Source of the DNA: Woeseia oceani
Lineage (GTDB): Bacteria; Pseudomonadota; Gammaproteobacteria; Steroidobacterales; Woeseiaceae
Assembly (NCBI RefSeq): GCF_001677435.1
Contig: NZ_CP016268.1
Coordinates: 2,593,001-2,657,000, forward strand
Direction: 5' to 3'
DNA: 64,000 nucleotides
Part shown: positions 1 to 64,000 of the stretch, piece by piece
Position numbering within the stretch: the first letter of the stretch is position 1
Layout: every line of letters starts with the position of its first letter
The notes under the pieces: model-generated
What the model saw: the letters and a program-made list of their open reading frames with translations, nothing else
Database searches by the model: none
Told to the model about the DNA's origin: nothing
Program-made: the position numbers and the translations under genes

Positions 1-281
1 ACAATGAGGATGAGCGTTATCGCGTTGGCAAAAGCGGCGAGAATCTGAACTCGCTGGTATCCGTAGCTGCGCCGCGGGTCTGCCGGCCGTCGACCGACCC
101 GAAACGCAAAAGCCGCCAGAGCCAGTGCCATGCTGTCGGTCAGCATGTGGCCCGCATCAGCCAACAAAGCCAGTGAACTGGTCAATACTCCCGAAACGGC
201 CTCGACAACCGTGAAGACGGCGGTCAACAGCAGCGCTAACAATACCCGGTGACTGTCCGAATGATGGGTATGCGCTGTCAC
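1..281 (-). CDS. Cation diffusion facilitator (CDF) metal exporter, N-terminal part
   Basis: This is the first ~93 codons of a gene that runs off the left edge. It starts at a GTG at 281. The translation opens with a His-rich stretch (residues 3-9), followed by a membrane helix and the motif DAGHMLTDS, then AFRVGRRPADPRRSYGYQR. The DxGHMLTD and SYGYQR signatures are those of CzcD/ZitB-type CDF proteins, which export Zn2+, Co2+ or Cd2+ from the cytoplasm in exchange for protons. The metal cannot be named from this fragment. A weak ribosome site and the missing C-terminus limit certainty about the start. Confidence 0.85.
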   Translation of the reverse strand, partial: MTAHTHHSDSHRVLLALLLTAVFTVVEAVSGVLTSSLALLADAGHMLTDSMALALAAFAFRVGRRPADPRRSYGYQRVQILAAFANAITLILI

Positions 282-313
282 TATTCAGTCAATCCCGCAT
301 CTGCTCAGGCCAC

Positions 314-2074
314 TCAGGCTGCGCGCGGCACGCGGATATCTTCAACGAGGTGTTGAATGTGCTCAGGCGGCGGACTGGTCAATTTGCTGACGCTGATTGC
401 GACAGCGAAATTGAGCAGCATGCCGATCACACCGATACCCTCGGGAGAAATGCCGAATAACCAGTTGGCCGCAACATTCTCCCCCCATGGCGCGCCCGCC
501 CACTTGAGGAATAGCCCCTTGAAGAACTCGATATAGCCATAGGTGAATAGCAGGCCAGTCAGCATGCCGGCGATCGCGCCTTCTTTGTTCGCCCGCTTGT
601 AGAATATGCCCAACAAGATCGCGGGGAAGAGCGATGCAGCCGCGAGACCGAATGCGAAGGCCACAACCTGCGCAACCCAGCCCGGTGGATCAAAGCCCAG
701 ATACCCGGCAATCAGAATGGCAAATGCGGCCGCAATGCGACCTGCCAGCAGCTCGCGTTTTTCAGAAATGCCCGGCATGAAGATGCCTTTGACGAGGTCG
801 TGCGATACCGCGGCGGAAATAACCAGCAACAGGCCTGCCGCGGTAGACAGCGCGGCCGCAATGCCACCGGCAGCAACCAGCGCAATCACCCAATCCGGCA
901 GATTCGCGATCTCCGGATTTGCGAGCACCATGATGTCATTGTCGACCGAGAGCTCGTTCCCCTCCCAGCCGTAGGCACTCGCCCTGGCCGCAAATTCCGC
1001 GTTGGAATCGTCGTAGTACTGAATACGGCCATCGCCGTTCTTGTCAGTGAAACTGAGGAGCCCGGTTTGTTGCCAGGTCTTCATCCATTCCGGGCGCGCG
1101 CTGTATTCCAGATTACCCTCAACCGCACCAATAGCCCCGGGCTGCACGGTATTCAAAAGGTTGTATCGCGCCATTGCACCAACCGCAGGTGCCGTCGTGT
1201 AGAGAATGGTGATAAACAGCAAAGCAAAGCCGGCTGAACGCCGGGCATCACGCACTTTGGGTACCGTGAAGAACCGTACGATCACGTGCGGCAGGCCGGC
1301 CGTACCGACCATCAGTGCCAGCGTGATACAGAAGACATCGATCTTGCTCTTCGTCCCACTGGTGTACTGGTTGAACCCGAGCGAGGTAACGATGTCGTTA
1401 AGTTTCTCGAGCAAACCGGTTCCGGTATCAGCAATATCGGCACCAAACGCAATCTGCGGTATCGGGTTATTGGTGATTTGCAATGCGATAAAAATCGCCG
1501 GAACCGTGTAGGCAAAAATGAGTACGCAGTACTGCGCAACCTGGGTATAGGTAATGCCTTTCATGCCACCCAATACTGCATAGACGAAGACCACCGCCAT
1601 GCCGATTATCAACCCGACGGTAACGTCAACCTCCAGGAACCGCGAAAATACAATACCCACACCACGCATCTGCCCGGCGACATAGGTAAACGAGACGAAG
1701 ATCAGGCAAATGACCGCGACGATGCGGGCGGTCTTCGAGTAGTAACGTTCGGCAATAAACTCCGGCACCGTAAACTTGCCGAACTTGCGCAGGTAGGGTG
1801 CGAGAAACAATGCTAACAATACGTAGCCACCGGTCCAGCCCATCAGGTACACCGAACCGTCGTAGCCCAGAAAGGCGATCAGTCCCGCCATTGAAATAAA
1901 GGATGCCGCACTCATCCAGTCGGCGGCCGTTGCCATACCATTGGCGACCGGCGAAACGCCCTTGCCCGCTATGTAGAAATCACCCGTTGTCGTCGCGCGG
2001 GACCAGATGGCGATACCGATGTAGAGCGCGAAACTTGCGCCCACAACGAGGTAGGTCAGTGTCTGTAGTTCCAT
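314..2074 (-). CDS. Sodium:solute symporter large subunit, VC_2705/ActP-like
   Basis: 586 residues with about 13 hydrophobic segments, matching the sodium:solute symporter (SSF) family. Known family fact: the VC_2705 subfamily is always paired with a small DUF4212 protein, and that partner lies directly upstream, with 4 bp between its stop and this start. A good ribosome site (GAGGA, 8 nt before ATG 2074) sits inside the small-subunit gene, so translation is probably coupled. The likely substrate is acetate or another short monocarboxylate, taken up with Na+ across the inner membrane. The substrate is inferred from ActP similarity, not seen in the sequence. A soluble insertion around residues 320-390 contains a DKNGDGRIQYYDD stretch resembling an EF-hand-like calcium loop. 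Confidence 0.9.
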   Translation of the reverse strand: MELQTLTYLVVGASFALYIGIAIWSRATTTGDFYIAGKGVSPVANGMATAADWMSAASFISMAGLIAFLGYDGSVYLMGWTGGYVLLALFLAPYLRKFGKFTVPEFIAERYYSKTARIVAVICLIFVSFTYVAGQMRGVGIVFSRFLEVDVTVGLIIGMAVVFVYAVLGGMKGITYTQVAQYCVLIFAYTVPAIFIALQITNNPIPQIAFGADIADTGTGLLEKLNDIVTSLGFNQYTSGTKSKIDVFCITLALMVGTAGLPHVIVRFFTVPKVRDARRSAGFALLFITILYTTAPAVGAMARYNLLNTVQPGAIGAVEGNLEYSARPEWMKTWQQTGLLSFTDKNGDGRIQYYDDSNAEFAARASAYGWEGNELSVDNDIMVLANPEIANLPDWVIALVAAGGIAAALSTAAGLLLVISAAVSHDLVKGIFMPGISEKRELLAGRIAAAFAILIAGYLGFDPPGWVAQVVAFAFGLAAASLFPAILLGIFYKRANKEGAIAGMLTGLLFTYGYIEFFKGLFLKWAGAPWGENVAANWLFGISPEGIGVIGMLLNFAVAISVSKLTSPPPEHIQHLVEDIRVPRAA

Positions 2075-2078
2075 CTGC

Positions 2079-2336
2079 TCAATCCTCGTGCACGTCGTAC
2101 TTCTGATCGAGCTGATTCATTTTCCAGGCGTAGAAAAAAATCAGTGCAACGAATATGTAGATCGAGCCTTGTTGTGCAAACCAGAACCCCAGCGGAAATC
2201 CGGCAATCGTTATCTGATTAAGCTGGTCAACCAGCAGAATGCCCAATCCGAAGGAACACGTAAACCAGACCAGCATACAGCCGGCAAGCACTTTGAGATT
2301 GGCCCGCCAGTACGCAGCGCGTTGTTTTGGCTTCAT
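2079..2336 (-). CDS. DUF4212 sodium:solute symporter small subunit
   Basis: 85 residues with two membrane helices (about residues 15-37 and 48-68), ending in a short charged tail. Length and the FGLGILLVDQLN and QQGSIYIFVALIFFYAW-like segments match DUF4212, the small partner of VC_2705-type symporters. It precedes the large subunit in the same transcript. The start at 2336 has only a weak ribosome site (GGAT). Confidence 0.88.
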   Translation of the reverse strand: MKPKQRAAYWRANLKVLAGCMLVWFTCSFGLGILLVDQLNQITIAGFPLGFWFAQQGSIYIFVALIFFYAWKMNQLDQKYDVHED

Positions 2337-2617
2337 GATTAAGGATCCGCCGTATGTTTGTTATTGTCACGGGAGCCACAATCTAGCAAAGCGGCGCGTA
2401 ATATTCACGATATGCTTCAAGCACTGCGGTTCGCACCTGGCAGCCTTGCGCAGAAGACAATACCTGCTCATCGTCGTGGCAGTCATCCGGACAGAGGCTG
2501 GCCGAAACATGCAGCAGGGTTGATCCTGCAGCAACAACACCTCCCGGCGCGCAATTGAACTCGACCGCCGCGCGAAGCACAATGCGGCCTGTTCCCGCCA
2601 CCGTTTTCGAGGATAAC

Positions 2618-4924
2618 GTGAACAAAATGAACACCGGTCAGGCGGTGGCACGCAAAGAGGATCGACGCTTCCTGACGGGCTCAGGCCGCTATACCGATGA
2701 CATCGTCCTCGACGGCCAAACCTGGCTGCGCTTCTATCGCTCACCTTACGCGCACGGAACAATCACTGAACTTGATACCAGCGAGGCCAGGGCCATGCCC
2801 GGTGTGCTCGCGGTCTACACCGGTCAGGACCTGTTGGCGGCCGGAGTCCGCGATGTCGCTGGTGCCGCCATGCCGGATGGCAGCCGCCAAGCACTCAAAC
2901 AACCGCCGCTGGCACGAGACCGGGTTCGGTACGTTGGCGAGCCGGTGGCGGCCATCATCGCCGAAAGCGCGGCAATGGCTCAGGCCGCAGCCGACAGCAT
3001 CCTGTTCGATGTAGATGAACTGCCCGCAGCGGTTACCCCAGGCGATGCGCTGCGTGCGACTGAAGCAGCCATTCACGCAGACCTCGAAAGCAATCACTAC
3101 GGCACGATGAGCTACGGTGACCAAAAACGAACCGATGCGGTATTCGAGACTTCACCGCGACGCGTGCGCATTGAAGTCATCAACAACCGGGTTGCGCCGG
3201 CCGCACTGGAGCCCCGTGCGTGTAATGCCAGCTACGATCCGGACGACGGCAGCATGCTGGTCTATCAGGGCTGTCAAGGCGTGCACGCGTTGCGCGATCG
3301 AATCCTGAAATCCGTCGATCTGGACAAGGACAAACTGCGGGTCATTTGTCCCGATGTAGGCGGCGGATTCGGCCTGAAGTTTTTCCTGCAGTGCGAAACC
3401 GTCGTCGCAGTGTTCGCGAGCAAGATGCTGGGCCGGCCGGTCAAGTGGACCGCTGACCGCAGCGAGAGCTTCCAAAGCGACGTACACGGCCGCGATCACG
3501 AGAGCCATGCTGAGTTTGCGCTGGACGACAACGGCAGGGTCCTCGCCATGCGTGCTACCGTCAATGCCAATATTGGCGCTTACTGCTCTCAGGCCGGCCC
3601 TATCATCCCCTGGTTCGGCGCGTGCATGACCGGCGGCTGCTACGACATCCCCGCACTGCACGTCGCAATCAACATGGTCGTTACCAACACAGTCCCGGTC
3701 GATGCTTATCGGGGCGCTGGCCGTCCTGAAGCCACCTACCTGATCGAACGGTTGATGGACCGGGCAGCGCTCGAACTCGGCATTGCCCGCGACGAAATTC
3801 GCCGGCGAAATTTTATTGCGCCGGATCAATTCCCCTACCTGACGGCGACAGGACGCAGTTACGACTCCGGTCGCTACAGCGAAATTATGGAAGCGGCGCT
3901 GCAGCGCGCGGACTGGCTCGGCTTCGAACAGCGCCGCATGGAAAGCCGCGACCGTGGCCAGCTCCGCGGCATCGGCTTCGCCAGCTACGTGGAAATTTGT
4001 TCGGCGGCTGGTAGTGAAGAAACGCATATCAGGTTTCGGCATGACGGGCGCCTTGAACTGACCGCTGGCACGCAATCGACCGGACAAGGCCATGAAACCA
4101 GCTACGCGCAGATCGTCGCCGCCGTGCTCGGGACCGGCATTGAACACACAGACCTGGTACAGGGCGATACTCTGCAGGTGCCCACCGGACAAGGCACGAA
4201 CGGCTCACGCTCCCTGGCCATTGCCGGGTCGGCGCTCCGCCACTGTGCGGACCTCGTGGTAGAAGCAGGCAAGCGCATGGCCGCTGCGGTATTCGAGGCG
4301 CCGGAGGCTCAGATCGATTTCGCCGATGGCCGTTTCCAGACCCGCGACGGCAGCCACAGTGCCGCCATCACAGACATTGCACTCGCGTCATTCGATGAAG
4401 CGCTACGACCGGCGGCAGTCTTGCCGGGACTGCGCTGCCAGTATCGTTTCGAACCCGATGGCGGAACATTTCCGAACGGCTGCCATGTCTGCGAAGTGGA
4501 AATCGATCCCGCAACCGGTGTAACCCGCATCCTCCGCTACACCGTCGAGGATGATGTCGGCGTCGTCATTAACCCATTGCTGCTGGAAGGCCAGATAGTC
4601 GGCGGCATTGCCCAAGGTCTCGGTCAGGCACTGACCGAGCACGCCGCCTACGATCGCGACAGCGGCCAGCTACTGAGTGCCACGTTCATGGACTACGGGA
4701 TGCCGCGCAGTGACTGGCTCCCGGACGTGGACTTCCGTTACAGAGAGGTACCCTCACCGCGCAACCCGCTCGGCGTCAAAGGTGCGGGTGAGGCCGGCAC
4801 GGTCGGCGCCGCGCCTGCACTCGTCAACGCGGTGCTGGATGCGCTGGCGGCCAGCGGCGTTGAGAACCTCGATATGCCCGTAACACCACAGAAGGTATGG
4901 CAGGCCTTACAGAACGCTGGCTGA
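2618..4924 (+). CDS. Molybdenum hydroxylase large subunit (CoxL form II / xanthine dehydrogenase family)
   Basis: About 768 residues from GTG 2618; this start is chosen because GAGGA lies just ahead of it. An in-frame ATG at 2627 and upstream codons from 2555 are alternatives. The protein starts with the KEDRRFLTGSGRYTDD signature of the aldehyde oxidase/xanthine dehydrogenase family. It carries AYRGAGR at about residues 363-369, the form II variant; genuine CO dehydrogenase has AYRCSFR. Near the end is GAGEAGTVGA, containing the family's catalytic Glu. It would hydroxylate an aldehyde or N-heterocycle at a molybdopterin cofactor. The usual FAD and 2Fe-2S subunits are not adjacent, so it must find partners elsewhere. 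The substrate is unknown. Confidence 0.88.
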   Translation: MNKMNTGQAVARKEDRRFLTGSGRYTDDIVLDGQTWLRFYRSPYAHGTITELDTSEARAMPGVLAVYTGQDLLAAGVRDVAGAAMPDGSRQALKQPPLARDRVRYVGEPVAAIIAESAAMAQAAADSILFDVDELPAAVTPGDALRATEAAIHADLESNHYGTMSYGDQKRTDAVFETSPRRVRIEVINNRVAPAALEPRACNASYDPDDGSMLVYQGCQGVHALRDRILKSVDLDKDKLRVICPDVGGGFGLKFFLQCETVVAVFASKMLGRPVKWTADRSESFQSDVHGRDHESHAEFALDDNGRVLAMRATVNANIGAYCSQAGPIIPWFGACMTGGCYDIPALHVAINMVVTNTVPVDAYRGAGRPEATYLIERLMDRAALELGIARDEIRRRNFIAPDQFPYLTATGRSYDSGRYSEIMEAALQRADWLGFEQRRMESRDRGQLRGIGFASYVEICSAAGSEETHIRFRHDGRLELTAGTQSTGQGHETSYAQIVAAVLGTGIEHTDLVQGDTLQVPTGQGTNGSRSLAIAGSALRHCADLVVEAGKRMAAAVFEAPEAQIDFADGRFQTRDGSHSAAITDIALASFDEALRPAAVLPGLRCQYRFEPDGGTFPNGCHVCEVEIDPATGVTRILRYTVEDDVGVVINPLLLEGQIVGGIAQGLGQALTEHAAYDRDSGQLLSATFMDYGMPRSDWLPDVDFRYREVPSPRNPLGVKGAGEAGTVGAAPALVNAVLDALAASGVENLDMPVTPQKVWQALQNAG

Positions 4925-4976
4925 GGTAGTCAGCGGGCAGCGTGCAGCCGCTCTCGCCAGCGCTATCGACCGGCCC

Positions 4977-5004
4977 AAAAAAAAGCGGCTCCTTGCGGAG
5001 CCGC
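4977..5004 (-). terminator. Strong intrinsic terminator reading leftward
   Basis: An 8-bp perfect GC-rich stem (4985-4992 with 4997-5004, loop TTGC) is followed, on the minus strand, by eight T residues (A run at 4977-4984). This is a textbook rho-independent terminator for leftward transcription. It lies about 370 nt past the stop of the M16 peptidase gene, which already has its own hairpin. It could end a long 3' tail or a separate small transcript. Confidence 0.8.
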
Positions 5005-5123
5005 CCGTTCCATCCCCAGAGCATGACGCTTGGCCTTGCCGTGCTTCCCCCGCCAAGTACTGCCTGAAGGTGTTGTCCGGTCCGGCGTCGTCCGCTGTGT
5101 TGTGCAAAGGCGACGCCCGATGG
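4977..5123 (-). ncRNA. Candidate small RNA in the 450-bp gap 4925-5374
   Basis: This gap contains no convincing gene. On the minus strand a perfect TTGACA lies at 5158-5153, with a poor -10 (GAAGTT) 17 nt further on, and the strong terminator at 4977-5004 follows about 120 nt later. A promoter-like box plus a terminator with no open frame between them suggests a roughly 145-nt RNA. The sequence does not match the SRP RNA or 6S patterns I know. The weak -10 box makes this tentative. Confidence 0.2.
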
Positions 5124-5323
5124 CGGGAAAACTTCGCAGAATGTCGCGCCGTTGTCAATCAATCCGCTGGATTAGGTGCCGATTCGGCCACCGATGCATT
5201 TTTTCGTGGCTTTTGCGCAACAACTATTTCGGGACCGGTTGGTGGCAACTCTGGCGAATCAATGACTTGCCGAACAGGCGTTCATATATGGTTCGCTACG
5301 CCAGTCAGGCTGCAGCGCGGCAT

Positions 5324-5363
5324 ATCGACACGCGTTGCGCGATTTTGCGCAACGCGTGTCGAT
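5324..5363 (-). terminator. 17-bp perfect inverted repeat at the end of the M16 gene
   Basis: The arms 5324-5340 and 5347-5363 are perfectly complementary over 17 bp with a 6-nt loop. The repeat begins 11 bp after the stop codon of the M16 peptidase gene. No long T run follows on either strand, so it may be a weak terminator, an mRNA 3' stabiliser, or a protein-binding palindrome. Confidence 0.45.
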
Positions 5364-5374
5364 CGCGCAGAGGC

Positions 5375-8317
5375 TTATTGAAATACCGCTTCCGCATCAA
5401 TCACGGAGACATTCTGTTCGTCGAACACGATCGGTAGCGCCTCGATCATGCGGTCTTCGGCAATTACCTCCTCGGGCTGGGCGGCGTCATACTGCATCGG
5501 CGATGCGCGACCTGAAACCAGCCGGTCCCGGAGGTCGTCCGCGTCCCGGCTTACAAAGACGTATTGCATGTTGTCGGTTCGAAGATTTTCACGAATGACA
5601 CGGTTAACGTCCGCCAGCGTCATCGAATCCAGCTCTTTACGAACATAATCGCTGAAATCGTCGATGCCATAGAAACCACTGTCCAGCGCGTAACCCAGTT
5701 GCCGCGACTGACCGTCCATCAGCAGACTGACGTACTTGGCAAGGTAGCTGCGGGTATTGACGAAGTCCTGCTCGCTCATGCCCTTCTCAATTAGCGTGTT
5801 CAGCTCAAACAGGGCCGTACGGGTCGCGAACTGTGCGTCATTGTTGTTCCGCAGCGGTCTGAGCCAGACCTGAAAAATCTGCTGCTGCCGGGCAAGGTTG
5901 GTGTCGGGCTGAAACTGGAACATGCCGCGCGGGAAATATTCAATGTAGGCGTAGTTGCCGTAGTTCATGCCGCGCGCTTCGCGAATTCGACCGTATAACT
6001 GGCCCGTTGAGTTTCTGTGCTCGCCCAGCCACGAACGAACCAGCCAGAGTGCAACCCAATCCTTGTCGCCCCGCTTCAGGTCAATGGGAAAACCGAACGA
6101 TACGGCAACTGAAGTCGTTTCCTTGTCGACGATAACCGCCTTGTTGGCTGCCAGTGGCTTCGGCTGCGGCAACTGCAATGACTGCCGGGTGCCCTCCGGT
6201 AACGCCTGCAAGTCACTGCTCAGGCGTGCGGCAAACGTCTCCGGATAACCGCCAGCCAGGCCCAGCGTGATATTGCGGATCGTGTAGTGCTGCCGATAGA
6301 AACGCTGCACATCGTCCAAAGTCAGCGCGGCGATGTCGGCACTGTGCCCTTCATTCAACGAGCCATAGGGATGTGACGGCCCGTAAATCTGGCTGTAGAG
6401 CACTTCCTTACCCAGCTCCTCGTCATTGTTACCAACGAGGCTCGTGCGGACCGCATTGACCAGTTGGGTACGAACACGTTTGAAGTCCTGCTCGCGCCAA
6501 CCCGGGCTCAATAGCTGACTGCTGGCGAGGCGGTACCAGACATCGAGATTGTCGCGATGTACCTGTCCCGACAAGCGGGTCATCTCCTTGTCGACCTGGG
6601 CACTGAAACCGGAAGCGATCGGGTACATTGCCGCGTTGATCTCCTGAATACTGAAGTCTTCAGAGCCCGCATCCGTCAACATTGCCGCCGTCAAAGCTGC
6701 CAGACCTTTCTTCCCCGGCGGGTCCATGGCGGCACCGGAATGCACCAGGATAGAAACATCGATGAGCGGCGACCCGGCGGCAGGCTGCGCAACGATCTCG
6801 ACCGGAACAGCGATATCGGTGCTCGCCACCGCCCTGCTGGCAATGGCAGGCGCAGTGTCGGCAAGCTGTTCGGCGGGTGCCGCCGACAACGGTCGAACGA
6901 GGTCATCGATAGACGCCATGCCATCGATCCCGCTGATCGCCTCGTCATTCGACAGGGTTACGATGACCCGGCCATCATCAACAAAGTAGCGATTCGCAAC
7001 CTCCAGTATGGCCTCCGGTGTCAAGGCATCGTAGCTGCGGTAGAGCGTATTGATGGTTTCCGGGGTGCGTTCAAACTGCACGAACGAGGCCAGAGTGCTG
7101 CCGATTGAGCCGGAATTATCCAGATTGGCGGTGAACCCGTATTTCAGCCGGGACTTTGTTTCTGCCAGCTTTTTGACGGACACCAGCTCGCTGCGTGCCG
7201 TAGCGAGAGTCTCGCGAATAGCTTGCTCGACGGCCGCCGTTTGCGCGACATCCGTGAGCCGTGCGTAAACCATCAGGACGTTCGGGTCCTTGCGATTCGG
7301 AAAGTAAGTCAGCAATTGATCGACCGATTGCTCTTCCAGGACCAGCTTGCGGTACAACTCAGACGAGTCTGAAAAATAAATGGACGAAATGACATCGATT
7401 GCCGGCATGTCGACTTTTTCCGGCTCAAATGCCGGGCCGCGAAAACCGACCAACAACCAGGGCTGCGTTGGCGCATCCCACTGGACGTGATCGTAAATTG
7501 GCCCGTTCAGCGGACCTTCTTGTGGAATGTCGGCAACGTAATCGCCGCGCTCCCATTTGCCCCAGTACTTCTCGACCATGGCGAATGTCGCTTCCGCATC
7601 CAGATCGCCAACCAGAATTACGGCTGTCTTCTCCGGTCGGTACCAACGATCGAAGAACAGTTTCGAATACTCGAACTGCTCCGGCATCGGCTCAATATCC
7701 TCAAGAAATCCCATGGTCGTGTGGCTGTAGGTATGCGTATTGAACGACAGGTCGCGTATCCGTTCGTAGCCGCGCGAAATGGGGTTCGAGGAGTTCTTCA
7801 GGTATTCGCCTTTGACAGCGAGCGCTTCCGTCCGAAAAACATCCTCCGAATAACGCAGGTTCATGAAGCGGTCCGCTTCAACCTCTATGATTTTTTCCAG
7901 ATCGGCCTTGGTAAACACGGCGTGGTAATTCGTAAAGTCGTCAGTGGTGTACGCGTTCTGATTGGCGCCCGCCTTCTTGTAGATGTTCAGGTATTCGTCG
8001 GCCGGGTATTTCTCAGTGCCACGAAACATCATGTGCTCGAAGAAATGGGCGAAACCCGACTTGCCGGGTTCGACTTCATTGCGCGACCCCGTCTGCACAG
8101 GCACCTGGATGGTGACAATATCGGGGTAATCCGTGGGTACGATAATTACGCGAAGCCCGTTATCGAGGTCGCGCTGCAAATACGGCATGGAGAACACACC
8201 GGAGTCCACGACAGCCGCCGCATCAGGGGCATTCGTTGCGTCGCCTGGCGCTTCTTGGGCACCATTACAAGCGGCAAGTGCCACGGCAGCCAGCAAACCG
8301 ACAAACACTTTCATCAT
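5375..8317 (-). CDS. M16 family zinc metallopeptidase lipoprotein
   Basis: 980 residues with a lipoprotein signal (LAAC, Cys17), so it should be anchored in the periplasm. The inverted zinc motif HFFEH is at residues 91-95, and the downstream acidic ligand region (ALAVKGEYLKN) is at about 165-175. A second, catalytically silent M16 domain fills the C-terminal half, as in pitrilysin and in fused PqqL/YmxG-type proteins. Known members degrade unfolded peptides within a closed chamber. The gene is monocistronic, with GGAG upstream of ATG 8317 and a hairpin after the stop. The physiological substrate is not evident. Confidence 0.92.
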   Translation of the reverse strand: MMKVFVGLLAAVALAACNGAQEAPGDATNAPDAAAVVDSGVFSMPYLQRDLDNGLRVIIVPTDYPDIVTIQVPVQTGSRNEVEPGKSGFAHFFEHMMFRGTEKYPADEYLNIYKKAGANQNAYTTDDFTNYHAVFTKADLEKIIEVEADRFMNLRYSEDVFRTEALAVKGEYLKNSSNPISRGYERIRDLSFNTHTYSHTTMGFLEDIEPMPEQFEYSKLFFDRWYRPEKTAVILVGDLDAEATFAMVEKYWGKWERGDYVADIPQEGPLNGPIYDHVQWDAPTQPWLLVGFRGPAFEPEKVDMPAIDVISSIYFSDSSELYRKLVLEEQSVDQLLTYFPNRKDPNVLMVYARLTDVAQTAAVEQAIRETLATARSELVSVKKLAETKSRLKYGFTANLDNSGSIGSTLASFVQFERTPETINTLYRSYDALTPEAILEVANRYFVDDGRVIVTLSNDEAISGIDGMASIDDLVRPLSAAPAEQLADTAPAIASRAVASTDIAVPVEIVAQPAAGSPLIDVSILVHSGAAMDPPGKKGLAALTAAMLTDAGSEDFSIQEINAAMYPIASGFSAQVDKEMTRLSGQVHRDNLDVWYRLASSQLLSPGWREQDFKRVRTQLVNAVRTSLVGNNDEELGKEVLYSQIYGPSHPYGSLNEGHSADIAALTLDDVQRFYRQHYTIRNITLGLAGGYPETFAARLSSDLQALPEGTRQSLQLPQPKPLAANKAVIVDKETTSVAVSFGFPIDLKRGDKDWVALWLVRSWLGEHRNSTGQLYGRIREARGMNYGNYAYIEYFPRGMFQFQPDTNLARQQQIFQVWLRPLRNNNDAQFATRTALFELNTLIEKGMSEQDFVNTRSYLAKYVSLLMDGQSRQLGYALDSGFYGIDDFSDYVRKELDSMTLADVNRVIRENLRTDNMQYVFVSRDADDLRDRLVSGRASPMQYDAAQPEEVIAEDRMIEALPIVFDEQNVSVIDAEAVFQ

Positions 8318-8486
8318 GTTACATTCTCCAATTGCTCATTTACGCCTGCAGTATGACCACGGCTGCACATACAGGTTGCGATTAATTCCGCCTGAAACTT
8401 GCCGCAGCTTACCTGCACGCATCGCGTGCCCACAAGCCGGGCCCTAACCATAACAAGTCTATTTCGACCGTACAGGAACTGACAGC

Positions 8487-9278
8487 ATGATTATTGAACA
8501 AATCTGGACCGCTAACAGCCTCAGAAACTTCAATTATCTTGTCGCCTGCCCTGCTACCGGTGACGCACTGGCGATCGACCCACTGGATTTCCGGCAGTGC
8601 CTGGCCGTGGCGAGCGACAAAGGCTGGCGAATCACGCAGATCGTGAATACTCACGAGCACGCAGATCATATTGGCGGCAACAAGGCACTGGCTGCCGCCA
8701 CTGGCGCGAAGATCATTGCCCACCACGCGGCAAAGGATCGGATCACTGATATGGCACGCGGCGTTGGCGCAGGTGACCGTATCACGGTCGGCACAAGTAT
8801 CGAACTGGAATGCCTGGACACACCCGGGCATACCATGAGCCATATTTGCTTGCTGTCGCGCACGGGCCCACCCGCGCTGTTCAGCGGTGATACCTTGTTC
8901 AATGCTGGGGTAGGCAACTGCCATAACGGCGGTCACCCGGAAGAGCTGTATAAAACATTCGATGAACAACTCTGCCGATTGCCCGGTGATACCGTCATTT
9001 ACCCCGGGCACGATTATCTGGTGAACAACCTGCGCTTTACGCTCGACCGGGAACCGGATAATGCGGACGCACAAGCACTGCTCGATGAATGTGCCAACCA
9101 CGATCCGCAGAACGCACGAACCACCACCATCGGCGACGAGCATCGCATCAACACCTTCTTCCGCCTGCAATCCCCAACGGTCATATCGCGCCTGCTGGAA
9201 AAATTCCCGCAGATGAGTCCAACACCCGAAAAGAAGGAGGTTTTTCTGCGGCTACGGGAACTGCGAAACAGCTGGTAA
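8487..9278 (+). CDS. gloB: Hydroxyacylglutathione hydrolase (glyoxalase II)
   Basis: 263 residues. The metallo-beta-lactamase zinc motif THEHADH is at residues 55-61, followed by HTMSH and FSGDTLF motifs. A C-terminal HAGH-type domain ends in the family-typical VFLRLRELRN stretch. The enzyme hydrolyses S-D-lactoylglutathione to lactate and glutathione in the cytoplasm, the second step of methylglyoxal detoxification. The C-terminal glutathione-binding region argues for GloB rather than a generic MBL hydrolase. It diverges from the M16 peptidase gene and converges with the thiamin operon. Confidence 0.92.
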   Translation: MIIEQIWTANSLRNFNYLVACPATGDALAIDPLDFRQCLAVASDKGWRITQIVNTHEHADHIGGNKALAAATGAKIIAHHAAKDRITDMARGVGAGDRITVGTSIELECLDTPGHTMSHICLLSRTGPPALFSGDTLFNAGVGNCHNGGHPEELYKTFDEQLCRLPGDTVIYPGHDYLVNNLRFTLDREPDNADAQALLDECANHDPQNARTTTIGDEHRINTFFRLQSPTVISRLLEKFPQMSPTPEKKEVFLRLRELRNSW

Positions 9279-9287
9279 GCGCGCTGT

Positions 9288-10124
9288 TTAGCCGCTGAGC
9301 CGGCTGGCAACCCGTGACAATTGTTGTGCCTGCCACTCGTTCGGTTTGCGCTGCTGCTGCAGCGAAAGCCAGAGCCATTGCACGGCATCAAAGGTTCGTC
9401 GCTGTGTATCGAGCCGCCGTCGGTTGTTGTCAACATCAACCCCGCCGTATGCACGCAACAGAAGCTCCGCCTGCTCCGCGTTGAGATTGTGCCAGTTGAT
9501 TACACTTGCCAAATCAAAGTACGGATCATTGTCACGAGCGTACTCGAAGTCGATCAGTTTGAGCGTCCCATCATCTACGATGTTTTCGGCAACCAGGTCG
9601 TTGTGGCAACACGCGCGCCTGCCCGTCTTTGCGGTGCTCTCTGCGATCTGCACACAGAGTGCTGCCAGAGACGATTCAGCCGCATTGGGTCGCAATAACG
9701 AACGATAATTTCGAGCCGCAATGCCCGCATCGTACTCAACCCCGCTCAGCGGCAAACTGTGCAGCACCTTCAATAAGCCCGCTAAGCGGATGAGGTTGTC
9801 AGGGACTTCCAGATCCTCGGGCTGCCACGACCTGCCCTTGGCAAACTCACTTAACAGCAAGCCGCTATCCGGACTGAAAAACTCGACCGGTGCCGCAATG
9901 CCACGGCGGGCAGCGCTCTGTTGAATACGGCACTCCACGGCGTTGTCCCGCATACCGGATTCATCAATCTGATCAACGACCCGCAGCACGTAACTCCGGT
10001 TGGCAGTATCGACCCGGTAACTACGATTGTTATAACCGTGCTGCAGTGGTGTCACAGTACTGCTTCTGTTTTGCCATCCCGGAATGGCGGCGAGCAAGTT
10101 CTGAACAGTGCGCTCAGTGCTCAC
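9288..10124 (-). CDS. Choline/thiamine kinase-like phosphotransferase, probably thiamin kinase
   Basis: About 278 residues of the APH/choline kinase fold. It carries the catalytic HNDLVAENI loop and the metal-binding LIDFEYAR motif, followed by DPYFDLASV. I chose GTG 10124 because it forms a GTGA overlap with the stop of the upstream permease gene; an ATG 39 bp earlier (10163) also fits. As the last gene of the TPP-riboswitch operon it most likely phosphorylates imported thiamin (ThiK-like), trapping it in the cell. That role is inferred from context; the family also contains choline kinases. Confidence 0.8.
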   Translation of the reverse strand: MSTERTVQNLLAAIPGWQNRSSTVTPLQHGYNNRSYRVDTANRSYVLRVVDQIDESGMRDNAVECRIQQSAARRGIAAPVEFFSPDSGLLLSEFAKGRSWQPEDLEVPDNLIRLAGLLKVLHSLPLSGVEYDAGIAARNYRSLLRPNAAESSLAALCVQIAESTAKTGRRACCHNDLVAENIVDDGTLKLIDFEYARDNDPYFDLASVINWHNLNAEQAELLLRAYGGVDVDNNRRRLDTQRRTFDAVQWLWLSLQQQRKPNEWQAQQLSRVASRLSG

Positions 10125-10750
10125 ACTGCTACCGATTTCCTGTAGGACCGAACCCAGCTCCACAGGCCGAACGGGATGAGCACCAGGTACATAGCAAACA
10201 GTACGGACGTCAGATGCAGATCACGCGTCCAGTAGATGACCATGGAAGCCGCATCGATCAGCAACCAATACCACCAGTTCTCAAGTACTTTTCGCGCCAC
10301 GAGAAACGTAGCCCACACCGCACTCCAGGTGGTCAACGAATCAATGTACGGGAATACCGCGTCGCTATACCGCTGCAGAAGAAAGCCGCTGATCGACGAC
10401 AGCACGATGATGCCCAGCACCGCTTTGCCATGGGTGCCAAGCGTCCAGACGACCACTGGCAACGACTCACGATCCCGCGCACCGTGTCGCCAGGAGTACC
10501 AGCCATAGACAGCCATGGCGAGGTAGAACACGTGCAACGCCGACTCCATGTAAAGCCGTGCGTCGATAAATATCCAGACGTAGCAGGCAGTGCTGATGGC
10601 GGCACAATACCAACACCAGATGTTCTGCCGAATTGCCAGCAACAGGTAGGCAATGGCCAGTACAACGCTGATCAATTCCAGCACCGAGAACGCTTGCAGC
10701 TCTGCCAGCAAGCTTCCCGGCAATTGATCGGGAAAAGTAATGCTAGTCAC
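10121..10750 (-). CDS. pnuT: PnuC-family permease, probably thiamin transporter PnuT
   Basis: 209 residues with about seven membrane helices and the aromatic-rich pattern of PnuC proteins (YGWYSWRHG, KVLENWWYWLLIDAASMVIY). Known family members import nicotinamide riboside (PnuC), riboflavin (PnuX) or thiamin (PnuT) by facilitated diffusion coupled to a cytoplasmic kinase. Placement between a thiamin-binding protein gene and a kinase gene, downstream of a TPP riboswitch, supports PnuT. The GTG start overlaps the preceding gene by 8 bp. Confidence 0.85.
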   Translation of the reverse strand: MTSITFPDQLPGSLLAELQAFSVLELISVVLAIAYLLLAIRQNIWCWYCAAISTACYVWIFIDARLYMESALHVFYLAMAVYGWYSWRHGARDRESLPVVVWTLGTHGKAVLGIIVLSSISGFLLQRYSDAVFPYIDSLTTWSAVWATFLVARKVLENWWYWLLIDAASMVIYWTRDLHLTSVLFAMYLVLIPFGLWSWVRSYRKSVAV

Positions 10751-10991
10751 CCAGAGGATTGTTCAGAATCTTGATCGCGAATACGGCCTTCGGCAACTGT
10801 TCAAAACTGGTTTTGATCTCGGCCTGCAATGCGGCCATGACAACGTCGAACTCACCTCGCAGTTGCGTACTCATCGGATTCATTCTGATTTCGACATCGT
10901 CGTAAGACCCCAGGCGTTTGATCACATCCTTGATAGGCGGAAGAAATTCTTCGGTCAATGGATACAGACTTATATCAACGGCAACTCGCAT
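10743..10991 (-). CDS. YkoF/MTH1187-like thiamin- or HMP-binding protein
   Basis: 82 residues. The pattern VDISLYPL near the start and RMNPMSTQLRGEFDVVMAAL in the middle match the small alpha-beta domains of the YkoF and MTH1187 families, which bind thiamin or its pyrimidine moiety. It starts 2 bp after the TonB receptor stop and overlaps pnuT. There is no signal peptide, so it should be cytoplasmic. Its precise job (buffer, sensor or carrier to the kinase) is unknown. Confidence 0.72.
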   Translation of the reverse strand: MRVAVDISLYPLTEEFLPPIKDVIKRLGSYDDVEIRMNPMSTQLRGEFDVVMAALQAEIKTSFEQLPKAVFAIKILNNPLGD

Positions 10992-10993
10992 AA

Positions 10994-13102
10994 TTAAAAC
11001 CTCATGTCGAAAGTGATACCGGCATGGCGCGGATCGCCCTGGCGGATATACAGTGTTTCCGGGAAATCGGGCGGCTCATTGCCGAAATAGAACCCACGCA
11101 CAGCATAGGTCTCATCTGTCAGGTTGCGCGCCCATAGCTGTAGCGACCAGCGCTCGGCGTTGAAGCCAAAACGCAGATTCAGCAACTCGTGCGCGGCTGA
11201 CTTCTGATCATGGCTCACATCGAAATAGAACTCATCTCTGGCCGTCGCATCAATACGGGCGAACCAGCCCGACGGATGCTGCCACACACCGCCGGCCGCC
11301 AATGTGTAGCGCGGTGCATGCGCCTGATCGCGACCACTGAGGACAACCTGCGGCGTTTCGAACTGGTCGAACTCCGCACGCATCAATCCTGCGTTCAGGT
11401 ACAGTTCGACTGTTTCGCTGGCCTGGTAGTTAAGCTCGGCCTCGAGACCGACGGTTCGACCACTTGCGGCATTGTCCGTGTAGAAAATAAAGGACGTCGG
11501 GTCGTTTGGTACCAGCTGAAAAGACGTCCGCACCTGCTGATCAACGCGCTTGTTGTAGAACAATACCGTAGAGACACGCAGTGCATCGCCGAGCAACCGG
11601 CTGCGTATGCCCATCTCCGCAGCCCACAACTGTTCACCACTGAACTCACGCCGGTCGGCGGGTACCGCGCCCAGATTGAAGCCTCCCGCCTTGTAACCCT
11701 TGGAGAGCCCCACGAAGCCCGAGGTACGTTCGGAGAAATCATGCCGGTAGCGAAGCTCGCCACCCAGCATGGACTCGGACGGTCCCAGGTTTAACGCCGC
11801 TGAATCATTGTAATCGGTGCTTCTGCGTTCACCACGCAGACCGACCGTTAACAATCCGGCATCGCCGACGTCGATATCGAGTTCACCAAACAAGGCGGCG
11901 GTTAATGCTTCAAAATGGCCGCGGTAACGATCGTTCAGTGCCAGCGTAAAATCGTAGATGGGATCAACGTAGTCACCCACGTTCAGCGTGGTCAGATCTT
12001 CGTCGAGACGCATGACGTAGACGCCCAGCAGCCAATCACTGCTGTCATCAAACAAGCGGCCATCCGTACCTGAGGTCAGCCGAAATTCCTGACTGATCGT
12101 TGTACGTTGCCGTTCACTGAATGACTCATAGTCATAGGTAAACGGCGCCCAGACATCAGCATTGCCCCAATCGCTGTCGAACGAGTAAATGGCATCAGAA
12201 TCGGCGACCGATGTTATCGAGGTAAAACCCACTCGGTCTGAACCAGACCATTCGCTGCGGATTGCTGCACCAACACTGCGCTGTGCGTCTTTGCCGGGAT
12301 TGTCAGACTGCATGGTCAGCGAATTATCAATGGCGAACGCATCGTAACCATCATCGATATCGCTGAACAAGGTACTCAAATGCACTGCCCAGTCGTCGTT
12401 GACCTGCCACTTCAATTTGCCGCGGATGGCGGACTCACTGCGGCCGTTGGTATCGTCACGTTGCAGGTACGCATTGTCACGAAAGCCATTGCTCTTGTGA
12501 TGTTGAGCCGCAATCCTGTATTGCAGATTGTCGCCAGCCAAAGGACCGCCGAATGCTAGTCCAGCGGAAAGCATGTCGTCATCACCGGCACTCAACTGGA
12601 AGCGTCCGGCGCGCTCGTCCGTGGGCTCGGTACTCTGCACGTAAACCAGTCCGGCCAATGCATTCGCGCCGTAGCGGGTGCCCTGCGGGCCACGCAGGAC
12701 GTCGATCTGTTGTACGTCAAACAAGGTCGCAATGGTCGCCATGCCGCTGAAATCGATATCGTCGATCAGGAAACCAACAGAGGGGTTCGGCGCACCTTCG
12801 TACTGCTCGAGCTCGCCTACGCCACGAATCTGCAGGTAGCGGGCGCGATGACCATCGCCCGACCAGTTCAGATTGGGCAGTCCCTGGATCAGCTCTTCGA
12901 AATGCTGGACGGCGGACTGCTCAATGGTTGCACGGTCAAGCACGCTGATGGATGGCGGCAACTCAGCCGCTTTGCGCTCACGGAAATCGGCAACCACCGT
13001 TATTTCATCAAGTGGTTCTGCGAGAGTGAGTGAGTTTGCGACAAAAAATACGGAACCAAGCGCCGCTGCTGCCAGCCGCCCCTGGAGGGTCTTGCTATAC
13101 AT
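10994..13102 (-). CDS. TonB-dependent outer-membrane receptor, probably for thiamin
   Basis: 702 residues. A signal peptide (about residues 1-28) is followed by a TonB-box-like DEITVVA, a plug domain (PSISVLDRATIEQ, VLRGPQGTRYGANALAG) and a C-terminal beta barrel ending in ITFDMRF with a terminal Phe. It transports a scarce compound through the outer membrane using TonB energy. A TPP riboswitch directly in front of its start shows that thiamin pyrophosphate represses it, so the substrate is most likely thiamin or a precursor. The start at 13102 has AGAGGA 7 nt upstream. Confidence 0.93.
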   Translation of the reverse strand: MYSKTLQGRLAAAALGSVFFVANSLTLAEPLDEITVVADFRERKAAELPPSISVLDRATIEQSAVQHFEELIQGLPNLNWSGDGHRARYLQIRGVGELEQYEGAPNPSVGFLIDDIDFSGMATIATLFDVQQIDVLRGPQGTRYGANALAGLVYVQSTEPTDERAGRFQLSAGDDDMLSAGLAFGGPLAGDNLQYRIAAQHHKSNGFRDNAYLQRDDTNGRSESAIRGKLKWQVNDDWAVHLSTLFSDIDDGYDAFAIDNSLTMQSDNPGKDAQRSVGAAIRSEWSGSDRVGFTSITSVADSDAIYSFDSDWGNADVWAPFTYDYESFSERQRTTISQEFRLTSGTDGRLFDDSSDWLLGVYVMRLDEDLTTLNVGDYVDPIYDFTLALNDRYRGHFEALTAALFGELDIDVGDAGLLTVGLRGERRSTDYNDSAALNLGPSESMLGGELRYRHDFSERTSGFVGLSKGYKAGGFNLGAVPADRREFSGEQLWAAEMGIRSRLLGDALRVSTVLFYNKRVDQQVRTSFQLVPNDPTSFIFYTDNAASGRTVGLEAELNYQASETVELYLNAGLMRAEFDQFETPQVVLSGRDQAHAPRYTLAAGGVWQHPSGWFARIDATARDEFYFDVSHDQKSAAHELLNLRFGFNAERWSLQLWARNLTDETYAVRGFYFGNEPPDFPETLYIRQGDPRHAGITFDMRF

Positions 13103-13112
13103 TATGGAATCC

Positions 13113-13222
13113 TCTTCCTACGCCGGTATTACCCGGTTCAGGTTCTAAGGGTTCCCGTAATCCAGCCGAATGCCGGTACGGATCTCAGGCTAATGACGTT
13201 TGCACGTCATGGCCACCCCTGT
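13113..13222 (-). promoter_or_regulatory. TPP (THI element) riboswitch
   Basis: Read on the minus strand, the conserved THI-box elements occur in order: GGGGTG (13214-13219), CTGAGA (13183-13188), GAACCTGA (13138-13145) and GCGTAGGAA (13115-13123). A small P3a-type hairpin (13194-13209) lies between the first two. The ribosome site AGAGGA (13110-13115) directly abuts the 3' strand of the closing stem, and no intrinsic terminator is visible before the start codon. Translational control is therefore more likely: TPP binding would hide the ribosome site. Confidence 0.95.
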
Positions 13223-13292
13223 GACGGCGCCACTATACCGCAGTTGCCTGCAAGTTCAACAGGCCGGATTCCGTTACGCTAGGCGCGTGGTT

Positions 13293-14156
13293 TTACGGCT
13301 CCAATCGTTTCAGCAGACTGGACGTATCCCAACGCCGACCGCCCAATGCCTCCACTTCGGCGTAATAACCGTCAACCAGATGAGTCATCTCAAGGCGCGC
13401 GCCGTTGCGTTCTGCTTCCTCCAGCGCGATTTTCAGATCCTTGCGCATCCACTCAACTGCGAAGCCGAAGTCGTACTGATCGTCGTTCATCGTTGCCCAG
13501 CGGTTTTCCATTTGCCAGGATTGCGCGGCGCCTTTCGAAATTGCGCCAATCACAGCCGCGACATCCAGCCCGGCCCGCTTCGCAAAATGCAGTCCTTCGG
13601 CCAAACCTTGCACAATTCCGGCGATGCATATCTGGTTGACCATTTTCGCCATTTGGCCAGATCCGGTCGGTCCGATAAGCGTGCAGGCCTTCGCATAGCA
13701 ATCCATTACCGGCAACGCGCGTTCGAAAACCTGAGGGTCGCCACCCAGCATGATCGTCAACTGGCCGTTCTCCGCGCCCGCTTGCCCGCCGGAAAGTGGC
13801 GCATCGAGAAACTCCACACCGCGCTCACTGGCCGCTGCACTGACTTCACGCGCCACCTCGGCCGAAGCCGTCGTATGGTCAACGATGATTGCACCGGATT
13901 TGCAGCCGTGCAGTGCGCCGTCGTCGCCAAGCAATACGCTACGTACATCGTCGTCATTGCCGACACAGGAAAAAATGATATCCGCACCCGCCGCGGCAGC
14001 CCGTGGCGTTTTCTCTGCTGAGCCGGGGTACTTCTCAAGCCAGGCTTGTGCTTTTTCGGGGCTACGATTGTAAACGCAGACAGCGTGGCCCGATTTGGCC
14101 AGGTAGCCCGCCATAGGGAAGCCCATTACACCGAGCCCCAAGAACGCCACTTTCAT
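13293..14156 (-). CDS. mmsB: 3-hydroxyisobutyrate dehydrogenase-like oxidoreductase
   Basis: 287 residues. It has the N-terminal Rossmann motif GLGVMGFPMA (residues 7-16), the family motif DAPLSGGQAGAENG, and GSGQMAKMVNQI with the catalytic Lys. The enzyme oxidises 3-hydroxyisobutyrate to methylmalonate semialdehyde with NAD in valine breakdown. It is last in the acyl-CoA operon, 85 bp after the acyl-CoA dehydrogenase gene, with a clear AGGAG site 8 nt before the start. Other beta-hydroxyacid dehydrogenases share these motifs, so the exact substrate rests on context. Confidence 0.85.
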   Translation of the reverse strand: MKVAFLGLGVMGFPMAGYLAKSGHAVCVYNRSPEKAQAWLEKYPGSAEKTPRAAAAGADIIFSCVGNDDDVRSVLLGDDGALHGCKSGAIIVDHTTASAEVAREVSAAASERGVEFLDAPLSGGQAGAENGQLTIMLGGDPQVFERALPVMDCYAKACTLIGPTGSGQMAKMVNQICIAGIVQGLAEGLHFAKRAGLDVAAVIGAISKGAAQSWQMENRWATMNDDQYDFGFAVEWMRKDLKIALEEAERNGARLEMTHLVDGYYAEVEALGGRRWDTSSLLKRLEP

Positions 14157-14241
14157 TGGATATTCTCCTGCAGAACAGATCGCAGAAGACTACGGTCTCG
14201 GCAGGCGCATCGCAACGCCTCAGAGCAATTGAGACGACTGG

Positions 14242-15417
14242 CTATTGATTCGCAGACCGCGGCTTGTTCTTGCGCGGGTCCAGGCCCATGGAACGCGCGA
14301 TTATCTCTCGCATCACTTCCGAGCTACCGGCGTAAATTCTGGAGACTCTCGCGTTAAGGTACATCCGGCAAACCGGGTATTCATCCATGAAGCCCGCGCC
14401 GCCGTGCAACTGCACACACTCGTCAGTCACCCGCCCCTCCAGCTCACTGGTGTACAGCTTCGCTTTCGCCGCATCGTCGGCACTGAGCGTGCCGGCATTG
14501 TGTTCAAGCACACACTGATCCACGAATGCCTGGGTGACGTCGATTCCAGTGCGCATGTCCGCCAGTTTGAAGCGCGTATTTTGGAAATCGGCAACAGTCT
14601 GGCCAAATGCTTTGCGCTCTTGCACATAGTCCATCGTGACATTCAGCGCAGCCTCGGCATTCGCGAGGTACCCGACGGCACCCAGCAGGCGTTCTTCGGC
14701 CAGGAAATGCATCAAGTGATAAAAGCCCCGATCGAACTCCCCGAGCAGGTTTTCTTTGGGCACTTTGACGTTGTTGAAAAACAGTTCAGCCGTATCCTGA
14801 CTCTTCAGCCCCATTTTTTTCAGATTCCGGCCACGTTCGAAACCGTCCATTCCGCGCTCAACGACAAATAAACTAAGCCCGTGCCGTTTTTCCTGATTGG
14901 TTCGGGCCACCACCACGACCAGGTCGGCATTGATACCGTTGGAAATGTAGGTTTTGGAACCGTTTAACAGGTAGTGATCACCTTTGTCCGCGGCGTGGGT
15001 GCGGATGCCGGCGACATCACTACCGGCACCCGGCTCAGTGATAGCAACTGCCAGCACGTGCTCACCTGAAATACACTTTGGCAGCCAGCGTTGCTTCTGT
15101 TCCTCAGTCGCCAGTTCGCCGATATACGGGCCTACCAGGCGACTGTGCAAGGTCATGAAGAAACCGGCGTCGCCAAAGTGTGCATTTTCTTCAATCAGAA
15201 TTTGCTCGTAGCGAAAATCACTGACGCCGGCACCACCATATTGCTCATCGGCCCACATGAGCAGCAAGCCCTGCTCACCGGCTTTCAGAAATGCCTCACG
15301 ATCAACGATGCCCTGCTCCTGCCAACGGTCCGAATGCGGGCGAATCTCCTTCTGCATAAAGCTGCGTACAGAGTCCCGAAACATTTCGTGTTCGTCGTCG
15401 AAAATTCGTCGAATCAT
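14242..15417 (-). CDS. Acyl-CoA dehydrogenase
   Basis: 391 residues with the FAD/acyl-CoA signatures AITEPGAGSDVAG and KTYISNG, and the C-terminal QLHGGAGFMDEYPVCRMY. The residue usually acting as base near the C-terminus (the Glu of RIYEG in medium-chain enzymes) is Ala here (RIYAGSSE). An EER motif in the middle helix (FLAEERLLGAV) sits where long-chain and isovaleryl enzymes carry their base. It should form a 2,3-enoyl-CoA and pass electrons to ETF. The operon context suggests a short- or branched-chain substrate. Confidence 0.9.
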   Translation of the reverse strand: MIRRIFDDEHEMFRDSVRSFMQKEIRPHSDRWQEQGIVDREAFLKAGEQGLLLMWADEQYGGAGVSDFRYEQILIEENAHFGDAGFFMTLHSRLVGPYIGELATEEQKQRWLPKCISGEHVLAVAITEPGAGSDVAGIRTHAADKGDHYLLNGSKTYISNGINADLVVVVARTNQEKRHGLSLFVVERGMDGFERGRNLKKMGLKSQDTAELFFNNVKVPKENLLGEFDRGFYHLMHFLAEERLLGAVGYLANAEAALNVTMDYVQERKAFGQTVADFQNTRFKLADMRTGIDVTQAFVDQCVLEHNAGTLSADDAAKAKLYTSELEGRVTDECVQLHGGAGFMDEYPVCRMYLNARVSRIYAGSSEVMREIIARSMGLDPRKNKPRSANQ

Positions 15418-15454
15418 GATTTAGTCCTCACCAGATCAACTGGCGGTCAAGAAG

Positions 15455-16237
15455 TTACTTGCCTTTGAATGCGGCCTCGCGTTTCTCAAGAAACGCGGAT
15501 ATGCCTTCTTCACAGTCTTCGCTGGCGCGCAAATCACGTTGCGCCGGTGCTTCGACGTCGAAGGTACTGGCCCAATCCGATGCGGCCGCCAAGCGCATGG
15601 CTTTTTTCGTTGCCGCCAATGAGAGCGGCGCACGAGCCGCCAGCGAATGCGCCCATTCCTCCGCTGCCGCCAGCAAGCTGTCTGCCGGTGCCGTGCGGTT
15701 TGCAAGGCCCAGTTCGACGCATCGATCGGCACTGATCCGTTCCGACTCGACGCTCAACTGAAAGGCTCGGCGGTAGCCCAGCTGGTTCACCAGCAACCAG
15801 TTGAGCCCGCCATCGGGAACGAGAGAAATGGTTGTAAACGGCGACAGCAGAAACGCGTTATCCGCGATGATCATAAGATCACAAGCCAACGCGAAAGACA
15901 TTCCTATGCCCGCCGCGGAGCCACCCACGGCTGCAATAACCGGCTGCGGCATCGATGCAATGCATTCGAATATGGGTCGATACTCGCTCTGCAAAAGCTC
16001 CTCGACGGATTTTTCCGAGTCGTTGCTGGCCTTCAGGTCAGCGCCGGCACTGAAAGATCTGCCCTCGCCGGTCAAGACCACGGCGCGCACAGACTTATCC
16101 GCAGCGGCGTGCTCAAACGCCTTGCGCAGATCAAGTCGCAAGGCGGTATTGAATGAGTTCATTGCCTCCGGTCGCGACATGGTGATGATCGCAACCGGAC
16201 CATTCTGACTGTATTTTACTGTTTCAAGACTAAGCAT
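15455..16237 (-). CDS. Enoyl-CoA hydratase/isomerase (PaaG-like)
   Basis: 260-residue crotonase-fold protein. The oxyanion-hole region is AAVGGSAAGIGMSFALACD, and the later active-site segment reads SLVPDGGLNW. The first catalytic Glu of true hydratases is replaced (GIGMSFA instead of GGGCELA), while the Asp in VPDGG is the residue used by PaaG-type isomerases. It may therefore be an enoyl-CoA isomerase more than a hydratase; that is inference. It starts 9 bp after the FadJ-like gene with a GAGGA site. Confidence 0.86.
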   Translation of the reverse strand: MLSLETVKYSQNGPVAIITMSRPEAMNSFNTALRLDLRKAFEHAAADKSVRAVVLTGEGRSFSAGADLKASNDSEKSVEELLQSEYRPIFECIASMPQPVIAAVGGSAAGIGMSFALACDLMIIADNAFLLSPFTTISLVPDGGLNWLLVNQLGYRRAFQLSVESERISADRCVELGLANRTAPADSLLAAAEEWAHSLAARAPLSLAATKKAMRLAAASDWASTFDVEAPAQRDLRASEDCEEGISAFLEKREAAFKGK

Positions 16238-16246
16238 TACTGTTCC

Positions 16247-18430
16247 TCAAGCGGCGTTACGGCCCGCATTTACATCGTCACTCGGGTAAAACAGCTCGCC
16301 CTTTTCCGCCATGGATCTCAAGCTCGCTGGCACCGAAAATCGCACACCATACACGTCCGCGAGCTGATCTGCTCGGGCGACGAAAGCTTTCAGCCCAACC
16401 GTTTCTATGTAGGACAGCGTGCCGCCGGTCCACGCTGGGAAGCCCCAGCCGAACACCGAACCGATGTCCGCATCCGCTGGATGAGTAACCACCTTCTCAT
16501 CCAGACAACGCACGGTCTCCAGTGCTTGCGCATAAAGCAATCGACTACGAACCTCCTCCGCGCCGGGTTGCACTGACGCCGGCGGGAAGTGCTCCGCGAG
16601 TCCCGGCCACAAATATTTCTTGCCGTCCTCCGGATACTCGTAGAATCCTTTGCCGAAACGCTTGCCCTTGCGATCAAGATCAATCGCAAATTTGCGTATG
16701 ACCTCGTCAGCAGGCGAAGCAACATACGCCTCGCCGAGATCCTTTTGGCTCTGCTGACCAACGTGGTAACTGAGTTCCAGCGACACCTCATCCGTTACGG
16801 CCAGCGGACCGACCGGCATACCGGCATTTCGCGCTACGTTCTCGATAAGGGCAGGACTGATACCCTCCGCCAACATCGCGATTCCTTCACGGGTGTACAC
16901 GCTGAATACGCGACTCGTGTAAAAACCGCGACTATCGTTGACGACGATTGGTGTTTTGCGAATCTGCTGGATGTAATCCAGCGCCTGAGCGATAGCAATA
17001 TCCGACGTCTTCTCACCAACAATGACCTCAACCAGCGGCATCTTGTCCACCGGTGAGAAGAAATGGATGCCAATGAACTGGTCTGCTCGTGTCGCTGCTT
17101 CTGCCAGCCCGGTGATGGGCAAAGTCGAAGTATTTGAAGCAAAAATCGCGTCGTCAGCCATGACCGCTTCGGCGCGTTTGGTCACCTCGGCCTTGACATC
17201 CCGGTCCTCGAACACCGCCTCGATCACCAGTTCGCAGTTGCTCAGTAGCGAAAAATCCGTCCCGGTATGGATTCGGTCCAGCAAAGCTTCCGCCGTCTTA
17301 TGGTCCACGCGACCGTGCTCAAGCTGCTTTTTGATCAGGCTTCTCGAATAGTCCTTGCCCTTGTCCGCTTTCTCATTCGTGGTGTCCAGTAATACAACCT
17401 CGATGCCAGCCTTCGCGGACACGTAAGCAATACCAGCGCCCATCATGCCGGCGCCCAGCACGCCCAACTTGCTTACCTGGCGACGCGGCGGCGCGGCAGG
17501 TCGGCGGACGAGTTTATCCGCCGCCCCTTTGTTGACAAACAGTGTACGCATCATGTTTCGCGAAACGGGGTTCATTAACAGCGACACGAAGTACTTGGTC
17601 TCTACCTCCAGTGCCTTGTCGATGGGCAGCACGGTACCTTCATAAACGGCGGACATAATCGCGAGCGGAGCCGGGTAGTTGTGCCGGGTCATTTTCTGCA
17701 GCAGCGCGCTACCAACCATGAAAGTCTGCACGGCGCCCGGATGCATCAATCCCGCACCGCCCGGCACTTTGAAACCCTTTTTGTCCCACGGCTGCAGAGC
17801 AACACCTTCCTGCAATACCCAGCGACGTGCCGCGGCTACTTCATTGCCTGCAGCAACAAGCTCGTTCACGACGCCGGCCGCGAGTGACTCGGCTGGCGAC
17901 AGGTGCTTACCCTGCGTAATGAGCTGCAACGCCGGTTCGATTCCGATCATACGTGGCAAGCGTTGGGTACCGCCGCCACCCGGCAACAAACCTACCTGCA
18001 CTTCCGGCAAGCCCAGTTTGGTGCGTGGCTGATCCGCAACCACTCGATAATGGCAGGCAAGCGCTACTTCAAGCCCACCGCCCAACGCTGTACCGTTAAT
18101 GGCGGCGGCAACCGGTTTGCCACAGGTTTCTACGGCTCGCAACGCCTGCTGCAAGTTACTGCACCAGCTGTACAACTTGTGTACATCCGCTTGCGGCGAA
18201 TACGCGTTCACAAGTTCGTGCAGGTCAGCACCTACCAAGAAGGCGTCCTTGCCCGAGGTAATTACCGCGCCTTTGACATCCGGATCATTCGCAATGCGTT
18301 CGGCGGCAGTCGCAATGTCCTTCAGGAATTCGGGCGTCATGACATTCATGGAACGCCCCGCCACATCAATCGTCAGCAGTACCACACCGTCGTCATCGAG
18401 CTGCCAGTTTATGGTTGTCATTTCGTTCAT
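16247..18430 (-). CDS. fadJ: Bifunctional enoyl-CoA hydratase / 3-hydroxyacyl-CoA dehydrogenase (FadJ-like)
   Basis: 727 residues from ATG 18430, chosen for its ideal AGGAG site 8 nt upstream; the frame stays open to 18601 but with non-protein-like sequence. The N-terminal crotonase domain retains both Glu residues (GGGLEVALACH and PEVQVGLLPGGGGTQRLP). The Rossmann motif GAGMMGAGIAYV follows at about residue 330, then the dehydrogenase segment NTSTLPI and HFFSPVDKMPLVE, and two C-terminal helical domains with GKGFYEYP. It carries out hydration and NAD-dependent oxidation in beta-oxidation. It lies 10 bp after the thiolase gene, so the two probably form an alpha2-beta2 complex. Confidence 0.93.
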   Translation of the reverse strand: MNEMTTINWQLDDDGVVLLTIDVAGRSMNVMTPEFLKDIATAAERIANDPDVKGAVITSGKDAFLVGADLHELVNAYSPQADVHKLYSWCSNLQQALRAVETCGKPVAAAINGTALGGGLEVALACHYRVVADQPRTKLGLPEVQVGLLPGGGGTQRLPRMIGIEPALQLITQGKHLSPAESLAAGVVNELVAAGNEVAAARRWVLQEGVALQPWDKKGFKVPGGAGLMHPGAVQTFMVGSALLQKMTRHNYPAPLAIMSAVYEGTVLPIDKALEVETKYFVSLLMNPVSRNMMRTLFVNKGAADKLVRRPAAPPRRQVSKLGVLGAGMMGAGIAYVSAKAGIEVVLLDTTNEKADKGKDYSRSLIKKQLEHGRVDHKTAEALLDRIHTGTDFSLLSNCELVIEAVFEDRDVKAEVTKRAEAVMADDAIFASNTSTLPITGLAEAATRADQFIGIHFFSPVDKMPLVEVIVGEKTSDIAIAQALDYIQQIRKTPIVVNDSRGFYTSRVFSVYTREGIAMLAEGISPALIENVARNAGMPVGPLAVTDEVSLELSYHVGQQSQKDLGEAYVASPADEVIRKFAIDLDRKGKRFGKGFYEYPEDGKKYLWPGLAEHFPPASVQPGAEEVRSRLLYAQALETVRCLDEKVVTHPADADIGSVFGWGFPAWTGGTLSYIETVGLKAFVARADQLADVYGVRFSVPASLRSMAEKGELFYPSDDVNAGRNAA

Positions 18431-18440
18431 CCCGAATCTC

Positions 18441-19649
18441 CTAAACGCGCTCGATAATGGTTGCTGTGCCCATCCCACCACCCACACATAAATTAACCAG
18501 TGCGGTATTGAGGTCGCGCCGTTCCAGCTCGTCGAGGACGGTTCCCAGAATGATGGCGCCAGTGGCGCCAAGCGGGTGTCCCATCGCAATAGCGCCACCA
18601 TTCACATTGATCTTGTCGTGGTCAATGTTCAGCCGCTGCATGAACAGCAGTACCACCGAGGCAAACGCTTCGTTCAGCTCAAAGAGATCGATGTCGTCCG
18701 TGGTCATGCCGCAACGCGCAAGCACCTTCTCGGCGGACGGTGCCGGACCGGTAAGCATGATCGTCGGATCAGTGCCAATAGAGGCGAAGCCACGGATGCG
18801 CGCACGCGCTTTCAAGCCAAGTGCCTTGCCCGTCCCGGCATTACCAATCAATACGGCAGCGGCACCATCGACAATCCCGCTCGAGTTACCGCCTGTGTGC
18901 ACGTGTTCGATCGCCTCAACCTCCGGGTAGCGCTGCAACGCTACATCGTCGAAGCCCGCTTGCTGACCAAGAGTTTCAAAGGCTGCTTTCAAGGCAGCAA
19001 GATCGGCTGCGGTGGTGCCAGGGCGCATGTGCTCATCGCGCTCCAGCAGAGGCAATCCCAGATGGTCGTGGATAGGGGCAATGGAGTTGCTGAACCAGCC
19101 CTGCTCCCAGGCGTGGGCGGCCCGCCGCTGACTCTCAACGGCATAGTTGTCCACGTCGCTGCGGGAGAAACCGTACTTGCTCGCAATCAGGTCTGCGCCA
19201 ATTCCTTGCGGCGCAAAATAGGTCTTGTAGGCTATCGCCGGGTCAGCATGCATGGCGCCGGAATCGGCACCCATTGGTACCCGTGACATGCTCTCAACAC
19301 CGCCACCGATGGTGAGATCCGACTGACCCGCCATGATCTGTGCGGCAGCGGAATTGACCGCTTCCAGGCCTGAGGCACAAAAGCGGTTGAGTTGTTTGCC
19401 TGGCACGGTCAGTGCGTAGTCAGCATTCAGTACCGCCGTTCGCGCAATGCAGGCACCCTGTTCACCGACCGGTGAAACACAACCCAGAACAACGTCGTCG
19501 AGGTACGTCGTATCCAGATTATTGCGCTCGCGCAATGCACTCAGAACCTGGGTCATCAAATTGACCGGCGTTATTTCGTGCAGAGCACCGTTCGGCCGGC
19601 CGCGACCGCGCGGGCTACGTACATGGTCAAATATATAGGCGTCTGCCAT
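18441..19649 (-). CDS. Acetyl-CoA acyltransferase (thiolase)
   Basis: 402 residues. The nucleophile Cys91 is in [10 protein letters not shown], the His in [16 protein letters not shown], and the second Cys in [11 protein letters not shown]. It cleaves 3-ketoacyl-CoA to acetyl-CoA and a shortened acyl-CoA, the last step of beta-oxidation. It is the first gene of the operon thiolase-FadJ-ECH-ACAD-HIBADH (19649 to 13293), with an AGGA site 8 nt before ATG 19649. The 171-bp gap upstream, before the TetR gene, shows no clear box. Confidence 0.93.
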
Positions 19650-19820
19650 TGCTGTAATCCTGTATCAAAGTGAAGTTCTGTTCGCTTGCAGGTATCTCGT
19701 TGGGACCTTGGACTGGCCAGGAGTTGTGGTCATCGCTAACGCATTCCGACCTACCCGGTGCCAGTCCGGCGAGCGTCAACGTTGCCTGACAAGCGCTTGC
19801 GTCAATGTCACAAATTCTGT

Positions 19821-20459
19821 CTACAAGTGACTCTCCGTGGCTGCGAGGGAGCGCCGCAAATGCAGCTTCATGTCCTCATTCGCCTTGCGGAAATCGACCG
19901 CTTCCGGATCAATGACCCATAGGTAAGTCATCCCCGATATATATGCGATGTATTGCGCGGCGACACTCCGGGGATCCGTGCCCTGGCGAATGCTGCCGTC
20001 GGCGATGCCGGCGCGGATCCAGTCCGCAACGTCGTTTTGCTGGCGTTGGTGTATCGATCGCGATGTCTCGCGATATTCCGACGTCGGGCTGGCCGCACCG
20101 CAGTACAGAATGTGCAGCACCCGGGCTTCGCGCGGCCAATCCGACAAAAACCGAAAAAACGCATCCAACGCGGCACACATGGCATCGACACCGGACAAAT
20201 CGCCAGCGCCGTCGCGCAAATAGGTCAGCCAGCGGCGCGATATGGCTTTGCAAACCGCGTCATACAGCCCGGCCTTCGAGCCGAAACGGTAGGTGGCGAG
20301 CCCGCGACTGTAGCCGGCCTTTTTGCCGATGGCCGCGAGAGTGGTCTTTTCGGTGCCGTGTTCGAGAATCAGGTCGATAGCCGCGTCGAGCATGGCGCTG
20401 TCCGACTGGGCGCTGCGTTGCGCTTGCGTACGGCTGCTACCAGCCGTTGCCTCAGCCAC
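19821..20459 (-). CDS. TetR/AcrR family transcriptional regulator
   Basis: 212 residues. The N-terminal helix-turn-helix is at about residues 24-70 (TLAAIGKKAGYSRGLATYRF), followed by an all-helical ligand domain. It is transcribed in the same direction as the beta-oxidation operon and just upstream of it, so it probably represses that operon and itself in response to an acyl-CoA. The ligand is inferred. The GTG start at 20459 has little ribosome site. Confidence 0.88.
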   Translation of the reverse strand: MAEATAGSSRTQAQRSAQSDSAMLDAAIDLILEHGTEKTTLAAIGKKAGYSRGLATYRFGSKAGLYDAVCKAISRRWLTYLRDGAGDLSGVDAMCAALDAFFRFLSDWPREARVLHILYCGAASPTSEYRETSRSIHQRQQNDVADWIRAGIADGSIRQGTDPRSVAAQYIAYISGMTYLWVIDPEAVDFRKANEDMKLHLRRSLAATESHL

Positions 20460-20476
20460 CGACTGTTTCGCTCGAA

Positions 20477-20536
20477 AAATTATTAACTATCAATGGCTTG
20501 GTCAATTCTCAAAATACTTGCTGACAACAAGCAAGT
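20477..20536 (-). promoter_or_regulatory. Promoter and palindrome upstream of the TetR gene
   Basis: On the minus strand, TTGACC (20505-20500) and TAATTT (20482-20477) are separated by 17 nt, a good sigma70-type promoter whose start point would lie only about 10 nt before the GTG. Upstream of it, 20516-20536 is a 7-7-7 palindrome (ACTTGCT, spacer, AGCAAGT). This is a plausible TetR operator, though its position upstream of -35 is less usual for simple repression. Confidence 0.4.
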
Positions 20537-20655
20537 GAGTATACCGGCGCCATTGACGAGGAACAAGCGGCATTGGCGCGCGCGCCCCGGCTGCTGCGTT
20601 GCGACGCTCAATGAGGTAAGGGGCTTTCAGGCCCGCTGGTAAAACGGCCAGGCGC

Positions 20656-21429
20656 TCAGAGTGAGCTGCAGAGGTGTCCGCCGTCCACGGTAATGGTGCT
20701 ACCGGTCATGTAACTGCCTGCTTCGGAGGCGAGCAAGAGCAGCGGTCCATCGAGTTCGGACAACACCCCACTGCGACGCAAGGGCACTTGCTGCAACATC
20801 GTCTGCCCTGCTGGTGAGCTCAGGAAGCCAGTGTTGATCTCGGTCTCGAAATAGCCCGGCGCAATAGCGTTAACGCGAATACCGAAACGCGCCCATTCGA
20901 GCGCCATCGTCTTGGTCAGATTCACAACGCCGCTCTTTGCCGCGACATAAGAACCCAGCGTCTTGCTGACGCGAAAGCCGAGTATAGAGGCGATGTTGAT
21001 AATGCTGCCGCCGCGGCCGCGTTCCAGCATGCGTCGTGCCGTCGCCTGAGCTACCAGAAACACACCCTTCAGGTTCGTATCAACCACCGCATCCCAGTCG
21101 GCCTCGCTCAGTTCGGCAAGAAAACCCGTACGACTGATGCCAGCGTTATTGACGAGAATGTCGATGCTCTGCCCGGCGTCGTCGAGCTCAGTAAAACATT
21201 GTTGAACCGATGCGCCGTCAGTGACATCCAGCGAAACGCACAACGCTTCGCCACCCGCCTTGGCCACCAGGCTGCGCGTTTCCTCGAGCTTCTCCGCTCG
21301 TCGAGCAGCCAGCACAACGGTCGCACCGGCCGTTGCCAGGGTCATGGCGAACTGCCGGCCCAAACCACTGCCCGCACCGGTAATCAGCGCGGTCTTGCCG
21401 TCGAGCCGGAACCGGTCGCGCTCGCTCAT
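20656..21429 (-). CDS. SDR family NAD(P)-dependent oxidoreductase
   Basis: About 257 residues from ATG 21429, chosen because it overlaps the upstream stop as ATGA. It has the cofactor motif TGAGSGLG near residue 17, NNAG, and the catalytic YVAAK, and ends in a TGSTITVDGG-type segment typical of 3-oxoacyl/3-hydroxyacyl SDRs. It likely reduces or oxidises a ketoacyl or hydroxyacyl intermediate in the cytoplasm. It is the last of three ATGA-linked genes downstream of icmF. Confidence 0.87.
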   Translation of the reverse strand: MSERDRFRLDGKTALITGAGSGLGRQFAMTLATAGATVVLAARRAEKLEETRSLVAKAGGEALCVSLDVTDGASVQQCFTELDDAGQSIDILVNNAGISRTGFLAELSEADWDAVVDTNLKGVFLVAQATARRMLERGRGGSIINIASILGFRVSKTLGSYVAAKSGVVNLTKTMALEWARFGIRVNAIAPGYFETEINTGFLSSPAGQTMLQQVPLRRSGVLSELDGPLLLLASEAGSYMTGSTITVDGGHLCSSL

Positions 21430-21866
21430 CCTGTCGCTGCCGCGTGGCCGCGCTGTTGTGGCTTGTACGTGCCCGTCGCTGTGGCACAAAGCGTACGGTT
21501 GTCAGGGTCCAGCAATTTGGCTTGCGCGAAAAACAGGGTATTGGTCCGCCGTATGAGCTCGCCTTCCGCAATGACCGTTTGGCCACGGTGCGGGGCCATG
21601 AAATTGCAATTGAGATTGACCGTTACCGAAACATACTCGCCGGAGCCGCCGAAACTGCCACATACGGCACCCGCAATATCGAGTAGCGAGGCAATTACCC
21701 CGCCGTGCAGGTATTTGACGGAATTGCGGTGATCATCGCGAACCGGCATCTCCAGGCGAACAAAGCCGTCCTTCCAGTTCAGCAAGCGAAAGCCGAGAAA
21801 CTGCAGGTACGTTCCTTCGTACAGTGTGGGGTTGTCGAGAAAACTCTTCGGCGTCTGTTCGTTCAT
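21426..21866 (-). CDS. PaaI-like hotdog thioesterase
   Basis: 146 residues with the PaaI-type motif KYLHGGVIASLLD (HGG at 54-56, acidic residue at 63). The family hydrolyses acyl-CoA thioesters and often removes dead-end CoA adducts. The gene overlaps both neighbours by 4 bp (ATGA), so translation is coupled to the redoxin-like gene and the SDR gene. The substrate is unknown; an isobutyryl- or hydroxyacyl-CoA would suit the location. Confidence 0.87.
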   Translation of the reverse strand: MNEQTPKSFLDNPTLYEGTYLQFLGFRLLNWKDGFVRLEMPVRDDHRNSVKYLHGGVIASLLDIAGAVCGSFGGSGEYVSVTVNLNCNFMAPHRGQTVIAEGELIRRTNTLFFAQAKLLDPDNRTLCATATGTYKPQQRGHAAATG

Positions 21867-22729
21867 TGTGCGATCGCTCCGGTTCTGCGCAATACCGCCA
21901 GGAAAATATCCGGTTCCGGGCGGACTCGGTAATTGTCAGTTTGATCCGAGTAGATGATAGTACCGCGTGCATTGGCTACGACCACTGTCGGCATCACGGT
22001 ATCCGCATCATAGCCTCGGCCATAACCCACGGGAACGCCGTTCTGCACCGCAATATCCAGCTCTCGGGCGATGCCATTGTCCTGGTCCACCCAGTAGTGG
22101 AACGGTGCCGGGTTTTGCTCCGCCAGCGCGCGGCTATGGCGCTCCGCTTGCGGACTGATAAGTACCACATTGGCGCCGAGCCGCTCAAACTCGGATTGAA
22201 ATGCACTCAACTCCGCTACCTGCGCGACACAGAATGAACTCCAGTTGCCGCTAAAGAACACCAGTACCGAGGGCTTGCCTTGCAAATCGCCGCTGTTCAC
22301 CGGTTTGCCATCAATGTCTATTGCCGCAAAGTCGGGCAAGCGGCTACCAACGTCCAGCTTGCCACTGGCGATACGCCCGTACCGCGAGTACCAGAATACA
22401 TACAGCAGCAATAACACCAGCGCGCATGTGGCCACTACCAGTGGCAACCAGCCAGCAACGCCTTCGAACAGCCACTCCCATGCCGCCAGCAATACACCGC
22501 AACAGGCCACAAACCATGCCAATGGCGCATTTTCAGCCGCTCGTGCCGGACGGGCCAATTTCAAATGCGCGTGCACCAGCGGCAGCGGCAGCGATGCTAT
22601 CGCCGCACCCCACCAGGCGAGGCGGTCCGCTTCACCACGCAATGCCATGAACAGAGAAACGAGAAACAACAAAACGGAAACGATGATCGCTGGTAACAGG
22701 TACAGCGATTTGAATTTAGCTCTGACCAC
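21863..22729 (-). CDS. Membrane-anchored redoxin-like protein lacking the first active-site Cys
   Basis: 288 residues. Four membrane helices (about 10-30, 38-56, 70-86, 92-114) are followed by an AhpC/TSA-type thioredoxin fold (LPDFAAIDIDGKPV onward). At the usual WCPFC active site the sequence is WSSFC (residues 163-167), so only the second Cys remains. It may work as a one-Cys redoxin or a non-redox chaperone. The GTG start has GGAGG 10 nt upstream. It overlaps the thioesterase gene as ATGA and follows icmF by 64 bp. Confidence 0.75.
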   Translation of the reverse strand: MVRAKFKSLYLLPAIIVSVLLFLVSLFMALRGEADRLAWWGAAIASLPLPLVHAHLKLARPARAAENAPLAWFVACCGVLLAAWEWLFEGVAGWLPLVVATCALVLLLLYVFWYSRYGRIASGKLDVGSRLPDFAAIDIDGKPVNSGDLQGKPSVLVFFSGNWSSFCVAQVAELSAFQSEFERLGANVVLISPQAERHSRALAEQNPAPFHYWVDQDNGIARELDIAVQNGVPVGYGRGYDADTVMPTVVVANARGTIIYSDQTDNYRVRPEPDIFLAVLRRTGAIAQ

Positions 22730-22793
22730 GTAAACACTTCCTCCCGAGATTTCGCCGAGCCGGCGACTGCCGCCTGGTGCCGGAATCGAAGTG

Positions 22794-25700
22794 TTACATA
22801 TTGCGGCGATACTCGCCGCCCACTTCGTAGAGCGCCGCAGAAATCTGGCCCAGAGAATTGGACTTGACCGTCTGCATCAGCTCCTCGAACACATTGCCAC
22901 GCGCGCGCGCCACGCGCTGCAACTGGAGCCGCGCCGTTTCGCTTGATTCGCGGTGGGTTTCCTGGAATGCGCGAACGTGGGCGATCTGATCGCGTTTCTC
23001 CTCATCTGATGAGCGAATGAGTTCCTGTTTGTGGACTTCGTCTTCCTGCCCTTTCTTTGGCAGGAAAGTATTGACGCCTATCAACGGATAGCTGCCGTCA
23101 TGTTTCTTGCTTTCATAATAGAGGCTCTCGTCCTGTATTTTGCCGCGCTGATACATCGTATCCATCGCGCCCAATACGCCACCACGCTCGGAGATACGTT
23201 CGAATTCTTTGTAGACCGCTTCTTCCACCAGTTCGGTAAGCTCGTCAATAATGAATGAACCCTGCCACGGGTTTTCGCAGAAATTGAGGCCCAACTCGCG
23301 CGATATGATCAATTGAATGGCTACCGCACGGCGAACCGAATGCTCCGTGGGGGTTGTGATAGCTTCGTCAAACGCGTTGGTATGCAAGCTGTTGCAGTTG
23401 TCGAACAACGCGTAGAGGGCCTGCAAGGTAGTCCGTATATCGTTGAAACTGATTTCCTGTGCGTGCAGGCTGCGACCGGATGTCTGCACGTGGTATTTAA
23501 GCATCTGTGACCGGGCACTCGCACCGTAGCGTTCGCGCATGGCTCTGGCCCAGATACGTCGTGCAACGCGGCCTATCACCGTGTACTCCGGGTCCATACC
23601 GTTGGAGAAAAAGAAACTCAGGTTCGGCGCGAACTCATCGATATCCATGCCACGAGCAAGATAGTACTCAACGATGGTAAAGCCATTTGACAGGGTAAAT
23701 GCCAGCTGGCTGATCGGGTTCGCGCCTGCCTCTGCAATGTGATAGCCACTGATCGATACGCTGTAGTAATTACGCACGTTGTGATCGATAAAATACTGCT
23801 GCACATCGCCCATCATTTTCATCGCGAATTCGGTCGAAAATATGCAGGTATTCTGTGCCTGATCTTCTTTGAGAATATCCGCCTGCACCGTGCCGCGTAC
23901 CTGCGTCAGGGTCTGCTCGCAAATCTTCGCGTAAACCTCGGGTGATACCAGCTGGTCACCGGAAATTCCCAGCAGGGCCAAGCCAAGCCCGTCATTGCCG
24001 GCCGGCAATTCGCCAACGTACTCTGGTCGCTGCCGTCCTTCGAACCAGTGCCTGATTTTCTTCTCTGCGGCCGGCCATTCACCGTTTTCTTTCAGGTAGA
24101 TCTCCACCTGCTGGTCAATTGCCGTGTTCATGAAGAACGCCAGGATCATCGGTGCCGGACCGTTGATTGTCATGGATACCGACGTTGTCGGTGCACACAG
24201 GTTGAAACCTGAGTACAACTTCTTCATGTCGTCAACCGTGGCAATCGACACCCCGGAATTTCCAACCTTGCCAAAAATATCAGGGCGTTCATGAGGGTCT
24301 TCGCCGTACAGAGTGACGGAATCGAACGCCGTCGAAAGGCGCGCTGCCTCCTGCCCTTGCGACAAATAGTGAAAGCGGCGATTGGTGCGTTCCGGCGTAC
24401 CTTCACCGGCAAACATACGCGTCGGGTCTTCTCCCAGGCGCCGATACGGGTATACACCGCCGGTGTAAGGGTAAGCGCCAGGCAGGTTTTCGCGCATCAG
24501 GAATGACAGTGTCTCGCCCCAGTCGCGGTAATCCGGAGGAGCAATTTTCGGAATCTTCTGATGGCTCAGGCTTTCGCTGTAATTCTGCCCGCGAATTTCA
24601 CGGCCGCGGACTTCGTAGCTGTATTCATCCGCACGCACGGCATCGCGACGCGCCGGCCACTCGCGCAATAAGGTTACCGCTTCCCTGGACAGGTCGCTTA
24701 GCAACGACTGATATCGCTGCCGTAATGTCAGCAAAGAGCGATCTCCGCCGCTGATCAGCGCATCATCCGGGTATGCAGCCAGTGGCTCCGGCAACTGCTC
24801 ATCGTCCAGCAACTTCAGCGCTTCGTACAGGTGCTGCAGCTCGCTCGCCGCCGTAGCCTGCGATTCGATTGACGCATTGATAGCCCGACCCTGTTCAGCG
24901 ATCTCCGCAAGGTAGCGAATGCGTGCGCCTGGTATGACCGCCATCGCCCGCGGTTCCTTTACGCTGACATCAATAGTTGGTGACCACTTGTCACTGTCCA
25001 GTGACAATTTATTCTTTAGTCGCCGGCAGAGTTCGACAAACATCCAGCTGACACCCGGGTCACTAAACTGGCTGGCGATCGTTGGGTACACCGGAATTTC
25101 TTCATCACTGACCTGAAACTGGACATGGTTGCGTTTCCATTGCTTGCGAATATCACGCAACGCATCTTCCGCACCGCGCTTGTCGTACTTGTTAAGCACG
25201 ATCAGATCGGCGAAATCCAGCATGTCGATTTTTTCCAGCTGGCTTGCGGCGCCGTAGTCACTCGTCATGACATAAACCGAAAAATCAACATGATCGACGA
25301 TTTCGCTATCGCTCTGACCGATGCCTGCCGTTTCGACCAGGATAAGGTCATAGCCAAGAGACTTCAGAAACAGGATGTGATCGGCCAGCATCTTGCTGGT
25401 CGCCAAGTGCTGGCGGCGGGTGGCTATCGATCGCATGTACACTCGGTCCGAGCGCAATGAATTCATTCGGATGCGATCACCCAGCAATGCGCCACCGGTA
25501 CGACGGCGCGTCGGATCGACCGCCAATACCGCTATTCGCATGTCCGGGAAAGACGCCAGAAAGCGATTGAGAATCTCGTCGGTAACGCTGCTCTTGCCCG
25601 CACCACCGGTACCTGTAATGCCGATGACCGGCACCTGGCCCGTTCGCATGCGCCATTCACGACGCAATGCTTCCAGGCCGGAGTCGTCGTACGCGTCTTC

Positions 25701-26237
25701 TTCGATCGCTGACATCATGCAAGCGACGTCAGCTATTTTGTCCGGGCTGATGGTCGCTGGTGGACGGGTTTCCCGTCGCGCCTCGACAGTCCGTTGAATC
25801 AGATCGTCGATCATGTCGCCGAGACCCATCGACATGCCGTCATGCGGGTGGTAAATACGATCGACACCGTAGTCCATCAACGCATCGATCTCGTCCGGCG
25901 TGATGGTTCCACCGCCTCCACCAAATACCCTGATATGCGACGCGCCGAGTTCACCCAGCCGGTCGACCATGTAACGGAAAAATTCATTATGCCCACCCTG
26001 GTACGAACTGATCGCAATGCCGTCGGCATCCTCCTGAATGGCGGCGCGCACGATGTCATCCACACTGCGGTTGTGACCCAGATGTATGACCTCGGCGCCT
26101 TTCGCCTGAATCAAACGGCGCATGATGTTGATCGCCGCATCATGCCCGTCAAACAGCGAGGCCGCCGTTACAAATCGCAGTGGTGCATTACTTAGCTTGC
26201 CGGTAGCTCGCGGCAAATCGGTGGCAGCAGTACTCAT
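22794..26237 (-). CDS. icmF: Fused isobutyryl-CoA mutase with G-protein chaperone
   Basis: 1147 residues in the IcmF order. A B12-binding domain comes first ([13 protein letters not shown], ligand His32; SSYQGGH at 78-83). The MeaI-type GTPase follows, with P-loop GTGGAGKSS at 209-217 and NKYDK. The mutase barrel is C-terminal ([29 protein letters not shown]). The enzyme interconverts isobutyryl- and n-butyryl-CoA with adenosylcobalamin; some relatives act on isovaleryl/pivalyl-CoA. The fusion and the [10 protein letters not shown] segment distinguish it from methylmalonyl-CoA mutase. It has GAGG upstream of ATG 26237 and diverges from a TetR gene. Confidence 0.95.
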
Positions 26238-26313
26238 GGGCGAGAACCTCGTTTTGGCAGCAGAACCACCTGCGGTATCAATAATTGTTATTAAAATTCA
26301 GTCAGTTCTGGCA

Positions 26314-26341
26314 TTGCATAAATTCTAATGACGATTAAAAT
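26314..26341 (+). promoter_or_regulatory. Possible promoter for the TetR gene in the icmF-tetR gap
   Basis: In the AT-rich 196-bp divergent gap, TTGCAT (26314-26319) and TAAAAT (26336-26341) are 16 nt apart on the plus strand. A small palindrome AATAA-TTG-TTATT lies near 26280-26293 on the icmF side. These are the only boxes I can point to; the operator is not certain. Confidence 0.3.
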
Positions 26342-26433
26342 AATGCAGCTTACCGCAGAACTCAAGTCTCAACCGTGAACCACACCAGGCCCTACGGCGG
26401 AACGTCCTGGCCAGCAGCCACAGGAAACGCAGC

Positions 26434-27054
26434 ATGTCGCAACCGGCAGAAGAAACCCGCTACGAAGCGCAACTGGACCGTATCCTCAAGGCCGCGGCAC
26501 GCTGCTTTAATGAAAAAGGCTATAGCGGCACGTCCTTGAAGAACGTTGCCCACCACCTGGGGCTGACGGATGCCGCGCTCTATTACTACGTGCGCAACAA
26601 GGAAGAACTGGTATTTCAGTGCTACCGGCGTGCTGCCGACCTCGGTGCCGATGCGCTGGCGCGCGCCGTTCAGGACGGCGCAAATGGCTACGAGCAGGCA
26701 CGACTGTACGTGCGCTATCACGTTGAAACCATGGTTGGCGACCTTGGCCCGGTCGCCATTATGAGCGAGATCCCATCCCTGGAAACGGCGCATCGGGACG
26801 AAATTCTGGGTATTTCGCGACGCCACAGTCTTGCGTTTGAACAGATTATCAGTCGCGGCATTGCCGACGGCAGCATCGCCGATTGCGACGTGCGCATGAC
26901 CGGCAACGCAATCATGGGCGCGATCAACTGGATACCGAAATGGTTTCATGGCAACAGCACAATGGCCAACGAAATCATTGCGGCGTTCCCCGAAATCCTT
27001 AGCCGCGGCCTGCGACCAAGCGACAAACTATCGCGCACTCCGTCGTCGCAATAA
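26434..27054 (+). CDS. TetR/AcrR family transcriptional regulator, divergent from icmF
   Basis: 206 residues with an N-terminal TetR helix-turn-helix (about 15-62: RILKAAARCFNEKGYSGTS, then DAALYYYVRNKEEL), and a C-terminal domain of the TetR_C_33-like type. Divergence from icmF suggests it controls that operon. AGGA lies 8 nt before ATG 26434. Its stop codon directly abuts the stop of the opposite-strand Sel1 gene, with no base between them. Confidence 0.88.
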   Translation: MSQPAEETRYEAQLDRILKAAARCFNEKGYSGTSLKNVAHHLGLTDAALYYYVRNKEELVFQCYRRAADLGADALARAVQDGANGYEQARLYVRYHVETMVGDLGPVAIMSEIPSLETAHRDEILGISRRHSLAFEQIISRGIADGSIADCDVRMTGNAIMGAINWIPKWFHGNSTMANEIIAAFPEILSRGLRPSDKLSRTPSSQ

Positions 27055-27756
27055 CTAATTCAAGTAGCGGGCGAGGTAAGCCTGTATATCGTCCTCGTTC
27101 GCGACTACATCTGCATCGCGTGGCAAACGCTCCAGATACTTTGCGCGCTGGCGCAAACGATCAATTGTCAGTGCCCGATAGTCGATCTGTGCACCACCCA
27201 AAAAGCCGGCGGTCGCATGATCCTGCGCAGGTTCGGTATCAAAGCGCCGTAACGCGTTGACATCGCGCCGTATGAGCTCCACCAGCAACTGTCGGTCACC
27301 AATGCGGCGGCGCAAGTCCACAAAGATTTTGTCAGCCGCCGCACGCTGTTCGTCAGTGAACGTTGCGGCCAACGTATCCCGTGCCTCTATGTACGGCGTC
27401 TCATTGCGTTCGGCGGCCAGCCGGTACCATGCGAGTGCCTGTACCGGGTCCGGCGTCGTCCCCTGCCCGCTCAGGTGCATGTACCCAACCATGTACTGAG
27501 CGTACTTGTCACCGAGAGGCGCCAGAAATTCCGCGTAGTTGCGCAGCGCCAGCCGGTAATTGCGTTGGTTGTAGAGTGTCTCAACCCGCTCCTGTATCCG
27601 TGCCGTTCGCAAATCAGGCACGGACCCCGGGAAATGACGGTACTCCTGCGCAGCGGACGGCAAAGTAAGCATCACGGTACTGGCTACCAGCAGTATCGCG
27701 AGGCCTTTGCCAAATGTCTGAGCGGCAATTAGCCGGCTTCTCAAAGCTGTCACCAT
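27055..27756 (-). CDS. Exported Sel1/TPR-repeat protein
   Basis: 233 residues with an N-terminal signal (hydrophobic segment about 17-34, cleavage near SAAQE). One clear Sel1-like repeat reads YMVGYMHLSGQGTTPDPVQALAWYRLAAERN. The rest is helical and charged. Such periplasmic repeats mediate protein contacts. No enzymatic motif is present and no partner is evident. An AGGAG site lies just upstream of overlapping ATG and GTG starts. Confidence 0.7.
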   Translation of the reverse strand: MVTALRSRLIAAQTFGKGLAILLVASTVMLTLPSAAQEYRHFPGSVPDLRTARIQERVETLYNQRNYRLALRNYAEFLAPLGDKYAQYMVGYMHLSGQGTTPDPVQALAWYRLAAERNETPYIEARDTLAATFTDEQRAAADKIFVDLRRRIGDRQLLVELIRRDVNALRRFDTEPAQDHATAGFLGGAQIDYRALTIDRLRQRAKYLERLPRDADVVANEDDIQAYLARYLN

Positions 27757-27804
27757 GGTCTCCTGACGGACCGCTTCAGCTACGCACCTGCGGTGCGCGG
27801 CGGG

Positions 27805-28626
27805 TCAATCGATATTCACCTCGATTTTGACAGCTGGCCCGAACGCCGGTTCCCGCTTCTCCATATTTGATCTAACGGCTTCAAGCTGATTTGCCTGCCC
27901 GACAAGTTTTGTCTGCACCAATGCTTCACGTCGCAACGCCCGTTCAGGCGCTTCATCAAACACGTGGTTCAGCAGGTATTTGCCAGCCCGTACGGCATCC
28001 GGTGAATTCCGGGCTATCGTGGCTGCCAGTTCTTTCGCTGCTTGCAACGGTTCGTCTTGCAATCGACTGAGCAAACCGATCTGCAACGCTTCGTCGGCGT
28101 CAACGACGCGCCCCGTATAAACGAGTTCTCGCAAATGATCGAGACGCACTGTTGCCCGTGTGGTAGTACTGATGCCCATATCAGGAATGATGCCCCAGCG
28201 TATTTCCATTACCGAACAACGCGTGGATGGCGCCGCGATCCGGAAGTCCGCGCCCATCGCAAGCTGCAGACCGCCACCGTATACAACTCCTTGCAAGGCA
28301 GCGATAACCGGCACCGGTAGTTCCCGCCAGATCACGGCCGCACGCTGGAAAAAATTCGCGGGCGAATCGTCCATCGGCATCATCCGTGAACCCCCAGCCT
28401 CATTGGCCATCCCGGCCATGAATACGGATGTGTCGATCCCGGCGCAAAAGTGCTCACCCGCACCGCACAGCACAACGGCGCGTACGGACTGATCGGCCGA
28501 CAATGCCTGGCCAGCATCAATGAGCGCCTCAAACGTTTCCATGTTCAGTGCGTTAAGCTTGTCCGGCCGCGACAATGTTACGATCGCAACCCCCTGATCG
28601 CTCTCTACCTCTACTACCTTTGACAT
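27805..28626 (-). CDS. Crotonase/enoyl-CoA hydratase family protein
   Basis: 273 residues from ATG 28626, which has GGAG 7 nt upstream; the frame is open to 28677. The oxyanion-hole motif is GVVYGGGLQLAMGAD and the second active-site segment is EIRWGIIPDMG. The first hydratase Glu is Gln here (GGGLQLA), whereas the second Glu and a following Asp are present. This pattern resembles dienoyl-CoA isomerase-like crotonases more than standard hydratases. It is a single gene near the MCC/isovaleryl-CoA cluster; a role as methylglutaconyl-CoA hydratase is possible but not shown. Confidence 0.85.
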   Translation of the reverse strand: MSKVVEVESDQGVAIVTLSRPDKLNALNMETFEALIDAGQALSADQSVRAVVLCGAGEHFCAGIDTSVFMAGMANEAGGSRMMPMDDSPANFFQRAAVIWRELPVPVIAALQGVVYGGGLQLAMGADFRIAAPSTRCSVMEIRWGIIPDMGISTTTRATVRLDHLRELVYTGRVVDADEALQIGLLSRLQDEPLQAAKELAATIARNSPDAVRAGKYLLNHVFDEAPERALRREALVQTKLVGQANQLEAVRSNMEKREPAFGPAVKIEVNID

Positions 28627-28694
28627 CTTATGGCTCCGTGGATATCGCCAATGCAGTCTAGCAGCGCCAGCCGCCACAGGTCATGGAAGCCCGC

Positions 28695-29471
28695 ATGAAC
28701 AACAACATGCACGCGCATACACTCCGCACTTTGCCGGGCTGGCGCCTCGCTCGAACCCTGATGGTTTGTGCTTGCCTGCTCGCTGTTTGGCCGCGCTCCG
28801 CAAACACGGCTCCGGCAATGTACAGCATCGACAATGCAAACAGTTGGGTACGGGTACTCGTGTATAGCGGTGGCCTGTTATCAAGGCTGGGCCACAACCA
28901 CGTTATCAGCCACAGAAACATTCGTGGCTGCTTACGCATGGAAACCCCCATTTACAGATCGCAGCTCCTGGCAGAGCTGGCTGTGAACGAATTTACGATC
29001 GATGAGCACGCCGAACGCATAGCCGCTGGCGGCGAGTTCCCGGACACCGTGCCAGACAAAGACATCGCAGCAACACGAGAGAACATGCTCGGTCCCGCAC
29101 TACTGGATGCAAAGCAGCATCCGCAAGTTCGGCTGACTGCCGCGGCGGTAAGCGGGACGTTCCCGCACGTGCAGATGGCCGCGACCCTGCACATTCAAGA
29201 CAGGCAGGTGCCGATTACCGTACCGCTGACGCTGCAGCTGGAAGCAAACAGCGTTATCGCGTCGGGCAGTCTGGCGCTTGATCATGAACAACTCGGACTA
29301 CGACGATTTTCGGCAGCACTCGGAGCATTGCGGGTTCGCAATCTCATGGAAATGCAATTTCACATTGCGAGTCAGCGACTCGGGACTGCGCAAGAAATCT
29401 CAGACTGCCAGCGTGCACTTGCCGTTGTCGACAACGACAACGCCGCGGTCTTTGACCCGGCAACGAAATGA
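28695..29471 (+). CDS. YceI-like lipid-binding exported protein
   Basis: 258 residues from ATG 28695, preferred for the GGAAG 5 nt upstream; ATG 28683 is in frame. After a signal peptide (about residues 1-38) the sequence has the YceI-type opening SWVRVLVYSGGLLSRLGHNH and the motif NMLGPALLDAKQHPQVRL. YceI proteins are periplasmic lipocalin-like barrels that bind polyisoprenoids. The last ~24 codons overlap the 3' end of the opposite-strand gene by 72 bp, and this tail is beyond the usual YceI fold. Confidence 0.78.
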   Translation: MNNNMHAHTLRTLPGWRLARTLMVCACLLAVWPRSANTAPAMYSIDNANSWVRVLVYSGGLLSRLGHNHVISHRNIRGCLRMETPIYRSQLLAELAVNEFTIDEHAERIAAGGEFPDTVPDKDIAATRENMLGPALLDAKQHPQVRLTAAAVSGTFPHVQMAATLHIQDRQVPITVPLTLQLEANSVIASGSLALDHEQLGLRRFSAALGALRVRNLMEMQFHIASQRLGTAQEISDCQRALAVVDNDNAAVFDPATK

Positions 29472-30245
29472 CACGATATTTCGGTCCTGCCACATCTCGG
29501 TCGTGATCTCGTCACCGGGATAAACCGGCGCGGTAAAGCGCAAATCGAAACCACTGATCAAGGTGAAATCGAACTCGCAGATGGTCATCAGGATTGCCCG
29601 GCAGGCAATACCGGCAACGCATTGCTCCTGCACAGGACTGGCCTTGAAACCGAGTGCCCGAGCGGCCGCATCGTCCGCGTAGACAGCGCTGCGATCGCCG
29701 CCCAAACGGAAAATCAACGGCAGGTTTCGTCCACAATGCAACTCGCAGGACAGATCGGCATCCCTCTCTGGCAACTTGTGTGGCAACGGCCCGCCGACGT
29801 CAGGTCGATCCAAAGCATTGGCTACCAGCGTGTTGCTCAGCGTGAACAACACCGTGCCATCTTTGCTCATGCGGACCTCGGATTCCGTCATGATGCTAAT
29901 GCCCTGTACCGGCCCGTGATCCAGCGCCGCCACTACTCGCCGATCCGCCAGTAGCGCGGCGCGGGCCGGTAACGGGCGGTACAGCTCCAGCTTCTGTTCC
30001 GCAACAAACAGGTGGCGGCCGTCCCAGCCATTGCTGCTTAGAAAATCCCGGTCGAGAAGATTGCCCGCCATTGTAGGAACGGTGGATTGCGCGCCTCCTT
30101 CATACACGTAGTCATGTTCACGATGGTCGGCACTGTCCTGACCGAAGCCAACACCCAGCGCATACAGAATCGCGTCGGTTTCGCGGTAGTGGCATTGTTC
30201 ATCTCTGCGGCTCGCAGCCTGCAGAGCGTCAAAATCAAGACTCAT
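29400..30245 (-). CDS. MaoC-like double-hotdog protein, hydratase 2 relative with altered active site
   Basis: 281 residues that follow peroxisomal-type (R)-2-enoyl-CoA hydratase along the whole length (RETDAILYALGVGFG, EQKLELYRPLPA, LPHKLPERDADLSCEL). The hydratase motif GDxNPxHxD reads GDRSAVYAD at residues 183-191. The Asp (184) remains, but Asn is Ser186 and the catalytic His is Tyr189. It is either inactive, a binding protein, or an enzyme with changed chemistry. The 211-bp gap after it (30246-30456) shows nothing recognisable. Confidence 0.8.
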   Translation of the reverse strand: MSLDFDALQAASRRDEQCHYRETDAILYALGVGFGQDSADHREHDYVYEGGAQSTVPTMAGNLLDRDFLSSNGWDGRHLFVAEQKLELYRPLPARAALLADRRVVAALDHGPVQGISIMTESEVRMSKDGTVLFTLSNTLVANALDRPDVGGPLPHKLPERDADLSCELHCGRNLPLIFRLGGDRSAVYADDAAARALGFKASPVQEQCVAGIACRAILMTICEFDFTLISGFDLRFTAPVYPGDEITTEMWQDRNIVSFRCRVKDRGVVVVDNGKCTLAV

Positions 30246-30456
30246 GAATTGCTATCAACATCGTGGCGGCTCGATTCGCTGCCCTTGTTCAGCCGCGCGC
30301 CGGTGCGCGGTATTGTTTTTCGGCGAGCGTTCAGCAGGGCAAGATAACACCCGGTTTTGATCCGCGCGAGCCACCGGCGCAAAAACACGGCGCATCGGCG
30401 GTCGAAGCTGTTTGATCAGTGAGACTGGGGACTCGCGCTTCCAAATGTGGTCTGAA

Positions 30457-31527
30457 TCACCTGCTTTTGCTGGCGTAAGCCCAACCGAGCTCAGCCAATG
30501 GCAGAACAGCGCGCGCCGCCGCAGAGGCGTGATCGCTTGATGCAGTGCCATCACGAACCCGTCCCGCAATACCTTGCAGTATGGCGGCGAGGCGAAACAG
30601 GTTGTAGGCCGCGTAGAACGCCCGGTCGACAATGCCGCCCTGTCGGCCTGTTCGCTCGCAATAACGCTTTACGTATTCGTCCTCGGCGGGGATGCCCAGC
30701 GCCGCGAGGTCACGATTGCACAACCCGGCCGAGCCAATCCCGATTTCCGGCATCTGCCAGGCCAACAGGTGATACGTGAAATCACCGAGCGGGTGACCAA
30801 TAGTGGATAACTCCCAATCCAGCACGGCGATGACCCGTGGTTCGGTCGGGTGCAGTATCAGGTTGTCCAGACGAAAGTCACCGTGCACGATGCTGCTCGC
30901 GTCATCGGCAGGAATATGCTCCGGCAGCCATGCCGTCAGCTTGTCCATAGGCTCGATCTTTTGAGTTTCTGAGGCGGCATACTGCTTCGACCAACGCGAA
31001 ATTTGTCGCGAAAAATAGTTACCCGGACGGCCGAAGTCTTCCAGGCCCAATGCACGGTAATCAATGCTGTGCAAACGCGCGAGGGTTTGGTTCATGTCAT
31101 CGTAAATTGCCGCGCGCTCATCTCGCGACATCCCCGGCAAATCAAGCTCCCACAGAATGCGCCCGGCCACGAAATCCATGACGAAGAACGGCGTGCCGAC
31201 TACCGCCGGGTCTTCGCACAAGACCCAAGGCCTGGGCACCGGAAACCCGATCTCATGCAGCGCAGCGATTATCCGGTACTCGCGCTCCACGGCGTGTGCT
31301 GACTTCAGCAACTTGCCTGGCGGCTTGCGGCGCAGCACGTATTGTCCGGAAGCCGCATCGAGCAAATACGTTGGATTCGATTGACCGCCTTTGAACTGGC
31401 GTATGCTGAGTGGCCCGCGAAAGCCGGCCATATTGGCCGACAGATAGGCTGACAAGCGTTGCTCGTCCATGCGGTGTTCGTTGCGAACATCGCGAGTACC
31501 CGAGAATTGTTCTTGTCGATTACTCAT
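30457..31527 (-). CDS. APH-like phosphotransferase (ACAD10/11- or LvaA-type kinase)
   Basis: 356 residues with the kinase motifs IVHGDFRLDNLI (catalytic HGDxxxxN) and VLDWELSTIGHPLGDF (metal-binding DWE). The opening GGQSNPTYLLDAASGQYVLRRKPPG is typical of the family fused to acyl-CoA dehydrogenase in human ACAD10/11. Known relatives (ACAD10/11, LvaA of Pseudomonas putida) phosphorylate 4-hydroxyacyl-CoA. It lies 12 bp after an SDR gene and downstream of MCC-beta and isovaleryl-type dehydrogenase genes, so an acyl-CoA substrate is likely. The start at 31527 is not strongly supported. Confidence 0.84.
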   Translation of the reverse strand: MSNRQEQFSGTRDVRNEHRMDEQRLSAYLSANMAGFRGPLSIRQFKGGQSNPTYLLDAASGQYVLRRKPPGKLLKSAHAVEREYRIIAALHEIGFPVPRPWVLCEDPAVVGTPFFVMDFVAGRILWELDLPGMSRDERAAIYDDMNQTLARLHSIDYRALGLEDFGRPGNYFSRQISRWSKQYAASETQKIEPMDKLTAWLPEHIPADDASSIVHGDFRLDNLILHPTEPRVIAVLDWELSTIGHPLGDFTYHLLAWQMPEIGIGSAGLCNRDLAALGIPAEDEYVKRYCERTGRQGGIVDRAFYAAYNLFRLAAILQGIAGRVRDGTASSDHASAAARAVLPLAELGWAYASKSR

Positions 31528-31539
31528 CTGGCCACACGC

Positions 31540-32373
31540 TCAAGTCCGCGGTTCCACAAAGAAATCAGGGAACAACTCCGCATCAGGGTCAACGGCATAG
31601 CCACTGAGATCGCCAACGCCCGCACTTTCCAGCACTTCATCGTCGACAAAAAAGTTACCCGTGCATTCGCGGCTGGGTCGGGTCAGAACATGGTACGCCG
31701 CATCGCCCATGATCGCGGGCAGCCGCGAACGGCGCATGACTGCATCGCCGCCGGCCATGTATTGCACCGCCGCGGTCGCTATCGCCGTTCTTGGCCACAG
31801 TGCGTTGACAGCAATACCTTGCGAACGAAACTCGCCGGCCATGCCCAGTACGCACATGCTCATCCCGAACTTGGCAATCGAGTAGGCCACGTGAGGAGCA
31901 AACCACTTCTCGACCATATTTAATGGCGGTGACAAATTGAGTATGTGCGGGTTGGTCGCTTTTAGCAGGTGCGGTAAACAGGTCCTTGAAACAAGGTACG
32001 TGCCGCGCGTATTGACCTGATGCAACAGATCAAATCGCCGCATGGAAGTTTGCTCCGTCCCCGTCAATGCGATGGCGCTCGCATTGTTGACGCAAATGTC
32101 TATGCCACCGAATTGAGCCACACCGGCATCGACAGCGGCCAGAACCTGCTGCTCATCGCGAATATCGCAGACCACGGGCAACGCGTTGCCACCAGCGGCA
32201 ACGATTTCGTCGCAGGCGGTGTAAATCGTACCGGGCAAATGCGGATGAGGTTTCGCTGTTTTCGCCGCGACAACGATGTTCGCGCCATCGCGTGCCGCAC
32301 GCAAGGCGATGGCAAGACCAATTCCTCGGCTCGCACCACTTATGAAGAGTGTCTTGCCGCCGAGGTTTGTCAT
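31540..32373 (-). CDS. SDR family oxidoreductase (HSDL2/AtuG-like)
   Basis: 277 residues from ATG 32373, with AGGT just upstream; the frame is open to 32448. It has the cofactor motif SGASRGIG, NNAS, and catalytic YSIAK. The segment LNLSPPLNM and the end TGNFFVDDEVL are characteristic of HSDL2-like and citronellol/acyclic-terpene SDRs. The substrate is probably a hydroxyacyl or alcohol intermediate. It lies between the MCC-beta gene and the kinase gene in one transcript. Confidence 0.85.
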   Translation of the reverse strand: MTNLGGKTLFISGASRGIGLAIALRAARDGANIVVAAKTAKPHPHLPGTIYTACDEIVAAGGNALPVVCDIRDEQQVLAAVDAGVAQFGGIDICVNNASAIALTGTEQTSMRRFDLLHQVNTRGTYLVSRTCLPHLLKATNPHILNLSPPLNMVEKWFAPHVAYSIAKFGMSMCVLGMAGEFRSQGIAVNALWPRTAIATAAVQYMAGGDAVMRRSRLPAIMGDAAYHVLTRPSRECTGNFFVDDEVLESAGVGDLSGYAVDPDAELFPDFFVEPRT

Positions 32374-32450
32374 CGTACCTGCACCGCCACCGTGGAACAG
32401 GCATGATACCTGATCAGCGCTCTTGCCAGTGACCGCTGAGACCGGCACAT

Positions 32451-34061
32451 CTACATACGGAATATTCCGTACGGCAATTCGTGATCCCGTGGCCGATTCA
32501 TCGCCGCAGCGATCGCCTGCCCGAGAACGCCGCGCGTATCAACAGGGTCAATCACACCGTCATCCCACAAGCGGGCACTGGCATAATAAGGGTGCCCCTG
32601 GGTTTCGTATTGCTCGCGAATTTGTTGCTCGAATTCCTGTTGCGCTTCCTCCGGCCACTCCTCATTGCGTGCCGCCAGACCGTCACGCCGCACTGTCGAC
32701 AGCACCACCGACGCCTGCTCACCGCCCATGACCGAAATCCTGGCGTTAGGCCACATCCACATCATTCGTGGTCCGTAAGCCCGGCCGCACATGGCGTAGT
32801 TGCCAGCGCCAAACGACCCGCCGATGATGACCGTCAGTTTTGGTACTGACGCCGTCGCAACAGCATTGACCATCTTCGCGCCATCTTTCGCAATTCCGCC
32901 ATGCTCCGCTTTGCGCCCGACCATGAACCCGGTGATGTTCTGCAAGAATATCAATGGAATCCCGCGCCGATTGCACAACTGGATGAAATGCGCGCCCTTC
33001 TGCGCCGACTCCGAGAACAAGATACCGTTGTTCGCAACGATACCAACCGGATAGCCGTACAAGTGGGCGAAGCCGCAGACCAGTGTCGGTCCATACAAGG
33101 CCTTGAATTCCTGAAATTCGGATCCGTCCACCACGCGAGCAATGACTTCGCGCACGTCATAGGGGTAACGGAAGTCACGCGATACAACGCCGTACAATTC
33201 GTCAGACGGGTACTCCGGCTCACGCGCTTCCTGCATCCGAACCGCAGTGTTTTTCTGCCAATTGAGATTGCCGATAATTTCCCGAACTATCTCGAGCGCA
33301 TTGCCATCGTCTTTGGCAAGGTAGTCTGTGACCCCCGAGATTCGGGAATGAACATCGCCGCCGCCAAGAGTTTCGGCATCGACCACTTCCCCGGTCGCCG
33401 CTTTTACCAGCGGCGGTCCACCCAGAAATATCGTGCCCTGATTCCTGACGATGACAGCTTCGTCACACATTGCCGGCACATAGGCACCGCCAGCCGTACA
33501 TGACCCCAACACGGCAGCGATCTGCGGTATGCCCATCGCAGACATGCGTGCCTGATTGTAGAAAATACGGCCGAAGTGGTCGCGATCCGGAAAAACCTCA
33601 TCCTGTTTCGGCAAAAATGCGCCGCCTGAATCCACCAGGTACACACAAGGCAAACCGTTCTGCTCCGCGATTTCCTGCGCACGCAAGTGTTTGCGCACTG
33701 TCAACGGATAATAGGTTCCGCCCTTCACGGTCGCATCGTTGGCAACGATCATGCACTCGATGTCATTAACCTGGCCGATACCCGCAATGATCCCGGCGGA
33801 CGGTACTTCATTGTCGTACATGCCGTAGGCCGCGAGTTGCGCAACTTCCAGGAACAGCGACCCCCGGTCAATGAGGGTCCGAATGCGATCCCGCGGCAGC
33901 AGTTTGCCTCTGTCAAGGTGCTTCTGGCGAGCACGTTCACTGCCACCTTCAGCAATACTCGCGAGATCATCGCGCAACGTTTGCGCCAGCTCACGATTGG
34001 CATCATCGTTCTGTTTGAACGCATCTGAATCAGGTTTGATCTTGCTGATAATTTTTGGCAT
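32451..34061 (-). CDS. liuB: Methylcrotonyl-CoA carboxylase carboxyltransferase (beta) subunit
   Basis: 536 residues of the biotin-dependent carboxyltransferase family. Features are [50 protein letters not shown] and the MCC-typical C-terminus VDTRGVLG to YGIFRM. It moves CO2 from biotin to 3-methylcrotonyl-CoA in leucine catabolism. Geranyl-CoA carboxylase is a close relative and cannot be fully excluded. It follows isovaleryl-CoA dehydrogenase by 20 bp, as in liu operons. The biotin carboxylase (alpha) subunit is absent from the whole window. Confidence 0.92.
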
Positions 34062-34081
34062 TGCAGTCTGTCAATCACTCA

Positions 34082-35239
34082 TCAGGAAAAGGCATCGTAC
34101 AGTTCACGACCGATCAGCATCCGGCGAATTTCGCTGGTGCCGGCACCAATCTCGTACAGTTTCGCGTCACGCCACAAGCGCCCCGCAGGATACTCGTTGA
34201 TGTAGCCGTTCCCGCCCAGCGCCTGAATGGTCTCACCGGCCATCCAGGTTGCTTTCTCCGCTGCGATCAGAATACAGGCAGCAGCGTCAAAACGCGTCGT
34301 TTGTCCCCGATCGCAAGCTTTTGCCACGGCGTAAACATACGCCCTGCTAGCGTTCATGGCGGTGTACATGTCGGCGATCTTCCCCTGCATCAACTGAAAC
34401 GTGCCAACTGGCTCGCCAAACTGTTTGCGATCGTGAATGTAGGGCATGACGAGGTCAAAACACGCCCGCATGATACCAAGAGGCCCGGCCGCCAGGACCA
34501 GTCGCTCGTAGTCCAGTCCGGACATCAGAATCGCGGCACCGCGACCTGTCTCGCCGAGCATTCTTGAGACGGGAACCTTGCAGTCCTGCAATACGACCTC
34601 GGAGGTATCACTACCGCGCATGCCCAGTTTGTCGAGCTTTTGTGCGCTGGAAAATCCTGGCGTACCTTTCTCAACCAGGAAGGCGCTCAGCTTGGCTGAC
34701 CCTTCGCCGTCGTCGCTGCGTGCGTAGATAATAGTGACATCCGCTTCCGGGGCATTGGTAATCCACATCTTGTTGCCGTTCAGCACGAATGTATCGTCTT
34801 CACGAACAGCCCGAGTACGCATACCCATGACGTCGGAACCCGCACCGGCCTCGCTCATTGCAAGCGCGCCGACAAACTCACCGCTTATCAACTTCGGCAA
34901 GAATTCCTGTTTCTGTTCTTCGGTGCCCCATCGACGGAGTTGGTTCACGCACAGATTGGAGTGTGCACCGTACGACAAGCCAACGGATGCCGACGCCCGG
35001 CTGATCTCTTCCATCGCGACGACATGAGCGAGATAGCCTAGCCCACTACCGCCGTACTCCTCTTCAACCGTAATACCGAGCAAGCCCAACTCACCCAGTT
35101 GCGGCCAAAGATCGCGTGGAAATTGATTCTCCGCGTCGATCGCTTCAGCTCGGGGAGCAATATGGTCGGTCGCAAAACCCCGCACCGTATCGCGAAGCAG
35201 ATCAATGTCCTCGCCAAGGCCAAAATCAAAATCAAACAT
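34082..35239 (-). CDS. liuA: Isovaleryl-CoA dehydrogenase
   Basis: 385 residues from ATG 35239 (AGGTG upstream; frame open to 35281). The base of isovaleryl-CoA dehydrogenase lies in the middle helix; the matching motif [15 protein letters not shown] is present, with Glu at residue 245. The C-terminal [32 protein letters not shown] is also typical. It oxidises isovaleryl-CoA to 3-methylcrotonyl-CoA and feeds electrons to ETF. It is the first gene of the unit with MCC-beta, SDR and kinase genes. Confidence 0.93.
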
Positions 35240-35359
35240 TCCACACACCTGTTGGTCGATTGCTGGCCGCAGTTGCAGCAAGACGGACGATGGTGCGGTG
35301 GCGACGCCCTTATCTGAATACCATTTAGGAGGTAGCGTTGCTGTTATGTGACAACGGTC

Positions 35360-36166
35360 TCAGCCTTTGCCGTCTCCGGCGCTGAGTTTATCGATGAGTT
35401 GCGCGAACAATTCGTACTGGGAACTGATACCCAGCTTGGCGAAAAGATTGCGCTTGTGAACCATCACAGTTCCCGGTGCGATATCCAGCTCGCGGGCAAT
35501 CGATTTGGACGAGTGACCACGTAACAGAAACTGACTGATCTGACGTTCACGATCCGTCAGGACGCCCGTACCAAACTGGTCGAAACAACGGGTAAGGCGG
35601 CGATGAAATTGACTGTCGTCGTCCTGCACATCGGTAGTCGACCGCAATGCCCAAATGCGTTTCATGGCCGCCTGCACTGTTGGTGCAATCAGTTTCAGGC
35701 GTCTTAACTCAGCCTGAGTGAACATTCGGTCACGCCGCCCAATGACCAGAACCAGCGTGGTGCGCGGGCTGATCTCGAGCAAGAAGTCCATCTCATCCAG
35801 CAAGTGCGTCCGTTCGCAATACTGCCGGTAATATTCACTCGCGCGGAAGCGGTCCGGCAACTCGTCACGGAAGCGGCACAATTCGGGTTTGGTCGCGCGT
35901 ATTGCCAGCTGGTACAGAGGATCAAGCAGGTACGGACCGTCCAGGTAGCGTTTCAGGTAGTGTTTTTCGCCCGCCGGTTCCAAGGAATGATGCAGAACTT
36001 CCGGCCGTGCGTCGTTGTGGAAAGCCAGCAGACAAGTGCCTTCGTGATTGACAATCACACTGACTGCATCGATCAATGATGCCGCCATGGACACGTCGGT
36101 ATCTGCCGCGATCAATTGACCGATTGCTGCGTGCCAGCCGTTCGATTCGAAAAGACTACGGCTCAC
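35360..36166 (-). CDS. LuxR-family transcriptional regulator
   Basis: 268 residues. The C-terminal LuxR helix-turn-helix (about 198-260) reads LTDRERQISQFLLRGHSSKSIA then GTVMVHKRNLFAKLG. The N-terminal ~190 residues resemble no sensor I can name and lack autoinducer-domain signatures. It lies upstream of and codirectional with the leucine-catabolism unit, so it may control it. The start is a GTG at 36166 with a weak ribosome site. Confidence 0.85.
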   Translation of the reverse strand: MSRSLFESNGWHAAIGQLIAADTDVSMAASLIDAVSVIVNHEGTCLLAFHNDARPEVLHHSLEPAGEKHYLKRYLDGPYLLDPLYQLAIRATKPELCRFRDELPDRFRASEYYRQYCERTHLLDEMDFLLEISPRTTLVLVIGRRDRMFTQAELRRLKLIAPTVQAAMKRIWALRSTTDVQDDDSQFHRRLTRCFDQFGTGVLTDRERQISQFLLRGHSSKSIARELDIAPGTVMVHKRNLFAKLGISSQYELFAQLIDKLSAGDGKG

Positions 36167-36202
36167 CGCACCAAGCTCGTATTGCTGCTAAACATGGCGT
36201 GC

Positions 36203-37267
36203 CTAGAAAGAGGTGAGGAATGAGGCGGCATTGCCACCGTATACTTCGGCACGCTGCGCCGCTCGCAGCCACTCGCGGCCGCTGGGCGCATCTTCCTCGT
36301 GATTATCCATGATTCGCCGGACGCGCTGACGATGGAAAACACGAAGCTGGGCAGAAAGCGGAATAACGGCGTCGGCAGGATCCCCGTACATTTCCCGGTG
36401 CTTGGCCGGCAAGCGGTACCACGGCAGATTCATATCGGCATGGTGCGCGTTATGAAAACCAAAGTTCAACGTTAACCAATTGAGACGTTGAAACCGCAGG
36501 GAGTGGGGATTGCTGTAGGTATGCTCCTGCTCCCATTCGACGTCACCCTTGCGTGGCGGCCGGCCCTTGGTGAACAAGGTAAGACTGTAGGGATAGTCAT
36601 GCTGCAAGCTGTCCATGAATCGCAATACGGTCATCATGATCAGGTACGCAAGGACATACAGGAAAGCAGCTTTCGGCGCGGCGATTAACAACGCCAAAAA
36701 CAGCCCTGCTCTGATCACAATGACGGTTACATTGTATTTTCGTTGCGCACGTCGCTCCGGAATCAGAAACGACGTGAAGATCATGATGCCGTGCATGATC
36801 AGATCATGGGCAGGTACGTAGAACCACTCGAGAATGCGCGTCACTCGCAATGTCAGTGGATGTTCACGAAAAAACCATTCGTAGTCGAACCAGACCACAT
36901 CGTCGTTGTCCACGTGGTGACGAAAGTGCTTGTAGCGAATGTCCTCGTAAGTACCGTACGCTGCACCGCACAGCCAGGTCAGCGCCCTGCCGAGCGCTGC
37001 ATTGTGACGAATACTGCGAAATACCAGGTTATGCGCGCACTCATGAACCAGGTAGGCGGCAATGATCATTGCGTGCGCCAGCAGCAGTGTGGCCAGTGCA
37101 TTGATTGCGAGCGAGTCCTGCAGAATGCCCATCAGCCCCAGCGCCCAGCCCAGCCCCGCATAGAGCAGCGCCAGACCGTTGTACCTGAGTCCTTCCGGTT
37201 CACGCAGTGTATTGGCGTAGTTTCGTGCGCTCACTGGCCTGCAGGTCCTGTCCTGAGAAGGCAGCAA
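36203..37267 (-). CDS. Membrane fatty acid desaturase
   Basis: 354 residues with several membrane helices and the three His boxes of di-iron desaturases: HECAH (75-79), HFRHH (114-118) and HNAHH near residue 270. It would insert a double bond into an acyl chain, or hydroxylate a related lipid, at the inner membrane. The start is uncertain: TTG 37267 opens the frame and GTG 37234 is an alternative. It lies 36 bp upstream of the LuxR gene in the same direction. Confidence 0.87.
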   Translation of the reverse strand: MLPSQDRTCRPVSARNYANTLREPEGLRYNGLALLYAGLGWALGLMGILQDSLAINALATLLLAHAMIIAAYLVHECAHNLVFRSIRHNAALGRALTWLCGAAYGTYEDIRYKHFRHHVDNDDVVWFDYEWFFREHPLTLRVTRILEWFYVPAHDLIMHGIMIFTSFLIPERRAQRKYNVTVIVIRAGLFLALLIAAPKAAFLYVLAYLIMMTVLRFMDSLQHDYPYSLTLFTKGRPPRKGDVEWEQEHTYSNPHSLRFQRLNWLTLNFGFHNAHHADMNLPWYRLPAKHREMYGDPADAVIPLSAQLRVFHRQRVRRIMDNHEEDAPSGREWLRAAQRAEVYGGNAASFLTSF

Positions 37268-37347
37268 CGATAACCGGGCCGCTCAAGGCAGGCAAGCGAG
37301 CCAGTCCTGAAGGCCAACACAGCAGCGCCCGGCTTCGTATAGAATAG

Positions 37348-37716
<369 letters not shown>

Positions 37717-37747
37717 GTCACACCTTGCCGGAGGAACACCGTGCGTT

Positions 37748-38122
37748 TCACTGATCGCTGATGTGGAAAAAGTTCAGCTTGTTACCATCAAGGTCGCGGA
37801 TGTAGGCGATGTAGTAAGCGCCTAGCCGCACGCCCGGCGCGCCTTCATCGGTTGCGCCGAGGCGCAGCGCATTCGCGTAGCACGAATCAACCAGCTCTTT
37901 GGAGCGGGCATGCAGCGCCACCATCACGCCATTGCCAACGGTTGCCGGGTTGCCGTCATAGGGTGTCGTCACACACAAGGTCGGCAAATTCGGGTTGTTT
38001 CCCCAGGCAATGAACGAGCCCGTTTCCAGTACTCGCTTGGCGCCCAGCGGGGCCAGCAGCCCATCGTAGAATTCGGTAGCCCGAACGATATCGTTAGTTC
38101 CCAGTGTTATGTAAGCAATCAT
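37748..38122 (-). CDS. VOC (glyoxalase/bleomycin resistance) family protein
   Basis: 124 residues in the beta-alpha-beta-beta-beta repeats of vicinal-oxygen-chelate proteins (IAYITLGTNDIVRATEFYDGLLAPLGAKRV to YYIAYIRDLDGNKLNFFH, in two parts). Members are metal-dependent lyases, isomerases or dioxygenases, or binding proteins. The substrate cannot be told. AGGA lies 8 nt upstream of ATG 38122. It converges with the PII gene. Confidence 0.86.
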   Translation of the reverse strand: MIAYITLGTNDIVRATEFYDGLLAPLGAKRVLETGSFIAWGNNPNLPTLCVTTPYDGNPATVGNGVMVALHARSKELVDSCYANALRLGATDEGAPGVRLGAYYIAYIRDLDGNKLNFFHISDQ

Positions 38123-38173
38123 TTGGACATCCTCATTGTTGCTTGTGCCTGCCCGCCCGACCCGCTGGAAGCG

Positions 38174-38713
38174 CTAATCTGCCAACGCATCCAGAACCTG
38201 CAACCAATAGTGTCGCTTCTCAGGATACGGCATAGCAGCATACGCCGGACTCGTCGACGGCAATACAACAGTTTCCGGGCAGACCACCCGCAGCCCGGGC
38301 AACACTTTGCTCCGAAACAGTTTGCCCGCTGCCTTGCCGTTCAGGGCCACCAGTCGCAGCTGCGTGTGCGAGCGCAGGAATGCATTGAAATCATTGACCC
38401 GGGCGCTGTCCTGTTCAATCGCCGCATCGAGACTGCCTGCGCGACGTGACGACTGCAGTACATCCCACAATGCAATGCGCTTTCCCAGCAGAAAGTCCGT
38501 GCGTTGCGCGTACGGGAGGTCGACCGGCATCTGCAACAACTCCTGCATAATCCGCCAGAACACATTGCGCGGATTCGCATAGTATTCGCCGGCGGCGAGT
38601 GACGGCCTGCCCGGCAAACTGCCCAGTATCAGCAGCCGCGCATCAGTTGCCGAAATGGCAGAAAAGCCGACCGAGACTGCGGTTGGATCGCCATCATTGC
38701 TTTGCCGCTGCAC
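38174..38713 (-). CDS. Hypoxanthine-DNA glycosylase (uracil-DNA glycosylase superfamily)
   Basis: About 179 residues from GTG 38713, which has AGGAG 7 nt upstream; an adjacent GTG (38716) and a TTG at 38743 are in frame. The motif LLILGSLPGRPS followed by YYANPRNVFWRIM marks the deoxyinosine (hypoxanthine) glycosylase group. The C-terminal PSTSPAYAAMPYPEK holds the second active-site loop. It removes deaminated bases from DNA. It follows an unknown Cys-rich gene closely. Confidence 0.87.
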   Translation of the reverse strand: MQRQSNDGDPTAVSVGFSAISATDARLLILGSLPGRPSLAAGEYYANPRNVFWRIMQELLQMPVDLPYAQRTDFLLGKRIALWDVLQSSRRAGSLDAAIEQDSARVNDFNAFLRSHTQLRLVALNGKAAGKLFRSKVLPGLRVVCPETVVLPSTSPAYAAMPYPEKRHYWLQVLDALAD

Positions 38714-38743
38714 CACTCGACTCCTGTGCCGGCCGGACCTCAA

Positions 38744-39250
38744 TCACTTGACGTCTTCGATGCCGAGGTGCTGCAAAGTCTCATCGCGAAGATAATCAAG
38801 TGTGCGCAGCTCAACTTCGCAGCGGTTGTTGCGGCACACCGGATGCCGTTCGAGCGGCTCTGCCGGGCAGTCGTAATAAACCCGGAATTCACACTTGGAT
38901 TCGTAATCCCGGTATTTAACGCGCAACGCCGTTATCGATGAATTCGCAACCGAGGTCAGACACTGGATCGGGTAGCCGTAGTCGAAAATTGTGCAGTCGC
39001 TATCGCTTTCGCACATCCTCGATTCATCGACCAGGGTCTGCATCTGGCGCTCGGCTTCCTGGCAACGCAGCGCCGCGGCACCACCGTACAACGGGCTTTC
39101 GTCGATCTGACGGCCGAAACTGGTCGTCGCTTCCGTTTTCGGCGCAGGTTCAAGCCAGCGGCCGTCATCTTCCAGAACGGTTGCGAGGTACCAAAGTATC
39201 ACGGCTGCCAGTACCGAGATCGCGGTGGTCGACATCGGCAACTTGTTCAT
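38744..39250 (-). CDS. Unknown exported or membrane-anchored Cys-rich protein
   Basis: 168 residues. One hydrophobic segment (about 8-24) could be an anchor or an uncleaved signal. The remainder holds seven Cys, with CESDSDC, CEFRVYYDC and CRNNRC pairs suggesting disulfides outside the cytoplasm. I do not recognise the family. GGAG is 9 nt upstream of the ATG. It precedes the DNA glycosylase gene in the same direction, but no functional link is apparent. Confidence 0.65.
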   Translation of the reverse strand: MNKLPMSTTAISVLAAVILWYLATVLEDDGRWLEPAPKTEATTSFGRQIDESPLYGGAAALRCQEAERQMQTLVDESRMCESDSDCTIFDYGYPIQCLTSVANSSITALRVKYRDYESKCEFRVYYDCPAEPLERHPVCRNNRCEVELRTLDYLRDETLQHLGIEDVK

Positions 39251-39339
39251 GACCGCACGCTCCGACCCTCGACACGGCCGGGCGCCTCAATACGCCCGAG
39301 AGTAATGTCCATTAGCTGCTCCCCGAAAATCCCTGTTCG

Positions 39340-40383
39340 TCAGGCAAAACGATCAATCACGGTGACGCCGCGACCGCGCAAGTACCTTTCATCCGCAAAC
39401 CCGGCCGCCGCTTCCTCTAGGGATACCCGGTTGGCCACCAGCCTTGCTGGTTCAAGACGTCCGTCGCGAATCATGTCGAGCATTGGACCGTAAGCGTGCG
39501 CCTGCATTCCATGACTGCCAACAATTTCCAGTTCATTCGCAACAACTTTGTCCATTGGTAATGGTGGCGCACGGTAGTCGCCCAGCATCAAACCCACTTG
39601 CACGTGCCGGCCCTGTTTACGCAGCGACAATATCGAGTTTCGGCAGGTCTCAACGCTGCCCAGCGCATCCATGGAAACTCTGGCTCCAGCGCCACTCAGT
39701 GCCATCACCGCCGCCGGTACGTCATCCACTTCCGCGGCATTGACCTCGGCTGCGGCGCCAAGGCATGCCGCGAGCTGCAATCGCGTCGGATCGATGTCGA
39801 TTGCTATGACTTCTGCGCCCAACGCTACCGCTATCATGATCGCCGACAGGCCAACACCGCCGCAACCGTGGACCGCAACCACGTCGCCTGCCGCAACCCG
39901 GCCTTGCGCGACTATCCCACGGTACGCTGTGGCAAACCGGCAACCGAGGCTGGCCGCCGTCACAAAATCCAAACTGTCATCAAGTGCGACCAGATTGGTA
40001 TCCGCGAAATCGATTGCGACGTATTCCGCATACGAGCCCCAATGCGTAAAGCCGGGTTGCGACTGCCGGTCACAAATTTGTTGCTGCCCCCGCTGGCAGG
40101 GCTCGCAGCTGCCGCAGCCACAGACGAACGGCAACGTCACCCGCTGGCCGACGGCAAACCGCTTGACCTGTTTGCCAACGGCGACAATGACGCCGGCCAT
40201 TTCGTGACCCGGCACATGCGGCAGTCGGATGTCCGGATCGTGGCCTTGCCAACCGTGCCAGTCGCTGCGGCAGATGCCGCTGGCCTTGACCTGCAACACC
40301 ACCCCGTGGTCTTTCGGCGCCGGCTCCGCATAGTCGCCAACAACCAGCGGCGCGTGGAATACATCGTAGACCGCAGCTTTCAT
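39340..40383 (-). CDS. Zinc-dependent alcohol dehydrogenase
   Basis: 347 residues of the MDR family. It has the catalytic-zinc Cys of ASGICRSDWHGW, GHEMAGVI, the structural zinc cluster CGCGSCEPCQRGQQQIC, and the NAD motif HGCGGVGLSAI. It oxidises an alcohol with NAD(P) in the cytoplasm; the substrate is unknown. It starts 13 bp after the GDT1-like gene and may be cotranscribed with it. Confidence 0.9.
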   Translation of the reverse strand: MKAAVYDVFHAPLVVGDYAEPAPKDHGVVLQVKASGICRSDWHGWQGHDPDIRLPHVPGHEMAGVIVAVGKQVKRFAVGQRVTLPFVCGCGSCEPCQRGQQQICDRQSQPGFTHWGSYAEYVAIDFADTNLVALDDSLDFVTAASLGCRFATAYRGIVAQGRVAAGDVVAVHGCGGVGLSAIMIAVALGAEVIAIDIDPTRLQLAACLGAAAEVNAAEVDDVPAAVMALSGAGARVSMDALGSVETCRNSILSLRKQGRHVQVGLMLGDYRAPPLPMDKVVANELEIVGSHGMQAHAYGPMLDMIRDGRLEPARLVANRVSLEEAAAGFADERYLRGRGVTVIDRFA

Positions 40384-40396
40384 TGGCCGTTACGGA

Positions 40397-40672
40397 TCAC
40401 GTAGCAGACCACAAGGTCCACACGCCCACCGCGATGAAACCGACGCCCGCTATATAGGTCAGGTAACGCGTATCCACCAGATGAGCGAGGTTGCTACCCA
40501 CGAACACAGCCATGGCCGTCGCGGCGATCAATGCGAACGATGCGCCCGCAAAGACGGTCAACACACTGACGCTGTCGCGACTCGCGAACAGCATGGTGGC
40601 GAGCTGCGTTTTGTCGCCCAGCTCCGCGAGAAACACGGTCATGAACACGACCCCGAGCATTTTCAAATCCAT
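40397..40672 (-). CDS. Half-size TMEM165/GDT1 (UPF0016) family protein
   Basis: 91 residues with three membrane helices and one copy of the signature ELGDKTQLA (residues 17-25). Typical family members are ~190 residues with two such repeats and export Mn2+ or exchange Ca2+/H+. With only one repeat this protein should act as a dimer. The upstream region does not show the Mn riboswitch (yybP-ykoY) often found with this family. Confidence 0.82.
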   Translation of the reverse strand: MDLKMLGVVFMTVFLAELGDKTQLATMLFASRDSVSVLTVFAGASFALIAATAMAVFVGSNLAHLVDTRYLTYIAGVGFIAVGVWTLWSAT

Positions 40673-40808
40673 TTCCTGGGTGACTCCTTACCTAAGCATG
40701 CCTGTACGTCGCATATGCGGGGGTTTGGTCCAAAAACTCGACTGGCCAGCCGCAACGCAATGCGCGATTGTCATGCCTGACACAGGTCAGTGGCAACCGG
40801 AGAGTACG

Positions 40809-41021
40809 ATGCACCCGCTTTGGCTAATCGTTTTCGTCATTCTGGCGACCAGTGCAGGGCATGCCAGGGACCGTTACAGCGACGCACGATGCCTCAAAAT
40901 TGAGAAAAAAATCAAACACATACATTCTGAAATGCGGGCAGGCTACTCTGCGAAGAAAGGTGTGCGGCTGGCCGACAGGCTGCGGGAACTGCAGCAAGAG
41001 CGCGCGAAGCATTGTCGCTAG
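40809..41021 (+). CDS. Small exported protein with two Cys
   Basis: 70 residues from ATG 40809, with GGAG 7 nt upstream. It has a signal peptide (about residues 1-20, cleavage near GHA-RD) and then a short helical, Lys/Arg-rich domain with one Cys at each end (ARCLKIEKKI ... AKHCR), able to form an intramolecular disulfide across a helical hairpin. The larger open frame upstream of this ATG is antisense to the GDT1-like gene and unlikely to be used. The function is unknown. Confidence 0.6.
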   Translation: MHPLWLIVFVILATSAGHARDRYSDARCLKIEKKIKHIHSEMRAGYSAKKGVRLADRLRELQQERAKHCR

Positions 41022-41105
41022 ATAACGCTCGCCGACTTGGGCCATGCCGGTTTGGCACTCATTGCGCGCTCGTACAGGGCACGCACGCGGGGTCAACAAA
41101 CACAG

Positions 41106-41136
41106 CAGCCACGGCAGGCAGAACCCACCGTGGCTG
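41106..41136. terminator. Hairpin between convergent genes
   Basis: 9-bp perfect arms (41106-41114 and 41128-41136) with a 13-nt loop lie between the small exported protein gene and isocitrate lyase. T-rich but imperfect runs follow on both strands, so a weak bidirectional terminator is plausible. The rest of the 180-bp gap shows nothing. Confidence 0.4.
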
Positions 41137-41201
41137 TTTATCGAGCCTCACCCTGCCGGCCTGACTAAGGCAAAGTAGCCGACAAGACGGTTGCGGAATT
41201 A

Positions 41202-42482
41202 TCAGGCGGCGAATTGCTCCTCTTCAGTTGAACCGCTGAGCGCGGTGGTCGATGACTGACCCGCCATGATCGTGTTCTGCACAGCATCGAAATAGCCCGC
41301 ACCGACAAATGACTGGTGCTTCGCGGCGCGGAAACCGTGCGCCTCGTCGGCAAACTCACGCTGTTGCAGTTGCGAATAAGCGAACATGCCATCGGCCTTG
41401 TAGGCGCGACTGAGCCGGAACATGCTCGAGTTCAGCGCATGCCAGCCGGCCAGCGTAATGAACTGGAACTTGTAGCCCATCCTGCCCAGTTCCTCGCGGA
41501 ACGTGCGCATCGTCTGCTCATCGAGATTGGCCTGCCAGTTGAATGACGGCGAGCAGTTGTAGGCCAGCAGTTGTTCCGGGTAGCGGCTGTGGATTGCGTC
41601 CGCGAATTTCGCGGCCTGTTCAAGATCAGGTTTGGAAGTTTCGCACCACAGCAAATCCGCGTAGGGCGCGTATGCCAGGCCCCGTGCAATAGCCTGATCC
41701 AGCCCGGCGCGGGTTCGGTAGAACCCTTCCGCGGTGCGCTCGCCGGTAATGAATTCGTGATCGCGCTGGTCGACATCCGACGTTATCAGGTTGGCAGCGT
41801 CTGCGTCGGTGCGCGCCAGCAAGACGGTCGGTACGCCGAGGACATCGGCGGCCAGGCGGGCCGCTGCGAGCTTGCCGACGGCTTCCTGAGTCGGGACCAG
41901 AACTTTCCCGCCCATGTGTCCGCATTTTTTTGCGCTGGACAGCTGATCTTCAAAATGGACCCCGGACGCGCCGGCACGAATCATATGCTTCATCAGCTCA
42001 AACGCGTTCAGATTGCCGCCGAACCCCGCTTCAGCATCCGCGATAACCGGCGCAAGCCAATCGATCTCCTGCTTGCCATCAAGCGCCTGAACTTCATCGG
42101 TCCGCAGCAATGCATTGTTAATGCGTTCAACCATCTTGGGCACCGAATCAGCCGGGTAGAGGCTCTGATCCGGGTACATTTCACCGGCGCTGTTGCCGTC
42201 TCCGGCAACCTGCCAGCCAGAACAATAAATCGCTTTCAGACCTGCCTGTACTTCCTGGATCGCCTGGTTACCGGTCATCGCACCGAGCGCACATAGCGGC
42301 TCTGAGCGATTAATCAGGCGCCATAGCTTTTCAGCGCCCAGCCTCGCCAGCGTATGCTCGATGTGCACGGACCCGCGCAGTTTCACAACGTCAGCAGCAC
42401 TGTAATCGCGCCGGACATTTTTCCAGCGCGGGCTGTTGCTCCAAAGCTCTTCCAATTCCCGTGTTTGCTCTTCTCGTTGCAT
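41202..42482 (-). CDS. aceA: Isocitrate lyase
   Basis: 426 residues with the signature [12 protein letters not shown] (catalytic Cys187, Lys and His around it), [18 protein letters not shown] and [12 protein letters not shown]. It splits isocitrate into succinate and glyoxylate, the first step of the glyoxylate shunt, needed for growth on acetate or fatty acids. It has an AGGAG site 8 nt before ATG 42482. It diverges from an ScfR-type regulator gene whose repeats lie in the shared promoter region. Confidence 0.96.
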
Positions 42483-42568
42483 GACTTAGCTCCTGCGTTG
42501 GCTGCCAATTGCGGCTGATCGGGCGATTTCCCCTCTGTTGTCCGTATAATAGGCAGCGCTTTCGTTAT

Positions 42569-42604
42569 AATTTCACATTAGAAATTTCACAGTGTTAATT
42601 TCAC
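42569..42604. repeat. Three phased AATTTCAC repeats in the aceA-regulator gap
   Basis: AATTTCAC occurs at 42569-42576, 42583-42590 and 42597-42604, exactly 14 bp apart. TATAAT hexamers lie at 42545-42550 and 42566-42571 on the plus strand. The array sits immediately before the regulator's start and about 90 bp before aceA. It is a strong candidate operator for the adjacent regulator, controlling both genes. Confidence 0.7.
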
Positions 42605-42617
42605 AAGGTGGTTGAGC

Positions 42618-44180
42618 GTGGCGACAACAAGCCTGATGCGCAAAGCGCATTTCCTGGGAACCAAAATTCGCGCTTTACGCAAACGCAACAACCTAACGCT
42701 GGAGGACCTGTCCGTGCGTTGCGTACAATTCGACGCGGAAAACGCGCCATCGGTGTCCTACCTATCCATGATCGAGAACGGCAAGCGCGTCCCTTCGGAA
42801 GCGTTAATGGCCACAATCGCTGCAATCTTTCAGAAAGACATCAACTGGTTTTTTGACGAGACGCTGGAGGCCGAACCAATTGCTGTTGCGCCGAAGTCGA
42901 CCGGTATCGATGGCATGCCACTGGAACCCGGTTTCCTGTTCAGCGGCGAGCAATTGCAAATAGCCATTCCCGAACTGCTGTCACAAACGGGGACAACAGG
43001 CACCCAGTTTGCTCACCTGCTTATTCGCGCACATCAGGAAACCCGCCAGAACCGATTCCCGGACCTTGAACGCGCAGCCGAAAGCATAGGCCGCAAGGTA
43101 TTTCCGCTGACGCTGGATGACCTGCTCGGGATGAGCAAGCGTGCCGGTCTGCGCATACGCTGGTTCGATCGTGCCGCGAGCCGTGATCGACGCGGCGCGG
43201 CCGACTCCATGAACACGCTGCTGCGATCATTCTACGAAGCGCCGAACGTATTGTGGATAAACCGCAAGCTGGAAAAAGTACCGCAACGCCTGAAATACGA
43301 CCTTGCGAACCATCTCGGTCATCGCTTGTTGCATGACGGTGACGGCGCAAGAGCTGCGCAGGTATCGGGCGACAGAACTCAGGCACGTCACCCGGAGGCC
43401 GAGTCGCCGCAACTGGATGCCAAGGACATTCTGTACGCCTGGCGGGACTTTGAATGCAGCTACTTTGCCGCCGCACTGCTCGCGCCAAAAACACCGTTTC
43501 GGCAATTCCTGGCCCGGCATCGCTACTCCATTGACAGTGGCAAGCGCGCCGAGCTATCGCCCGGGCTGACGATGCGACGCATGACCAGCGTCTCCCCTTA
43601 CCCTCACTGGCATTACTTCGATGCTTACCCGCCGGGCAACCTGCGCGCTGTTTACCGTGGCAACGGCATCCCCCTGCCGTGGGGCAATATGCGCATGGTC
43701 TCCGACCCGTGCCAGCACTGGGCCGTGTTCAAGATGTTGAACGCGGCAGACGGCTCTCCGTCGGCGCAGATTTCCGTTCTGCGCAGCGGTGACGACAAGC
43801 GTCTTTATTGTTGCGAATCCGTGCGCGCCAGGGATGCTGCCGGTAATACGCACGTCATGTGTGCCGGCATAGACCTGGCGCCGGCTCTGATCGCACAGGG
43901 TATCGATCCGGTCGAAACGACCAACGCGATAGAGCATTCGTGCAACAAATCCGGCGGGGTCGGCGCGATCCCGGTCACTGCCCGCCGGCAACTGGAGGCC
44001 ATAGGCAAAATTCTGAACATAGGCTGGATTGCGGATGGCGCAGCCCGCGTAGCGAGCATCATTTGTCCGCGTAGCAGAAACTGTCCGCGCGATAAACATT
44101 GTCTCGGCAAAGTCACTACCCGACGAAAAACCGGGCAGGACGAGATGCGCGCTCAGATCATGCAGGCAGCGAAAGACTAG
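42618..44180 (+). CDS. ScfR/RamB-type XRE regulator of the glyoxylate shunt
   Basis: 520 residues from GTG 42618, chosen for the AAGGTGG site; TTG 42612 is in frame. An N-terminal Cro/C1-type helix-turn-helix (about 13-68: KIRALRKRNNLTLEDLS then SYLSMIENGKRVPS) is followed by an IrrE-like/ImmA-like region (DLANHLGHRLLHD) and a C-terminal DUF2083 domain with a Cys cluster (CPRSRNCPRDKHC). Known relatives (RamB, ScfR, PrpR) sense short acyl-CoA and control acetate and propionate genes. Divergence from aceA strongly supports that role. Confidence 0.9.
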   Translation: MATTSLMRKAHFLGTKIRALRKRNNLTLEDLSVRCVQFDAENAPSVSYLSMIENGKRVPSEALMATIAAIFQKDINWFFDETLEAEPIAVAPKSTGIDGMPLEPGFLFSGEQLQIAIPELLSQTGTTGTQFAHLLIRAHQETRQNRFPDLERAAESIGRKVFPLTLDDLLGMSKRAGLRIRWFDRAASRDRRGAADSMNTLLRSFYEAPNVLWINRKLEKVPQRLKYDLANHLGHRLLHDGDGARAAQVSGDRTQARHPEAESPQLDAKDILYAWRDFECSYFAAALLAPKTPFRQFLARHRYSIDSGKRAELSPGLTMRRMTSVSPYPHWHYFDAYPPGNLRAVYRGNGIPLPWGNMRMVSDPCQHWAVFKMLNAADGSPSAQISVLRSGDDKRLYCCESVRARDAAGNTHVMCAGIDLAPALIAQGIDPVETTNAIEHSCNKSGGVGAIPVTARRQLEAIGKILNIGWIADGAARVASIICPRSRNCPRDKHCLGKVTTRRKTGQDEMRAQIMQAAKD

Positions 44181-44225
44181 TCCTCGCTGCAAACGGGGCA
44201 GGCACCATAAAGTGCGGTAGTTAAA

Positions 44226-45200
44226 TCAAGCAGGGAAAAAGTCGATAGGTTTGGTTGTGGTGATGGCTTCGACATCGCGCGCTTCAAAACGGAATAGACG
44301 GATGCGTTGTACCAGCTTGCGCTCCAGCTCGGCGTCGCCCAGCTCACTCGAAACGACTTCACACAGAGTAACTTCGCCACTGGGTGCAATGGTCAGGCGC
44401 AGTACCAGCTTGCCTTGCAACGACGGATCCTGTCGCAGCGCTCGATTGTACAGCGCGAAGATCGCCCCTTTGTTGCGATCAAACACAAGCTCTATTTCTT
44501 CACGGCTGCGGGAAGCTTTGCCGCTTGACCCGGTGCGCCGTGCCTCACCTGCCGCTGCGCCGAGGCCTGCTACCGGGCTGGCCACTTGCGTTGTATTGCG
44601 GTCGCCAAGTCCGCTACCGCCAGTATTACGGCTCATGGCTGCGGTATTAATACCACCGCTCGATGTGCCCACACTGGAGGTAATCATCGATCGCTCATTG
44701 CGCACCGATTCACCAACGGATGCCGTTAATGGCCGCGTATCGGCGACTTTCTCGAGCGCATCATTGTCGCGCAACGACGCAAGGTCCTGAGTGAACGGCA
44801 ACAGCGCCGCTTGTGCTCTTTCCCGGGCCAGTTGTTGCTGATCAACCGGAGCCGGTACCGGCTCGGGTTCCGGAAGCGGCTGAGGTTCCGGTTCCGGCGT
44901 TGCCTCGACCACTTGCTGCGGCTCGGGTTCGTTAAGCGGTACCGGCTCAGGCTCAGGTTCGGGTTCAACGCGCGGTGGTGGAGGCGGTGGCGGCTTGTCC
45001 TGTAACAACAACTTGGCGATGCGCGGTGGAATTTCTTCAATCTCGTTCGGGTCCGGCTCCGGCGACGGCAGGAACGGCCAAACGAGACCGAGGAACGCCA
45101 GCGATAACATGACGATCAGCAGCAGACGGCGAAACTTGCGTTCCTGTCCGGAGTCGTTGCTCCATGGCAACTCAAACTCTCTGTAGTACGGAATATCCAA
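44226..45200 (-). CDS. AgmX/PglI C-terminal-domain TonB-like protein (GltG/GltJ-like)
   Basis: 324 residues. A short cytoplasmic N-terminus and one membrane helix (about 25-43) precede a Pro/Glu-rich stretch (75-125) that can span the periplasm. A Ser/Gly linker follows. The C-terminal domain (about 230-324: DRNKGAIFALYNRALRQDPS, GKLVLRLTIAPSGEVTLCEV) matches the AgmX_PglI_C fold seen in gliding proteins, related to the TonB C-terminus. It is last in a nine- or ten-gene operon with TolQ/TolR homologues, and would carry motor force to outer partners. Confidence 0.83.
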   Translation of the reverse strand: MDIPYYREFELPWSNDSGQERKFRRLLLIVMLSLAFLGLVWPFLPSPEPDPNEIEEIPPRIAKLLLQDKPPPPPPPRVEPEPEPEPVPLNEPEPQQVVEATPEPEPQPLPEPEPVPAPVDQQQLARERAQAALLPFTQDLASLRDNDALEKVADTRPLTASVGESVRNERSMITSSVGTSSGGINTAAMSRNTGGSGLGDRNTTQVASPVAGLGAAAGEARRTGSSGKASRSREEIELVFDRNKGAIFALYNRALRQDPSLQGKLVLRLTIAPSGEVTLCEVVSSELGDAELERKLVQRIRLFRFEARDVEAITTTKPIDFFPA

Positions 45201-45234
45201 TCCTGAACTCCTGCCCTATCCCTGTCCGGTTCCG

Positions 45235-45762
45235 TTAGCGATTAGCGGCGAGTTCGCCGAGCTGATCAGAACTTTTCTGCAGTACCGCAAGCGAGATTCG
45301 GCCATAGTCCGAATCGGTGCACGTTGCCATGACCTTTTTCAGTAAACGGTAGGGAATGTCCCTGTCTCCCATGATCGTCACTTCACGATTGGCCACGTCG
45401 TCTTCGGCCGTGCGCCGCAGCACGCGGTCGTTCTGCCGCAACAGGGCCGCTTTCAACTCAGGAATACTGTTGCCGCTTTGCTGCATCACATCGTCAACCT
45501 TTGCCACTGGCGTGCCCTGCACGATGATGTCCGTGTCGCCGATCAGAATGACAACCGTTTCCTTGGCTTTTTCTTCCGCTATCGATTCGGGCAACTGAAT
45601 TTCTTTCGCATTCGGCAATACTTCCACGTCGGAAGAATTAACCAGCAGGAAGAAGACCAGAATCGTAAAGATGTCCATGAGCGAGACCAGGTTGAGCGAA
45701 CCGCCCTTTTTGGCCTTCGAGTGGCGTCGATCCATGCGCTTGGCGCGTGCTGACATTTTCAT
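45235..45762 (-). CDS. TolR/ExbD-like protein with intact membrane Asp
   Basis: 175 residues. One membrane helix carries the motif LNLVSLMDIFTILVFFLL. Asp30 (codon GAC) is the proton-binding residue known from ExbD/TolR/MotB. A periplasmic domain follows (IQLPESIAEE, TIMGDRDIPYRLLKKVM). ATG codons at residues 1 and 3 both fit. It lies 2 bp after a second ExbD gene and should pair with it in a heteromeric stator with the adjacent TolQ-like protein. Confidence 0.9.
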   Translation of the reverse strand: MKMSARAKRMDRRHSKAKKGGSLNLVSLMDIFTILVFFLLVNSSDVEVLPNAKEIQLPESIAEEKAKETVVILIGDTDIIVQGTPVAKVDDVMQQSGNSIPELKAALLRQNDRVLRRTAEDDVANREVTIMGDRDIPYRLLKKVMATCTDSDYGRISLAVLQKSSDQLGELAANR

Positions 45763-45764
45763 GT

Positions 45765-46277
45765 TCAGTCGCCTCCCGCGCTGATTGGTGCATCACCGAT
45801 GGAAATATCCGGAAACAGATCCGTACGCACGATGGAGTCATCAACAATGCTCTCGGCAACCCTGACCCGATCCATGACCTGAACCAGGGTGTCATAGGGA
45901 ATGTCTGCTTCGAGCAAAATCGATGCGTCGGTTTTTTCCGGATAATTCGCTTTCAGTTCTGTCAGTTTGGTACTCAGCGCGTCGAAGTCGTAGCCGTCCG
46001 CGCCCACCGGGTAAAGCCCCAGCGCACCAACGTTTCTATCGCCTACTTCGATGCCATTCTCACGAACAATGATTTCCAGCTGAAATACCAGTTCCTGTTC
46101 ATCGACGGGCTCGTTCGAGGCACCTGGCAGATTCAGTTCCAGAATGGCCAGTCGCGAGAACACTGCCGTGATCAGCAGAAACGGAACCAGAATGACCATC
46201 AGGTTCATGAAGGCCGTGATGTTCAGTTCGGCCGTTTCCGCATCGCGGCGACGACCTCCCCGGCGGCTGCCTCTCAC
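45765..46277 (-). CDS. TolR/ExbD-like protein with Asn in place of membrane Asp
   Basis: 170 residues. The helix motif LNITAFMNLMVILVPFLL aligns with that of the neighbouring ExbD, but the key Asp is Asn25 (codon AAC, checked on the strand). The periplasmic part contains EADIPYDTLVQVMDRVR, the usual TolR-like end. The gene overlaps the TolQ-like gene by 4 bp. It probably forms a mixed dimer with the Asp-bearing paralogue. Confidence 0.9.
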   Translation of the reverse strand: MRGSRRGGRRRDAETAELNITAFMNLMVILVPFLLITAVFSRLAILELNLPGASNEPVDEQELVFQLEIIVRENGIEVGDRNVGALGLYPVGADGYDFDALSTKLTELKANYPEKTDASILLEADIPYDTLVQVMDRVRVAESIVDDSIVRTDLFPDISIGDAPISAGGD

Positions 46278-46930
46278 CCGGCTGCTCCGGCCGGCTTAAG
46301 TTGCCGTTCGGTGATCGCGTTCAGAAACTTGACGCTGGCCATTTCGAGGCTGTCGACAATCTGATTGGTCTTGGTCTGCAACAAGGCGTGAACCAGCAAC
46401 AATGGAATCGCCACCATCAAGCCGAATGCCGTCGTGTTCATCGCCACCGAAATACTCGCTGACAACAAATCCGCCTTGTCGGCCGGGTTGGCATTCGATA
46501 CGGCGGTAAACGCCCGGATAAGACCGATAATCGTACCCAGCAGACCAAGCAGCGTTGCAATGTTGGCCAGAGTCGCGAGGTAGTGCGTGCGCTTTTCCAA
46601 ACGCGGCAACACTTCCATCAGACTTTCTTCCATCGCCTTTTCGACGTCATCCCGGCGTCGCGCTGACTTAACCCGGTACAGGCCGTAGGTCAGAATCGAA
46701 GCAATGGCCGCTTTCGATTTCGAGGTCATGGAAGCTGCTTCCTGGAAATTTCCCGCTTTCAGGAACGGGACGATTTTTTTCCACAACGCACGATTGCTCG
46801 CGCCGGAAACGGTGAGATACATCCAGCGCTCGATGGCAATTGCCAGGCCGAGGCCGAACACGACCAGAATCGGGTACATGAATGCCCCGCCCTGTTCAAA
46901 GAAACGCACTATGGCGCCCAAACTGTCCAT
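46274..46930 (-). CDS. MotA/TolQ/ExbB proton-channel family protein
   Basis: 218 residues with three membrane helices (about 14-36, 117-140, 160-182). The conserved segment ATLLGLLGTIIGLIRAF and the next helix SVAMNTTAFGLMVAIPLLL carry the Thr residues that line the proton path in this family. It builds the pentameric stator around ExbD/TolR helices. Two ExbD genes lie directly downstream. A single TolQ with two distinct TolR proteins is the AglR-AglQ-AglS arrangement. Confidence 0.92.
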   Translation of the reverse strand: MDSLGAIVRFFEQGGAFMYPILVVFGLGLAIAIERWMYLTVSGASNRALWKKIVPFLKAGNFQEAASMTSKSKAAIASILTYGLYRVKSARRRDDVEKAMEESLMEVLPRLEKRTHYLATLANIATLLGLLGTIIGLIRAFTAVSNANPADKADLLSASISVAMNTTAFGLMVAIPLLLVHALLQTKTNQIVDSLEMASVKFLNAITERQLKPAGAAG

Positions 46931-46978
46931 TTGATGACTCCTCTTTCAATCAAACAGTCAAACTGGCAAGTCGATTGC

Positions 46979-47401
46979 TCATTCCTGCCGTTCACGAAGT
47001 TCGTCGTAGTAACGAACCTGTCGTACAAACTCTCCGCGATCTATCGGCGCCAGCACCTCGTCAAGCAAGGTATTCACCGGCTTGCCCATCAAGTCACCCG
47101 GATCCGATTTTTGCCAGGGCACGATGTACAGCACCTTGGGCAGTTCCTGATTGCCGGTAATCTCGGTCCGCTCAAGATCAATCTCGTCCATCACCCGGCT
47201 GCCGGTCTCCGTTCGTCGTGCCTCGTTCGCGAGCACGGTTGACGGCACACCGGGCTCCAATGCGTCCCGTTCGGCGGCTTCAGTGACATCACCTGCCGTT
47301 TCAGCGACCGCCTCGTTCGCAGCCGGAACCTCAGCAGCCTCTTGCGCATGCAAGGCACCCGCAATCGTCAGCAGCAATATTCCGACGAATTCACATTTCA
47401 T
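46979..47401 (-). CDS. Unknown exported protein in the motor operon
   Basis: 140 residues from ATG 47401, preferred for GGAG 8 nt upstream; GTG 47410 overlaps the preceding stop. A signal peptide ends near LHAQEA. An Ala/Glu-rich linker (about 20-55) leads to a conserved-looking C-terminal part (RTEITGNQELPKVLYIVPWQ). I do not recognise the family. The tight placement between the TPR lipoprotein and TolQ-like genes argues for a structural role in the same envelope complex. Confidence 0.65.
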   Translation of the reverse strand: MKCEFVGILLLTIAGALHAQEAAEVPAANEAVAETAGDVTEAAERDALEPGVPSTVLANEARRTETGSRVMDEIDLERTEITGNQELPKVLYIVPWQKSDPGDLMGKPVNTLLDEVLAPIDRGEFVRQVRYYDELRERQE

Positions 47402-47406
47402 ACCGG

Positions 47407-48051
47407 TCACTCCGTCACATTTGCGGTACGTTGATTGGACTCAAGTCGCCGTTTGAGATCGGCTATCCACTTTTCGACCTGCTCATCGCCGCCATTCAGG
47501 CTTTGATAGCGCTCAAAGTGCATGAGGGCCGCTGCCAGGCGCTGCAAATACAGCTCGTTCAGGACACCCAGGTTGTAGTGCGCCAGCGCGTAGTCAGGCT
47601 GTGCCTCGACCGCCCGCAGGTAAGCGTCCTCGGCCTCGTCGAAACGCCCCTGCCGGCGGCGCAGCATGCCCAGTTGATTCAGCGCCGGTGCGTAGTGCGC
47701 ATCCAGCGCCAGCGCTGCCTGAATACTTACTTCAGCCTTGAGATCGTCGCCCGCCCGCGCCTGCAGAATCGCGAGATTGACGTGCGCACCCGGGTAATCC
47801 GGGTAGCGCAGCAGAAAATCGGCGAACCGCAGCTGCGCATCGATGTCGTCGCCAGCGGCCATGACGGCAACGGCCTGTTCGTAAAGTGTTTGTGCAGCCG
47901 CGGGCACCTGGCTGGCGACAGGTTGGGCGTTGTCCGCGCTCACAGCCGGATCACCGGGCGCAGTGGCACAGGATGCAAGCCACAGGCAGGCAAACACCGC
48001 GATTATTCGCGGCCCGGCTGGCGATCGATCAGTACAACGCGGTAACAACAT
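47407..48051 (-). CDS. TPR-repeat lipoprotein (GltE-like)
   Basis: 214 residues with a lipoprotein signal (LASC, Cys28) and then several TPR units (for example YAPALNQLGMLRRRQGRFDE and YALAHYNLGVLNELYLQ). Residues after the Cys (ATAPGD) lack the Asp+2 inner-membrane retention signal, so outer-membrane anchoring is likely. It overlaps the preceding large TPR gene by 23 bp. A TPR lipoprotein beside a TolQR motor is the position held by GltE in Myxococcus. Confidence 0.82.
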   Translation of the reverse strand: MLLPRCTDRSPAGPRIIAVFACLWLASCATAPGDPAVSADNAQPVASQVPAAAQTLYEQAVAVMAAGDDIDAQLRFADFLLRYPDYPGAHVNLAILQARAGDDLKAEVSIQAALALDAHYAPALNQLGMLRRRQGRFDEAEDAYLRAVEAQPDYALAHYNLGVLNELYLQRLAAALMHFERYQSLNGGDEQVEKWIADLKRRLESNQRTANVTE

Positions 48052-50845
48052 CTTCGCTGCGCTCCAGTTTGGCGTACCGGCCCGGCATCAGCTTCGCCAG
48101 CGCGGCAAAACTTTTCTGCACCCATTCATCGTAGACACCGTCGACGCTGCGTGCGGCGTTGGTCTCGTAAAGTTCGATAGCTTGTTCTTCGAAAGGAAAG
48201 GCCTGCTCTTCCAGTAGCAGGTCATATTGCTCCAGTGCCAGTTCGTCCAGATCAGCCGGCCGTTCCGACTCCATCAGGTCGCGGCCGAACTGCTGGTAAA
48301 CCTCGCCCAGCCTGTAGGTGGCCGCTGTGGTGACCTCAGCCACACCGTAGTCCGCCGCATTGCCATAGGCCCGAACGGCTTCTTCCATCAGGTTTTTCTT
48401 CCGCTCAAGGCTGTCAGCGAGTGGCTGGGTAATGCGCGCATCCGCGAACCGTTGCCGGGCTGGCTCTGCGAGCTCCAGCGTGGCACGTGCCGCCAGCAAA
48501 CGACTCCGGTCGGAACGCTCGGCGCCCGCATCAGCATCAGCCTTTATCAGCTCGCGCAGACGCTGCGTACGCAATGCCGAACTGTTGTTCTGTTCGGCGA
48601 TCTGCAAGAGCCGGTAACGGGCTTCGATAGATTCACTCAGGGGTGACGGGTAGCGAATCACAACCAGTTCGAGCACCCGTTCTTCATCCAGTAATTCGCC
48701 GCTTTGTTTGTATAGATCAGCCGCTTGCCACCACGCTTCGCGACGTACGTCTTCGGTGCTGTTTGCTGCTTCCGCAATGCGTTCAAACTCGGCCGCTGCG
48801 GCCGTAGCACGCCCGGATTCAAGATAAGAAACAGCGAGCTTCTGGGTAACATCGTCAGCGAACTCGCTGTCCGGGTAATCGCGCCGGTATTCCTCAAGTA
48901 CAGACGAGGCACGATCCCACGCTTGCAGATTTATCAGTGCCGCCGCCGCATCGTATTCAGCAGTCTTGCGAATATCGGAATCCGGCACTGCTTCACCAAC
49001 GCGGCGGAACAACGCAACCGCTGTTTCCAGATCGCCTTCTGCACGCGCTGCTTCACCCTGTTTGTAAATCGATGAGGCAATGCGGTCTTTGATTTCCTGT
49101 TGTGCAACGAGGTCATCAACGGGCGTGTAGGGCCGCAACGAGTAATACGAAGACTCTGCAGCGGCGTACTGACCCAGGTCGAACTGGGAATGCGCGATTA
49201 CGGTCCAGGCAGTACGTGCCAGCGCATCGTCCACAGGCGGCTGCTTGCTGACTACAGCGCGCCCAACCGTCGTTGCCAGATCAAACTGGCGTTGCGCGAA
49301 CAGGTCTTCGGCAATCGTTGTCAGTACAGCACCGGACTCCGGATGCTGCGGATAGGAGTCTGCGAAGCGCAAACCACTATCAAGGTAACGTTGGTGCCAG
49401 GCTTCACGCTGCTCCGTCGGCATTGTCAGCTCATGCTCACGGTAGGCCAGTATGGCCGCATATGCGGCTTCGGCTGAATGCTCATGAGTCGGGTAGAAAT
49501 AGGCAGTCCGTTCGTATTCGTCTGTTGCGGCCGCGTAGTCCTGGCTCTCAAACAGAATTTCGGCCAGCAGGAAATTGGTGTTCGCACTATCCGGCTCATC
49601 CGGAAAGTACTCGAGAAATTTACGGTACCAGCGAGCAGCAGCCTGGTAGTCCGCCTGCTTGCCGTCGCGCTGTGCTTCAGCGTGTGAGTATTGGGCCAAA
49701 TCGGTCAGATTGCTCCGCAGATGTGCCGCCACTGCCTCGTTATCAGCCGGATCATTGCGCAACCAGAAAGGTTGATCCATGCCATAGCGCTCGACGAAAT
49801 TCTGCTTCGCCTCGAGCACCAGCATAGCGAAGCCACCTTGCTTGTATGCCTCAATAGCCGCTACCTGCAGCAGTGGGGCTTGTGGATGCTCCGCATCGTG
49901 AGCGACAAATGCCTCGTAGGTCTCAGCCGCATCAACGTAACGTTCCTTCTCGAGATAGAGCTCGCCGAGGTTCCTGTATACGACGTGACTGTAGCCAGGG
50001 TAACCGCGTCCGGCGAAGTATTCACTGATCGACTCGGCACCATCCATGTAGGAAAAACTGATACTCAGAACCCGAAAAGTATCTTCGACCAGTTCCCGGT
50101 CAGCGCGCTTCAAATCGCCAAGCGCTTCGCCGCTCGCAAGCATATCGACGTTGCCCAGTTTGCGGTCCAGCAACGAAAAGAACGGTCCGAGACTTTCTTC
50201 GTGAGTTGCCAGCTTGAACTGCGACCAGCCCAGTTTGTACAACGACTGTTCGTAGAAGCGCGATGCTTCACCATAATTGACAACGAACAGATAGGCTTCC
50301 TCTGCCTCGATATAGCGCTTGCGCAGGAACAGCATTTCACCGCGGCGAAATTCGACCTCATCGCGGCGCGCGGTTTCCGGGTAGCGCCCAACCAATTCGT
50401 TGAGGGTATCCAGAGCGGCATCCGTTTCTCCCGCCACTTCGTAAGCACGGGCCAGTTGGTACAGCACTGTGTCATTGCGACGATAGTCCGGGTAGGCCTC
50501 AAGCAATGACTTGAAGAGTGAAACGGCACTCTCGTAGCCCTGCCCACCCAGCTCGTCAATGTTGCTGGTCAGTTGCTCAGCTTCGACCGATTCAAGTTCG
50601 AGATCAGCCAGCCGGCGCATGGCTTCCGCTCGAAGCTCGGGGTCATCGGACACGAGATCGAGGAACGCCCTGTAGTTGTCACGGGCTTTGTTATTGCTGT
50701 CGTTGATCAGACGACCCGGACGTACCGGATAAGCGCGATTGCCCAGGCTACGAATCGTAGGTTCGTCGTCAGCCAGCGCCGGCAATGGCGACGCAAGCAA
50801 CATGGCCAGCACGGTCATCATTGAGCACGACATCAGCCGATTCAT
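48029..50845 (-). CDS. Large exported TPR protein of the motor operon
   Basis: 938 residues with a signal peptide (cleavage near ALADDE, about residue 25). The rest is almost entirely helical TPR/YbgF-like repeats (AYPDYRRNDTVLYQLARAYE, YIEAEEAYLFVVNYGEA, YAAATDEYERTAYFYPTHE). No catalytic motif is visible. It probably forms a periplasmic scaffold. The start overlaps the upstream TPR gene as ATGA and the end overlaps the lipoprotein gene, so three TPR genes are translationally linked. It may correspond to GltD. Confidence 0.82.
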   Translation of the reverse strand: MNRLMSCSMMTVLAMLLASPLPALADDEPTIRSLGNRAYPVRPGRLINDSNNKARDNYRAFLDLVSDDPELRAEAMRRLADLELESVEAEQLTSNIDELGGQGYESAVSLFKSLLEAYPDYRRNDTVLYQLARAYEVAGETDAALDTLNELVGRYPETARRDEVEFRRGEMLFLRKRYIEAEEAYLFVVNYGEASRFYEQSLYKLGWSQFKLATHEESLGPFFSLLDRKLGNVDMLASGEALGDLKRADRELVEDTFRVLSISFSYMDGAESISEYFAGRGYPGYSHVVYRNLGELYLEKERYVDAAETYEAFVAHDAEHPQAPLLQVAAIEAYKQGGFAMLVLEAKQNFVERYGMDQPFWLRNDPADNEAVAAHLRSNLTDLAQYSHAEAQRDGKQADYQAAARWYRKFLEYFPDEPDSANTNFLLAEILFESQDYAAATDEYERTAYFYPTHEHSAEAAYAAILAYREHELTMPTEQREAWHQRYLDSGLRFADSYPQHPESGAVLTTIAEDLFAQRQFDLATTVGRAVVSKQPPVDDALARTAWTVIAHSQFDLGQYAAAESSYYSLRPYTPVDDLVAQQEIKDRIASSIYKQGEAARAEGDLETAVALFRRVGEAVPDSDIRKTAEYDAAAALINLQAWDRASSVLEEYRRDYPDSEFADDVTQKLAVSYLESGRATAAAAEFERIAEAANSTEDVRREAWWQAADLYKQSGELLDEERVLELVVIRYPSPLSESIEARYRLLQIAEQNNSSALRTQRLRELIKADADAGAERSDRSRLLAARATLELAEPARQRFADARITQPLADSLERKKNLMEEAVRAYGNAADYGVAEVTTAATYRLGEVYQQFGRDLMESERPADLDELALEQYDLLLEEQAFPFEEQAIELYETNAARSVDGVYDEWVQKSFAALAKLMPGRYAKLERSEDVVTALY

Positions 50846-52701
50846 GGCGAAACATCCGCGCCTGTTGCCGACAGGTCGTAAATGGCGGCCAACGCAAAAC
50901 GTGCTTGTACCGTGTAAGTTTGCAGACGTTGTTTCTGTGTTTGCAATTCACCGATTGCGATGGACTGCAGAAAACCCCGTTGCTTGTCCATGGCCGCGCC
51001 TACGCGCTGGCGAAGGTCAAATATCTGCGGGTCCAGCGCAGCGATTCGACCGTCGAACTCGGCGAACATCTGCGGCTCATTGCGCATCGATTCATCCACT
51101 CGGCGCCGCGAACGTTGTGCGTCGACCAGCGCCACACCGCTGGCTCGGACTTCACGGCGGGCACGCCACAGCCGCTCTTTGAACTCTTTATCCAGCTGCC
51201 ACTGCAGAACACCTTTCAGCAACCGCACCCGGCGCCGGACATCGTCTGCTTCCGGGATGTCCGCCGACAATGCCGGCGTCCGCTCGAGAGCCGAGATTTC
51301 TCCCCACAGTGCAAATTCCTCGTCACTGGCCAAGGCCAGTGCATCGTGATTTTGTTCTATACCGTCTAGCCGAGCATCGAACGACAGTTTTCGATCAACC
51401 ATTTCTTCCAGGTCAGCCCTGGCCAGACTTTCCTGAATCAACGGCAAACGCTGTTCATAGGCCAGTTTCCGGGTATCCAGCATGTCCTGGAACACACCCA
51501 GACTGGTCTGCCAGCGTTCGAGATTTCGTGCGAGGTAATCCAGATCGCGGTAGTTCTTCAACCCTTCCTGAAATTCATCACTCGCCAGTAGGTGGTACAG
51601 GTAGCGGGACTCCGCGCCAGCCGGCAACTCGGTGATACTCCAGTGCCAGCCTGTGGTGTCATCCGCGTTGTCAGCAAGAAAACTGCTGAGCAGGCGACCC
51701 GATTGCAGTGCGTCTATGGTTGCATTGATACGATCGTCTTCTTCGCGAAACGCTTCGATCGCGTTCAAATAATGATCCGAGGCCTGACTGATCGAATCCA
51801 GTTTCGCCATGGCATAGGGAACCGCCAGCATCGACTCCTGCACCGCCGGATCAAGCAGATCGCGACCCCGCAGTTCCATCCATGGCACCAACGCCCGACC
51901 GAAGTCCTCGCGTTCCGCATCCGCCCAGCCAACACCGAGCAGAGCCTTGTTGGAAAACGGACCGTTGAGACGAACCCGCTGCAGCGGTTTCTTCGCGTCT
52001 TTCGCGGCACCCGATTGCAAATAGGCATAGCCCAAAGCGAGATTCGCTTTGTCCCGCAATGCGCTGAGTTCTTCTGTGTACGGTTCGAGTTGGCCGAGGT
52101 CGTCCAGGATGCGGGCGGCTTGATCCACCTGGCCGTCGCGAACCAGGGCGACGCCCAGATTGAACTGCGCGTAACTTGCCCATTCTGTACGGTCGCGCCA
52201 GCGATCCAGCAGTTCAATCGCCTGCCGATGTTCGCCTTTTTCAATCAATATTTGCGCCAGCAACATGCGGCGTTCAGCTTCCATAGCGCCGGGAAGCTCA
52301 TCCTTAACATTGTTCAGTGCACTTTGCGCCTCATCGAAGTAGCCGCGCTGATGCCAAATTCTTGCGAGGAAGAACCAAGTTCGATCCCGAACCGATGGAT
52401 CAGCGCTCGCCGCAAGCAAGCGCTCGAAAATGCCGGCGGCACGCTGGTGCTGGCCATACGACAGGTAGAGGCCGCCCAACAGCAGTTCGGCCTCGGCGTC
52501 ATGGTTGGGCAAACGCTCGGCTTTCTGCGCCGCGAGCAGTTTTACGATGGCGGGAAAGTAGTCTTCCTGATAGAAGTCGAACAGCACTTCGCCGTAATAG
52601 GGGTCCTTGACTATCGTCGGCGGCAACGCCTGATCAGCATTGGCGACGTGCCCGACGAACAGGAGCACTACAAACAAACTGGAAGCGCGTCGAAAGATCA
52701 A
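50842..52701 (-). CDS. Second large exported TPR protein of the motor operon
   Basis: 619 residues with a signal peptide (cleavage near ANADQA). TPR repeats fill residues ~40-300 (AAGIFERLLAASADPSVR, YAQFNLGVALVRDGQVDQA). A C-terminal coiled-coil-like region (about 390-600) is rich in Arg, Glu and Leu. It has no enzyme motif. It follows the unknown 185-residue gene by 3 bp and overlaps the 938-residue gene by 4 bp. Confidence 0.82.
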   Translation of the reverse strand: MIFRRASSLFVVLLFVGHVANADQALPPTIVKDPYYGEVLFDFYQEDYFPAIVKLLAAQKAERLPNHDAEAELLLGGLYLSYGQHQRAAGIFERLLAASADPSVRDRTWFFLARIWHQRGYFDEAQSALNNVKDELPGAMEAERRMLLAQILIEKGEHRQAIELLDRWRDRTEWASYAQFNLGVALVRDGQVDQAARILDDLGQLEPYTEELSALRDKANLALGYAYLQSGAAKDAKKPLQRVRLNGPFSNKALLGVGWADAEREDFGRALVPWMELRGRDLLDPAVQESMLAVPYAMAKLDSISQASDHYLNAIEAFREEDDRINATIDALQSGRLLSSFLADNADDTTGWHWSITELPAGAESRYLYHLLASDEFQEGLKNYRDLDYLARNLERWQTSLGVFQDMLDTRKLAYEQRLPLIQESLARADLEEMVDRKLSFDARLDGIEQNHDALALASDEEFALWGEISALERTPALSADIPEADDVRRRVRLLKGVLQWQLDKEFKERLWRARREVRASGVALVDAQRSRRRVDESMRNEPQMFAEFDGRIAALDPQIFDLRQRVGAAMDKQRGFLQSIAIGELQTQKQRLQTYTVQARFALAAIYDLSATGADVSP

Positions 52702-52704
52702 CGA

Positions 52705-53262
52705 TCACTCCCATTCCCTGATTTCAAATTCCGGCTGTTGCTTGCTTACCCGGTCAGTGATGGAAATTTCAACGTACTTGGCACCGAGCCCCTTGGTCAG
52801 CGCAACGGTAGCGCCGCGACGGTAGTCTCGGTTTTGCGGCCCTTTGCCGGTGAACACGGCAACCAGTTCATGCTCGCCGACTTTGAGATTTTCCAGGTGC
52901 AAGCGCTGCACGCCACCTCGAACAAGAGCATCTGCTTCCCGGTCGGTGTAGAGATAGTTTGCTACTTCCTTGCCATCGATTTTCAAGTTGACTGAATCAA
53001 GAGCAAAGTATTCGCCGACGTCGAGTGAAAGAAAAAACGCAACCTGCGAGTTGGCGGGAAACAGCAACTCCTCTTCCAGTAAGAACAGATCGCGATTGAG
53101 TGCCAGCACTTCATCTTTTAGTGACTGAACGTCCTGGTCGATACTGCGAAACTCGTCTTGCACGGCGGCGGATTCCTGAGTTTCCTGTGCCGGCAGCGTA
53201 TGTGTAGCCATCGCCAGAATAAGGACACTGACTATGCCCCCGGCGCGAAAAAAGTTTGCCAC
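52705..53262 (-). CDS. Unknown exported coiled-coil/beta protein of the motor operon
   Basis: 185 residues from GTG 53262, with AGGAG 7 nt upstream. A signal peptide ends near LPAQET. A short coiled coil (about 35-65: QDEFRSIDQDVQSLKDEVLA) is followed by a beta-rich domain (SVNLKIDGKEVANYLYTD, VGEHELVAVFTGKGP) that looks like a PEGA/Ig-type fold. The family is not recognised. It lies 3 bp before the TPR gene, so membership of the same complex is likely. Confidence 0.68.
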   Translation of the reverse strand: MANFFRAGGIVSVLILAMATHTLPAQETQESAAVQDEFRSIDQDVQSLKDEVLALNRDLFLLEEELLFPANSQVAFFLSLDVGEYFALDSVNLKIDGKEVANYLYTDREADALVRGGVQRLHLENLKVGEHELVAVFTGKGPQNRDYRRGATVALTKGLGAKYVEISITDRVSKQQPEFEIREWE

Positions 53263-53296
53263 CTGCGATCTCCTGCTTAGTTGCGACAGAACACGA

Positions 53297-53797
53297 TTAC
53301 TCGCGTAGCAAGCCGCGAATTTGGGTCAGGTACTTCTGCTCGTAACCGGGCTTGTACCCATGATGCACGTGACGCACCGTGCCATTGCGATCGACGAGCA
53401 CCGTGACGGGCATTGCTTCTACCTGATAAAGGCGACTCACGTCTTTCGACTCATCGAACAACACCGGGAACTTCACACCCAGTTCTTCAACCATTTCCAT
53501 TGCGCGTCGCGAGTCATCATCAATATTGACGCCCAGCAACTTGAAGCCGACGCGTTCGTAGCGTGTGTAAAGATCGTCAAGCAACGGCATTTCCTGGCGG
53601 CACGGTCCGCACCAGGTTGCCCAGAAATTGATCATTACGACATCGCCCCGGTACTCACTGAGGCGCAGATTGCTGCCACTCGCACTTTTCAAGGCAAAGT
53701 CTGGCGCTTCCTGGCCAGTAAGTGACGACGACGCCAGGGTGGCCACTGAAACAACCGAGAGCGCACAGCCCAACAGCAGTGATTTAAGTCCGTTCAT
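53297..53797 (-). CDS. TlpA-like periplasmic thioredoxin
   Basis: 166 residues with a signal peptide (about 1-23) and the TlpA/ResA active site WATWCGPC (Cys63 and Cys66). It reduces or oxidises disulfides of exported proteins. It is 34 bp upstream of the motor operon and probably its first gene, but it could also be an independent housekeeping gene. AGGA is 9 nt before ATG 53797. The 295-bp gap upstream of it, to the ApbE gene, shows nothing recognisable. Confidence 0.9.
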   Translation of the reverse strand: MNGLKSLLLGCALSVVSVATLASSSLTGQEAPDFALKSASGSNLRLSEYRGDVVMINFWATWCGPCRQEMPLLDDLYTRYERVGFKLLGVNIDDDSRRAMEMVEELGVKFPVLFDESKDVSRLYQVEAMPVTVLVDRNGTVRHVHHGYKPGYEQKYLTQIRGLLRE

Positions 53798-54092
53798 TTG
53801 CCGATTCCTTTTTCCCTGTTTGCAGACAGGCGCTGACTTCGCGTATTCACCGCGCTCATTGGCGAACGTGGGGATAGCGCGAGCCCTGACCCTGTAATGT
53901 CATTTGGCATAGTGACAGGCAGAGCACAGGCAAGGCCGTGATGACGGTCACAAATGCCCTTGTCGACTCAACCGGGAGATCCGGAACGAGTACTAACACC
54001 AGCAATCAGGCATAGCGTAACAGTCTGATATGACAGGGGAACACGTCGCGGTAATGCGACAGTGGGCGACGCCAAATGGCGACAGGCGGCAG

Positions 54093-55130
54093 TTACTCGG
54101 CGGCGGGCGGGCGCAGTCCGTCGGAATAGAACATCCGGCCGTCAGCATCGATCACAATACCTTCGTAATCGGGCAAAGTAGCTATAAGGCGCAAACCGCT
54201 GTCGACACCCATGACGAACACGGAGGTCGATAAGGCATCCGTCATGACGGCATCCGGACCAACGATCGTGGCGCTTTGGACGCCGTTCGCGGGCTCACCG
54301 GTGACGGGTGAAATGATGTGGTGGTAGCGCTTACCGTCTTCCATGAAATAACGTTCGTAGTCGCCGGAGGTCGATACCGCCTCATCCACCAGTGGTATGC
54401 GCAAAGTCACCTCGTCGTCGGCACGCGGGTTCTGGATACCCACTACCCAGGGCTGCCCGCGCCGGTCACCGAGCAGACGGGAATCCCCTCCTGCAGTGAC
54501 AATCGCGTTGCTGATGCCCAGTTGCCGCAAGATCGCGACGCCGCGCTCCACGGCATAGCCCTTGGCAATTCCGCCAAGGTTGATCCGGACACCCGCTGCA
54601 AGAAACCGAATGCTGCGGTCACTGGCCCGTGGCTTGACCAGCCGATAGTCAATTTTAGGCAGGGACGCACGCAAAGTGTCTTCGTCCGGGTGCTCGCCAG
54701 CCCGAAAATCGTAGTGCTGTCCCACGCTGTCATACGTGATATCAAACGCCCCGCGGGTCAGTACGGAGATATCCAGCGAGCGAACGACAAGTTCGTACAA
54801 TTCGTCGCCGACCGGAACGCCACTCATTGCCGCGTCACGATTTACCGCCGAAATCTCGCTGTCTTCCTTGTAAGTGCTCATCAGCGCTTCGATGCGCGCG
54901 ATCTCCGTAAACACGGCTTCCGCCGCGAGACTGGCGTGCTCCTTGTTCTCATGCCACAGGTAGACGCGCACTTCCGTACCCATCTGCGCTCGGGTCGCCC
55001 CCAGCCATTCGGCGGTGGCGACCGTCGGGACACTGGAAAACACAAGCAAAACAACGGCTAGCGTTACGGAGTAACGGGAGTTATGCTTTCCGGCGATATT
55101 CCGCCCACGGGAGCCCGACAGTGATTTCAT
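54093..55130 (-). CDS. apbE: FAD:protein FMN transferase (ApbE)
   Basis: 345 residues from ATG 55130, chosen for GAGGAAG 9 nt upstream and the signal peptide that follows (hydrophobic 22-40, cleavage near ATAEW); the frame is open to 55175. It has the ApbE motifs INLGGIAKGYAVERG, TAGGDSRLLG, and HHIISPVTGEPANG with the metal-binding TDALSTSVFVMG. It attaches FMN to Thr of exported flavoproteins such as NqrB/NqrC or RnfG. Its start codon overlaps that of the divergent LemA gene. Confidence 0.92.
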   Translation of the reverse strand: MKSLSGSRGRNIAGKHNSRYSVTLAVVLLVFSSVPTVATAEWLGATRAQMGTEVRVYLWHENKEHASLAAEAVFTEIARIEALMSTYKEDSEISAVNRDAAMSGVPVGDELYELVVRSLDISVLTRGAFDITYDSVGQHYDFRAGEHPDEDTLRASLPKIDYRLVKPRASDRSIRFLAAGVRINLGGIAKGYAVERGVAILRQLGISNAIVTAGGDSRLLGDRRGQPWVVGIQNPRADDEVTLRIPLVDEAVSTSGDYERYFMEDGKRYHHIISPVTGEPANGVQSATIVGPDAVMTDALSTSVFVMGVDSGLRLIATLPDYEGIVIDADGRMFYSDGLRPPAAE

Positions 55131-55711
55131 TTCTGATCTTCCTCGCGATAGTTGTCGCGGTAGTCTTGTACGCAATAGGCATCTACAACAACCTGGTCAA
55201 CTCGCGTAACCGGGTTAAGAACGCATTCGCGCAAATTGATGTCCAGCTGACCCGTCGCCATGACCTGATTCCCAACCTTGTGGAAGCGGTTAAAGGCTAC
55301 ATGAAGCACGAACGCGAAACCCTTGAAGGCGTTATCAAAGCGCGCAATTCAGCCGTTTCGAGCCTGCAGAGCGCCAAGGCCGACCCGTCTAACGCAGCGG
55401 CCATCAAGGAACTCGGTGCCTCCGAAGGCGCGCTCGGCAGTGCCCTGGGCCGATTGTTCGCGCTGGCCGAAGCTTATCCCGATCTGAAAGCCAATCAAAA
55501 CATGATGCAGTTCCAGGAAGAACTTTCCAGCACTGAAAACAAGGTGGCATTTTCCCGCCAGGCCTTTAACGACAGCGTTCTTGCCTACAACAATGCTGTT
55601 GAAAATTTCCCGAACAGCATAATTGCCGGGATGTTTCGCTTCGAAACAGCGAGCTTTCTTGAGATTGAATCCGAAGAAAAGCGCGCCGTCCCAGAGGTCT
55701 CGTTCTCCTGA
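55121..55711 (+). CDS. lemA: LemA family protein
   Basis: 196 residues from GTG 55121, with GGGAG 7 nt upstream. An N-terminal membrane helix (about 3-21) is followed by the LemA signature NSRNRVKNAFAQIDVQLTRR and HDLIPNLVEAVKGYMKHE. The helical-bundle domain faces outward. The function of LemA is not settled, but it is commonly paired with M48 peptidases, as here (next gene 48 bp downstream). Confidence 0.93.
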   Translation: MISFLIFLAIVVAVVLYAIGIYNNLVNSRNRVKNAFAQIDVQLTRRHDLIPNLVEAVKGYMKHERETLEGVIKARNSAVSSLQSAKADPSNAAAIKELGASEGALGSALGRLFALAEAYPDLKANQNMMQFQEELSSTENKVAFSRQAFNDSVLAYNNAVENFPNSIIAGMFRFETASFLEIESEEKRAVPEVSFS

Positions 55712-55759
55712 CTTGCGAGCCTCACTGGTCCGGTGTCCTGATCACCGTGCGATAGCACC

Positions 55760-57664
55760 ATGAATTTTTTTGACGCCCAGGAGCGCGCCCGGCGCAGTAC
55801 GCGACGCTTGATCATCGCGTACATCGCGGCAACCCTGCTGATCATTGCGGGCGTCACCGCACTGGTTGCGATTGCGCTCTACAGCAACATGCAGGCGCCG
55901 GACCCGATCATCCTGATCTTTGCTGCCCTGTGCACGGCGCTGCTAATCGTTGGCGCCACTTTGTACAAGACCGCGCGACTCTCAAGCGGCGGCGGCAGGG
56001 TCGCCCGCGACCTTGGTGGCACGCTGGTGTCACCGGACGTTTCCGACCCGCTGCGGCGGCGCCTGCGCAATGTTGTCGAGGAAATGGCGATCGCTTCCGG
56101 CGTTCCCGTACCGGAGATCTACGTACTGGAACAGGAAGCCGGCATCAATGCGTTCGCCGCTGGTTTCACACCCGGTGACGCTGCGATTGCGGTCACCCGC
56201 GGTACGCTGGAACTCCTCAGCCGCGACGAACTCCAGGGGGTGGTCGCTCACGAGTTCAGTCACATCCTGAATGGCGACATGCGCCTGAACATACGCATGA
56301 TGGGCGTACTGTTCGGCATCATGGTTCTCGGCTTGATCGGTCGCCTTATCTTGCGCGGCAGTTACCGTGGACGCATCGTCTCCAGCCGCCGCGGTCGTGG
56401 ATCGGGCACAGCGGCTGTGCTGATTATCGGTGTCGGGCTGGTTGTAATCGGCAGCGTTGGTGTATTCATGTCCCGGCTGCTCAAAGCCGCGGTTTCCCGG
56501 CAACGTGAATTTCTTGCTGACGCCTCCGCCGTACAATTCACCCGGCAAACGGACGGCATTGCCAATGCCTTGAAGAAAATTGCCGGCTACCAGCAGCAAT
56601 CGTACTTGCAAGCGACCGACCCGGAAGAAGTCAGCCATATGCTGTTCGCCCACGGCGCAAAATTCACATCGCTGTTTGCAACGCACCCACCATTGCTTGC
56701 ACGCATCCAGGCATTGCAGCCGCAATTTTCTGCAGAGTCATTGCAAGCGGTCACGATGCCGGTAACACCACAGGCGATCGATGAAGGTACGGATGGTCGT
56801 GCCGCCGGGTTTGCCGGCGCCGCCGAAGCAACGCCTGGCGCGGCTATCACCGACACGATAGGCAATCCGACGTTACAACACGTGTTGTTTGCCGGCGCGC
56901 TACGCATCGCGATCCCCGACTCCCTGTACGGCGCGGCGCACTCGGTGGACAGCGCGATGCTGCTGACACTGGCACTGTTTATCAATCGTGACGCGGCTGC
57001 ATCGCCCAACGCATTCGATGTACTTGAGCAACAACTCGGCACGCAACGAAGCGCACTGATTCGACGCTATCACAATGAACTGGCGGCCGGCAGCGCGCAG
57101 TGGCGATTGCCATTGCTCGAAATCGCCTTTCCGACGCTCCGCCAACTACCCGTGCAACGCCTCGAGTATCTGCTTGACCTGAGTCGACGGCTGATAGAAC
57201 TGGACGGTCAGGTTGCACTGCACGAGTTCTGCTTGTTCCGAATCCTGAAACTGAATCTGGGCGACGCACTCGCACCGGCTACGCGCAGCAAACAACGAGC
57301 ATCGCGCAGCGACGTTCGTGCCGCGGCTCTGGAGCTTGTCGCGATAGTCGCGCACGCCGGCAACCTGACGGACGCTGACCGTCAGCAAGCCTACCAGTGC
57401 GGCATCAACGTGTTCGGTGACTGGGCCGCCAATACGCCTTACCAAGCACCGGAGAATCCGGTACAGGCCACCGGCCGCAGTCTGGATGTCCTGCAACACA
57501 TGAACAATGCCGCACGGCAAAGCATGGTTCAGGCATTGGCCGCAACAATCAGCTCTGACCGACAACTTAACGTCAGTGAAGCGGAGCTCTTGCGCACGGT
57601 GTGTGCGTCGCTGGACTGCCCGCTGCCACCGCTGGATGTCGAGCGACACATAGACACGCCGTGA
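55760..57664 (+). CDS. M48 family membrane metallopeptidase with long C-terminal domain
   Basis: 634 residues. Two N-terminal membrane helices (18-42, 49-67) precede the catalytic domain, with VVAHEFSHILNGD (His164, Glu165, His168); the third ligand is the Glu of QREFLADASAVQFT. Two more helices lie between these motifs (about 180-245). A ~280-residue soluble helical C-terminus extends beyond HtpX-like length. It degrades misfolded membrane proteins, by analogy with HtpX/BepA. It follows lemA in the same direction. Confidence 0.92.
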   Translation: MNFFDAQERARRSTRRLIIAYIAATLLIIAGVTALVAIALYSNMQAPDPIILIFAALCTALLIVGATLYKTARLSSGGGRVARDLGGTLVSPDVSDPLRRRLRNVVEEMAIASGVPVPEIYVLEQEAGINAFAAGFTPGDAAIAVTRGTLELLSRDELQGVVAHEFSHILNGDMRLNIRMMGVLFGIMVLGLIGRLILRGSYRGRIVSSRRGRGSGTAAVLIIGVGLVVIGSVGVFMSRLLKAAVSRQREFLADASAVQFTRQTDGIANALKKIAGYQQQSYLQATDPEEVSHMLFAHGAKFTSLFATHPPLLARIQALQPQFSAESLQAVTMPVTPQAIDEGTDGRAAGFAGAAEATPGAAITDTIGNPTLQHVLFAGALRIAIPDSLYGAAHSVDSAMLLTLALFINRDAAASPNAFDVLEQQLGTQRSALIRRYHNELAAGSAQWRLPLLEIAFPTLRQLPVQRLEYLLDLSRRLIELDGQVALHEFCLFRILKLNLGDALAPATRSKQRASRSDVRAAALELVAIVAHAGNLTDADRQQAYQCGINVFGDWAANTPYQAPENPVQATGRSLDVLQHMNNAARQSMVQALAATISSDRQLNVSEAELLRTVCASLDCPLPPLDVERHIDTP

Positions 57665-57772
57665 GGTGTCCGCCAAATTACAGTATGATACGCGGGAACT
57701 TACGGCCGCTTCGACGCACCAACTCCTTGTACGCGCGGCGCGTACACAGTCGATAAATGACGGACAGATAAC

Positions 57773-58561
57773 ATGAATACTCGCCTGATTCTGTGGCTCA
57801 CCATCCTTACATTGGTCTTCGCTTTACCTGCGTCAGCGGCAACCCGCGAGGAAAACCGAGTGGCCGATGCCACCGACGTCGTTGATCAGTTCCTGCGCAT
57901 TCCTGAACAGGGCGTGCCGCCGTCATTGCTCGCGCGCGCTTATGCCGTCGCTGTCATTCCGGATGTTGTCAAAATCGGCTTTGGTCTCGGCGCCCGCCGC
58001 GGCAAGGGGGTTGTGGTGGTACGCCAGGACGACGGCAGCTGGAGCAATCCGGCATTCATCACAATTACCGGCGGCAGCATCGGCTGGCAGATCGGCGCGC
58101 AATCAACCGACGTCATCCTCGTGTTCAAATCCAGACGCGGTGTGGACGGGATTGCCAGTGGCAAACTGACGCTCGGCGCTGACGCATCGGTTGCGGCCGG
58201 CCCGGTTGGCCGACAAACCGGTGTTGCTACCGACATCCAGTTTGAAGCCGAGGTCTATTCCTATTCGCGCAGTCGCGGCCTGTTCGCGGGCGTGTCACTC
58301 GAGGGCTCCGGCGTCACTATAGACAAGAAGGCCAACGCCGCGTTTTACGGCTCAGCCAGCCTGACGCCTGACCAGATATTCGCGAGTCCCGGCAACATGG
58401 CGCCGGCGGTTGCCAATAACTTTGTGCAAATACTGAGCGCACAGACGCAAAGATTGCCGACTCAACCCGGTATGGACACGGGCACATCCCAGCGAGCACC
58501 CAACGCACCGCAAGAACCCCGTGTTCGGACTTTCGGTATTGCTGATCCGGACGAACCTTAA
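57773..58561 (+). CDS. SYLF-domain (Ysc84-type) exported protein
   Basis: 262 residues with a signal peptide (cleavage near ASAATR). The SYLF/Ysc84 pattern follows: LLARAYAVAVIPDVVKIGFGLGARRGKGVVVV, split by loops, then ITGGSIGWQIGAQSTDVILVF and YSYSRSRGLFAGVSLEGS. The domain binds lipids in eukaryotes; the bacterial role is unclear. The C-terminal 35 residues are Pro/Gln-rich and probably disordered. Confidence 0.9.
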   Translation: MNTRLILWLTILTLVFALPASAATREENRVADATDVVDQFLRIPEQGVPPSLLARAYAVAVIPDVVKIGFGLGARRGKGVVVVRQDDGSWSNPAFITITGGSIGWQIGAQSTDVILVFKSRRGVDGIASGKLTLGADASVAAGPVGRQTGVATDIQFEAEVYSYSRSRGLFAGVSLEGSGVTIDKKANAAFYGSASLTPDQIFASPGNMAPAVANNFVQILSAQTQRLPTQPGMDTGTSQRAPNAPQEPRVRTFGIADPDEP

Positions 58562-58657
58562 GCCGCAGAATCCAGTGTGCTCCGTCGTCTCATTATTCCT
58601 GGCAACGGCAATGAGCCAACGACGAGCTTCTGCCACTATGAGAAGTAAATAGAAACC

Positions 58658-59743
58658 GTGCAGACATACATCGAGCGGATTGACAGCTGGGCCGAAATGC
58701 TCGGTCCCAATGTATACCTGCAAGCGCTGGCGATCATTGTCGCATTCCTTATTGCCGGAAAAATTGCCGATATTCTGATTTTCCGTACCGTTGCGCAGAT
58801 TGCCAGCCGCTCGAAAACCCAGATAGACGATGAGCTGATCGCACAAATTCACCGGCCGGTGTTCATGTCGTTCGTTTTGGCGGGCCTCGGTCTCGCGACG
58901 TTGCGCATCGGCATGGCGGCTACGGTCGAATTCATCACGCTGGGCATTCTCAAATCGATAGCGATCGTTATCTGGTACGGCTTCATACTGCGCGTAACAA
59001 CACTGTTCCTTTCAGCAATGGCACGCAGCGGCAGTAAAGGCATTATGCAGCCGAACATAGTGTCGCTAACCGAAACTGTCATTAAGATAGCGCTATTCGC
59101 GCTGACGGTATTTTTCATACTGGAAGCATGGAGTATCGACCCAACTGCCTGGCTGGCGTCTGCCGGTATCGTAGGTCTTGCACTCAGCTTCGCCGCCAAA
59201 GACACCTTGTCCAACCTGTTCGCCGGTGTGTCGATCATTGCCGATGCGCCGTACAAGATCGGCGACTTCATCATTCTTGAGTCAGGCGAACGCGGTCAGG
59301 TCACGCACATTGGGCTGCGCAGCACCCGGATACTGACCCGAGACGATGTCGAGATCACTGTTCCCAATTCCATTATTGGCAACAACAAAATTATCAACGA
59401 GGCAGGTGGGCCGAATTCAGCGCACCGGATTCGCGTCGCCGTTGGCGTTGCTTACGGCAGCGATATCGATGCAGTAATTGCCTGCCTGGAACGTGTTGCC
59501 GAAGAACACCCGGAAGTTTGTCGTGCTCCCGCACCACGGGTGCGGTTTCGCGCCTTCGGTGACTCCAGCCTGAACTTCGAGTTGCTTTGCTGGATCGACC
59601 TGCCTGTGAACCGGGGCCGTATGCTGCACGAACTGAATATCGCCGTATACAAGGCGTTTGCCAGCGAGAACATTGAGATCCCCTTCCCGCAACGCGATCT
59701 GCACGTTCGCAGCATGCCTGTTCCGCGACCAGCGGCCGAATAA
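58658..59743 (+). CDS. MscS-type mechanosensitive channel
   Basis: 361 residues from GTG 58658. Four or five membrane helices lead to the pore helix and the MscS signature LALSFAAKDTLSNLFAGVSI, followed by the beta domain (YKIGDFIILESGERGQVTHI, RDDVEITVPNSIIGNNKIIN) and the C-terminal alpha-beta region. It opens on membrane stretch to release solutes during osmotic downshock. It belongs to the small MscS class and has no extra sensory domain. Confidence 0.92.
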   Translation: MQTYIERIDSWAEMLGPNVYLQALAIIVAFLIAGKIADILIFRTVAQIASRSKTQIDDELIAQIHRPVFMSFVLAGLGLATLRIGMAATVEFITLGILKSIAIVIWYGFILRVTTLFLSAMARSGSKGIMQPNIVSLTETVIKIALFALTVFFILEAWSIDPTAWLASAGIVGLALSFAAKDTLSNLFAGVSIIADAPYKIGDFIILESGERGQVTHIGLRSTRILTRDDVEITVPNSIIGNNKIINEAGGPNSAHRIRVAVGVAYGSDIDAVIACLERVAEEHPEVCRAPAPRVRFRAFGDSSLNFELLCWIDLPVNRGRMLHELNIAVYKAFASENIEIPFPQRDLHVRSMPVPRPAAE

Positions 59744-59829
59744 CGGCCTCCAGCTAACAGCAGACATGCGAGTCCGGCAACACGACCGCACACGCACCTA
59801 TAGCTTGCCAGCTCGCGGCACTGATACGG

Positions 59830-60441
59830 TCAGGGATTGTCCTGCTGCTGGCGACGCTGCAATTCTTCGCGCACGGCTTCCAGACTTTGCCCCGAATCAT
59901 CGCCAGCCGCACCGTCTTGCTGTGAATCCGGTAGCACTTCTTCAATCACCGGATCCGGAGCGACAAACTCCAGAGGCGCATCTTGCTCGCCAGGGCCGGT
60001 GGCCGGTGGCATCGCGCCGCCTTCCACGGTACCGGGCATGGGTTCCGCAACAGGTTCGAATTGACCGAGGTATTCGGCCTCTTCACGCTGACGCTCGTAT
60101 TCAGCGGCTCGCTCCCTGGCTTCCGCAGCTGCCTGCTGTGCCCGTCGCAATGCCTCGCGCTTGCGCACCGATTGGGCATCCAGTTCCGATCGCCGCGCCG
60201 CTTCTTCGTTCGCTGCAATCCTGTTGACCGCTTCACGGGCATTCAGGCATTCCGGGGTATACCGCAGTTCCGCCCGGTTTTGCGCACAACGGACCATCGT
60301 GGCCTCAAGCAGGCGCGGATTGTCGACAAACTCAACAACCGTGCGCGGCGGCGGCTCCTGACTACAGGAAGCACTGATCGCCAAAACGACGCACAAATTG
60401 ATTGCGGAGAAAATTGCCCTTGGCGGTGCGGCCCGTCTCAT
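59830..60441 (-). CDS. EexN-like lipoprotein with coiled-coil tail
   Basis: About 203 residues from ATG 60441 (GGAG 9 nt upstream; frame open to 60456). A lipoprotein signal (ISASC) is followed by the EexN-type segment RTVVEFVDNPRLLEATMVRC ... CLNAREAVNRI with paired Cys. A charged Ala/Arg/Glu coiled coil (about 75-125) and a Pro/Glu-rich, Gln-rich end come next. EexN was named for plasmid entry exclusion, but chromosomal homologues are common and of unknown role; no conjugation genes are near. Confidence 0.75.
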   Translation of the reverse strand: MRRAAPPRAIFSAINLCVVLAISASCSQEPPPRTVVEFVDNPRLLEATMVRCAQNRAELRYTPECLNAREAVNRIAANEEAARRSELDAQSVRKREALRRAQQAAAEARERAAEYERQREEAEYLGQFEPVAEPMPGTVEGGAMPPATGPGEQDAPLEFVAPDPVIEEVLPDSQQDGAAGDDSGQSLEAVREELQRRQQQDNP

Positions 60442-60747
60442 CCCGGAATACTCCATTACTTCTGACTGACATGCGGCAGCGTGGGTGGATCATAGCATCC
60501 CGTCGGCACTGACAATATGCGCTGCGTCATAGGTTTGACAATGCTTTTGCGGACTACCGCAGCGCTCACCACTGGCAACTGCCAGCGATGACCGGCCAAT
60601 TCCTGCCATATTTTGACTATTCAGAGCTCTCCTCGCCATCCGCGTTTCGGCGCGCGGCACTGTAGCCACTCCGGGACGGCGGTGGTAGTCCGGAAAACCT
60701 GCTGGCTGTTATAGTGAGCCCGCCTTGACACAGCGAGAGACGAAGTT
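60442..60747. other. 306-bp gap without a recognised gene
   Basis: This divergent gap between the EexN-like gene and the MFS-acyltransferase gene shows no convincing open frame, RNA or repeat. TATAGT at 60710-60715 on the plus strand could be a -10 box for the downstream gene, but no matching -35 box is seen. Confidence 0.4.
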
Positions 60748-62628
60748 TTGTCTAATAACAACCAGTTCGCGCTGTTGCGACAGCGTCGCTTCGCACCGTT
60801 TTTTCTGACCCAGTTTCTCGGCGCCTTCAACGACAATATTTTTCGCAATGGCCTCGTGATCCTGGTGACCTTTCAGGCGACCCTGGTCGCCGGTATGGAC
60901 GCGAGCCTGCTGGCCAACGTCGCCGTCGCGTTGTTCATCCTGCCGTTTTTTCTGTTCTCTGCATCCGCTGGCCAGATAGCCGACAAATACGAGAAATCCC
61001 GGCTTATTCGGATCATCAAGATCGTAGAGATCGTATTGATGACCCTTGCTGCGTTCGCTTTCCTGAACGGCAGTTACAAGTCGCTGCTGTTTGTTTTATT
61101 CCTTATGGGCTGCCAGTCCACCATGTTCGGGCCGCTTAAGTACGCCTACTTGCCGCAACAACTACGCTCAGAGGAATTGATTGGCGGCAACGCGCTGGTC
61201 GAATCCGGCACTTACGTTGCCATCATTCTCGGTCTCATTGTCGGCGGTATATCGGTCGCAACAGACAGCGGCAATCAACTGCTGATCGGCACCTGCCTGC
61301 TGGCGGTGGCGACGTTTGGTTACGTATCCAGTCGCGGCATACCGCCTACACCCGCCGTCGACCCTGCCCTGACTCTGAACTGGAATGCCTGGACAGAAAC
61401 CTGGCGCATGGTCGCTTTCGCGCGCGAGGAGCGCAGTGTCTTTCTGTCCATACTGGGTATTTCGTGGTTTTGGTTTTTCGGCACCGCCGTCACCGTACAG
61501 GTCCCTGCCTATACACTGGTAATTCTCAACGGCAACGAGGAAATCACCACAGTCTTGCTGGTCGCGTTTGCCGTTGGTGTTGGCGCGGGGTCCTTGCTGT
61601 GCGAACGCATGTCCGGACGGCGCATTGAACTGGGACTGGTGCCATTCGGATCCATCGGTCTCAGCCTGTTTGCCATTGACCTCTATTTCGCGCAACCCAT
61701 AGCACAAATCTCTGCGGTCAGTACGGTAGCCGAATTTCTTGCTCGCGCCGGCAGCTGGCGAGTGCTTTTCGACATCGTAATGCTCGGCGCATTCGGCGCG
61801 TTTTACAGCGTGCCGTTGTACGCGATGATTCAGGACCGTGCGGAACGGACTCACTTGTCGCGCATCATTGCTGCCAACAACATCATCAACTCGTTGTTCA
61901 TGGTGATTGCCGCGCTGCTCGCACTGATACTGTTGAATGCCGGCGTAACGATACCGCAGTTTTTCCTGGTACTCGCTGCCATGAATGCGGTGGTGGCCAT
62001 TTACATCTACACATTGTTGCCGGAATTCCTGATGCGCTTCCTTGTCTGGATTCTGGTCAGCACCTTGTACCGGATTCGCGCCAGTGGCCTCGACAATATT
62101 CCGAAGGAAGGGCCGGCCCTGCTGGTTTGCAACCATGTCAGCTATGTTGATGCTTTGATCATAGGAGCGTGCGTCCGTCGGCCGGTGCGCTTCGTCATGT
62201 GGTACAAAATTTTCCAGATCCCCTTGTTGCGGTTCGTATTCGATACGGCTAAAGCGATTCCCATTGCGTCAGCGCGAGAGAATGCTGAACTCCTTGAAGA
62301 AAGTTTCGAGCGTATAGACAAGGAGTTAATGGCTGGCAATCTGGTTTGCATCTTCCCGGAGGGGGCAATAACCCGCGATGGCCATGTTCACCCGTTTCGT
62401 CCGGGTATGGAACGAATCCTGGAAAGACGGCCCGTGCCGGTGGTGCCACTGGCACTCGGCGGATTGTGGGGGAGCTGGTTCAGTCGCCGCCGCGGTCAAT
62501 TGCGTACGATACCAATCCGCTTGTTAGCGGCAGTGAGCTTGCGCATCGGCAACGCGGTGCCAGCGCGAGACGCGACAGCCGCGCGCATGGAACTGCTGGT
62601 TAGAACCTTGCGTGGCGATGACCGATAG
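60748..62628 (+). CDS. MFS transporter-lysophospholipid acyltransferase fusion (LplT-PlsC type)
   Basis: 626 residues from a TTG start at 60748; no ATG or GTG lies near. The first ~430 residues form a 12-helix MFS domain like LplT (FLTQFLGAFNDNIFRNGLVI is its signature). The rest is a PlsC-type acyltransferase with NHVSYVD (the HX4D motif, about residue 460) and FPEGAITRDG. It should flip lysophospholipids inward and re-acylate them. The third domain of typical fusions, acyl-ACP synthetase (Aas), is missing, so it must use ready-made acyl-ACP or acyl-CoA. Confidence 0.9.
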   Translation: MSNNNQFALLRQRRFAPFFLTQFLGAFNDNIFRNGLVILVTFQATLVAGMDASLLANVAVALFILPFFLFSASAGQIADKYEKSRLIRIIKIVEIVLMTLAAFAFLNGSYKSLLFVLFLMGCQSTMFGPLKYAYLPQQLRSEELIGGNALVESGTYVAIILGLIVGGISVATDSGNQLLIGTCLLAVATFGYVSSRGIPPTPAVDPALTLNWNAWTETWRMVAFAREERSVFLSILGISWFWFFGTAVTVQVPAYTLVILNGNEEITTVLLVAFAVGVGAGSLLCERMSGRRIELGLVPFGSIGLSLFAIDLYFAQPIAQISAVSTVAEFLARAGSWRVLFDIVMLGAFGAFYSVPLYAMIQDRAERTHLSRIIAANNIINSLFMVIAALLALILLNAGVTIPQFFLVLAAMNAVVAIYIYTLLPEFLMRFLVWILVSTLYRIRASGLDNIPKEGPALLVCNHVSYVDALIIGACVRRPVRFVMWYKIFQIPLLRFVFDTAKAIPIASARENAELLEESFERIDKELMAGNLVCIFPEGAITRDGHVHPFRPGMERILERRPVPVVPLALGGLWGSWFSRRRGQLRTIPIRLLAAVSLRIGNAVPARDATAARMELLVRTLRGDDR

Positions 62629-62634
62629 AAACCA

Positions 62635-64000
62635 CTAATTCGGCGGACGGTCAGGCACTACGGCTGTGTCAACGTAACCCAGTTTTTGCCGCCACTCTGC
62701 CAACAGGTCTTCGCGCGATCCGAATAACAACGGGCCAGCATCGTTGAGCAATGAAACTTCCGCAACTTGAGCAAAACCCGCATCCCTGGTCAACACCAGC
62801 ACCCGGTCACCCAACGGGTCTAACAAAGCCTGTTCGCTGCCATTGACGACAGCCTGATCCATGACGATCTGCGAGCCGGTTATAGCGTTTGGCGTACGCG
62901 CAGCTTCGCGCCAGGTCAGACCGACCGTGTTGACCGAGGCCCGGTGCACCCAGCGACGGGTCTTGAACAGGACCCGTGAATTGCTTGGGGAAAACAGTAC
63001 ATCGGTGACCGTGTCAGGCAACTGCAGGCGCGCCTCTCCAACCTGACCACTCTGCAAGTCCAGCAGCAATGCCTGGTTGCTTGCATCGACAATTACCAGC
63101 AACGGCCGCTCGGCGGACGCGCCAATCCGGCGCAACGGCTGCGTACCGGACCAGACATTGCGCAACGTCCAGTTGCCTACCCGGTCGCGCACCAGGCTGC
63201 GTAAAGTTCCGCGCTCTGCGCCTATGTAGATATCATTATTGTTGTCGAAGGCGATACTGGTGTGCAGTTCACCAAGATCCAGGTCGGCAAGCAGGACACC
63301 GTCGGCAACGTTCACGACGGCGATGCGGCGGTCAGAAAGAACCGCGAGGCGGTCACCTGAATTGGAAAACGCCAATTGCCGAACACCGCCTGCTGCCGCA
63401 TTCGTGTGATACGGCCGCGGCAGACCGGAGCTTACGTCCCAAACGCGTACAGTGCCGTCAACACCGGCGCTGGCGACCAAAGTACCGTCACGGTTGAACG
63501 CGAGACCGAGTATCGCCCCCTGGTGACCGACGAAGTTCAACTCATCGCTGGCCCTGGCAATATCCTCAATGCTCGCGTGGGCATTGAGCACGTGCACATG
63601 CCCCTCGCGATCAGCAATCGCGATATGCTGACCACCCGCGGAAATAACGGCCGGGGAATCGCCGGAATCCCGCCACAAACGATGCCCGTTATCGACCTCA
63701 GTCAGCGCCGCCGCATCGGTCGCGGAAGGCGTTACGGGCAACTGCCAGTAGCGCGCGCGGTCGGTGTTGCCGGCGGTCAGCAACAGGTCTTCGTCGAAAC
63801 TGAAGGCAAGTAGCGGTTCCGAATCCGCGGCTACGCCGGCGTCAATCACCGGGCCCACCATCGCGCCATCGCTGCTGCGAAAAATCTGGTAGCCGCGTCG
63901 CGGGCTACCGGCAACCAGCTTCGAGCCGGATGGGGAAAAGCGCAACTGCCAGCGACCGACGCCGCGTTCAATCAACAACGGCTCCTCGGCCGAATCGATA
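62635..64000 (-). CDS. WD40-repeat protein, N-terminus beyond the window
   Basis: At least 454 residues; the frame remains open to the right edge, so the 5' end is missing and a TTG at 63978 is probably internal. Several WD40 blades are visible. The clearest is LNFVGHQGAILGLAFNRDGT followed by VASAGVDGTVRVWDVSSG; others are RYWQLP and KLVAGSPRRGYQIF. The C-terminus has no enzyme motif. It may be the tail of a larger WD40 fusion, for example with a kinase or protease. It converges with the acyltransferase gene (6 bp apart). Confidence 0.85.
   Translation of the reverse strand, partial: IDSAEEPLLIERGVGRWQLRFSPSGSKLVAGSPRRGYQIFRSSDGAMVGPVIDAGVAADSEPLLAFSFDEDLLLTAGNTDRARYWQLPVTPSATDAAALTEVDNGHRLWRDSGDSPAVISAGGQHIAIADREGHVHVLNAHASIEDIARASDELNFVGHQGAILGLAFNRDGTLVASAGVDGTVRVWDVSSGLPRPYHTNAAAGGVRQLAFSNSGDRLAVLSDRRIAVVNVADGVLLADLDLGELHTSIAFDNNNDIYIGAERGTLRSLVRDRVGNWTLRNVWSGTQPLRRIGASAERPLLVIVDASNQALLLDLQSGQVGEARLQLPDTVTDVLFSPSNSRVLFKTRRWVHRASVNTVGLTWREAARTPNAITGSQIVMDQAVVNGSEQALLDPLGDRVLVLTRDAGFAQVAEVSLLNDAGPLLFGSREDLLAEWRQKLGYVDTAVVPDRPPN

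Follow-up and report, generated by a model that had tools for sequence, protein, structure and literature searches.

The analysed window, a 64,000-nucleotide stretch of the Woeseia oceani genome (contig NZ_CP016268.1, positions 2,593,001 to 2,657,000), carries a motor operon on its minus strand, running from about 53.3 down to 44.2 kb according to the open reading frame listing and Pfam/NCBIfam profiles. It is transcribed in the order 185-aa protein, two large TPR proteins, GltE-like TPR lipoprotein, 143-aa secreted protein, TolQ-type protein, ExbD1, ExbD2 and TonB-like transducer, and relatives keep the same gene order:

52705..53262, minus strand: 185-aa protein without NCBIfam match; first gene of the operon, conserved with it in several relatives
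50842..52701, minus strand: second large TPR protein of the core complex
48029..50845, minus strand: large TPR protein of the core complex
47407..48051, minus strand: GltE-like TPR lipoprotein; TPR match below the GltE equivalog cut-off
46979..47410, minus strand: small secreted protein of 143 aa with no assigned function
46274..46930, minus strand: TolQ/ExbB-type pentamer subunit (AglR-like); invariant relay Thr133 and Thr167; Thr166 co-varies with the one-acid state
45765..46277, minus strand: ExbD1 (AglQ position), non-protonatable type; Asn25 replaces the proton-binding Asp; Pro at +7
46203..46205, minus strand: codon AAC of ExbD1 Asn25, homologous to AglQ Asp28, TolR Asp23 and ExbD Asp25
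45235..45762, minus strand: ExbD2 (AglS position), protonatable type; Asp30
45673..45675, minus strand: codon GAC of ExbD2 Asp30
44226..45200, minus strand: GltG/TonB-like transducer; one TM helix, Pro-rich linker, AgmX/PglI C-terminal domain

ExbD1 and ExbD2 both match PF02472 (ExbD/TolR) at 59 bits each (cut-off 25.4), while the canonical TolR/ExbD equivalogs TIGR02801, TIGR02803 and NF008429 reach only 23.7–30.4 bits against cut-offs of 127–216; the AgmX/PglI domain of the transducer scores 63.6 bits (cut-off 40). A ResA/TlpA-like thiol-disulfide oxidoreductase gene (53297–53797) lies just upstream of the operon, as it does in some relatives (L358, L360, L361). Also beside the operon (41202–42482 and 42612–44180), what we take, from its own sequence alone, to be an isocitrate-lyase-like gene is transcribed divergently from a large helix-turn-helix regulator whose match to RamB is weak, an arrangement that looks ordinary.

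Clustered TPR genes, a GltE-like gene, AglR, two ExbD genes and a GltG-like gene are all present, and the operon is the group B glt/agl core complex of Luciano 2011 (PMC3169522). There, the core complex of non-gliding bacteria comprises gltC, D, E and G, aglR, Q and S and an additional gene, that is, the same operon content as in the window: TPR genes, GltE-like, small extra gene, AglR, ExbD1, ExbD2 and GltG-like. The 143-aa protein is probably this additional gene of the non-myxobacterial complex. The passages of PMC3169522 consulted do not mention a lost Asp, and a text search of it for 'aspart' came back empty. The AglRQS motor of Myxococcus shares this group B gene set and, like the window, has a TolQ-type gene followed by two ExbD/TolR-type genes (order AglR, ExbD1, ExbD2). 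It differs in having Asp in both AglQ and AglS (Myxococcus L254; PMC9389320) instead of Asn/Asp, in lacking Pro at +7, in the Cys or Asn that Asp/Asp relatives carry at TolQ position 166 instead of Thr, and in its partner genes. Two exbD genes beside one exbB are also known from the Xanthomonas tonB-exbB-exbD1-exbD2 locus, but that is a TonB import cluster, and in another known operon type combining TPR, tolQ-like and two tolR-like genes the TonB/AgmX C-terminal domain found in the window is replaced by vWA. The E. coli TolQRA and ExbBD-TonB systems have the fold families and the Thr relay pair in common with the window (T145/T178, corresponding to window TolQ Thr133/Thr167; for the relay role of T178 see PMC12583513 and PMC12965293), presumably with the same 5:2 stoichiometry, but possess a single TolR/ExbD gene per TolQ operon, its product forming a two-Asp homodimer, whereas the window has two ExbD genes.

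A preliminary description of the locus had reported two ExbD paralogues, one with Asp and the other with Asn at the proton-binding site. Both reading frames were confirmed on the minus strand, codon 25 of the 45765–46277 gene being AAC (Asn) and codon 30 of the 45235–45762 gene GAC (Asp), although the order of the pair needed correction, as the upstream gene, next to TolQ, is the one with Asn. The two residues occupy the same helix position and the helices align without gaps (LNITAFMNLMVILVPFLL and LNLVSLMDIFTILVFFLL); the single TM helix carries the proton-binding Asp in ExbD2 and lacks it in ExbD1. BLASTP places Asn25 on Asp28 of Myxococcus AglQ; correspondingly, in Myxococcus sp. CA023 the gene in the place of ExbD1 encodes a 162-aa protein with Asp at residue 28, equivalent to AglQ Asp28, and AglS also has Asp. 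In Myxococcus, the AglQ D28N substitution abolishes proton conduction, gliding and sporulation (PMC3858216), and the window ExbD1 therefore naturally carries the residue published as 'dead'.

An acid shifted to another place in the ExbD1 helix was ruled out: among 170 neutral ExbD1 helices, no other acidic or basic residue occurs from −5 to +13, with a few Glu or Arg at +14 and +16. Conservation is equally strong in the Asn-type and the Asp-type helix (mean entropy 0.59 and 0.66 bits, respectively, with about 2.1 in the periplasmic parts), and position 0 is always a small residue, which a tight pore would lead one to expect. This equal conservation, the lack of other ionisable residues and the small key position fit a packing of the Asn-type helix inside the TolQ ring.

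To place these observations in a wider context, we assembled loci in which a TolQ gene precedes two ExbD genes, with the window ExbD1 and TolQ and the TolQ of one relative as baits; Myxococcota genomes were reached through a contig scan for MglA. The 260 related tandem operons, from four phyla, comprise (ExbD1/ExbD2) 162 Asn/Asp, 80 Asp/Asp, 9 Ser/Asp, 2 Cys/Asp, 1 Thr/Asp, 3 Asp/Gly and 3 Asp/Ala, proportions that are not unbiased frequencies since operons were sampled by similarity to the window. This total consists of 246 distinct tabulated operons (158 N/D, 75 D/D, 9 S/D, 2 C/D, 1 T/D and 1 D/G, with L342 scored N/D by eye) and 14 further ones from one Myxococcota order (4 N/D, 5 D/D, 2 D/G and 3 D/A). 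The neutral subunit can thus be either one, with N, S, C or T in ExbD1 and G or A in ExbD2, and none of the 260 operons lacks the acid in both. As a control, 40 single ExbDs of the ordinary kind were sampled from same-class genomes, and all 40 keep Asp; with Asn in 158 of the 246 tabulated operons, sequencing error was ruled out as its source. The record L168 (BNCN01000011.1), whose title reads Comamonas sp. KCTC 72670, contains an MglA sharing 99% identity with the Myxococcus xanthus one and is for that reason probably mislabelled or contaminated.

Across most of the gammaproteobacterial clade the Asn/Asp combination is fixed, and it also occurs in Nitrospirota, Desulfobacterota and Myxococcota. 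The D/N split holds over a large clade but not throughout, as both proteins carry Asp in 80 of the 260 relatives, among them close ones of the same order. Such operons had been named in the preliminary description as the sign of a chance mutation, and their existence in close relatives is indeed what a chance or decaying change without function would lead one to expect. That reading is nonetheless extremely improbable, and with it a pseudogene, as the census already refutes it: Asn spans most of a clade and three further phyla, its position shows zero variation in the 70 Asn/Asp gammaproteobacterial operons compared, and other sites co-vary with it. At least six switches of state (see below), the other non-acidic replacements and the absence of operons without either acid likewise show that Asp/Asp relatives do not make the Asn accidental. 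From these comparisons, Asn is a fixed and selected, recurrent state of AglRQS-type motors, with Asp/Asp relatives alongside. Deamidation of Asn to Asp exists as a general reaction and would, if it acted after translation on Asn25, render both subunits acidic in the cell. No result here supports it and we consider it hardly credible, because Ser, Cys, Thr, Gly and Ala, which substitute at the same place in relatives, cannot become Asp.

The phylogeny of TolQ (careful IQ-TREE reconstruction, 105 rows) cannot be explained with fewer than six transitions between the one-acid and the two-acid state. In a quick TolQ tree of 102 rows, the Asp/Asp operons found in the window's own order (f2 and f259 families) branch from within Asn/Asp operons, the Nitrospirota/Desulfobacterota set is nested within the gammaproteobacterial clade, and Myxococcota AglR groups with the window TolQ in one tandem-ExbD clade (SH-aLRT 99). 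The number of changes and the nesting of Asp/Asp inside Asn/Asp indicate that the state switches in both directions. In one Myxococcota order (that of G862), the acid was lost from ExbD2 instead and kept in ExbD1: six reversed operons (L410–L412, L414, L416 and L417) combine Asp in ExbD1 with Gly or Ala in ExbD2, and have two Asp/Asp sisters (L413 and L415).

Several other positions follow the acid state. Pro at ExbD1 +7 is present in 159 of 170 neutral ExbD1 proteins and in 0 of 76 Asp-bearing ones. At TolQ position 166, adjoining the invariant relay Thr167, 159 of the 170 operons whose ExbD1 is neutral have Thr, while those with Asp-bearing ExbD1 have Cys (49), Asn (24), Ala (2) or Thr (1), the lone Thr belonging to an Asp/Gly operon. 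Among 222 TolQ columns it tracks the state best, agreeing in 5.5 of 6 independent pairs with 0 opposite; with only six independent switches available, the sign test gives a p of about 0.03 without correction for having picked this column as the best of the 222. In a partly held-out check, Thr166 is present in all six reversed operons, one of which was already part of the comparison, and Asn166 in the two Asp/Asp sisters. Finally, the residue at ExbD2 position −3 (S or A versus P) differs according to whether ExbD1 is neutral or acidic, which suggests that the ExbD1 and ExbD2 helices feel each other. Pro +7 and TolQ 166 are candidate sites for making the neutral subunit permissive, compensating for the lost Asp. 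TolQ columns 142 and 126 looked promising as discriminating columns in a first comparison and failed the independent-pair test. At TolQ column 162, corresponding to E173 at the proton-channel entrance of E. coli TolQ, many Asp/Asp myxobacterial operons have Glu, and Asn/Asp operons mostly Val or Ile.

The preliminary description had proposed a mixed dimer with a single protonatable site. Asn at the proton position, D/N fixation and several independent co-varying features together make an axle formed by a heterodimer, with a single proton site in each motor, the best explanation of these alignments, and one we consider somewhat probable; the one-acid part of the earlier proposal is thereby strengthened, while heterodimerisation itself is inferred. 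By homology, the operon would encode an AglRQS-type 5:2 motor powered by protons, in which five TolQ-like subunits would encircle an axle of one ExbD1 and one ExbD2. With ExbD1 Asn unable to bind a proton, ExbD2 Asp would be the sole proton carrier in this lineage, and since the acid is in ExbD2 only, the motor would be a naturally occurring asymmetric variant with a single site in place of the usual two. Each proton would turn the axle by a presumed step of 72 degrees, so that a full turn would take about 5 protons rather than 10, the Asn subunit passing along as a neutral follower, and force might reach the outer membrane via the GltG-like protein.

The main alternative is an ordinary motor built on a homodimer of Asp-type ExbD2, with the Asn-type ExbD1 lying outside the conducting pore as an accessory of the same complex, e.g., a periplasmic anchor or regulator. 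It would account for one acid always being kept, and the AglQ/AglS stoichiometry is not settled (PMC9389320). Thr at position 166 also occurs in 10 of 13 ordinary single-ExbD TolQ/ExbB systems, which work with two-Asp homodimers, so that Thr166 alone could equally mark a homodimer of Asp subunits. However, a helix outside the pore is not expected to be as conserved as the Asp-type, nor to be restricted to small residues at position 0, and neither the swap of the neutral role to ExbD2 (Asp/Gly, Asp/Ala) nor the tracking of state by Pro +7 and ExbD2 −3 finds an explanation; we therefore hold this alternative to be unlikely, though worth keeping in view. Considerably less probable still is a pair of motors sharing TolQ, with conducting Asp/Asp homodimers and non-conducting Asn/Asn homodimers serving as brake or spare anchor: homodimers are the rule for TolR and ExbD and the sequence data are compatible, but in the sampled operons the two ExbD genes sit side by side behind that of TolQ, and TolQ co-varies as though a single pore served both helices.

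The published turnstile scheme has two alternating sites, 36-degree steps and 10 protons per turn (PMC9389320). Weighing against a one-site axle, one acid is insufficient in the Asp/Asp motor of M. xanthus, where AglQ D28N leaves the cells non-motile despite the Asp retained in AglS (PMC3858216). In a toy turnstile model, one site plus a neutral residue allowed in either position still rotates, using 5 H+ per turn, and the stall torque is halved; the model stalls if the neutral residue strictly mimics protonated Asp, as AglQ D28N does in Myxococcus. Under the 'both sites neutral' rotation rule as coded, there was no net rotation even for Asp/Asp, so that this rule is uninformative.

The window motor is a widespread, unstudied relative of the Myxococcus gliding motor in which one of the two ExbD-type axle proteins lacks the proton-carrying acid. 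No description of a one-acid axle in such motors was found in the mostly open-access literature searched. Two equivalent, alternately working Asp residues are assumed in models of MotAB, TolQR and ExbBD, and the ten-fold symmetry of 5:2 motors has been called 'almost certain' (PMC9389320). Reviews have raised the questions of whether AglQ pairs with AglS in a mixed dimer and whether rotation proceeds via doubly protonated or doubly charged states; a naturally fixed neutral partner would answer part of this, since a doubly charged state is impossible with it. We give about even weight to the broader proposal of a widespread one-site class of 5:2 motors, in which ten-fold symmetry would become five-fold, a doubly charged axle would be unneeded and the number of sites would have switched repeatedly between one and two. 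One-site running, if true, would test how a whole class of bacterial motors works, and the close Asp/Asp and Asn/Asp relatives permit direct swaps measuring the contribution of the second site. Many relatives, such as G167, G689, G700 and G763 of the same order, have two diverged AglR-like TolQ genes each, and those inspected are followed by a tandem ExbD pair of their own; the genome of the window has one such TolQ gene.
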